From the NCBI GenBank assembly GCA_026398615.1, contig JAPLSN010000028.1, forward strand, positions 1 to 37,822: a DNA stretch of 37,822 nt, in the 5' to 3' direction. The DNA is from Spirochaetota bacterium. GTDB taxonomy: Bacteria > Spirochaetota > Spirochaetia > Treponematales > UBA12059. A model generated the notes under the pieces. That model was not told where the DNA came from and did not search any database. It saw nothing but the letters and a program-made list of their open reading frames with translations. Shown here in pieces: positions 1 through 37,822 of the stretch (positions within the stretch are counted from its first letter, which is position 1; every line of letters starts with the position of its first letter). Both the position numbers and the translations under genes were made by a program.

Positions 1-370
1 CCCGTTGCTTTTCCGTTGCGCAACCGTTGCGCAACGTTGCATCTTTGCGCCGTTCGCGGCAAGCGCGAGCCCGTTCGGTCGACTGGCCAGTCTGGTATTC
101 GTTCCAGTTTGGCACTTCCAGCAGCCCCTGCTCGTTTTCAATGATGAGACCGCGCTTGATAAGGATACCGCGAAGTTCGCGGTATCGATTTTCTTCGATT
201 TGGATGAGGTCCGCAAAAACGTCCTCATCCATGAGCAGGACGCCATCATCCGCCTGGGATAGGATGCCGATCCACATGATCGCGGTTTCATGGCCGTATC
301 GGCGCATGCAGAACGAAACTACTTCGTCTGCGAAAACGTTCCGCCAGAGCTTCACCCATGGTCCCTTCAT
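1..370 (-). CDS. Phage replisome organizer / winged-helix replication protein, 3' end cut by the window edge
   Basis: This - strand frame is open from the ATG at 370 to the window edge, about 123 residues, and has no stop. It begins MKGPWVKLWRNVFADE, followed by ETAIMWIGILSQADDGVL and, near residues 90-106, VPNWNEYQTGQSTERAR and then a basic run (CRERRKD). This matches the N-terminal domain of phage replisome-organizer proteins: an opening W-x-K-L element, a winged-helix core, then a 'NWxxYQ..Q+..ER.R..R..+' stretch leading to a variable linker. Such proteins bind the phage origin and recruit helicase or its loader. A strong Shine-Dalgarno (AAAGGAGA) lies inside the end of the upstream transglycosylase gene, whose TGA is three bases before this ATG, so the two are probably translationally coupled. 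The C-terminal half is outside the window. Confidence 0.7.
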   Translation of the reverse strand, partial: MKGPWVKLWRNVFADEVVSFCMRRYGHETAIMWIGILSQADDGVLLMDEDVFADLIQIEENRYRELRGILIKRGLIIENEQGLLEVPNWNEYQTGQSTERARACRERRKDATLRNGCATEKQR

Positions 371-373
371 GCC

Positions 374-904
374 TCAGTCTCCTTTCTGTCCTTCCATCAT
401 GGTTTCCTCCTCGAAAATCCTGCGCACGTAGGCCCGCGTTGACCTGGGCACACTGTCGCCCCGGATACGGGACAGACCGCAGTTGTAAGCCATCACCGCA
501 GCGCGCCAGTCGCCGGTTACTTGGTAGAGCCTGGACAAGTACCTCGCCGCCACGGGAATCGCTTGGGCGGGGTCGAACGGGTCAAAGAGCTTTCCGGAGT
601 TGTCCAGCTGGGCGAATTCCTCAAGCCATCGCTCCCCGAGCTGCGCGACACCCAGATCCCGCGTCCCATCCGGGTTCATCCCGACCGCCCCGGAGCGCCA
701 GTCACTTTCTGCCTGGAGTAGCCGGCCGAGGATCCAGACCGGAACACCGGCATCGATGGCGGCCGTCTCGACGATCGGTACGAGGGCTGCGGGAGCGTGC
801 CATGCCGGCGTTGCTCGGACAGACGAGACAGCCGCTGGGAGTGCACCTGATCCCACGGTCGATGGCACGCATAGAATCAATGTCAGCACAACGGCCCTAA
901 TCAT
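374..904 (-). CDS. Secreted lytic transglycosylase (SLT domain) of the prophage
   Basis: The protein has 176 residues. The start at 904 is chosen over an upstream ATG at 991 because it has a GGAG about 10 bases before it and opens a signal peptide (MIRAVVLTLILCVPSTVGSG). The mature part is a lysozyme-like SLT domain: VWILGRLLQAESDW supplies the catalytic Glu, GVAQLGERW is the usual G-x-x-Q segment, and AARYLSRLY...GDWRAAVMAYNCG is the conserved C-terminal helix region. The enzyme would cleave the MurNAc-GlcNAc bond of peptidoglycan in the periplasm. It sits inside the early replication operon, not among tail or lysis genes, which is unusual for a phage muralidase. It could serve lysis or alter the lysogen's wall; the sequence does not decide. 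Confidence 0.8.
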   Translation of the reverse strand: MIRAVVLTLILCVPSTVGSGALPAAVSSVRATPAWHAPAALVPIVETAAIDAGVPVWILGRLLQAESDWRSGAVGMNPDGTRDLGVAQLGERWLEEFAQLDNSGKLFDPFDPAQAIPVAARYLSRLYQVTGDWRAAVMAYNCGLSRIRGDSVPRSTRAYVRRIFEEETMMEGQKGD

Positions 905-962
905 GGTACCAGCTCCAACTGAGCCGCCGTGTAGACCTTTGGCCCGGAAATGTAGACATTCA

Positions 963-1328
963 TCACACCCCCTGGTCGCGATAAACACCAAGACGATAGG
1001 TCACTGGATGGTATAGGAGCAGTCTTTGGCGCCGGATCAAAACTCCTCCGTCCAGCGGCCGCCCTGGCCAGTCATCCGGCAAAGCGTCAGTAGGGATCCG
1101 CCGGAGCTCTGGGGCGGCCTCATAGAGATCGTCCAGCGGCCGCCCTGGCCGGTCATCCGGCAAAGCGAGGGAAACATTGTGGCCCTTCACTACCCCTGAT
1201 TTTGTCAGAGCGTAGATTATGGCGGGGGGCGTGCAGCCAATCACACGTGCTGCTTGATTTTCCGATTGATATCGCACCCCGTCGACAACGACTGGTATTT
1301 TCTCTCTGATCCCGCGTGGCAGTCTCAT
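963..1328 (-). CDS. Small phage protein: NUMOD1-like DNA-binding domain plus duplicated tail module
   Basis: This 121-residue protein has its start overlapping the rusA stop as ATGA. Residues about 12-53 (VVVDGVRYQSENQAARVIGC...ALTKSGVVKGHNVSLAL) resemble the NUMOD1-type helix-turn-helix found beside homing endonucleases: 'V.y.S..eAA+.lg.s...I..al..g.vkGh.vs'. No nuclease domain accompanies it. The remainder is built from short modules: a PDDRPGRPLDD unit, then LYEAAPELRRIPT, then PDDWPGRPLDGG. The DNA for these recurs in two neighbouring ORFs (1997-2037 and 2221-2248). The final 30 or so residues are not recognisable. Function is inferred as DNA binding only. Confidence 0.55.
   Translation of the reverse strand: MRLPRGIREKIPVVVDGVRYQSENQAARVIGCTPPAIIYALTKSGVVKGHNVSLALPDDRPGRPLDDLYEAAPELRRIPTDALPDDWPGRPLDGGVLIRRQRLLLYHPVTYRLGVYRDQGV
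1049..1167. repeat. Composite of two short repeat units (A-B-A) inside a phage ORF
   Basis: Unit A occurs at 1049-1086 and again at 1130-1167 (38 bp, one difference). Between them lies unit B at 1087-1127. Unit A recurs in part at 2221-2248 (28 bp identical to the first copy) and unit B recurs exactly at 1997-2037 (41 bp). On the coding strand A encodes DDxPGRPLDD-like peptides and B encodes LYEAAPELRRIPT, always in the same frame. Confidence 0.85.
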
Positions 1329-1735
1329 GGTGTAACCTTATAGACACAGATGTACGCACCTGGGACCTGACGTGCTGCCACCTTGATCGCGGTCAACTGT
1401 ACGACCTGGGCGTCATCAACCCAGAACTTGGCATCCGTCAGGGCATCCAGCACCACCTTCGTGGCGTTGTCGATGTCCGGCTTTTTCATGGAATGGGTCC
1501 TTTGCCCAGGAGAGGTCCTTGCATTTTTTTTCTGCGCCGGCATTCTGAATTCGATGTCCACCCGGACGGGCTCGGCGATGGGCGTCAGGGGGCGTAGAAC
1601 GTCCCCGTGGCGCCATGCGTCAGCCGTGCCCGGATCGTACACCCCGGCGTGCTTGCCGCGGATGCAGGCCCGGGGTCGGGGCTGACCTTTAGGTGTGCCG
1701 GAGACAAAAAACGACGTCACGATTTTCCACCTCAT
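1325..1735 (-). CDS. rusA: RusA-family Holliday junction resolvase
   Basis: The protein has 136 residues, close to the usual RusA length of about 120-140. The N-terminus has the family's 'G.P+gq.R+R' strand (SGTPKGQPRPR). The catalytic region KPDIDNATKVVLDALTD, followed by WVDDAQVVQLTAIK, gives the conserved acidic residues that bind Mg2+ for symmetric cleavage of Holliday junctions. Dimeric RusA proteins resolve recombination intermediates before packaging in many lambdoid phages. The start directly follows the TGA of the SSB-tail gene (TGAATG) and the stop overlaps the next start as ATGA, so it belongs to one translationally coupled early operon. Confidence 0.9.
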   Translation of the reverse strand: MRWKIVTSFFVSGTPKGQPRPRACIRGKHAGVYDPGTADAWRHGDVLRPLTPIAEPVRVDIEFRMPAQKKNARTSPGQRTHSMKKPDIDNATKVVLDALTDAKFWVDDAQVVQLTAIKVAARQVPGAYICVYKVTP

Positions 1736-1987
1736 TCAGAATGGAATGTCGTCGTCCAGGGCAGTCGTCGCCCCGGAAACTTCGGGGGTATCTTGCCGGG
1801 GACGGGGGAACCAGACCTCGAGGTAGGCATCGGGGACCTTGTCCCCCTGTACCTTTTTCTCGTTTTTCACAATCTTGCAGAGCAGTTTTGCTCCCGCATG
1901 TAGACAGATACCTACGTCCGAGCTGATCTCTCCGGAGATCCAGCGCCTGCCGCTCTCGTCGTGCTTCCAGAGTGCCGCGATACGCAT
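1736..1987 (-). CDS. Small phage protein ending in an SSB-type DDDIPF tail
   Basis: The protein has 83 residues. It opens MRIAALWKHDESGRRWISGEI and continues with a hydrophobic strand and KNEKKVQGDKVPDAYLEVWF. This pattern is seen in small phage proteins that I take to be OB-like (short beta barrel with a PD-x-x-[LV] strand). The last residues, ALDDDIPF, reproduce the acidic C-terminal tip by which bacterial SSB recruits repair and replication partners. I infer a single-strand-binding or SSB-mimicking accessory protein acting with the adjacent RusA and replisome organizer. The length is half that of ordinary SSB and the core fold is not proven by eye. The start overlaps the preceding stop as TGATG and the stop abuts rusA. 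Confidence 0.6.
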   Translation of the reverse strand: MRIAALWKHDESGRRWISGEISSDVGICLHAGAKLLCKIVKNEKKVQGDKVPDAYLEVWFPRPRQDTPEVSGATTALDDDIPF

Positions 1988-2208
1988 CAGTTCACCTCAG
2001 TAGGGATCCGCCGGAGCTCTGGGGCGGCCTCATAGAGGTCGAGCCTGTCGCGGTTCAAGGCAAGCGTCTCGGAGAAAGTCTGCCCGAAAACAAGCCCCGC
2101 CAAATCAGCTCGCACGATCCTCGGTGCACCTTTGGCTCCGTTCCATCGTCCTCCTACCATATAGTTGTGGCAGGCTCCGAGCTTCTCGATACTCATTCGG
2201 CGCTTCAT
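1987..2208 (-). CDS. Hypothetical phage protein, 73 residues, with the LYEAAPELRRIPT tail
   Basis: It starts at an ATG overlapping the previous stop (ATGA) with GGGGAGGAG just upstream, and ends by overlapping the next gene (TGATG). The N-terminal part (MKRRMSIEKLGACHNYMVGG...) is basic and unrecognised. The C-terminus LDLYEAAPELRRIPTEVN is encoded by repeat unit B, also present in the 963-1328 gene. No function can be assigned. Its coupling to neighbours on both sides argues that it is translated. Confidence 0.55.
   Translation of the reverse strand: MKRRMSIEKLGACHNYMVGGRWNGAKGAPRIVRADLAGLVFGQTFSETLALNRDRLDLYEAAPELRRIPTEVN
1997..2037. repeat. Second copy of repeat unit B
   Basis: These 41 bases are identical to 1087-1127. 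After one mismatch the match resumes for three more bases. The unit forms the 3' end of the 1987-2208 gene and encodes the same peptide in the same frame as the other copy. Confidence 0.9.
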
Positions 2209-2273
2209 GGCTCCTCCCCATCGTCCAGCGGCCGCCCTGGCCAGTCATTTCGAATAATTACCCTCTCCTCCAT
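2205..2273 (-). CDS. Putative 22-residue phage peptide with the WPGRPLDD tail
   Basis: The frame is open back to 2447, but the ATG at 2273 has the best ribosome site in the area (AAGGAGA seven bases before it). The longer form would overlap the upstream HTH gene by nearly 100 bases. The short product is MEERVIIRNDWPGRPLDDGE plus two residues, mostly made of repeat unit A. Its stop overlaps the next start as ATGA, so it may act mainly as a translational coupler. An alternative is the longer 80-residue form. Confidence 0.4.
   Translation of the reverse strand: MEERVIIRNDWPGRPLDDGEEP
2221..2248. repeat. Third, partial copy of repeat unit A
   Basis: These 28 bases match the start of the unit at 1049-1086, again read in the DWPGRPLDD frame. 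The preceding base pairs (ATCG) also precede the 1130-1167 copy. Confidence 0.85.
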
Positions 2274-2350
2274 CTTGTATCTCCTTCCTTGCATGACCGG
2301 GGACTCGTCGAGAATGGATCCGTCCACAATGGCCTTGCCGAGCCTCCCGC

Positions 2351-2656
2351 CTATGCCACTCCCGGGGCCTTCCGGCGCTGGGGGATGGTCATCGAGTCCC
2401 ATTCTGCGCGGCGCTCGAGCTCGGGACGCGAGAGCCACGATTCCCATGTCGCGCGACTGTGCAGGGTTCCGTTCTTCCCGAAATCCGGGATCCGCCAGGG
2501 AGCCGCCCGGAAGTAGCTTGCCGAATAGCCGAAGGCCGTCGCCGCGGCGGTTGCGGAGATTCGCCGGTTCGCCATGCCCTGCCCCAGGGCTTCGCTCCGA
2601 TCCATGAGCCAGTTGAGGGCCCCTGCGAGATCGGAGCGGGCATCCGGATGTGTCAT
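2351..2656 (-). CDS. Small HTH (excisionase/terminase-small-subunit-like) phage protein
   Basis: The protein has 101 residues, starting MTHPDARSDLAGALNWL at an ATG that overlaps the stop of an upstream micro-ORF (ATGA). Residues about 35-75 (ISATAAATAFGYSASYFR..., HSRATWESWL) read as a helix-turn-helix of the AlpA/Xis type: 'ls..eaA..lgvs.s.fr....ip....g....r..ve.wl'. In an early operon beside an integrase such a protein is likely an excisionase or early transcription regulator. A longer in-frame start at 2737 is rejected because it would bury the two coupled micro-ORFs. Confidence 0.55.
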   Translation of the reverse strand: MTHPDARSDLAGALNWLMDRSEALGQGMANRRISATAAATAFGYSASYFRAAPWRIPDFGKNGTLHSRATWESWLSRPELERRAEWDSMTIPQRRKAPGVA

Positions 2657-2706
2657 TTTCGTACCCCTGGCACGTAGCCGGCCACGACGGAGATCTCCGC
2701 TCGCAT
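2653..2706 (-). CDS. Putative 17-residue micro-ORF
   Basis: MRAEISVVAGYVPGVRK. Its ATG overlaps the preceding stop (TGATG) and its stop overlaps the start of the HTH gene (ATGA). Nothing is known of the product. The exact junctions at both ends are the only support; it may serve only to couple translation. Confidence 0.25.
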   Translation of the reverse strand: MRAEISVVAGYVPGVRK

Positions 2707-2789
2707 CAGGCGCATATCCTGCACACTGATCGTCCATTTCCCACGTGCCACTTCTGCGGCATCCCTGGCTCTCCTTCCTTTTCGATCAT
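2706..2789 (-). CDS. Putative 27-residue micro-ORF
   Basis: It starts MIEKEGEPGMPQKWHVGN and ends in CRICA. The start overlaps the stop of the 59-residue gene by four bases (ATGA) and the stop overlaps the next start by one (TGATG). The closing C-x-x-C is too little to call a metal site. Support comes only from the unbroken chain of overlaps. Confidence 0.3.
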   Translation of the reverse strand: MIEKEGEPGMPQKWHVGNGRSVCRICA

Positions 2790-2965
2790 GGTGTGACCGC
2801 CCTGCGCTCCTCCGCCTCGAGCACGGCAAGAACAAGGATCCTCACCCAAGGGCCCGCTTTCCGGCCCGTATCCTTGAGAAAGGCTCGGAAGCGGGCGGAT
2901 TCCCCTGAGGTGAAGGGGATATCTACCTTGTGCCCATCCGGGCGAACTACTGATTTCCGTACCAT
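2786..2965 (-). CDS. First gene of the leftward early operon, 59 residues, unknown
   Basis: It starts MVRKSVVRPDGHKVDIPFTS and continues with ESARFRAFLKDTGRKAGPW and VRILVLAVLEAEERRAV. The C-terminal half reads as two amphipathic helices and could be a ribbon-helix-helix-like DNA-binding protein (a short strand, then two helices), a frequent type for the first early gene. That is inference. The ATG lies about where a promoter with a consensus -35 would start transcription, and there is no good ribosome site, so the message may be leaderless. The stop overlaps the following micro-ORF as ATGA. Confidence 0.55.
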   Translation of the reverse strand: MVRKSVVRPDGHKVDIPFTSGESARFRAFLKDTGRKAGPWVRILVLAVLEAEERRAVTP

Positions 2966-3045
2966 GACTCTACCGTACTACTGAATACGATAGTTGTCAA
3001 TCGGGAAATTACGGAAATCGGTAGTATTCAGGCCGATACTTAGGT
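2966..3045. promoter_or_regulatory. Prophage divergent control region with operator-like inverted repeat
   Basis: Leftward promoter: TTGACA at 3000-2995, 17 bases, TACGGT at 2977-2972, placing the start of transcription near the ATG at 2965. An 8-bp inverted repeat, CTGAATAC at 2981-2988 and GTATTCAG at 3024-3031, flanks the -35. One arm lies in the -35/-10 spacer and the other lies towards the repressor start at 3046, which fits repressor sites serving both directions. The rightward promoter for the repressor is not clear. Confidence 0.55.
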
Positions 3046-3405
3046 ATGGACTTTTGGCAGAGGGTGGAGGATCGTCGAAGGGCAGAGAACACCACCTATC
3101 GCTGGATCGCCGAAAATGTTGTCAAGAAAAGTGAAACCACCGTTTCGGGGTGGAGAAGCCATGGTGTGTTACCTCGAGCCGATGATGCCGTCGCAATAGC
3201 CAAGGCCCTCCGGACCACGGTTGAATACCTCGTGACCGGCGAAACTGGTAACACGCGAACGGAACGCACCGCCGCGATCTGCGAGGCTATCGCTTTGCTT
3301 GGCGATGACGAACTGTTGCTCGCCGAGCAGATGATCAATCTCTTCGCGGGCACCGGGCGACTACAACGCCCGGCGGAACAACACAGCCAGGCGTCCGGAG
3401 AATAA
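3046..3405 (+). CDS. Prophage HTH repressor (CI/Cro-like, short)
   Basis: The protein has 119 residues. Residues 1-65 form a five-helix XRE-type domain: MDFWQRVEDRRRAENTTYRWIAE, then SETTVSGWRSHGVLPRADDA (recognition helix around TTVSGWRSHG), then AVAIAKALRTTVEYLVTGE, the standard closing motif of this family. The C-terminal half (about 50 residues) is short and mostly alpha helical, with no Ser-Lys peptidase domain. The protein therefore cannot be a LexA-like self-cleaving repressor; induction must work some other way. It lies divergent to the early operon across an operator-like repeat, which supports a lysogeny-control role. Confidence 0.8.
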   Translation: MDFWQRVEDRRRAENTTYRWIAENVVKKSETTVSGWRSHGVLPRADDAVAIAKALRTTVEYLVTGETGNTRTERTAAICEAIALLGDDELLLAEQMINLFAGTGRLQRPAEQHSQASGE

Positions 3406-3494
3406 CTCCATTCCCTCCACAAATAAATAATTACATGCGGACGTCTGGTAAAAAACCATGCAAGGTATTAAAGTTTTTCCGATAGGAGGAAATC

Positions 3495-4253
3495 GTGAAA
3501 AAATCTATATTCGTGATTCTCATGCTTCTCGCGCTCTGCGCTCCCGCGTTTTCGGAAACCTTCTGGGACGCCTGTCTCGATTGGTTAAAACTATGTAATC
3601 TCACGATAGGCCCGGCTTTCTTCATGCCGGAAGGGGTCGGCGATCCAAATTCCTACGATTTCCACATCGTCGACGGTTTCGGAGACGACTATTACTTTTC
3701 AAACGATTATTCCGAGAAGACGCAGCCAAGCGGCATCGGCGTGGCGATTCGCATGCCGTTCTACTATACCGACCGGTTTTCCCTTGGCGTGACGGGGTTC
3801 TCCATCGCCGACGCCGTCAGCGGGTTCGGGGTCGCCATGGCCGGCCTCTATGCGACCGGGTCGGTTGGCAGTTTTTCCATATCTGCCGGAGCCGGTGTCG
3901 CGGGCGCTTTCGTCTCCCACACGATCGGCAGGCTCTATGAAGCCTTCCCCGGTGATCCCGGCGCTTATTTGGACGGCGTCTTTTTCGCGCCTGGTTCGAC
4001 GATGACGGTCATGGCGTGCAGTTCAAGGCTCAAGCCTTCGGCAACCTGCTCGTTCAAATACAGGATCATGCCGTGGCTATATGCCGAAGCGGGGACGACC
4101 TACTTCCCGGACCTAACCATTGATGAATTCACGTACTCCCTCGATAACGAGGACGGCGGCGAAACCACCGAGGTGTTCTCCGCGGATCCCAGGACCACAA
4201 TATGGTTTCCGTCCTTCTGGACGGTCTTTGTAGGCTTTGGAGTCGGCTATTGA
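3495..4253 (+). CDS. Secreted, probably outer-membrane, protein carried by the prophage (moron candidate)
   Basis: The protein has 252 residues and starts at GTG 3495 behind a very strong TAGGAGG. A clear signal peptide (MKKSIFVILMLLALCAPAFS) is followed by alternating hydrophobic, Gly- and aromatic-rich strands with few charges. It ends in WTVFVGFGVGY, a final aromatic as in beta-barrel outer-membrane proteins. Two internal Cys are present (near residues 177 and 186). It sits alone on the + strand between repressor and integrase, behind an AT-rich leader, the typical place for a gene expressed from the lysogen. I infer lysogenic conversion of the host surface; no family is recognised. Confidence 0.65.
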   Translation: MKKSIFVILMLLALCAPAFSETFWDACLDWLKLCNLTIGPAFFMPEGVGDPNSYDFHIVDGFGDDYYFSNDYSEKTQPSGIGVAIRMPFYYTDRFSLGVTGFSIADAVSGFGVAMAGLYATGSVGSFSISAGAGVAGAFVSHTIGRLYEAFPGDPGAYLDGVFFAPGSTMTVMACSSRLKPSATCSFKYRIMPWLYAEAGTTYFPDLTIDEFTYSLDNEDGGETTEVFSADPRTTIWFPSFWTVFVGFGVGY

Positions 4254-4263
4254 TCGAACGGTT

Positions 4264-5445
4264 TTAGCCATGCCTGACGCGCGGCCTTTCCTTTTCCCGC
4301 GCCGTCGAGAGCTTGTCGCGCACGGCCTTCGAGCGTTCCAGTACTATTTCGTCATCCGGATGGCTGTAGACCGCCTGGGAGATGGCCTCCGAGTGTCCGG
4401 CAAGGAGGGCGACCTCGCGCGGGTCGAGGGATGCCAGGGCGTAGGTGACGAAGGAGTGCCGGAGCCAGTACGGGGTCCAGTCCTTGCCCTCGGATCCCAT
4501 GCCTATTTCCTTGACCCCGCGCCTGAATGAGTCGGCAATCGCGGCATCGGTCATCGCCTTTTTCCCGTCCAGGGTGAAAACGAGGTCAGTATCCCCCGAG
4601 AACCGGGATTCCATGCGCCAAATGGCGAGCTCCTGGAGAGTTCTCTTCGAAAGCCGTCCGGCCCTGACAACCTTGGTTTTCGTTTCGCCTACGTCTTCAA
4701 TTCCGTCCTTCTGGGCGTGCCGGATGACAACCGCGCCCGCCTCTTCGTAAATCCTGCGCCAGGTGAGCGCGCGGGCCTCTCCTGGGCGCATGCCCGTGTC
4801 ATAGAGGACCGACATGAGGGCTGCCCAGATGGACCGGCCCCAGATGCGCATGGCGGCGCCGTGCGACGACGGGAAGAGAGCCGCAAGGACTGCGCGGGGG
4901 AGGGCGGCCCGCGGGCGCGTTGGCGCCTTGGAATAGGCTCTGAGTCCGGATAAATGGTTCGTAGGGATCACACCGCGTTCCGCGAGATCTCCAAGGATGA
5001 CGGAAAAGGTGTGGACGATCTTGTATTTCGTCGCTGAGGCGAGGATGCGGCCGCCTGCACCTTTCGCCGCCAGAATTGCGTCGTCGATGAAGCGCGCCGT
5101 GAGCTCGCGCGGATCCGCGGATCCAAAGAGGGGAACCAGGTAGTTTTTCACCTGGGCGGCGTAGTTGGCTAGGTGACGGTCGCTCATCGTCTGACCCTTT
5201 GCCTCCATGCGCGTGACCCAGGCCCCCTGGGGGTCAAAGAACCCCTCCATCATCGGCTGCAGGGTGAGAGCCTTGTCTGATCCAGAGAGGAGGCGGCCGC
5301 GATTCCTCTTTGCCCATGACACGGCCGTGCCGGACTCATACTCCGGAGAGGAAAACCAGTGCCCCGGAGCCTCGAGAAATGAGACCACATAACGGCCGGA
5401 GCGGGTATCCTTCTTCGCACGGATCTCTTTCAGTGGTCGTGCCAT
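4264..5445 (-). CDS. int: Prophage tyrosine recombinase / integrase
   Basis: The protein has 393 residues, starting MARPLKEIRAKKD. A start further upstream would run into the terminator beside tRNA-Glu. The N-terminal arm-binding part is followed by a SAM-like core-binding domain (about residues 75-170) and the catalytic domain. Active-site elements are Arg220 in DTGMRPGEARALTW, Arg329 in PYWLRHSF (the box-II His of H-x-x-R is Tyr here, a known variant), His351 in LLAGHSEAI and the nucleophile Tyr360 in AVYSH. The enzyme would integrate and excise the phage at the tRNA-Glu end about 95 bases away. It converges with the secreted-protein gene, with only ten bases between them. Confidence 0.93.
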   Translation of the reverse strand: MARPLKEIRAKKDTRSGRYVVSFLEAPGHWFSSPEYESGTAVSWAKRNRGRLLSGSDKALTLQPMMEGFFDPQGAWVTRMEAKGQTMSDRHLANYAAQVKNYLVPLFGSADPRELTARFIDDAILAAKGAGGRILASATKYKIVHTFSVILGDLAERGVIPTNHLSGLRAYSKAPTRPRAALPRAVLAALFPSSHGAAMRIWGRSIWAALMSVLYDTGMRPGEARALTWRRIYEEAGAVVIRHAQKDGIEDVGETKTKVVRAGRLSKRTLQELAIWRMESRFSGDTDLVFTLDGKKAMTDAAIADSFRRGVKEIGMGSEGKDWTPYWLRHSFVTYALASLDPREVALLAGHSEAISQAVYSHPDDEIVLERSKAVRDKLSTAREKERPRVRHG

Positions 5446-5501
5446 GATGTGATAGTCAACCCTTGGAAGGGTTTTGGCAAGCGTTTCGGCGTGTGAAAAT
5501 G

Positions 5502-5540
5502 AAAAAGGCCGGTGTAACAAGAAGTTACACAAGCCTTTTT
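5502..5540. terminator. Bidirectional terminator after the tRNA genes
   Basis: A hairpin with stem halves AAAAAGGC..GTGTAAC and GTTACAC..GCCTTTTT has a T-run on both strands. It abuts the 3' end of tRNA-Glu. On the - strand it would end the tRNA transcript before the integrase gene. Confidence 0.75.
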
Positions 5541-5611
5541 AGCCCCTAGGGGAGTCGAACCCCTCTTTAAAGATTGAGAATCTTTTGTCCTGACCGATAG
5601 ACGAAGGGGCC
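5540..5611 (-). tRNA. tRNA-Glu(CUC)
   Basis: The acceptor stem is GGCCCCT with AGGGGCT (first pair G-U). The D arm contains TCTATCGGTCAGGA. The anticodon stem AAAGA/TCTTT encloses the loop TTCTCAA, anticodon CTC. The T arm AGGGG-TTCGACT-CCCCT is canonical. CCA is not encoded. The 3' end is the probable prophage attachment site. Confidence 0.95.
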
Positions 5612-5620
5612 GCTTTCGTT

Positions 5621-5691
5621 TTCCCCAGGGAGGATTCGAACCCCCACAAGCAGATCCAGAGTCTGCTGTGCTACCGTTACACAACCGGGGA
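5621..5691 (-). tRNA. tRNA-Gln(CUG)
   Basis: The acceptor TCCCCGG pairs with CTGGGGA. The anticodon stem GCAGA/TCTGC encloses the loop CTCTGGA, anticodon CTG. The T arm is GGGGG-TTCGAAT-CCTCC. CCA is not encoded. It is transcribed with tRNA-Glu, nine bases downstream. Confidence 0.95.
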
Positions 5692-5710
5692 ACGCGCTCG
5701 GCGTGGGCGA

Positions 5711-5740
5711 AATATATAGGAAAATGACGAAAACGGTCAA
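5711..5740 (-). promoter_or_regulatory. Promoter of the tRNA-Gln/tRNA-Glu unit
   Basis: On the - strand, TTGACC (5740-5735) is followed by TATATT at 5716-5711 (18-base spacer) or TATATA at 5718-5713 (16-base spacer). Transcription would begin about 13 bases before the mature tRNA-Gln. Confidence 0.7.
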
Positions 5741-5782
5741 GAGGCCGGGGACGGAATACCGTGCCGGGATTTTGCCGTCAGT

Positions 5783-7912
5783 TCAGGATGGCTTGATGGA
5801 TTTCCTCACGTCGAGCACGATGAGCTGGGATTGCTCCATGCCGTTCCACCAGTTCCGCGAGAGGTTGAACACGAGGTCGATGCGGTCGTTCCGGGAAAAC
5901 TCGCGCTCCAGCTTGTCGGCGGCTTCCCAGTAGAGGGCGGGCCACTTGTGGGTCCCGAAATCCAGGGTCAGCTTGAGGTGGGCGGGATCGGATTTCCCGA
6001 CGATGTCCACGCCCGAGATGGGTACGTCGAGGGCCATGAAGACGAGCTTTTCGTTGGCTTCGCCGAAGGGTTCGAAGCGGTCCGCCAGCTCCATGATCTC
6101 GGGTTTCATGAAGGAGTGGGGCAGCTCGGCGTCCACGTCGATGCAGTCGGATTCATCATCGAGGGTGACCGCGGCGCAGAATCCGGCCACCCGGGACTGG
6201 AACTCCGTCCACTTGCCCTGCTCCAAGGAGAAACCGGCCGCCGAATCGTGGCCTCCATAGTCGATGAAAAGCTCCGAGCAGGACTCCAGGAGGCCGGTGA
6301 CGGCGAAGCCCCGCGTCGAGCGGATCGAACCGACGGCCTTGCCGTCCGGCAGGAAGGCGGCGACGATCGCCGGCACGTTGAAGAGGTTCACGAGCCTGGC
6401 GGCCAGGGTGCCCGTGATCCCGCGGTTGAGCTTGTCGCTCCCCACGAGCACGAGCTTGCCGTCGTGCGCTTTCAGACTATCCCTGGCTTCCGGCAGCACC
6501 GAGTCCCAGCCCGTGGCGCCGAGCTTGCGGCGTTCCAGGTTCATGCCGTCGAGCTCCTCCGCGAGTTCGAGCCGCCGTTGGGGCGACTCCGAGAGGAAGA
6601 GTTCGGCGGCGGTCCCGGGTTTTCCCATCCTGCCGGCGGCGTTGATGACCGGCGCCACCTGGAAGGCTATCTCGTGCGCGCCGATGCGCTTGCCCACGAG
6701 GTGGGAGCGCGCGAGGAGTTCAGCGACGCCCGCCCTGGGCTTGCGGTTCATCGCCTCGAGCCCCTTGCGGACGAGGATGCGGTTTTCGTTGCGCAAGGGC
6801 ATCTGGTCGGCGACGGTGCCGATGGCCACGAGCTGGAGGGCGTCCAGGTCGCGGTCGCCGAAGTAGCGCATGCGCTTGTAGGCGAACGAGACGAAGACGC
6901 TCGCGAACACGTCCAGCTCGCCGACCGGGGCGTCGCTGTACCTGGCGGACCGCGACTGCTCGCGCAGGCGCAGGAGGCTCTGCCCGCGGGTCGGGGGCAG
7001 GGCCTCCCCGATTTCCTTCGAAATGTCGTGGAACTGCACTTCCGCGCCCCGGCCAAGGGCTTTTTCGAGGAGCTTCTTCTGGAGCTCGCCATCCCAGACG
7101 AGGATCTGCCTTCCGGACAGGAAGGGCACGAGCCGGGTCTTGTCGAGTTCGAGCATCCCGGGGACGATCGTCTCCGACATTCGTCCGGATTCCACCAGGT
7201 TGGACAGGCGCACCGCCTCGACGAGGTAGGCGTCGTTCACGGGCCTCACGTTGAGGAGGGCGAGTTCCTGCTTGTAGAATTCCGTCTCCGCGAAGGCCAG
7301 GGCCCTGACGAACTTGTAGGCGACGCCGCAGCCGGCCAGGTCACGGAAGGGGTACCCGCTGCCTTCCACCTTCGGATCGACGACGGCAAGCGCATCAGGC
7401 AATGCGTCTTCGCGCGCGAGGTGGTGGTCGAGCACGATGACGTCGACGCCGAGCTCCCGGGCGCGCTTTATCTCGGCGGCGTTCGAGATCCCGCAGTCCA
7501 CGGTCACGATGAGGGTGCCCGAGCCGGCGGCGAAATCCCCGACCGCCTTGAGCGAAAGCCCGTAGCGCTCGTCCTCGAAGGGCAGCTGGTAACGGACGTC
7601 GAGCCCGAAGGCCTTGAGCGCCTCGTAGAGGAGGACGGTGCTCGTCACCCCGTCAGCGTCGCGGTCGCCGAAGATGAGGACCTTCTCCTTTTCGTCGCGG
7701 GCGAGCATGACGCGGTCCACCGCGTCCTCCATCGCCCCGAACATGAACGGGTTGTGGAGCCACCTCGGGTCGTCCTCGAGGAAATAGCGCAGTTCGTCAG
7801 CGGCCGTGATGCCGCGCCGGGCGAACACGCTGGCGGTGAGGAGGTCGATGTCGTACCGGCCGGCCAGTTCCTTGACGGCAGAGGGCGCGACGTCCTTCTT
7901 GAGCCACTTCAT
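5783..7912 (-). CDS. recJ: Single-stranded-DNA-specific exonuclease RecJ
   Basis: The protein has 709 residues. The DHH phosphoesterase core is plain: FGDRDADGVTST at about 81-92, VTVDCGISNAAE at about 137 and VIVLDHHLA at 158-166. DHHA1 follows with YGGHDSAAGFSLEQG, then an OB-like C-terminus. RecJ digests ssDNA 5' to 3' in recombination and mismatch repair. Most family members have the LVAIGTVADQMPL strand close after GCGVAYKFVRAL; here well over 100 extra residues lie between them, which explains the length above the usual 560-600. The start at 7912 overlaps the deoA stop (ATGA), so the two are coupled. The frame is open much further upstream, but that part is the shadow of deoA. Confidence 0.93.
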   Translation of the reverse strand: MKWLKKDVAPSAVKELAGRYDIDLLTASVFARRGITAADELRYFLEDDPRWLHNPFMFGAMEDAVDRVMLARDEKEKVLIFGDRDADGVTSTVLLYEALKAFGLDVRYQLPFEDERYGLSLKAVGDFAAGSGTLIVTVDCGISNAAEIKRARELGVDVIVLDHHLAREDALPDALAVVDPKVEGSGYPFRDLAGCGVAYKFVRALAFAETEFYKQELALLNVRPVNDAYLVEAVRLSNLVESGRMSETIVPGMLELDKTRLVPFLSGRQILVWDGELQKKLLEKALGRGAEVQFHDISKEIGEALPPTRGQSLLRLREQSRSARYSDAPVGELDVFASVFVSFAYKRMRYFGDRDLDALQLVAIGTVADQMPLRNENRILVRKGLEAMNRKPRAGVAELLARSHLVGKRIGAHEIAFQVAPVINAAGRMGKPGTAAELFLSESPQRRLELAEELDGMNLERRKLGATGWDSVLPEARDSLKAHDGKLVLVGSDKLNRGITGTLAARLVNLFNVPAIVAAFLPDGKAVGSIRSTRGFAVTGLLESCSELFIDYGGHDSAAGFSLEQGKWTEFQSRVAGFCAAVTLDDESDCIDVDAELPHSFMKPEIMELADRFEPFGEANEKLVFMALDVPISGVDIVGKSDPAHLKLTLDFGTHKWPALYWEAADKLEREFSRNDRIDLVFNLSRNWWNGMEQSQLIVLDVRKSIKPS

Positions 7913-9219
7913 AAGGCGGTTATTTCCTTGATGACGATCGGGGACTTCGCGGAAGGAGCGTCGCTCCAGGCGAAGGCCGCTTCGATGAGGGGCCTGGCGG
8001 CTTCGACGCTCGCGTCGTCCTTGCCGTACACGGTGCAGGCCAGGTCGCCCTTCTCCACCCGGTCGCCCGCTTTTCGCTCGAAGACGAAGCCGACGTCCGG
8101 CCAGACGGGGTCCTCGGTCCGGTTCCGGCCGACGCCGAGGTAGACGCCCGCACAACCGATCTTGTAGGCGTCGACGGCGCCGATGAAGCCCGGGCGCGGG
8201 ACGCGGACTTCGAGGACGTGCGCCGACCTGTGCTTTCCGTACAGTCCGTACATGGCCTTGACGTCGCCTCCCTGCCGCGCGACGTTCGCCTCGAAGAGTT
8301 GGAGGGCCCTGCCGGAAGCAATGGCCTTCCTGCACGCATCGATCCCTTCTTCCACCGTCTTCGCCTTGCCGCCGGCCACGAGCATCCAGGCGGTGAGGCG
8401 GTACGTCACTTCCATGAGGTCGGCGGGTCCCGATCCGCGCAGGCAGTCGATGGATTCCTCGACCTCGAGGAAGTTGCCCACCTTGAAGCCCAGGGGTTCG
8501 CTCATGTCGGTGATCACGCCGACGATGCGCTTGCCCAGGGCCTCGCCGGTCTTCACGAGGCTGTTCGCCAGTCTCTCGGCGTCCTCCACGGTCTTCATGA
8601 AGGCGCCTGGGCCGCTCTTCACGTCGAACACGAGGGCTTCGGCTCCTTCCGCGACCTTCTTCGAAAGGATGCTCGCCGTGATGAGGGGAACCGACTCCAC
8701 GGTGGCCGTTACGTCGCGCAGGGCGTAGAGTTTCTTGTCGGCCGGCACGATCTCGCTCGTCTGGCCGGTCATGGCGAAACCGTCCTTCGAGATGAAGTCC
8801 CGGAACTGCGCCTCGCTCAAGCCGGTCTTGTAGCCGGGTATGGACTCGAGCTTGTCGAGGGTCCCGCCCGTATGCCCGAGCGCCCTGCCGGACATCATCG
8901 GAACGCGGATGCCGCAGGCTGCCGCCACCGGCGCCAGGACCAGGGACACCTTGTCGCCCACGCCGCCCGTGGAATGCTTGTCGACGAACGGCCCCGCGAG
9001 GCCTGAGAGGTTCATGGTCTTCCCGGAGCGGAGCATGAGCTCGGTGAGGTCCGCCGTCTCCCGGAAATTCATCCCGCGGAAGAAGACGGCCATGAGCCAG
9101 GACGAAACCTGGTATTCCGGGATGCTTCCCTTGACGTAGCCGTCGATGAGGAAGGCTATCTCTTCCCGCGACAGCTCCCCGCCGTCGCGCTTTTTCATGA
9201 TGATGTCGGTGGCTCTCAT
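7909..9219 (-). CDS. deoA: Thymidine / pyrimidine-nucleoside phosphorylase
   Basis: The protein has 436 residues, the normal family length, with GAGGAG ahead of the ATG. FVDKHSTGGVGDKVSLVLAP (about 78-97) is the phosphate-binding signature, followed by GRALGHTGGTLDKLES, and by VADEGAEAL-like and DVKSGPGAFMK segments that shape the active site. The enzyme splits thymidine, and perhaps uridine, with phosphate to free base and (deoxy)ribose-1-phosphate in the cytosol. Whether it is DeoA or the broader Pdp type is not certain from sequence. It stands 51 bases after thpR and is coupled to recJ by an ATGA overlap. It could feed on nucleosides brought in by the BMP-type importer elsewhere in the window, which is inference. 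Confidence 0.93.
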   Translation of the reverse strand: MRATDIIMKKRDGGELSREEIAFLIDGYVKGSIPEYQVSSWLMAVFFRGMNFRETADLTELMLRSGKTMNLSGLAGPFVDKHSTGGVGDKVSLVLAPVAAACGIRVPMMSGRALGHTGGTLDKLESIPGYKTGLSEAQFRDFISKDGFAMTGQTSEIVPADKKLYALRDVTATVESVPLITASILSKKVAEGAEALVFDVKSGPGAFMKTVEDAERLANSLVKTGEALGKRIVGVITDMSEPLGFKVGNFLEVEESIDCLRGSGPADLMEVTYRLTAWMLVAGGKAKTVEEGIDACRKAIASGRALQLFEANVARQGGDVKAMYGLYGKHRSAHVLEVRVPRPGFIGAVDAYKIGCAGVYLGVGRNRTEDPVWPDVGFVFERKAGDRVEKGDLACTVYGKDDASVEAARPLIEAAFAWSDAPSAKSPIVIKEITAL

Positions 9220-9270
9220 CCGTTCGCTCCTCTCTCTCTGGATGTGGTATCCGGGCGGCTTCGGGCCCGT

Positions 9271-9897
9271 TCAGGGAACGCCGGGCGGCGTTTCCCGCGC
9301 GGATCCGAGCGCCACCCGGGCCAGTTCCGTATGCTTGGCTCCGTCCGGGCGCAGTTCGCTTCCATAAAGAATGCACGCGTCGAGCGCGATCGGCGCCTGG
9401 GCTGCCCCGCCAAAAAGGTTCCACAACGCGGGAATGTCCGGCCGCAAGGCTCCCGTCTTCGCGCGGGCCAGGGTCAGATGGGCGCGGAACGGCCGGCCGT
9501 CGGGCCATTCGGCGTTCGGGTTGCGCACGCGCGCGCGGGCGCAGGCCACCGCCAGCTTTTCGTTGACCAGGCGCCACAACCCGGCGCAGGGATTCGAGCC
9601 GCGGTCCTTCGCTTCACCCAGCTCCAGGGCGATGACCCGCGGCCGGCCGCCCGAGGGAAAGGTAGTCAGGCCCGAAACCGGAAGCCCGAAGGCTCCCGTC
9701 CCGGCAACGGCCAGGACGGCCGACCTGGCGCATTCGAGCGTCGTCCCGTCGATCTCCCCGAGGAAAGCCAAGGTCAGGTGAAGGGCATCGGGCCCGATCC
9801 AGCGCCACTCGGGTTCCAGCTTCCGGGCGCTCCGTAGCGGCGGAAGGAGCAGGGTGCGGGTTTCTTCGGGCAACGGCAGGGCGATAAAGCATCTCAT
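9271..9897 (-). CDS. thpR: RNA 2',3'-cyclic phosphodiesterase (2H family, ThpR/LigT)
   Basis: The protein has 208 residues. It begins MRCFIALPLPEETRTLLLP and carries the two tetrapeptide H-x-T-x motifs that define the 2H phosphoesterase fold: HLTLAFLG at about residue 40 and HLTLARAK at about 140. FIALPLP and the PFRAHLTLAR context are typical of bacterial ThpR. The enzyme opens 2',3'-cyclic phosphates on RNA; ligase activity is known mostly in vitro. The start overlaps the recO stop as ATGA. Confidence 0.9.
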   Translation of the reverse strand: MRCFIALPLPEETRTLLLPPLRSARKLEPEWRWIGPDALHLTLAFLGEIDGTTLECARSAVLAVAGTGAFGLPVSGLTTFPSGGRPRVIALELGEAKDRGSNPCAGLWRLVNEKLAVACARARVRNPNAEWPDGRPFRAHLTLARAKTGALRPDIPALWNLFGGAAQAPIALDACILYGSELRPDGAKHTELARVALGSARETPPGVP

Positions 9898-10670
9898 AGC
9901 GCGATGGCTCCGTCGGAAAGGGTCTTGAGCCCGCCTTCGCAGGCATTTTTCATGAACGCGAGCGCCCAGCCCACGAGGGCCTTCCTCGTGGGTGTATCGG
10001 CGCCTATCCTCGCGGCCTCGTCCCAGGAAAGCGACGACGTGCGCTCGAGATAGCGGACGGCGCCGGCGGGTAGCTCGATGACGGTCCCGGCCATCGCCTG
10101 CCCGGCGCATTCGCGGCAGAGAAAGGCCGGTTCCTGATCGGACCACGCGTAGGTCCCCGCTCCCGAACCGTCCCGCAGGCCGTCGGCCCCGCAGGACGCG
10201 CAGACGCCGATTTCCGGGGCGATGCCCGAGCAGGACGCCAACCTGAGGACAAACTGGACGAGGATGCGCTCGACACGCGGCTTGTCCGCGGTTTCGAGCG
10301 CGGCGTAGGCATCCAAGGCGAGGGCGAACACGGCCCCGAACTCGCCGCCGCCCGAATGGGTGGCCATGATCGTCTCCGCGAAAAAGCCCGCGGCCCAGAG
10401 TCGGGACAGGTCGTCCCGGATGCCCGAGAACGGCCGTTCGGCGTCGAAGTCCGTGAGCTTCGAAAAGCCGCGTACCGGATCGTTGTACGTCCACGCGGTG
10501 CCGGCGTGGTAGGGCGACGCGAGCGACCTGAACTTGCTCTTGGGACCGCCGAACACGAACGCGTCGACGAGGCCTTCTTCCGGCGAGAGGTAGGTGACGA
10601 TACGGTCTCCGCCGGGGCTTTCCCGGGCGCGGAGCACGATGGCGGGCGTCCGTGCGGACCTTGATGGCAT
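9894..10670 (-). CDS. recO: DNA repair protein RecO
   Basis: The protein has 258 residues from the ATG at 10670 (MPSRSARTPAIVLRARESP). The N-terminal OB fold shows DRIVTYLSPEEGLVDAFVFGG and the 'G.r+..s+.+S.+..f' region FGGPKSKFRSLASPYHAGT. A C-terminal four-Cys zinc site is seen as CASCG (about 176-180) and CREC (about 209-212). RecO loads RecA on SSB-covered ssDNA with RecR. An open extension to 10766 exists, but the start at 10670 gives the usual N-terminus; no good ribosome site distinguishes them. It is first in a leftward unit with thpR, deoA and recJ, placing two RecF-pathway functions together. Confidence 0.9.
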   Translation of the reverse strand: MPSRSARTPAIVLRARESPGGDRIVTYLSPEEGLVDAFVFGGPKSKFRSLASPYHAGTAWTYNDPVRGFSKLTDFDAERPFSGIRDDLSRLWAAGFFAETIMATHSGGGEFGAVFALALDAYAALETADKPRVERILVQFVLRLASCSGIAPEIGVCASCGADGLRDGSGAGTYAWSDQEPAFLCRECAGQAMAGTVIELPAGAVRYLERTSSLSWDEAARIGADTPTRKALVGWALAFMKNACEGGLKTLSDGAIAL

Positions 10671-10928
10671 CGAAAGAGTATCGACGGCGAACGGCCGGCA
10701 CGTCAAGCCGGAGCCGCTCGCGACGGCGGCGCGATGTATGGGTATTCGTTCGCGAAGCGCGTGCAATCCGGCGCGGATCGTCTAGAATATGGAGGGTACC
10801 GGCGAAATCGAACGCGATCGAGCCGGTGCGTTCCGCGGCGACGTTCATGCAACGGCCGCGATCAATCCAACGACCTGATGCCGGATCGTCCGTTTCGGAC
10901 CTTCCAGGCGTCAAACCAGGAGGAAAGC

Positions 10929-11729
10929 ATGTGGATAGCCGGCATCGTTGTGGCTGGTATCGGGGTCGCTCTCTTTTTCATGGGTAAAAGCCAGGCCGCC
11001 AAGGCTTCGGACATCGAGTCGACGCCGACCTCCACCGCGAAGGAGCTCACGGAGATGGCGAACGATATCGCCAAGGAAATCGGTTCCGGTTCCTTCGCCC
11101 AGGTCGCCGAGGTCAAGGGCACGATCGACTGCCCGAGCCCCCTGCAGGCTGAAATGTCCGGAACGCCCTGCGTGTACTACGCCTGCACCGTCACGAGGGA
11201 ATACGAGGAAACCTACTACGAAAACGATTCGGAAGGGCATCGGCAGATGCGCACCCGGCGCGGCAGCGACGTTATGCAGTCGACGGTCCGCACGACGCCC
11301 TTCAAGGTGGTCGACCCCTCGGGCAGCATCGAGATCGATCCCGAGGGCGCTACGTTCACCGCGGAAAAGACCTATTCACAGTACGAACAGGGCGAAGGGC
11401 GCGGCAACGTCACCTTCGGCCGTTTTTCCGTCAACCTGGCATCCTTCATGGCGACCGGAGGGGGCCGCCGCACGCTCGGCTACCGCTTTGACGAGAACTC
11501 CGTCCCGCTCACCGCCAACCTCTACGTCCTCGGCGAGGCGTCGGACGCCGGGGGCAGGATCAAGGTCGCCAAGCCGACCAAGAAAGGCGGTCGCTTCATC
11601 ATTTCCACGAAGAGCGAGGAAAGCCTCGTCGCGTCGGCCAAGGGAACGGCCAAGGGCATGACGATCGGGGCGTATGTCGCCGCGGCCATCGGCATCGCCC
11701 TGGTGATCGCCGGCCTTGTCGTCCGATAG
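10929..11729 (+). CDS. GIDE-domain membrane protein
   Basis: The protein has 266 residues, starting at ATG 10929 behind AGGAGGAAAGC. One membrane helix lies at each end: WIAGIVVAGIGVALFFMG at residues 2-19, and AYVAAAIGIALVIAGLVV near the C-terminus. Between them is a domain like the GIDE domain of mitochondrial MUL1: GTIDCPSPLQAEMSGTPCVYY, then TTPFKVVDPSGSIEIDPEGA, then GYRFDENSVPLTANLYVLGEA. MUL1's RING finger is absent, so no ubiquitin-ligase activity should be inferred. Bacterial GIDE proteins are often found near LemA; none is nearby here. The role is unknown, probably linked to the membrane or envelope. The 258-base gap upstream shows no clear promoter beyond a TAGAAT at 10783. Confidence 0.75.
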   Translation: MWIAGIVVAGIGVALFFMGKSQAAKASDIESTPTSTAKELTEMANDIAKEIGSGSFAQVAEVKGTIDCPSPLQAEMSGTPCVYYACTVTREYEETYYENDSEGHRQMRTRRGSDVMQSTVRTTPFKVVDPSGSIEIDPEGATFTAEKTYSQYEQGEGRGNVTFGRFSVNLASFMATGGGRRTLGYRFDENSVPLTANLYVLGEASDAGGRIKVAKPTKKGGRFIISTKSEESLVASAKGTAKGMTIGAYVAAAIGIALVIAGLVVR

Positions 11730-11744
11730 CATCGAGGAATCCTC

Positions 11745-11943
11745 ACCACGGAGCGAAGCTTGGCGAGCAAAGTGAGCGTTGGCGCAAAGGCACGGAGAAG
11801 GCAAGGTGGAGAAAGAAAACAGAGAAGGAAGGACGGAGGGATCGATGAGAAAGGGGGACGGGGAAAAGGAATGCAGGTTCGCCTTGTTCTTCATCCCCTA
11901 TTCCAACCCCAATTCCCCCTCCGTGCCTCCGTGCCTCCGTGGT
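11745..11943. repeat. Inverted-repeat element with CACGGAG-type termini, 199 bp
   Basis: The left end is ACCACGGAG (11745-11753), with GGCACGGAG again 35 bases further in. The right end is the inverse: CTCCGTGCCTCCGTGCCTCCGTGGT within 11919-11943, three tandem units. The inside is purine-rich on the + strand and has no credible ORF. Similar tandem 'CACGGAGG' elements are scattered in unrelated bacterial genomes; their nature is not settled. It lies between the GIDE gene and the terminator of the opposite gene. Confidence 0.6.
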
Positions 11944-11974
11944 ATATCCTCTCCCGTTCGCACCATGAATGAAA

Positions 11975-12005
11975 GCGGCCGCCCGGTAGTTGCCGGACGG
12001 CCGCC
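11975..12005 (-). terminator. Terminator of the small outer-membrane protein gene
   Basis: A 12-base-pair stem with one mismatch (GCGGCCGTCCGG against CCGGGCGGCCGC on the - strand) has a six-base loop and is followed by TTTCATT. It lies 24 bases after the stop at 12029. Confidence 0.7.
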
Positions 12006-12028
12006 TTATCGGAGGGGATGCGGGGGAA

Positions 12029-12526
12029 TCAGAACCAGAAGCGCAAGCCGACTTCGCCGACGACGTTCCAGTCGGGGAACTGGAGGGGTTCGACGCTGAG
12101 GCCGAGCCCGGGGGCCAGGTCGAGCCAGAGCTCGATGGGCTTGCCGATGTGCCAGGAAAGGCCGATCGGGACACGGACGCCGAACGCGCCGGTGGTACCC
12201 GTATCGTACAGGCCGATGTTCAGATAGCCGCCGAGGCCGAGGAACCAGTCCAGGTTGAGCGAACCCTTCGTGATGAAACTCTGGTCGTAGACGTAGGAAT
12301 CCCCCGTGACGCCGAGGCCGAGGCCGGCGTCGTTCAGGTTGGCGCGGATGCCCCAGAAGATGGGAACCGAGGGAAGATGAAGGGCCAGGCCGATGTCGCC
12401 GCCCCCGAACCCGCCCTCGCCGTAGGAGGATCCGCCGACGACGCCCAGGCTCAAGCCCCTCGAATGGTCGGCGAAGGCGACGGACGCCGCCAGTATGAGG
12501 ACTGCGCATACGACGATTTTCTTCAT
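12029..12526 (-). CDS. Small outer-membrane beta-barrel protein, unknown family
   Basis: The protein has 165 residues. The signal peptide is MKKIVVCAVLILAASVAFA, followed by alternating strands rich in Gly, Leu and Tyr, and the last residue is Phe (GEVGLRFWF), the typical signal for the Bam machinery. The size suggests an eight-stranded barrel. An AAGGAG lies well placed before the ATG, and a strong extended -10 promoter lies upstream, so it is probably well expressed. It has its own terminator and is divergent from the nucleotidase-like gene, hence monocistronic. No function can be named. Confidence 0.7.
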   Translation of the reverse strand: MKKIVVCAVLILAASVAFADHSRGLSLGVVGGSSYGEGGFGGGDIGLALHLPSVPIFWGIRANLNDAGLGLGVTGDSYVYDQSFITKGSLNLDWFLGLGGYLNIGLYDTGTTGAFGVRVPIGLSWHIGKPIELWLDLAPGLGLSVEPLQFPDWNVVGEVGLRFWF

Positions 12527-12567
12527 GCGGGACTCCTTGAAATCCGGTTGGTATATCGAACATGCCC

Positions 12568-12595
12568 ATTATATCACACGGAAGCGGATCATCAA
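12568..12595 (-). promoter_or_regulatory. Promoter of the small outer-membrane protein gene
   Basis: On the - strand, TTGATG (12595-12590), 16 bases, then a perfect TATAAT (12573-12568) preceded by TG (extended -10). The leader would be about 35 bases including the ribosome site. Confidence 0.7.
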
Positions 12596-12606
12596 GCAGG
12601 CGGTCC

Positions 12607-12636
12607 TTGTAACATGGCTTCGGGACGTGCTATCAA
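12607..12636 (+). promoter_or_regulatory. Putative promoter giving a leaderless message
   Basis: TTGTAA at 12607-12612, an 18-base spacer and TATCAA at 12631-12636. Six bases later comes the ATG at 12643, so transcription would begin at the start codon. No ribosome site precedes that ATG. Confidence 0.4.
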
Positions 12637-12642
12637 CAGCGC

Positions 12643-13353
12643 ATGATCCGCCGACTCATCTTCGACCTGGACAGCACGCTCTACCCTTCGGCCAGCGGCA
12701 TGGAGGCGGAGATCATCCGGCGCATGAACGAATTCACCGCCGGGCTCCTCGACATGGGAAAGGGCGAAGCCGCCGAGCTCAGGCGGACCAGGATGCCGCG
12801 CTACGGCACCACCCTGGAATGGCTCATGGTCGAGCACGGCTTTCGCGATGTCGAAGGCTACTACGCCGCCATTCATCCCGCCGGTGAGGAGGATATCCTC
12901 GTCCCCGATCCGGGCTTGCGCCCTTTCCTCGATTCGCTCGGCCTGCCCATGTCGGTCTTCACGAACGCCCCGTCGGAGCATGCCGACCGCGTGATCGAAC
13001 GGCTCGGACTTTCGGGCGTCTTCGACTCCGTTTTCGACATCCGTTTCTGCGGCCTCCGCGGCAAGCCCTATACCGAAGCCTTCCGCAAGGTCTGCGCCGC
13101 GCTCGGGAACGCGCCGGAAGACTGCGTGTTCGTCGACGACGTGCCCAGGTACGTCCGCGGCTTCGTCGCCTGCGGGGGGCATGGAGTCCTCATCGACGAC
13201 CAGGGGAAGCATGCGGCCGCCGACATGCCACGGATCGTGTCGCTTTATGAACTCAAGCCCATGCTCGACGGCGGATTCTTCGCCTGGCGGCAATTGTCCA
13301 TGTTCCAGGCCCCGGCGCCCGCGCCGGAAGCGGGGGGAGGCATGCACCGATGA
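12643..13353 (+). CDS. HAD-family hydrolase, pyrimidine 5'-nucleotidase-like
   Basis: The protein has 236 residues. HAD motif I is FDLDSTLYP at residues 7-15, motif II lies in SVFTNAPSEHADR (about 105), the Lys in GLRGKPYTEAF (about 144) and motif IV VFVDDVPRYVRG (about 163). DLDSTLYP with an all-helical cap (residues 17-90) is the pattern of the SDT1/YjjG-like pyrimidine 5'-nucleotidases, which dephosphorylate UMP, CMP or related nucleotides. The C-terminal 20 residues are an Ala/Pro tail (APAPAPEAGGG) beyond the domain. The stop overlaps the next start (ATGA). Confidence 0.8.
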   Translation: MIRRLIFDLDSTLYPSASGMEAEIIRRMNEFTAGLLDMGKGEAAELRRTRMPRYGTTLEWLMVEHGFRDVEGYYAAIHPAGEEDILVPDPGLRPFLDSLGLPMSVFTNAPSEHADRVIERLGLSGVFDSVFDIRFCGLRGKPYTEAFRKVCAALGNAPEDCVFVDDVPRYVRGFVACGGHGVLIDDQGKHAAADMPRIVSLYELKPMLDGGFFAWRQLSMFQAPAPAPEAGGGMHR

Positions 13354-13883
13354 ACCCGTTCAGGATCCCGTACGTCGCGATGGAGCGGAAGGACGGGTCC
13401 GTCCTCATATGCGCCTCGCCCTGGTACCGTTTCGGCGGGGCCGCCCTGATAGTCCTGCTCGGCGCGCTCTCCTTCGAAAAGTCGATCTCCTGGGTGCGGA
13501 TCGTCGCCTTCATCGCCGCGCCGCTCGTGGCGCTCACCGAGGAAAGCTGGTGGATCTCGCCGGGCTCGGGCAGTGCCACGCGCAGGATCGGCCTGCTCCC
13601 CTTCCCGAGGAAAGCGTCCATCCCATTGTCGGACGTCGTCGCCATCCGCTTCGAGAACAGGCCCGCTCCGTCGGTCGAGGATTTCGAAGAGGCCGGGAGC
13701 AGGGAACAGCTCTACCAGCAGCTGCTCGGGCGGACCTGGAAGGGTTGGGCCGGAGTCTGCCTCGTGCCGCGAACGGGACATCCCGTGACGATACTCCTGG
13801 AACCGCCGAAGAAAGCCGCGAAAGCCCTGGCAGTCGCGAAGTTGATCGCCCGTATCACCGGGAAACCGCTCCGCGAGGAATAA
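13350..13883 (+). CDS. Membrane protein of unknown function with PH-like C-terminal part
   Basis: The protein has 177 residues, coupled to the HAD gene by ATGA. Two hydrophobic segments, FGGAALIVLLGALSF (about 28-42) and WVRIVAFIAAPLVAL (about 49-63), would form a membrane hairpin. The rest is soluble, with strands such as SIPLSDVVAIRFENRP and CLVPRTGHPVTILLEPP that resemble the pattern of bacterial PH-like (YdbS/DUF) membrane proteins. I do not recognise a family with confidence and assign no function. Confidence 0.6.
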   Translation: MNPFRIPYVAMERKDGSVLICASPWYRFGGAALIVLLGALSFEKSISWVRIVAFIAAPLVALTEESWWISPGSGSATRRIGLLPFPRKASIPLSDVVAIRFENRPAPSVEDFEEAGSREQLYQQLLGRTWKGWAGVCLVPRTGHPVTILLEPPKKAAKALAVAKLIARITGKPLREE

Positions 13884-14005
13884 AGAGGGTTCGCCGAACC
13901 TTCATTTCCCCATGTTTCCGTGCTATGGTGATCCTGAAACCGCCCGCAAGCGGGAATGCCCGCCAGGCGGGAATGTCCGCCAGGCTTCCCGGACAGGAGG
14001 AGACG

Positions 14006-15286
14006 ATGCCGAAAGGCGCAGGAAAGGGCGTCGGACCGCAACGGACTTTCGACGACACGATCGCGGAACTGTACGGCGGCGCCGAGGATGTCCAGCGCAA
14101 GCGCTGGGAACGGCTGGCCAGGACCGCGACGGAAACCTACGGCTCCGGCGACTGGCGACTGTTCTCGTCGCCGGGCAGGACCGAACTCGGCGGCAACCAC
14201 ACGGACCACAACCACGGCCGCGTCCTGTGCGCCTCCATCCAGCTCGACTCGATCGCGTGCGTCCGCCCCCGCGGCGACAACGCGGCGGTGGTCCGCTCCG
14301 AGGGCTGGGACGCCCCCTTCATCGTGGACCTCTCGTCCCTGGCCCCGGTCAGCGCCGAACGGGGCACGACCGCGGCCCTGATCCGCGGCGTCGCGGCCGG
14401 GCTCGCGAAGAGCGGCCGTCCCGTCGGCGGTTTCGAAGCCTGCATGAGCTCGACGGTCTTTCCGGGGTCCGGCCTCTCGAGCTCGGCCTCCGTGGAAGTC
14501 CTCTTCGGGGCCATCCTCTCCGGGCTCCATGCAGGCGGGAAGGTTCCCTGGGTAGACCTGGCCAAGATCGGCCAGTACGCGGAAAATATCTTCTTCGGAA
14601 AGCCCTGCGGCCTCATGGACCAGATGGCTTGCGCCTCCGGCGGCATCATCACCATCGACTTCGCCGACCCGGCCAGGCCGGGATGGCGGCGGATCGACTA
14701 CGACTTCGCGCGCTCGGGCTTCGAACTCGCCGTCGTAAACACGGGCGGAAGCCACGCCGACCTCACCGGCGACTACGCCGCCATCCCATCCGAGATGAAG
14801 GCGGTCGCGCGGCTCTTCGGCCGCGAAACCCTGCGCGGCATCGACGAGGGGCGGATTCTCGCGAAAGCGCCCCTCATTCGCGAGGAATGCGGCGACCGCG
14901 CCCTCCTGCGCGCCCTGCATTTCGCCGACGAGAACGAACGTGTCCCGGCGATGGTGGAAGCCCTCGAGTCGGGAAGGCCGAAGCGCTACCTGAAGCTCGT
15001 GCGGGCCTCCGGCGCGTCGAGCCGGGGCATGCTCCAGAACGTGACCGCGGGCCACGACCCGGGCGAGCAGGGCATGGCGCTCGGCATCTCGCTGTCCGAA
15101 CGCTTCCTCGGCAGGGACGGAGCGGTTCGGGTGCACGGCGGCGGCTTCGCGGGCACGATCCAGGCGTACGTACCCAGGGGCCGGATGGCCGGATGGACAA
15201 CGCTCATGGAAAGCGTTTTCGGCCGGGGCTGCGTCACGCCGCTCCGTATCCGGCCGGTCGGCGCGGTGGAAATCCCCCATCCCTGA
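14006..15286 (+). CDS. galK: Galactokinase-family GHMP kinase
   Basis: The protein has 426 residues, starting at the ATG behind GGAGGAGACG. The family signature is SSPGRTELGGNHTDHNHG (about residues 54-71), followed by the ATP-binding loop FPGSGLSSSASVEV (about 152-165) and the C-terminal GHMP motif VHGGGFAGTIQAYV. Classical galactokinases read GEHTDYN; here Glu is Asn and Tyr is His, as in a subfamily I recall from other anaerobes, so galactose as substrate is likely but not proven. It converts sugar plus ATP to sugar-1-phosphate in the cytosol. The MFS carrier follows after 121 bases, suggesting uptake and first phosphorylation as one unit. Confidence 0.82.
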   Translation: MPKGAGKGVGPQRTFDDTIAELYGGAEDVQRKRWERLARTATETYGSGDWRLFSSPGRTELGGNHTDHNHGRVLCASIQLDSIACVRPRGDNAAVVRSEGWDAPFIVDLSSLAPVSAERGTTAALIRGVAAGLAKSGRPVGGFEACMSSTVFPGSGLSSSASVEVLFGAILSGLHAGGKVPWVDLAKIGQYAENIFFGKPCGLMDQMACASGGIITIDFADPARPGWRRIDYDFARSGFELAVVNTGGSHADLTGDYAAIPSEMKAVARLFGRETLRGIDEGRILAKAPLIREECGDRALLRALHFADENERVPAMVEALESGRPKRYLKLVRASGASSRGMLQNVTAGHDPGEQGMALGISLSERFLGRDGAVRVHGGGFAGTIQAYVPRGRMAGWTTLMESVFGRGCVTPLRIRPVGAVEIPHP

Positions 15287-15407
15287 CGCAAGCTCCGGGG
15301 AAAAACCGAAAAACCATCCGGAAAAGGGTGGCGGCTTCCCGGACTATGCCCTACTGTTATCGAGACGGGATCCGGCCCCCTGCGGCGCCGGGAAAGGACC
15401 GCACAGC

Positions 15408-16706
15408 ATGGACAAGAAAGACGGATTCAAGCCCTACCTGCCCCTCACCTTCCTGATCGGCTTCGGCTTCTTCACGATGGGGCTCATGGATCCCCTCTAC
15501 GACAACTACCTGCCGAAATTCCTCGGGGACTACATCGGTTCCAAGTTCATCATCGGCGGGGTGATGACCCTCGACAACGTGTTCGCCCTCTTCATGATAC
15601 CCCTCGTCTCGGTGATCTCGGACCGGACGCGCACGCGCATCGGGCGGCGCATGCCCTATATCATCACGCTCCTGCCCGCGACCGCCGTGTGCTTCGGCCT
15701 CCTGCCCTACGCCGCCGGCGTGTCGCTCGCCGTCCTTATCGCCCTCGTCTTCCTCCTCAACGTCTTCAAGCAGGCGGCGAGGGGCCCGGTCGTCGCGCTC
15801 ATGCCCGACAGCATCCCCGGGGACTACCGCTCGGAAGCCAACGGCGTCATCAACACGATGGGCGGCATTGCCAGCATCGTGGGCACCATCGGGCTCGCCC
15901 GCCTCATGAACGTGGACCTGACCCTCCCGATGCTCGGCGCGACGAAAAACCGCCTGCCCTTCCCGATCGCCGGCTTCCTCGTCGTCGTCGCGGTCATCCT
16001 GGTCTTCGCGTTCGTCCGCGAAAAAAAGGCCGATGAGGACGCCGCGGAGGAAAAAGTCCCGCTCTTCTCCTCATTCAAGGCCATCGCCGGATCGGGTGAC
16101 CGGAGCGCGCTCCTCATCCTGGCGTCCATCTTCCTGTGGTTCCTCGGCTACCAGGGCGTCCTTCCCTTCCTCGGCAGGTATGGCGTCGAAGAGCTCGGCC
16201 TGAGCGAGGGAGTCACCGCGTTCTCGTCCGGCATGGTCGGCATCGCCTATGCCCTGTTCGCCATCCCGTCCGGCTACATCGCGCATAAATTCGGCAGGCG
16301 CTCCACGATCCGCTTTTCGCTTGCCGCCCTCGTCGCCGTCATGATCGCCATATTCCTGCAGGACCGCCTCGGAGCGATGATGGGACCGGCGAACGGCACG
16401 AGGACCTTCGTCTTCTGGGGCCTTCTCTTCCTGTTCGGGGCTTTCTGGGTCACGGTCATCACGAACAGCTTCCCGATGCTCTGGCAGATGGCCAGTTTCG
16501 GCACCATGGGCGTGTATACGGGCCTGTACTACACCTTCTCCCAGGCGGCTGCCATCGCCTCGCCGCCCATGACCGGCGGTCTCATCGACCTCTTCGGCTA
16601 CTCCGCCATGTTCGCCTTCTGCGCGGTCTGCATGCTCGCCGCATTCATCGTCATGAGTTTCGTCAAACGGGGCGAAGCGGGGGAAAAGGCCGTTTCCCGA
16701 GACTGA
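15408..16706 (+). CDS. MFS sugar transporter, 12 membrane helices (SLC45/GPH-like)
   Basis: The protein has 432 residues, with about twelve hydrophobic segments in two halves. The loop between helices 2 and 3 has SDRTRTRIGRRMPYI (about 71-85), the G-R-R-x-P-[YF] motif typical of sucrose/SLC45 and related glycoside carriers. The second half has the equivalent loop HKFGRRSTIRF. A charged linker (REKKADEDAAEEK) at about 205 joins the halves. Position after the galactokinase-like gene suggests that it imports galactose or a galactoside with protons or sodium; the substrate is inference. AAAGGA lies about nine bases before the ATG. Confidence 0.82.
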   Translation: MDKKDGFKPYLPLTFLIGFGFFTMGLMDPLYDNYLPKFLGDYIGSKFIIGGVMTLDNVFALFMIPLVSVISDRTRTRIGRRMPYIITLLPATAVCFGLLPYAAGVSLAVLIALVFLLNVFKQAARGPVVALMPDSIPGDYRSEANGVINTMGGIASIVGTIGLARLMNVDLTLPMLGATKNRLPFPIAGFLVVVAVILVFAFVREKKADEDAAEEKVPLFSSFKAIAGSGDRSALLILASIFLWFLGYQGVLPFLGRYGVEELGLSEGVTAFSSGMVGIAYALFAIPSGYIAHKFGRRSTIRFSLAALVAVMIAIFLQDRLGAMMGPANGTRTFVFWGLLFLFGAFWVTVITNSFPMLWQMASFGTMGVYTGLYYTFSQAAAIASPPMTGGLIDLFGYSAMFAFCAVCMLAAFIVMSFVKRGEAGEKAVSRD

Positions 16707-16867
16707 ACCGGCGAGATGAATGACAACCCATATTCGGGGAGCAAGCGCATGTCGCGCCGCCATCGCCGGTCCCGGCATGCTCTTTTTGTCCGGACATGAC
16801 GCACTCCCTGGTTCTTCCTTCATGAGAGTCGTACAGCTTCTCCGCCGCTTCCGCTGCCGGACGCGCG

Positions 16868-16896
16868 TAGACAATGCCGGGGCTTTCATATATAAA
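16868..16896 (+). promoter_or_regulatory. Promoter for a leaderless HAD gene
   Basis: TAGACA (16868-16873), exactly 17 bases, TATAAA (16891-16896); both hexamers match five of six consensus bases. The GTG at 16905 lies eight bases after the -10, so the message would begin within one or two bases of the start codon. No ribosome site is present. Confidence 0.6.
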
Positions 16897-16904
16897 CGCC
16901 TATC

Positions 16905-17704
16905 GTGACCATCACGGCGATCGGATTCGACATCGACGGTACTCTGTACCCGAACCTGAGCCTCTGGGCCCGCCTCGCCCTGCCCGCCCTGCGGAACCTG
17001 CGACTGCTGTCCGCCTTCGCGCGCGTTCGCCGCGAGCTTCGCGAGTTCGCGGACGAGCTCGATCCGGCGCAAGCGCGCACGCTGGAGAAGGTGCGTACGC
17101 TCGCGTGCGTGCGCTACCTGATGGACGCACACGGGCTTCACGAGCTGACCTCCATGGGCGACGGAGCGGACGATTCCGGCGCCGACGTGGTCGGCGGCAT
17201 CGCCGACTTCAGGCGTTTCCAGGCGTCGCTCGTAGCGCGGCGCCTGGGCATCGACGAGGACGACGCCGCCAGCCTCGTCGAACGCGTCATCTACCGCGAC
17301 TTCATCGAAGTCTTCTCCGGGGTGAAGCCTTTCGCCGGCGTCGCCGGGGCACTTGCGTCATTCAGGTCCATGGGCATCAAGCTGGGCGCGATGTCCGACC
17401 TGCCCGCGATGCGCAAGCTCGAGCTCCTCGACCTCGCGGGATGCTTCGACCTCGCCTTCACGAGCGAGGAGACGGGCTTCCTGAAGCCCTCACCCGAACC
17501 CTTCGTCGAGTTGGCGTCGCGTCTCGGCGAGCGTCCGGAAAACATCCTGTATGTGGGGAACTCGGAGGCGTACGATGTCGCGGGGGCCAGGGCGGCCGGC
17601 ATGCGGACGGCCCTCGTGTCCCGTTTGCGCGGGCGAACGTCGGCCGCCGACCTCGTCTTCTTCGACTACGGCGACCTGGTCGCCCGGGTCGAACGCGTTC
17701 GAAG

Positions 17705-17708
<4 letters not shown>
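16905..17708 (+). CDS. HAD-superfamily hydrolase
   Basis: The protein has 267 residues, with a GTG start. Motif I is GFDIDGTLYPNL (residues 7-18), motif II SDLPAMRK (about 162), the Lys GFLKPSPEPF (about 189) and motif IV ILYVGNSEAYDVAGARAAG (about 210). A large helical cap (about 20-135) separates motifs I and II, as in class I phosphatases of the phosphoglycolate/haloacid type. The substrate cannot be read from sequence. Its stop overlaps the stop of dnaE on the other strand (CTAG at 17705-17708), and no terminator lies between the convergent genes. Confidence 0.8.
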
Positions 17709-21277
<3,569 letters not shown>

Positions 21278-21404
21278 ATCCGGCCGGAAGTATAGCGCCT
21301 GATTCCCCCCATCGTGAAGGGGTCGAATCCGGCGCAAGGCGGTCGTGCCGGTTGGAGCGGACGGGGACTGATCCGCCGCGTCCCCCGCGACGGCGCGAAA
21401 AAAA

Positions 21405-21433
21405 TTGACAGATCCTGAAGTCTGTAATTAACT
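21405..21433 (+). promoter_or_regulatory. Putative promoter of the BMP transporter operon, with an inverted repeat
   Basis: TTGACA at 21405-21410 is consensus; TTAACT at 21428-21433 is 17 bases on. The spacer contains ACAGA-N8-TCTGT, a possible operator. The leader before the ATG at 21535 would be about 95 bases; I see no convincing riboswitch in it. Confidence 0.4.
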
Positions 21434-21534
21434 GGTACAGGGAACCGGAACTTCGGCGCGCACGCCATTTAGGCTGTCGCAACGCGGAAAAACGGTAATC
21501 CGAATCATCATAGCTTCCATGAAGGAGCATCGAA

Positions 21535-22632
21535 ATGAAGAAACTGGCCGTCCTGGGGACCATCCTCCTGGTCTCAGCCATCCTGTTCGCGGGTTGCAAC
21601 AAGAAGCCCGTCGAGCCCGTCGCGGTCGAGAAGCCCAAGGCTTTCAAGGTCGCCTTCGTGTACATCGGCCCGCCCGGAGACCTCGGCTGGACCTACGAGC
21701 ACGACCGCGGCCGCAAGGCGCTCAACGAAGCCTTCGGCGAAAAGCTCCAGACCGCCTTCATCGAAAACGTCCCCGAGGGCCCCGACGCCACCCGCGTCAT
21801 CCGCCAGTACGCCCAGGACGGGTATGACATGATCTTCACGACCTCCTTCGGCTACATGGATCCGACCCTCGAAGTCGCCAAGGAATTCCCGAACGTGAAG
21901 TTCGAGCACTGCTCGGGCTACAAGACGAACCCGAATATGGCCACCTACTTCGGCCGCATCGAGGAAGCGCGCTACCTTTCCGGCATCATCGCCGGGAAGA
22001 TGACCAAGTCCAACAAGATCGGCTTCGTCGCCGCCTTCCCGATCCCCGAGGTCGTCCGCGGCATCAACGGCTTCACCCTCGGCGTCCGCTCCGTCAACCC
22101 GAAAGCCCAGGTCAAGGTCGTCTGGACCAACACCTGGTACGACCCGGTCAAGGAGCGCGAAGCCGCCGTGGCCCTGCTCGACGATGGCTCCGACATCATC
22201 GCCCAGCACCAGGACACCACCGAGCCCCAGAAAGCCGCCAAGGAACGCGGCAAGTTCTCCATCGGCTACGATTCCGACATGGGCAAGTTCGTGGGCGACA
22301 CCGTGCTCGCGAGCCCGATCTGGAACTGGGCCGTGTATTACAAGGACACCATCGGGAAGGCGATGGCCGGCACCTGGACCAGCCACCAGTACTGGGGCGG
22401 CCTCAAGGACGGCGTCGTGGCCCTTTCCGACCTGAGCCCCAATGTCCCCGAGGACGTGAAGACCCTCGTGAAGGCAGCCCAGGACAAGATCACGGGCGGC
22501 TGGAGCATTTTCTCCGGCCCGATCAAGGACCAGGCCGGCAAGATAGCGGTGAAGGAAGGCGAAACCGTTCCCGACGACAAGCAGTCGACCATGGACTGGT
22601 TCGTCGCAGGCGTCGTCGGCAAGGTAAAATAA
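21535..22632 (+). CDS. BMP-family substrate-binding lipoprotein of a nucleoside-type ABC importer
   Basis: The protein has 365 residues. The signal peptide ends in the lipobox LFAGC (Cys at residue 22), so the mature protein is lipid-anchored. The Bmp/Med domain shows KVAFVYIGPPGDLGWTYEHD, ATRVIRQYAQDGYDMIFTTS and IGFVAAFPIPEVVRGINGFT, characteristic of PnrA/BmpA-like purine-nucleoside-binding proteins; substrates in the family also include riboflavin and autoinducer-type ligands. A strong GAAGGAG precedes the ATG. The gene is followed by an intergenic hairpin terminator and then by ATPase and permease genes, the usual arrangement for making binding protein in excess. A nucleoside substrate is inferred from the family. 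Confidence 0.9.
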   Translation: MKKLAVLGTILLVSAILFAGCNKKPVEPVAVEKPKAFKVAFVYIGPPGDLGWTYEHDRGRKALNEAFGEKLQTAFIENVPEGPDATRVIRQYAQDGYDMIFTTSFGYMDPTLEVAKEFPNVKFEHCSGYKTNPNMATYFGRIEEARYLSGIIAGKMTKSNKIGFVAAFPIPEVVRGINGFTLGVRSVNPKAQVKVVWTNTWYDPVKEREAAVALLDDGSDIIAQHQDTTEPQKAAKERGKFSIGYDSDMGKFVGDTVLASPIWNWAVYYKDTIGKAMAGTWTSHQYWGGLKDGVVALSDLSPNVPEDVKTLVKAAQDKITGGWSIFSGPIKDQAGKIAVKEGETVPDDKQSTMDWFVAGVVGKVK

Positions 22633-22727
22633 GCTCCGCATGAAGCGGCTGCCGGAGTCGCCGGGAAGCTTCCTTCCCGGGCACCCGGCGGCCTGCCGGC
22701 GGAGCGATCCGCGCCCGAATCGGAACT

Positions 22728-22756
22728 ACCCTTCGGGGCCCACAGCCTTGAAGGGT
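22728..22756 (+). terminator. Intercistronic terminator/attenuator between lipoprotein and ATPase genes
   Basis: A hairpin with ACCCTTC pairing GAAGGGT and a partly paired interior is followed by CTTTTTAT (22757-22764). It lies between the lipoprotein stop (22632) and the ATPase start (22832). Partial termination here would set a higher level of the binding protein than of the membrane parts. Confidence 0.7.
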
Positions 22757-22831
22757 CTTTTTATGCGATCGCGCCACCCCCCGAGGGGACGACGCCCGGA
22801 AACAAGCCCATCGGGAAAGGTCCTTGAAGGC

Positions 22832-24376
22832 ATGAACGAACAACACGAAAGCGGATCCTTCCTCGTCGAAATGCGAGGCATCTCGAAGAGCTTTCCCGGC
22901 GTCCAGGCGAGCGATGGCATCGACCTCCGGCTGAGATACGGCGAGGTCCTGGCCCTGCTCGGCGAGAACGGCGCCGGCAAGAGTACCCTCATGAACATCC
23001 TGTCTGGGCTCTACCGACCGGATTCTGGCGAGATCCTCGTGGGTGGCCGGCACGTGACCATCTCGGGTCCGCGCGACGCGGCCGCCCTCGGCATCGGGAT
23101 GGTCCACCAGAACTTCATGCTGGTTGACACCATGACCGTCACCGAGAACGTCGTGCTTGGCATCCGCGACCTGGCTTTCATCCCCGACATGGCCGAGATC
23201 AAGCGCGGCATCCTCGAGCTCTCCGAGCGCTACAACCTCAAGGTCGAGCCTGACGCCTTCATCTGGCAGCTCTCGGTCGGCGAGCAACAGCGCGTCGAGA
23301 TCCTCAAGCTCCTCTACCGCAACGCCGAGATCCTGATCCTCGACGAGCCGACCGCCGTGCTTACCCCTCAGGAAGCCCAGGAGCTCAACCACGTGGTGAA
23401 GCGGATGAAGGGCGAAGGCAAGTCGGCCGTCTTCATCACGCACAAGATGGAGGAAGTCATGTCCTTCTCGGACCGGGTCATGGTCCTGCGGAAGGGGAAG
23501 GTCGTCGCGGGCAAGGACACGAAGGACACGAACCCGAGGGACCTCGCGAAGCTCATGGTCGGCAGGGAAGTGCTCTTCCAGCTGGACAGGAAGCCTTTCG
23601 CCCCGGGATCGACGGTGCTCGAACTCCGCGACGTGTGCGCACGCGACGAGCGCGGCCTCCCGGCGCTCTCGGGCGTCAGCTTCATGATCCGCGCTGGGGA
23701 GATCCTCGGGATCGCAGGCGTGGCGGGCAACGGCCAGCGCGAGCTGTCCGAGGTGATCACGGGCCTGCGGAAGGCCAGCTCGGGCTCGATATCCATCAAC
23801 TGCGTCGATTTCACCGGCAAGTCGCCGCTCGAGATCATCCGCTCGGGCGTCAGCCACATTCCCCAGGACCGCATCGCGGTCGGCGCGGTCGGCGACATGA
23901 GCGTCGCCAACAACATCGCCATGAAGGGTTACCGTTCGAAGCCGCTCTCCTTCGCCGGGATGCTCAGACCGAGGAAGATCCTCGAACTCGCTCGCAAGAT
24001 GATCGATTCGTTCCGGATCTCGACGCCCTCGCCCGAGACGCGCGTCAAGTTCCTGTCCGGCGGCAACATCCAGAAGACCATCCTGGCGCGGGAAATCGAA
24101 TCCTGCGAAGCCCTCCTCATAGCGGTCTACCCGTCGCGCGGCCTCGACATCGGGGCCACGGAAGCCGTCAGGAAGGAACTCATCGCCCAGCGCGAATCGG
24201 GCCGGGCCGTCCTTCTCATCTCCGAGGACATCGACGAACTCGTGACGACCTGCGACACGATCGCCGTGTTCTTCGAAGGCAGGGTGATGGGCATCATGCC
24301 GGCCGCCGGGGCCGAGATCGAGGAGATCGGCCTCCTCATGGCAGGCGTCAAGCCGGGTACGGAGGCTTCCGCATGA
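22832..24376 (+). CDS. ABC importer double ATPase (BMP / nucleoside type)
   Basis: The protein has 514 residues, two fused nucleotide-binding domains. The first is complete: Walker A GENGAGKST (about 45-53), Q-loop VHQNFML, signature LSVGEQQRVEILK and Walker B ILILDEPTAVLT. The second is degenerate as usual in this family: GVAGNGQRELSEV instead of Walker A, signature LSGGNIQKTILAREI, and LLIAVYPSRGLDIGA in place of Walker B. Only one site is expected to hydrolyse ATP efficiently. The start at 22832 follows GAAGG; an open extension to 22640 contains the terminator and is rejected. The stop overlaps the first permease start (ATGA). Confidence 0.93.
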   Translation: MNEQHESGSFLVEMRGISKSFPGVQASDGIDLRLRYGEVLALLGENGAGKSTLMNILSGLYRPDSGEILVGGRHVTISGPRDAAALGIGMVHQNFMLVDTMTVTENVVLGIRDLAFIPDMAEIKRGILELSERYNLKVEPDAFIWQLSVGEQQRVEILKLLYRNAEILILDEPTAVLTPQEAQELNHVVKRMKGEGKSAVFITHKMEEVMSFSDRVMVLRKGKVVAGKDTKDTNPRDLAKLMVGREVLFQLDRKPFAPGSTVLELRDVCARDERGLPALSGVSFMIRAGEILGIAGVAGNGQRELSEVITGLRKASSGSISINCVDFTGKSPLEIIRSGVSHIPQDRIAVGAVGDMSVANNIAMKGYRSKPLSFAGMLRPRKILELARKMIDSFRISTPSPETRVKFLSGGNIQKTILAREIESCEALLIAVYPSRGLDIGATEAVRKELIAQRESGRAVLLISEDIDELVTTCDTIAVFFEGRVMGIMPAAGAEIEEIGLLMAGVKPGTEASA

Positions 24377-25464
24377 AGTTCTATTTCGAAAAACGCAAGG
24401 CACTCTCGGTCAAGGCCGTCGTGCTCGTGCCGGTGGTATCCTTCGTCGTGTCGCTGCTCCTCACGGCGGTGATCCTGTTCATCTTCGGCGCGAACCCGCT
24501 CGCGACCTACGCCGCGATGTTCGGCGGCGCATTCGGCTCCGGGCGGGCGTTCACCGAGACCCTCGTCAAGGCCATCCCGCTCATGCTCACGGGCCTGGGC
24601 GTCGCGCTCGCCTTCAAGATGCGCTTCTGGAACATAGGCGCCGAGGGCCAGCTCGCTATGGGCGGCATCTCCGCGGCCGCCGTCGCGCTCTTCGCCAGTC
24701 CATGGATCCCTAAAGTCATCCTCCTCCCCGCCGTGCTCGCGGGCGCCTGCCTCGCGGGAGCCCTCTGGGCGGGGATACCCGCGCTGCTCAAGACGAGCCT
24801 CAAGGTCGACGAGACCCTGACCACGCTCATGATGAACTACGTGGCCATCCTGATCTCCGAAACCCTGTACTATGGCCCCTGGCGCGACCCGAACGGCTTC
24901 GGTTTCCCGGGCACGGCGCCCTTCCCCGAGGCCGCGTGGCTCCCGAGGTTCGCCGGCCGCGCCCATATCGGGCTCGTCTTCGGCGTCATCCTCGCGGTCG
25001 CGCTGTGGATCGTGCTCGACCGGACGCGCTGGGGCTTCGAACTCAAGATCATCGGCAACAGCCAGGCTTCGGCCCGCTACCTGGGCATCTCGGTGGAAAG
25101 GAACATCGTCATGGCCATCCTGCTCTCGGGCGCCGCTTCCGGGCTCGCGGGCGGCTGCGAAGTCACGGCCATCTCCCACCGCCTCCAGCAGGGCATGTCC
25201 CTCGGCTACGGCTACACGGCCATCATCGTGGCGTGGATGGCCCAGCTCAACCCGATCGCGGTCGTCTTCGTATCGCTGCTCATGGCGGGGCTCCTCGTCG
25301 GCGGCGACCAGGTGCAGATGATGATGGGGCTTCCGGCAGCCATGGGCCTCGTCATCCAGGGGATGATCCTCTTCCCGATGCTCGCCGGATCGTTCTTCAC
25401 CGAGTACCACATCAAGGTGGTGCGATCCCCGAAGGCCGCCGTCGCGGCGGGAGGTGCGGCATGA
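24373..25464 (+). CDS. ABC importer permease 1 (BPD_transp_2 type)
   Basis: The protein has 363 residues. A first long helix (VKAVVLVPVVSFVVSLLLTAVILF) is followed by TLVKAIPLMLTGLGVALAFKMRFWNIGAEGQLAMGG, the conserved EAA-like region of BMP/ribose-class permeases; eight or more hydrophobic segments follow. GGCEVTAISHRLQQGMSLGYGYTAI is the second conserved block. It pairs with the next gene product to form the heterodimeric membrane channel. Coupled by ATGA at both ends. Confidence 0.92.
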   Translation: MKFYFEKRKALSVKAVVLVPVVSFVVSLLLTAVILFIFGANPLATYAAMFGGAFGSGRAFTETLVKAIPLMLTGLGVALAFKMRFWNIGAEGQLAMGGISAAAVALFASPWIPKVILLPAVLAGACLAGALWAGIPALLKTSLKVDETLTTLMMNYVAILISETLYYGPWRDPNGFGFPGTAPFPEAAWLPRFAGRAHIGLVFGVILAVALWIVLDRTRWGFELKIIGNSQASARYLGISVERNIVMAILLSGAASGLAGGCEVTAISHRLQQGMSLGYGYTAIIVAWMAQLNPIAVVFVSLLMAGLLVGGDQVQMMMGLPAAMGLVIQGMILFPMLAGSFFTEYHIKVVRSPKAAVAAGGAA

Positions 25465-26414
25465 TCGGCCTCATCTCCTCCATCCTGACCATCACCCTGC
25501 GCGCCGGCACGTCGCTCGTGTACGCCACGATCGGAGAGATATTCACCGAACGCGGCGGCATCCTCAACCTCGGGCTCGAGGGCATCATGCTCATGGGTGC
25601 GGTGACGTCCTTCGCCGTCTCGTACTACACGCACAGCCTCCCGCTGGCCCTCCTCGCGGCCGTCCTCGTCGGCGCGGCGCTCTCGGCGATCCACGCGTTC
25701 CTCACGATCACGATGCGGGCCAACCAGGTCGTGAGCGGGCTCTCCATCACGCTCTTCGGGTCGGGCTTCGCGAGCTTCCTCGGCCAGCGCCTGGGACCCG
25801 CGACGAACAACCACCGCCTCGTGGGACTCGTCGGCGCGAAATTCGAATCCTTCCGGATACCGGTGCTCTCGGACATCCCGATCGTGCAGTCCATCGTCTC
25901 GCAGGACATCCTCACCTGGGGCATCTACCTGCTGATCCCGCTCGCATGGTTCTACCTGTACAGGACGAGGGCCGGGCTGTCGCTCCGGGCCGTCGGCGAG
26001 AATCCCCAGACCGCGGACGCCATGGGCGTGGACGTGTTCAGGCTGAAGTACGCCTACACGATCTCAGGCGGCATGCTCGTCGCGCTCGGCGGCGCCCACC
26101 TTTCCCTGTCCTACACGCCGGGCTGGTCCGAGAACATCACGGGGGGCCGCGGCTGGATCGTCATCGCCCTCGTCATCTTCTCGATGTGGAACCCGGCTCG
26201 GGCCATCTGGGGCGCCCTCCTGTTCGGCGGCATCAACGCCGTGCAGTTCCGCCTCCAGGCTTCGGGAACCAACATCCCGGCGGGCTTCCTCAACATGCTG
26301 CCCTACATCATGACCATCGTGGTGCTCGTCCTGATCACCTGGTGGGAGGCGCTCAGCAAGAAGGTGGGAGCCCCCGCCGCGCTCGGCCAGGCGTACATGC
26401 GCGAGGACAAGTAG
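25461..26414 (+). CDS. ABC importer permease 2 (BPD_transp_2 type)
   Basis: The protein has 317 residues, beginning MIGLISSILTITLRAGTSLV, then YATIGEIFTERGGILNLGLEGIMLMGA, the typical opening of the second permease of BMP-type importers (E.RG.lNlGlEG.ml). About eight to ten membrane segments are present, with NPQTADAMGVDVFRLKYAY as the conserved cytoplasmic loop that contacts the ATPase. Its start overlaps permease 1 (ATGA), which has GGGAGG upstream. No obvious terminator is seen in the 143 bases before dxs. Confidence 0.92.
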   Translation: MIGLISSILTITLRAGTSLVYATIGEIFTERGGILNLGLEGIMLMGAVTSFAVSYYTHSLPLALLAAVLVGAALSAIHAFLTITMRANQVVSGLSITLFGSGFASFLGQRLGPATNNHRLVGLVGAKFESFRIPVLSDIPIVQSIVSQDILTWGIYLLIPLAWFYLYRTRAGLSLRAVGENPQTADAMGVDVFRLKYAYTISGGMLVALGGAHLSLSYTPGWSENITGGRGWIVIALVIFSMWNPARAIWGALLFGGINAVQFRLQASGTNIPAGFLNMLPYIMTIVVLVLITWWEALSKKVGAPAALGQAYMREDK

Positions 26415-26557
26415 CGGCAGGGTAACGAATCCGGTTGTCGGGAGACGGGTTTCCATGCGGGGGGAACGATCCTCCGGCGGGTCCGCGACAAATCGCTCCG
26501 GTCAGGCGCATCGTGGAATAAACGCGTGAATCGTGATACGGTCTACGCGGTAGCAGC

Positions 26558-28441
26558 ATGCTGGAATCCATTTCGTCCCCCGAAGACATCCGCTCGCTTT
26601 CCGTCCGCGAACTCTACCGCCTCGCCGCCGAGATCCGCCTCAGGATCATCGAGGTCGTGACGAGGAACGGCGGCCACCTCGCGTCCAACCTCGGCGTCGT
26701 CGAGCTCACGCTGGCCCTCCACCGCGTGTTCGTAACCCCGCGCGATGCCATCGTCTGGGACGTCGGCCACCAGTGCTACGCGCACAAGCTGATCACCGGC
26801 CGTTCCGCGGAGTTCGACGCGGTCCGCAGGAAGGGCGGCCCGTCCGGCTTCCCCAAGCGCTCCGAGAGCGAGCACGACGCCTTCGACACCGGCCACGCTT
26901 CCACGTCGATTTCCGCCGCTCTCGGCATCCTGGAAGCCATGCGCGCGCGGGGCGGGAAGGGACGGGCCGTGGCCGTGATCGGCGATGGCTCGCTCACGGG
27001 GGGCATGGCGTTCGAGGCGCTGAGCCACGCGGGCCAGCTCGGCATCCCGCTCGTCGTCGTCCTCAACGACAACAAGATGTCCATCTCGGCCAACGTTGGG
27101 GCGCTTTCCCGCTACCTGTCCCGGCTCACCGCGAGCGTCCCCTACCAGACGATCCGCAGGCGCATCGACTCGCTCATCGCGGCCCTGCCCGTGGGCCGCA
27201 TCCGCCTCCAGCGCTTTGCCTACGCGTTCAAGCGCTCCCTCAAGGGGCTCTTCTTCAAGGAAAACCTTTTCAGCGACCTGGGCTTCGAGTACGTGGGGCC
27301 GATCGACGGCCACAACATCCAGGTTATGACGAGCGTCCTGCGCGAAGCGCTCCGCATCGAAAAGCCGGTCGTGGTCCACGTGGTCACGAAAAAGGGCAAG
27401 GGCCACGAGCTCGCCGAGGAAGACCCGACGCGCTACCATGGCGTGACGCCCCTCGCGGTCACGGACGGCAAGGTCGGGGCCAAGTGCCCCGCCACCTTCA
27501 CCGAGGCTTTCTCGGACGCCATGATGAAGGCCGGGCGCCGCGACGGGCGGATAGTGGCCGTGACCGCAGCCATGGTCAAGGGCACGGGGCTCGCGTCCTT
27601 CCAGGCGCAATGGCCGAAGCGCTGCTTCGACGTCGGCATCGCCGAAGAGCACGCCGTCACCTTCGCCGCGGGCATGGCGGCCGGCGGACTCAAGCCGGTC
27701 GTGGCGATCTACTCCACATTCATGCAGCGCGCGGTCGACCAGGTGTTCCACGACGTGTGCCTCCAGGATTTGCCCGTCGTCTTCGCGCTCGACCGCGCGG
27801 GTGCGGTTCCCGACGACGGCGAAACCCACCAGGGCCTGTACGATATTCCCGTCTTCCGCTCCATGCCGGACCTCGCCATCCTGGCTCCGGCCAGCGCCGC
27901 CGAAATCGACGCTGCCCTGAACTGGGCGCTCGACTCGGGCGCCCCCGCCATGATCCGCTACCCCAAGGCTTCCTGCCCGCCCGAACGGGAAGCCTTCGGC
28001 AAACCCTTCGAGACGGGCAGGGGCGTGTTCGTGGAGCGTTCGGGCGGCGAACTTCTCGTCGTGGCCTCGGGCGGCCTCGTGGACAACGCCCGCGAAGCCA
28101 CGATCACGCTCGCGCGGAACGGCATCATGGCGGACCTCTATCACCTCAGGTTCCTGAAACCGATCGACGAGGCGTGGTTCATGAAAATCGCCGCTCCCTA
28201 TCGCGCCATCCTGTTCCTCGAGGAAGGCGTCGTGACGGGGGGCATCGGGGAGGCGCTGTCGAGGCTCATCCTCCTCGCGACCCCGGGAATCCGCGTCGCG
28301 GTAGCCGGCTTCCCGGAACGCCCCCCCGGACAGGCGTCGCGGGACGAGCTCCTCGAGGCGGCCGGATTATCCGCGCGGGGCATCTCCGTCCGGCTCCTGG
28401 AACTAGCCGGTCTCCCGGTCCTTCCGACCGCGGTCTTCTGA
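26558..28441 (+). CDS. dxs: 1-deoxy-D-xylulose-5-phosphate synthase
   Basis: The protein has 627 residues, the full family length. VWDVGHQCYAHKLITGR (about 67-83), FDTGHASTSISAALG (about 109-123) and the thiamine-diphosphate motif GDGSLTGGMAFEAL...LNDNKMSIS are all present. The transketolase-like second half has FDVGIAEEHAVTFAAGMA, with the catalytic Glu, and DRAGAVPDDGETHQGLYD. The enzyme condenses pyruvate and glyceraldehyde-3-phosphate, the first step of the MEP isoprenoid pathway, and also supplies thiamine and pyridoxal synthesis. The start has no strong ribosome site. Confidence 0.96.
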   Translation: MLESISSPEDIRSLSVRELYRLAAEIRLRIIEVVTRNGGHLASNLGVVELTLALHRVFVTPRDAIVWDVGHQCYAHKLITGRSAEFDAVRRKGGPSGFPKRSESEHDAFDTGHASTSISAALGILEAMRARGGKGRAVAVIGDGSLTGGMAFEALSHAGQLGIPLVVVLNDNKMSISANVGALSRYLSRLTASVPYQTIRRRIDSLIAALPVGRIRLQRFAYAFKRSLKGLFFKENLFSDLGFEYVGPIDGHNIQVMTSVLREALRIEKPVVVHVVTKKGKGHELAEEDPTRYHGVTPLAVTDGKVGAKCPATFTEAFSDAMMKAGRRDGRIVAVTAAMVKGTGLASFQAQWPKRCFDVGIAEEHAVTFAAGMAAGGLKPVVAIYSTFMQRAVDQVFHDVCLQDLPVVFALDRAGAVPDDGETHQGLYDIPVFRSMPDLAILAPASAAEIDAALNWALDSGAPAMIRYPKASCPPEREAFGKPFETGRGVFVERSGGELLVVASGGLVDNAREATITLARNGIMADLYHLRFLKPIDEAWFMKIAAPYRAILFLEEGVVTGGIGEALSRLILLATPGIRVAVAGFPERPPGQASRDELLEAAGLSARGISVRLLELAGLPVLPTAVF

Positions 28442-28457
28442 GGATCCGCCGCGCCGC

Positions 28458-28486
28458 TTGCCCGGTTGTGCGGCTTCCTGTATCCT
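28458..28486 (+). promoter_or_regulatory. Putative promoter giving a leaderless srkA message
   Basis: TTGCCC (28458-28463), exactly 17 bases, TATCCT (28481-28486), then seven bases to the ATG at 28494. Only four of six bases match in each hexamer, so the call rests on spacing and on the absence of a ribosome site. Confidence 0.35.
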
Positions 28487-28493
28487 CCCGAAG

Positions 28494-29606
28494 ATGAGTG
28501 ACGACAATAAGGGAAGCGACACGGACTCCGGCGAAAACGACGGGTCCGACCCTTCCGCCGGAACGCGCGACCTCTTCTTTTTCCTGACGCCCGATCTCGT
28601 GCTCGACGCCGCCGAATGGGCGGGGCTCGAACCGACAGGGCGCTTCCTTCAGCTCAACTCCCTGGAAAACCGCGTTTTCTCCGTCGACCTCGAAGGCGGC
28701 GGGCGGGCAGTCATGAAGTTTTACCGCCCGGGGCGCTGGAACGCGGAGCAGGTTCTCGAGGAACACGGCTTCCTCCTCGAACTCGACGGAGCCGGCGTCC
28801 CGGTCTGCGCGCCCCGGGCGCTCCCCGGCGGTTCCACGGTCGGCGCCATGCGGGGTATCCTGTTCGCGGCGTGGAACGTTTCCCCCGGGCGCATACCCGA
28901 GGACCTTTCCGAATCCCATTTCGCGGCCATCGGGCGCCTCATCGCCTCCATCCATGCCGTCGGCGAACGCAGACCCGCGCCGTCGAGGCCCGGCATCGAC
29001 GCGGACACGCTCGTCAGGCGCTCCGCGGCCTACCTCCTCGGCGAAGGCCTCGTCCCGGCCAAGTTCGCCGAACGCTACCGCGGCGCCGCCGAAGGGACCG
29101 CCGTCGCGCTCGACCGGGCGCTCGAAGGCGTTCCGCGGCACCGGGTCCATGGCGACTTCCACCGCGGCAACCTCCTTTTCGACGGGAAGACCTTCCGGGT
29201 CCTCGACTTCGACGATTTCGGGAACGGACCTGCCGCGCAGGACGTCTGGATGCTCACATCCCCCGCCGACCCGGACGGGATCGCGCAACGCGAAGCCATC
29301 GTGGGCGGATACCGCTCCCTCCGCCCCTTCCCTTCCCCCTGGCTCGACGCGGTCGAGCCGCTCAGGGCTGCGCGGTTCGTGAACTACGCGGCATGGATAG
29401 CCCGGAGGCGGGCCGATCCTTCGTTCCCGTCGGCCTTCCCGGATTTCGGTTCGCAGGAGTACTGGGAAACCGAGACCGCCGACCTCGAATCCCTCGTACG
29501 CGACGGTTTCCCCCCCGCGATCGCCCCGGAGCGGCCTCCCCTTCCCGAAGGGGAAGACCCGTCCACCCTCACCAACAAGGACTACTTTTACGACTGGGAA
29601 GACTGA
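28494..29606 (+). CDS. srkA: Stress response kinase A (YihE/SrkA-like protein kinase)
   Basis: The protein has 370 residues. After an acidic, low-complexity N-terminus (about 25 residues) comes LTPDLVLDAAEWAGLEPTGR and LNSLENRVFSVDLEGGGRAVMKFYRPGRW, the ATP-binding lobe in which the Lys of VMKFYRP is catalytic. HGDFHRGNLLFDG (about 218-230) and VLDFDDFGNGPAAQDVWML (about 235-253) are the catalytic and metal-binding loops of the APH/ChoK-like fold as found in E. coli SrkA, a Ser/Thr kinase acting in envelope and oxidative stress. The C-terminal tail (PEGEDPSTLTNKDYFYDWED) is a linker with no domain. Confidence 0.88.
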   Translation: MSDDNKGSDTDSGENDGSDPSAGTRDLFFFLTPDLVLDAAEWAGLEPTGRFLQLNSLENRVFSVDLEGGGRAVMKFYRPGRWNAEQVLEEHGFLLELDGAGVPVCAPRALPGGSTVGAMRGILFAAWNVSPGRIPEDLSESHFAAIGRLIASIHAVGERRPAPSRPGIDADTLVRRSAAYLLGEGLVPAKFAERYRGAAEGTAVALDRALEGVPRHRVHGDFHRGNLLFDGKTFRVLDFDDFGNGPAAQDVWMLTSPADPDGIAQREAIVGGYRSLRPFPSPWLDAVEPLRAARFVNYAAWIARRRADPSFPSAFPDFGSQEYWETETADLESLVRDGFPPAIAPERPPLPEGEDPSTLTNKDYFYDWED

Positions 29607-29676
29607 ACGCCCGGGGGCAGGCATCACTGGCCTCCCCTTGCCCCCGCGGGCGCCGTCATGGTAGGCATATCGAACC

Positions 29677-30651
29677 ATGGATGAACTGCAGCTCTCCCGC
29701 GTACGCGCCTTCGCGCCGGCCACCGTGGCGAACGTCGCGTGCGGTTTCGACATCTTCGGCTTCGCGGTCGATTCGCCCGGCGACGAAGCCACCGTGTACG
29801 TCGACGCTTCCGTTCCCGCCGGCGAAGCGAGGATCGCGTCCGTGAAGGGCGACGGCGGCAGGCTTCCCGTCGAGGTTTCAAGGAACACCGCGGGCGTCGC
29901 CGTCCTTGCCCTCCTCGAGGCGCTCAAGGCCGCCGACCGCCCTTGTCGCTTCGGCCTGTCCATCGAACTGGAAAAGGGCATGCCCCTCGGTTCAGGGCTC
30001 GGGTCGAGCGCCGCGAGCGCGGCCGCCGCGGTCTTTGCCGCCAACAGGCTTCTCGGGGAACCCTTCGCGGAGGAACGCCTCGTCGCGTTCGCGGCCGAGG
30101 GCGAGCGGGCCGCGTGCGGTTCGGCCCACGCCGACAACGCGGGACCGGCCCTCCTCGGGGGCTTCGTGCTCGTGCGCGCGTACGAACCCCTGGACCTCGT
30201 CCGGATCCCCGTCCCCACCGAGCTCTGGTGCGCACTCGTCCACCCGCACGCGGAAGTGTCGACGAAGGAAGCGCGCGACGCCCTCCCCGCACAGTACCCG
30301 CGCGCGACGCTCGTGGCGCAATCCGGCAACTCGGCAGGCCTCGTGGCAGGCCTCTTCGCCTCCGACTACGGCCTCATCGGCAGGTCCCTCGTCGACCTTG
30401 TCGCGGAACCCTGGCGAGCCCGCCTCATACCGCGCTACGCGCAGGTGAAGGAAGCGGCGCTGGTTTCGGGAGCCCTCGGAGCCGGCATCTCCGGCTCCGG
30501 CCCGAGCGTCTTCGCACTCGTGCGCGGCCGCGACACCGCCGAACGCTGCACCCAAGCCATGAAAGCCGCGGTGGAATCGGGTGGCCTCGGCTGCGACGCG
30601 CGTGTATCGCGGATCATGGGTACCGGCGCCCGCGTCCTGACGGAGGAATGA
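29677..30651 (+). CDS. thrB: Homoserine kinase
   Basis: The protein has 324 residues. VRAFAPATVANVACGFDIFG (about 9-28) and the GHMP ATP loop GMPLGSGLGSSAASAAAA (about 101-118) are characteristic, followed by SAHADNAGPALLGGFVL and the closing ALGAGISGSGPSVFAL. The enzyme phosphorylates homoserine for threonine synthesis. thrC follows after four bases, and GGAGGAATGAGG near the stop serves as its ribosome site, so the two form one operon. No homoserine dehydrogenase gene is in the window. Confidence 0.95.
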   Translation: MDELQLSRVRAFAPATVANVACGFDIFGFAVDSPGDEATVYVDASVPAGEARIASVKGDGGRLPVEVSRNTAGVAVLALLEALKAADRPCRFGLSIELEKGMPLGSGLGSSAASAAAAVFAANRLLGEPFAEERLVAFAAEGERAACGSAHADNAGPALLGGFVLVRAYEPLDLVRIPVPTELWCALVHPHAEVSTKEARDALPAQYPRATLVAQSGNSAGLVAGLFASDYGLIGRSLVDLVAEPWRARLIPRYAQVKEAALVSGALGAGISGSGPSVFALVRGRDTAERCTQAMKAAVESGGLGCDARVSRIMGTGARVLTEE

Positions 30652-30655
30652 GGCG

Positions 30656-31960
30656 ATGCGCTTCAGGAGCACCCGGGATCCGTCGGCCGCGGCGACCGTT
30701 TCCTTCCGCGAAGCCGTCATGCGCGGCATGGCGCCCGACGGGGGCCTGTACATACCCGAAACCATTCCCCGCTACCCTGATCCATCCCGGCTCGCGTCCT
30801 CGTCATTCGCGGAGATCGCCTTCGAGGCCGCGCGGTTCTTCGCCTGCCCCGATCTCGGGGAAGCCGAACTGCTTGAGCTCATCGCTGACGCCTACGATTT
30901 CCCGGTGCCTCTCGTCGAACTGGAACCCGGGCGCCACGCGCTCGAGCTCTTCCGCGGGCCTACTGCCGCTTTCAAGGATTTCGGCGCCCGCTTCATGGCG
31001 CGCGTCATGGGAATCTTCGTCCGCGGCGAGTCCAGGCCGCTCCTCATCCTGACGGCGACCTCCGGCGACACGGGCGGCGCGGTCGCCGACGGATTCCACG
31101 GCGTGGCCGGTATCGATGTCGTCGTGCTCTACCCGAAAGGCCGCGTGAGCCCCATCCAGGAACGTCAGATCGCCGGCCTCGGGGGGAACATCCACGCCGT
31201 GGCGATCGAAGGTTCCTTCGACGACTGCCAGACCCTCGTCAAACGGGCGTGCTCGGACCCGGCGGCGGCGGAACGCCGGATGGTCTCCTCGGCCAATTCC
31301 ATCAACGTCGCACGGCTCGTGCCCCAGACCTTCTACTACCTCTACGCCGCTGGCCGGATAGACCCGGACGGGACGCGGGTCCTGGTCGCGTCGGTGCCCT
31401 CGGGCAACTACGGCAACCTGACCGCCGGACTCTGGGCTCAGGCGATGGGCGCCCCGATCGCCCGCTTCGTGGCGGCGACCAACGCGAACCGCGCCGTGCC
31501 GGACTACCTGGAATCAGGCCTCTGGCGCCCGAGGCCCTCGATCGCCACGATCTCCAACGCGATGGACGTGGGAAATCCGAGCAACTTCGAGCGGATGACG
31601 TCCCTCCTGCCCTACCCCGAAATGGCTGCGGCGGTGACGGGGTTCCCCGTGACGGACGAGGAGACGATCGCCACGATCGTGGAAGTCGACCGGCGGTTCG
31701 GGTACGTGCTGGACCCCCACGGCGCGGTGGCGTGGACTGCCCTCGGACGCGCGTTGGCTGCCCCGGGTTCCGGCGCCGCCGGTTTCGCCTGCCTGACCGC
31801 CCACCCGGCCAAGTTCAGGGAGATCGTGGAGAGCGCGATCGGCCGCACCCTCGCACTTCCGCCGGAACTGTCAGCCGCCGAATCCAGGAACGTTTCCCCG
31901 ACGTGCATGCCTCCGGAATACGGCGCCTTCCTCTCCTGGCTGCGCGACGAAATCCGCTGA
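30656..31960 (+). CDS. thrC: Threonine synthase
   Basis: The protein has 434 residues. MRGMAPDGGLYIPETIPRY (about 22-40) is the standard N-terminal segment. Lys107 in GPTAAFKDFGARFMA is the pyridoxal-phosphate Schiff-base residue, with TATSGDTGGAVADGF as the phosphate-binding loop and VPSGNYGNLTAGLWA further on. It converts O-phosphohomoserine to threonine. The length and motifs match the E. coli-type (class I, shorter N-terminus) enzyme. It is second gene after thrB. Confidence 0.95.
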   Translation: MRFRSTRDPSAAATVSFREAVMRGMAPDGGLYIPETIPRYPDPSRLASSSFAEIAFEAARFFACPDLGEAELLELIADAYDFPVPLVELEPGRHALELFRGPTAAFKDFGARFMARVMGIFVRGESRPLLILTATSGDTGGAVADGFHGVAGIDVVVLYPKGRVSPIQERQIAGLGGNIHAVAIEGSFDDCQTLVKRACSDPAAAERRMVSSANSINVARLVPQTFYYLYAAGRIDPDGTRVLVASVPSGNYGNLTAGLWAQAMGAPIARFVAATNANRAVPDYLESGLWRPRPSIATISNAMDVGNPSNFERMTSLLPYPEMAAAVTGFPVTDEETIATIVEVDRRFGYVLDPHGAVAWTALGRALAAPGSGAAGFACLTAHPAKFREIVESAIGRTLALPPELSAAESRNVSPTCMPPEYGAFLSWLRDEIR

Positions 31961-31973
31961 GTTTCCGGAAGGT

Positions 31974-32438
31974 TCATCCGTCGTCCACGTCGAACGCCAG
32001 CTCGTCGGCGAGCGCGACGCGCGCCTCCCCGGGGATCTTCCGCCACGCCGCGTCGTTCGTGAGGACGAGCCCCGCCCCGGCGACGCGGGCCGTCCCGAGC
32101 TGGAGGGCGTCCGCGAGCGAAAGACCGTGCCGGACGCGAAGCGCCGCGGCTTCCTCGGCGATGGCGACGTCCACCGGCTCGAGGACGATGGTCGTCGAAT
32201 CGGAGAGCAGGCGCCTGAAATCGTCGGCCAGCTCAAGGTCGCCGGCCGCGAGGGGGCGGGACAGGGCTTCCGTCCAGGCGATCACCGAGGCGACGACCCG
32301 GATCCCGCGCTCCTTCGCCAGGGCGAGGACAGCCGATACCGCGCGCCCCCGGCCTGCGGCATCCTCCACGAGGTAGACAAGGCAGGACGTGTCGACGAAG
32401 ACGACACTGACGCCATCGAGCAGGGATGGATCCATCAT
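31974..32438 (-). CDS. Solitary PIN-domain protein (VapC-like ribonuclease)
   Basis: The protein has 154 residues. Conserved acidic positions are visible: VVFVDTSCLVYLVED (first Asp, about residue 15), SVIAWTEALSRPL (Glu, about 54), HGLSLADALQLGTA (Asp, about 108) and LVLTNDAAWRKI (Asp, about 128). These form the Mg2+ site of PIN nucleases. VapC toxins normally follow an antitoxin gene by a few bases, but the 100 bases upstream on this strand hold none and the next gene is divergent polB. It may therefore be an orphan toxin, a housekeeping RNase or a decayed module. Starts at 32438 and 32435 are equally good. Confidence 0.8.
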   Translation of the reverse strand: MMDPSLLDGVSVVFVDTSCLVYLVEDAAGRGRAVSAVLALAKERGIRVVASVIAWTEALSRPLAAGDLELADDFRRLLSDSTTIVLEPVDVAIAEEAAALRVRHGLSLADALQLGTARVAGAGLVLTNDAAWRKIPGEARVALADELAFDVDDG

Positions 32439-32539
32439 CCCGAGAGTATACGCCGGGGTACCGCCCATGCGCCATGCGACCGGCGCATGTCGCCCTCCCC
32501 TCGCGCGCCCGCGGCTGCATCCGCTATGATGGCGCATAC

Positions 32540-34993
32540 ATGGAACGAGCAGAGGGCTTCCTGGTCCACGCATGGGCTTCGTACCCGGAAAACCGCATCT
32601 ACCTCTCGGGGCGTCTCCTCGACGGGAGGAGTTTCGGCGCGGCGGTATCATCGTGGAAACCCCGGGTCCACGTGCGTGCCGCCGACGTGGAGCGCGCGCT
32701 CGCGGCGCTCGGGCCGGCGGACGGCATGGCCGTGGATCGGGAATCAGGGATGGTTCCGTTCCGGGACGCGGCGCCCGGCGAAGGAGTCCGGGTCGGCGGT
32801 CCCGAATCAACGGCGTTCGCCTTCGCGTCCTTCCGGGCCGCGCGCCGGGCGGTCGATCGCCTGGCAGCGGCGGGCATCGAAACCTCAGGCGGCAGCGGCC
32901 GCCCGGCGGAAACCTTTCTCGCGGAACGCGGCATCTACGGACCGGTCCGTATCGAAGGTGCGGTCCGACCGGGCCGGCTCGTCGACCTCGTCTTTCCCGA
33001 ACCCGAACTCTCCCCCGCGCCCTTTTCGCGTCCGCCACTGGTCATACTCTCCATCGACATCGAAACGGACGAGCGCGTGCGGACCATACGCGCCGTCTCG
33101 GCGTTCGCCGCCTTCGAAAACCCGCAACGGGAGGTCGCGCCGCTTTCGTCCTGGGTTCGCGTCGTGGCGCCTCCGGCCATAGCCGCGGACGAGCGGACCG
33201 GAAACAAGGTTTTTGCTGCCGACGAACGCGAGCTCCTCGAATCCTTCGCGCGGGAATTCAGGCGGGTCGACCCCGACCTCGTCACGGGCTGGAACGTCAT
33301 CGAGTTCGACCTCGCCCGCCTCTCGGAACGATTCTCGGCGCTCGGCCTGGCCATGGACCTCGGTCGCGCGGAGGAAAGCGCGCGCGTCCTTTCCAACCCA
33401 TCGGGCAGGGTGACGGGCTTCTTCTGCCCGGGCCGCCAGGTCGTCGACGGGATGCGCGTCGCGCGATCCTCCCCCGATCGCCTCGAGGACCTTTCCCTCG
33501 AAACCGCGGCCCGCGAATTCCTGGGCGAAGGCAAGCTTGTCGCGTCGGCGGGAGACGACAAGCTCGCGGAGCTGGACCGGCTCTACGCATCCGATCCCCT
33601 CGCCTTCGCGCGCTACTGCCTCCGCGATTCCGAACTCGCGCTGCGCGTCCTCGCGGAATCCGGGCTCCTGGGCCTCACGGTGGCGCGGTCCTCGCTGACC
33701 GGGGCCCCGCTCGAATCGGCGTGGACGAGCATACTTTCCTTCGAGCGGCTCTACGCGATCGAACTCCGGGCCCGCGGCGTGCTGGCCCCCGACCGGGCCC
33801 CCGTCGCGGAGGTTTCCGGCGCATCGGGCGGCCAGGTGCTGGAGCCGAAAGCCGGCATGCACCGGAACGTCCTCGTGCTGGACTTCCGAAGCCTCTACCC
33901 TTCCCTCATGCGGACCTTCGACCTCGATCCCCTCGCGCTCGAACTGGCACGCCGGTCCCCTCCGGACGAAACCATGCGCGCGCCGAACGGCGCCGTCTTC
34001 GCCAAATCAGGCGGCATCCTCCCCGACGTGATAGCCCGCTACGCGGCCGAACGGGACGCCGCGCTGGCGCGCGGGGACGAGACGGCGTCCTACGTCTTCA
34101 AGATATTGCAGAATTCCTTCTACGGCGTCCTGGGCGCTTCCGGCTGCCGCTACGCGCGCACCGAGCTGGCGGGCGCGATAACCTCCTTCGGCCGCTGGTG
34201 CCTCGAGTTCGCGCGAGCCTGGTTCGAGTCGCGCGGACACGGGGTACTCTACGGCGACACGGACTCCGTCTTCGTCGAATCCGGCCTCGGGGACGATGCC
34301 GGGGCGGAAACCTTCAACCGGTTCGGGGCGAGCCTGGCGGAATCGCTCAACGCGGATCTCTCGGAATCGATCGCATCCCTCCACGGGGTCGAATCCTTCG
34401 TGCGTATACGCCACGAAAAAGCCTACCGGCGCTTTTTCCTGCCCAGGCTCCGGATGTCGGCGCCCGAAGGAAGCGAAACGGCGCGGGGGCGGGCCAAGGG
34501 CTATGCGGGGCTCGTCGTGGAAGACGGCGGCGCCAGCATCGAAGTGAAGGGCATGGAAGCGGTGCGCAGCGACGTGACGCCCCTGGCCCGCCGCTTCCAG
34601 ACTGAACTCCTCGCCCTCGCGTTCGGCGATGCGCCGCCTGAAGAGCTGGAGCGCTACGTGAAGGAGGAAGCGGCCGCCGTCAGGTCGGGCGGTCGCGACG
34701 CCGAACTCGTCTACCGCAAGCGCCTCAGGCGGCCGGCCTCATCCTACGTCGACATGGAACCGCCCCACGTCAAGGCCGCCCGGGCCCTTGGCTGGAAAAA
34801 CCGCCGCGGCACGGTGGAATATATCGTGACGAAGGAAGGACCGGTCCCCGTCAGCATGCTGTCATCGCCGCCGGACTACGAACACTACGTTTCCAGGCAG
34901 ATGGAACCCATCGCCCGGGCCCTGGCGGAATCCCTCGGGCTCGACGCTGCGCCCTGGTTCGGCTCGGGCGCCCAGCTCGAACTGGGGCTGTGA
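32540..34993 (+). CDS. polB: Family-B DNA polymerase (DNA polymerase II)
   Basis: The protein has 817 residues against 783 in E. coli Pol II. Exonuclease motifs are complete: ILSIDIETD (about 168-176), GWNVIEFDLARL (about 250) and YCLRDSEL (about 357). Polymerase motifs are A VLDFRSLYPSLM (about 447), B KILQNSFYGVLGA (about 521) and C LYGDTDSVF (about 570), with KGMEAVRSD and RRPASSYV downstream. It is thus an active proofreading polymerase, probably for repair or translesion restart; DnaE is the replicative enzyme. The ATG lacks a ribosome site; TATGAT at 32525-32530 is a -10 candidate nine bases before it. Confidence 0.95.
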   Translation: MERAEGFLVHAWASYPENRIYLSGRLLDGRSFGAAVSSWKPRVHVRAADVERALAALGPADGMAVDRESGMVPFRDAAPGEGVRVGGPESTAFAFASFRAARRAVDRLAAAGIETSGGSGRPAETFLAERGIYGPVRIEGAVRPGRLVDLVFPEPELSPAPFSRPPLVILSIDIETDERVRTIRAVSAFAAFENPQREVAPLSSWVRVVAPPAIAADERTGNKVFAADERELLESFAREFRRVDPDLVTGWNVIEFDLARLSERFSALGLAMDLGRAEESARVLSNPSGRVTGFFCPGRQVVDGMRVARSSPDRLEDLSLETAAREFLGEGKLVASAGDDKLAELDRLYASDPLAFARYCLRDSELALRVLAESGLLGLTVARSSLTGAPLESAWTSILSFERLYAIELRARGVLAPDRAPVAEVSGASGGQVLEPKAGMHRNVLVLDFRSLYPSLMRTFDLDPLALELARRSPPDETMRAPNGAVFAKSGGILPDVIARYAAERDAALARGDETASYVFKILQNSFYGVLGASGCRYARTELAGAITSFGRWCLEFARAWFESRGHGVLYGDTDSVFVESGLGDDAGAETFNRFGASLAESLNADLSESIASLHGVESFVRIRHEKAYRRFFLPRLRMSAPEGSETARGRAKGYAGLVVEDGGASIEVKGMEAVRSDVTPLARRFQTELLALAFGDAPPEELERYVKEEAAAVRSGGRDAELVYRKRLRRPASSYVDMEPPHVKAARALGWKNRRGTVEYIVTKEGPVPVSMLSSPPDYEHYVSRQMEPIARALAESLGLDAAPWFGSGAQLELGL

Positions 34994-35056
34994 CGGTACG
35001 GCGAACCGCTCGGGCTACCGGCGCACCGCTATCGGCACGCCGTCAATGGTACGCCG

Positions 35057-36538
35057 CTAACGGCGAGGGGTCGAAGGGCCCGGAAAGGAAACCGAAGACT
35101 TGACGCCGAAGGACAGCGCGAAGATGGGGCGGCCGCCCGCGATGGGCGTGAGGATTTGCGCCGGAAAGTCACTTTCGTCGCCTGACGCGCGGAGTCCCGA
35201 GGGATTCACGTGCCAGCCCGCGCGCAGCCCCGCGAAGAGCGCAAAGGAACCGAAATCCCTGGACAGGTGGATCGTGGTGAAGATCCGATGCTCCAGCAAC
35301 GCGTCGTTCAGGAAGGCCGTGTCATCGGGCGCGCTGACCTCATCGTGCCAGGGATTGGCGGGCGAACGTTCGCCGTTCACGACGTATTCCATGGATGCGT
35401 CCAGCGAAAACCAGGGCAGCTCGCGCGTGTACTCCAATCGGAACGCCAGGGCGTTTTCCCCGTAGAGGAAGCCGACGTTGTTGTCCTCGGGGAAAAGCGG
35501 CATCGTTTCTCCCGAAACGGTGTAGCTCGAATCGTACGTATAACAGTAGCCGTACTTTTCGTCGGTGGTCGAATTGCCGTAGGACTCGAAGGTGTACTTG
35601 GTGGCGCCGCCCGCGTGAAAGCCGAAGCGGCCGACGGGCGAATCCCAGCGGCCGCCAAGCGCAAGTGCGATCTTGTCGGGATTCATGTGCCCGCCGGGGT
35701 TGAACCAGCGGTTCAGGTTGATGTCGTCGACGAGGACCTGGGCGTAGGCCGAAAACGGATCCCCGTCGTACTCGCAGAAGAGGCCGAGAATGCCGTTGTC
35801 GTTCTGGTCGCGGTACCAGGGCGCGCCCGGCGTCGAATCGATATGCTGGATCATGAAACCGGACCAGGGCACGAGGAAGTACGCCAGGTCGAAGCCGGAG
35901 CCCGGGCGCACGAACACCGCCGCGTCCTGGATGCCGAAGGTAAAGGCGCCGACCCGCGTCCCCAGGACCTTGTACACCGCCCCGCGATCCGGGTACTCCT
36001 CCGAACGCAGCGAAAGCGAAATCCAGCGCGACTGGAAAAAAAAGCGCCCGTCATCGAGCCGGAAGTCCAGGAGATCGGCCGGAAGCCCCGAGGAATTCAC
36101 GAAGAGCGAATAGGGCGAATTCACTTCGTCGAAATGCGGGAAACGGCCCGCCTTGGCCGAAAACCAGCCCGAATCCCAGGCGAAACCGCCGCGCGTGATC
36201 CGCGACCAGATGCCGCCGAGGTAACCTTCCATCGCCGTGGTCGCGTAGCGGCCGTCGCTCGAAAGCTCCAGATCCGCGAACGCGGTGAAATCGCCGAGGA
36301 AGAAGACGCCGCCGCCTTCCACGCGGCCGAATGCAGGGTTCGGGACGTCGGCATCGTACGCCGTCCGGGCGGAAATCCAGAAACCGAAGGCGGTGCCGTC
36401 GGGAGCGGCCGGTTCGGAGGCGATGACGAATCCCCCGGATTCAGGAGACCTGTCGTCGGAGCCGGGCTCGGGCGCTTCCTGCGCGAAGGCGTACAACGCG
36501 GTAAACAGAAGCCCGAAGGCGATCGTCGTTCGTTTCAT
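35057..36538 (-). CDS. Large outer-membrane beta-barrel protein, unknown family
   Basis: The protein has 493 residues. The signal peptide is MKRTTIAFGLLFTALYAFAQ, then an acidic linker (PEPGSDDRSPES), then repeated amphipathic strands ending in aromatic residues (GFWISARTAYDAD, GVFFLGDFTAFADLEL, SLDASMEYVVNG, FALFAGLRAGWHVN). The last strand, FALSFGVKSSVSF, is followed by a short PGPSTPRR tail. The number of strands would suit a 16-18-stranded barrel. Some features recall Wzi-like or porin-like spirochaete proteins, but I cannot place it. GAAGGAACC precedes the ATG and a promoter lies about 60 bases upstream. It is monocistronic, convergent with polB. Confidence 0.7.
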   Translation of the reverse strand: MKRTTIAFGLLFTALYAFAQEAPEPGSDDRSPESGGFVIASEPAAPDGTAFGFWISARTAYDADVPNPAFGRVEGGGVFFLGDFTAFADLELSSDGRYATTAMEGYLGGIWSRITRGGFAWDSGWFSAKAGRFPHFDEVNSPYSLFVNSSGLPADLLDFRLDDGRFFFQSRWISLSLRSEEYPDRGAVYKVLGTRVGAFTFGIQDAAVFVRPGSGFDLAYFLVPWSGFMIQHIDSTPGAPWYRDQNDNGILGLFCEYDGDPFSAYAQVLVDDINLNRWFNPGGHMNPDKIALALGGRWDSPVGRFGFHAGGATKYTFESYGNSTTDEKYGYCYTYDSSYTVSGETMPLFPEDNNVGFLYGENALAFRLEYTRELPWFSLDASMEYVVNGERSPANPWHDEVSAPDDTAFLNDALLEHRIFTTIHLSRDFGSFALFAGLRAGWHVNPSGLRASGDESDFPAQILTPIAGGRPIFALSFGVKSSVSFPGPSTPRR

Positions 36539-36596
36539 CGTGGTTCCTTCCATGGTGTCCGGGATGGCCGGGTCGAAAGGCAGATTGTCACGACAG

Positions 36597-36625
36597 AACG
36601 TATCACGGAAACGTGGCGGCATCAA
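36597..36625 (-). promoter_or_regulatory. Promoter of the large outer-membrane protein gene
   Basis: On the - strand, TTGATG (36625-36620), 17 bases, then TACGTT (36602-36597) preceded by TGA, as an extended -10. The same TTGATG -35 and TGA-type extended -10 occur before the small outer-membrane protein gene at 12568-12595. Confidence 0.5.
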
Positions 36626-36757
36626 AGCCATGCATGGATCATCGGGGATGAGCGCGGCGACGGGGTGTATCATGAACCGGGCCGGACGGGTCCTGGCTGT
36701 AGGATCGGGCTCTGGCGCGGCGGCGGGGCGGGCCATGGACCGGGCTGGACGGGGCCT

Positions 36758-36808
36758 GGCGAAGAAAAAACAGGGGTCGGCGGGGCGACTCCTGTTTTTT
36801 TCTTCGCC
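36758..36808. terminator. Long A/T-flanked hairpin, probably a bidirectional terminator
   Basis: Arms GGCGAAGAAAAAACAGG (36758-36774) and CCTGTTTTTTTCTTCGCC (36791-36808) are complementary apart from one extra T. The interior holds GTCG...CGAC. The T-run appears on both strands, but no gene reads directly into it from the left. Confidence 0.6.
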
Positions 36809-36978
36809 ACCCGTCATGTCGACATTCCACGGTCCAACGGCGGGCGAGTTCATTCACCAGCACGCCGCGCGCGTGCCGTGATGCTGGGGCATTGGAACGC
36901 GGTCGATCCATTTTGTTTTCCGCGTTACCCGAAGGCGGCATGTCGTGATACTGGGGCAGGTTTTTGCGTTTGGGGTAT

Positions 36979-37037
36979 AAAAACCCGCCGACGGTTTTCG
37001 GTGCCGATCTCCATCGGTACTACTGTCAGACGGCGGG
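36979..37037 (-). terminator. Terminator downstream of the FGE-like gene and its remnant
   Basis: On the - strand CCCGCCG (37037-37031) pairs with CGGCGGG (36990-36984), followed by TTTTTATA. A smaller inner hairpin, CCGAT-ggag-ATCGG, lies in the loop. Confidence 0.6.
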
Positions 37038-37254
37038 CGCTCCGGTTTCGCGCAATCCCCGAGAAGCGATGCGCAGGACCGCCCCCAGCCCGAACCGGCG
37101 CGTCCGCTCCGGTTCGGGCTGGGGGCGAACGAGGCGGAAACCCAGGTCGTAGTACCGATTGCCCGGGGCGTCGTCGCCCCGAACGGCCGACCGGAGGAGC
37201 CGACCGACGCTGCCCCAGCCTCGTGGGCCTGCTACTTTTTTCTGTAGCGCCTTT
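37026..37254 (-). pseudogene. Remnant of a second FGE/C-type-lectin C-terminal module
   Basis: The frame is open from just after a stop near 37254 to TGA at 37026, without a start codon of its own. Its middle reads GWGSVGRLLRSAVRGDDAP then GNRYYDLGFRLVRP. This is the same C-terminal strand pattern as in the intact neighbour (SWGS...R...R...P......GFR[LV]VRP), so it is the tail of a related gene. After LVRP the frame continues for about 30 residues of unrelated sequence that run through a hairpin. I infer a duplicated target gene that lost its body. It could also be a cassette for recombination with the neighbour, as discussed under the findings. Confidence 0.6.
37080..37127. repeat. Perfect 19-bp inverted repeat at the end of the remnant's lectin module
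   Basis: Arms at 37080-37098 and 37109-37127 are exact complements (CGCCCCCAGCCCGAACCGG on the + strand, left arm), with a ten-base loop. On the - strand it begins inside the LVRP codons, directly at the end of the variable-type module. Confidence 0.9.
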
Positions 37255-37265
37255 CAGGCGCAGAA
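37240..37265. repeat. Hairpin directly after the stop of the FGE-like gene
   Basis: GCGCCT-TTC-AGGCGC at 37247-37261 is extended by TTCT/AGAA across a three-base bulge. On the gene's strand it begins two bases after the TGA and is followed by A-run, not T-run, so it does not look like a terminator for this gene. Confidence 0.75.
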
Positions 37266-37266
37266 C

Positions 37267-37822
37267 TCAGGGGCGCACCACCCGAAAACCGACATTGTCG
37301 TCCTGGTTGAGCGGATTGTTGCTGTACCGGCCAGCCACGCGGCAGCGAGACGCAAGGCTGCCCCAGCTGCCGCCGCGTGCGACGCGGTTCGTGCCCGAAG
37401 CTGCCCCCTGCGGGTTGTTCTGGCTTCCGCCTGCATACGCGCCGTACCTGTCCCAGCACCACTCCCAGACATTCCCGTGCATGTCGTACAGGCCATACCC
37501 ATTGGGGGCAAAGCTCCCCACCTTCGTCGTCGTTTGCCGGTACCCGCCCTTCGCATTGCCGTTGTACGGATAGTTCCCATCGTAGTTGGCTTGGCTCGTC
37601 GTGATGTTGTTCCCCGTGCTGAAAGGGATCGTCGTCCCGGCGCGGCAGGCGCATTCCCACTCGGCCTCCGTCGGCAGGCGGTAGCCGTTCGCGCTCCAGT
37701 CGCAGACGACAGCGTCCCAGCTGGAGGGGCTCGACGTCGGCACCGCGCCCCAGGAACCAGGGTCGGTCTTCCCGTTCAGGCTGTAGGCGGGCTTCATCCC
37801 TTCCTTGATCGATCGCTTGTTG
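37267..37822 (-). CDS. FGE-sulfatase/C-type-lectin-fold protein, N-terminus outside the window; possible DGR target
   Basis: At least 185 residues are visible, ending at TGA 37267; the frame stays open to the window edge (NKRSIKEGMKPAYS...), so the real start lies beyond. GYRLPTEAEWECACRAGT, VGSFAPNGYGLYDMHGNVWEW and RVARGGSWGS...VGFRVVRP are the conserved blocks of the SUMF1/formylglycine-generating fold. The first of the two catalytic Cys of true FGE (GGS-Y-x-C) is Ser here, so an FGE reaction is unlikely. Non-enzymatic members display variable ligand-binding surfaces, as in Treponema TvpA. The C-terminal segment has the form of a DGR variable region. Most likely a secreted or surface binding protein; export signals cannot be seen. 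Confidence 0.8.
   Translation of the reverse strand, partial: NKRSIKEGMKPAYSLNGKTDPGSWGAVPTSSPSSWDAVVCDWSANGYRLPTEAEWECACRAGTTIPFSTGNNITTSQANYDGNYPYNGNAKGGYRQTTTKVGSFAPNGYGLYDMHGNVWEWCWDRYGAYAGGSQNNPQGAASGTNRVARGGSWGSLASRCRVAGRYSNNPLNQDDNVGFRVVRP
37282..37375 (-). other. Putative DGR variable region (VR) in the FGE-like gene
   Basis: It runs from the GGSW codons to GFR at the 3' end of the gene. At the positions variable in known lectin-fold targets, codons are AGC, CGC, GGC, TAC, AGC, CTC, GAC, GAC and GTC. All can be derived from AAC or ATC by changing A only. Two further positions (CTT, TCT) do not fit AAC. Interspersed fixed codons (W, A, R-V-A, N-N-P, G-F-R) are as expected. In this GC-rich genome codons ending in C are common anyway, so the fit is suggestive, not proof. 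Confidence 0.45.

Follow-up and report, generated by a model that had tools for sequence, protein, structure and literature searches.

Does the FGE-like gene that runs off the end of a spirochaete contig carry a tail written by a diversity-generating retroelement (DGR), and, if so, is this tail still being rewritten? The gene lies at the end of the window, i.e. the whole analysed stretch of 37,822 bases (contig C31), which belongs to a 3.38 Mb assembly of 43 contigs with 99% completeness. Further inside the window, at 32426-34993, an 855-codon open reading frame resembles a family B DNA polymerase, as judged from motifs recognised by eye. The features at the contig end are:

37267..37822, minus strand: FGE-like gene, non-catalytic and TvpA-like
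37682..37822, minus strand: 141-base stretch that recurs without change at the end of contig C8
37267..37377, minus strand: variable region A (VR-A), from RGGSW to the stop codon, with one other copy in the own genome

The stop codon of the FGE-like gene is found at 37267-37269, and the frame remains open for 184 codons up to the contig end, which removes the 5′ part; this upstream part was not found in the assembly. The encoded protein matches Pfam FGE-sulfatase (PF03781, E 9e-35), and its closest solved structure by PDB sequence match is TvpA of Treponema denticola (2y3c, E 1.4e-27), with human FGE ranking behind (E 1.8e-23). In an alignment with human FGE (2aft), serine occupies the position of the first catalytic cysteine, while the second is a cysteine, so that the gene does not have both copper-binding residues of a catalytic FGE (C336 and C341 in the human enzyme). 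The loss of the first catalytic cysteine, which the earlier note had read from the letters alone, is hence correct. The final 37 codons read RGGSWGSLASRCRVAGRYSNNPLNQDDNVGFRVVRP and display the C-terminal skeleton RGGSW...GFRVVRP. The Pfam and PDB matches bear out the earlier assignment and, together with the replaced cysteine, support a predicted TvpA-like, non-catalytic FGE/C-type-lectin fold with its variable region at the C-terminus.

A plain explanation for such a tail would be ordinary paralogy within the FGE family, in which RGGSW..R.A.R...P...GFR represents the normal conserved core and the NNC codons simply reflect the codon usage of a GC-rich genome. The skeleton is indeed family-wide, and third-base C reaches 44% in a paralogue. 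The NNC pattern alone is therefore weak evidence, and the caution on frequent third-position C that accompanied the first reading was fair. Instead, the case for a DGR origin of VR-A is carried by the comparison of copies. The only further copy in the own genome, at C14:96546-96656, differs from the C31 tail by 12/12/2 mismatches at codon positions 1/2/3 (25 codons). Replacements at codon position 1 and/or 2 affect 14 codons, 13 of which have an unchanged third base; the chance of this is about 3e-5 at the third-base mix of the paralogue, 0.0009 with agreement set at 0.5 and 0.008 with 0.6. Between the RGGSW motif and the CAG codon, over which fixed-codon identity was scored, the fixed codons GCG TCT, TGC, GTG GCT, CGG, CCG and CAG are the same in both copies, third base included. 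This confirms the alternation of fixed and variable codons originally described for the gene end.

Drift, in contrast, changes third bases most: between the constant part of the C31 gene and its C41 paralogue, mismatches amount to 26/31/57 by codon position (130 codons), and third bases make up a different share of the mismatches here than in the VR-A pair (Fisher p 4e-5). In addition, 17 real same-type templates from within the order have adenines at 19 of 29 variable columns, compared to 11 of 76 columns without change (p 8e-7). VR-A hence behaves like a DGR target in that its differences are derivable from template adenines and its fixed codons are conserved including third bases. Further differences between the two copies concern five third bases and a single codon (CGC/ACC) at which the templates of relatives mostly lack A; therefore, either the copies do not derive from precisely the same template or drift has set in since. 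As no parent template of VR-A was seen, its adenine specificity is deduced via the templates of relatives and one paralogous copy.

A second tail, of a class other than VR-A, is located directly downstream:

37119..37220, minus strand: variable region B (VR-B), detached tail GWGSVGRLLRSAVRGDDAPGNRYYDLGFRLVRPQ, which pairs with C41:66938-67039

No in-frame start codon was found for VR-B. Its partner is the C-terminal end of the C41 gene, which encodes a caspase-PEGA-FGE protein, and the two differ by 12/11/3 mismatches by codon position (29 codons, p 3e-4). The reversed codon-position profile is accordingly observed in two independent sequence pairs, VR-A/C14 and VR-B/C41. This profile disfavours ordinary paralogy, which we consider very unlikely, and an origin of VR-A by a DGR is well supported. 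For the class-B tail of C41, no cognate template was found in the own genome; at this locus (C41:66938-69500, L030), a 20-bp palindrome follows about 110 bases past the stop codon.

The copy on C14 (L031) looks like a dead fragment. It has only GTCGC(A/T)CGCGGC...TGAGTT in common with C31, with unrelated flanks, and its VR-A tail is joined out of frame, at the junction GTCGCTCGCGG, to a preceding reading frame that was recognised by eye as AAA-ATPase-like. It was rejected as the template of VR-A, since its variable codons are TAC/GAT/TTC and not AAC, and since its differences from C31 include sites at which neither copy has A. Conceivably, it was not the whole gene that moved but the tail alone, as a cassette of its own (about 120 bases) delivered by ectopic homing of template cDNA to C14 and to the site before VR-B. 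The unrelated flanks, the out-of-frame position on C14 and the location of VR-A directly upstream of a class-B tail are consistent with such a transfer; however, the C14 junction can plausibly be explained by microhomology in ordinary illegitimate recombination, and there are two cases only. We regard it as improbable that variable-region units are mobile and that cDNA of the missing FGE-type DGR was inserted beside the C14 ATPase fragment and upstream of an older class-B tail. If true, mobile units would mean that a gene can receive a tail of a new class.

If VR-A was written by a DGR, the next question is whether the writing machinery still resides in the genome. The earlier note had proposed a search for a reverse transcriptase (RT) with the motif [LIV]GxxxSQ, an avd-like gene and a template repeat matching 37282-37375. 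The first two are present on contig C3 in a DGR whose components are an RT with the motif IGNLTSQ, a bAvd (PF22296, E 1.3e-18), a template rich in AAC codons and a target that matches PEGA and, weakly, Lcl_C. The third was not found in the assembly, where the only template is that on C3. This template differs from its local target mainly at adenines (21 of 23 mismatches), encodes GFGSGWLWSSSQNNNNN... and is of the Lcl-type, unrelated to the FGE tails; used as a query, it retrieved its own Lcl-type target as the sole match. As a member of another class, it was rejected on sequence as the writer of VR-A. The sampled allele of the C3 target (C3:604-754, L029) contains a premature TAG in place of the template's AAG, i.e. 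a change of adenine to T, as well as one codon more than the template, and looks like a null variant.

An FGE-type template was sought by several routes. In the 99%-complete assembly, it was found by blastn neither with the variable region nor with the predicted template. The fixed-codon pattern, with three mismatches allowed, retrieved only C31 and C14 from the own genome, neither of which is a template. Its extended form gave the same two loci among 394 genomes of the order, including the own one, and the pattern had no match in viral contigs. A looser pattern produced 53 matches in genome contigs and four in viral contigs, which were dismissed as chance matches without an RGGSW frame, with the exception of a single locus (L143, Spirochaetes bacterium GWB1_60_80) that represents the same gene as in genome G020. 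This G020 is the sole member of the own family with a close full-length VR-A-like tail, and no such template was found there. The RTs of G020 and of G011 were rejected as DGR RTs, being of the group II intron type (GTPQGGP).

In the order, the predicted template had matches in 82 of 394 genomes, which is no census of variable regions because the AAC-built query favours templates. Many of these matches are genuine templates of the form RGGSWNNN...NRNNN...GFR, and a good number lie beside an open reading frame with a DGR RT motif. In six template/target pairs, template adenines account for 75 to 100% of the mismatch sites; examples of the profiles by codon position are 10/9/1 and 11/5/0, the latter in a pair (L044) with 16/16 mismatches at template A.

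Of the earlier proposal that the tail is a DGR target, possibly a remote one, the first part holds in view of the VR-A/C14 signature, while a current remote target did not stand because no matching template was found. As the sole template in the assembly is of the Lcl-type and none matches 37282-37375, VR-A is probably a variable region orphaned by the loss of an FGE-type DGR. The strongest competing reading is that of a live remote target, for which an FGE-type template would be present in the organism and missing from the assembly, served by an RT of its own or by the C3 RT and Avd in trans. Such a scenario would profit from the division of the assembly into 43 contigs, the position of the C3 DGR at a contig start and the presence of an intact-looking RT and Avd. 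Moreover, the C31 gene and its relative on C8 both break off at the same 141 bases, which are likely an overlap or branch of the assembly graph and give this rival real weight. It is at odds with the completeness of 99%, with the failure of both blastn and the tolerant pattern to uncover an FGE-type template in the assembly, and with a C3 template that is unlike the FGE tails and has its own Lcl-type target as sole partner. Overall, a live target seems possible but rather unlikely. The missing template is no proof of loss, given the 43 contigs and a gene that is itself cut at a contig end; current activity at VR-A, on the other hand, is not supported.

For the orphan region, the following history is probable. 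A template rich in AAC codons, about RGGSWNNNASNC.VANRNNNNPNNQNNN.GFRVVRP, would have been reverse transcribed with random bases opposite its adenines, and the mutagenized cDNA would have replaced the tail of the gene by mutagenic retrohoming. The outcome would be one of many possible surfaces, presumably displayed for ligand binding on the TvpA-like C-type-lectin/FGE fold. Template and probably also the dedicated RT cassette would now be absent, either since the DGR was lost or since the target was acquired alone. With the template absent, VR-A is therefore probably frozen.

Two inverted repeats lie close to the tails:

37080..37127, no strand assigned: perfect 19-bp inverted repeat with a 10-nt loop, overlapping the 3′ end of VR-B
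37247..37261, no strand assigned: short inverted repeat GCGCCT-GAA-AGGCGC, located 5 bases past the VR-A stop codon

The smaller one is a possible homing hairpin. In phage DGRs, a GC-rich hairpin of 7-10 bp with a 4-nt GRNA loop is found 4-34 bp downstream of the variable region (PMC3240598); the VR-A hairpin, with a 6-bp stem and a GAA loop, is shorter than this consensus. The tails on C14, C41 and C3 are likewise followed by long inverted repeats, which may act as terminators. Separately, a dispersed palindromic repeat is located at 36640-36890, with the arms TGGCGAAGAAAAAA / TTTTTTCTTCGCCA at 36757-36809. Roughly a dozen genomic sites match it, one of them some 500 bases downstream from the C41 tail and another about 3 kb from the FGE gene on contig C25.

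How does this locus compare with known systems? Within the same genome, the C3 DGR likewise combines an AAC-rich template with a local target, yet this template belongs to another sequence class than VR-A. Other DGRs from the order (L042, L044, L052, L053 and more) possess FGE-type templates, RGGSWNNN...NRNNN..GFR, whose local targets differ mostly at adenines. Since the synonymous bases of their fixed codons are unlike those of VR-A, none of the same-order templates found is its parent. The C41 gene, which joins caspase, PEGA and FGE domains and ends in the class-B tail, is similar to the targets with signalling domains and FGE from cyanobacteria and multicellular bacteria (PMC7517822, PMC10907252); for the C41 gene, no cognate template was found.

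The closest parallel is TvpA of T. denticola (PDB 2y3c), which shares with the VR-A gene the fold, the C-terminal place of the variable region and the RGGSW...GFR skeleton. In T. denticola, leftover DGR targets without template or RT have been reported, and in strain SP32 the leftover target fits a DGR type other than the one now carried (PMC4891356). Orphan DGR targets are thus already known from this species, and VR-A most likely adds another, a DGR-written tail that could be confirmed from raw sequence and lies far from any RT. It also shows how orphan targets can be recognised without a template, by the reversed codon-position divergence between copies. In contrast to T. denticola, the host of the C31 gene comes from another spirochaete family, the template of its resident DGR is of the Lcl-type and not of a second TvpA type, and its genome holds two classes of orphan FGE tails. 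The C31 gene adds a further spirochaete lineage in which TvpA-type tails appear to have outlived their DGR in the presence of a resident DGR of another type; this is relevant to the frequency of DGR turnover and to the question of whether frozen variants stay in use.
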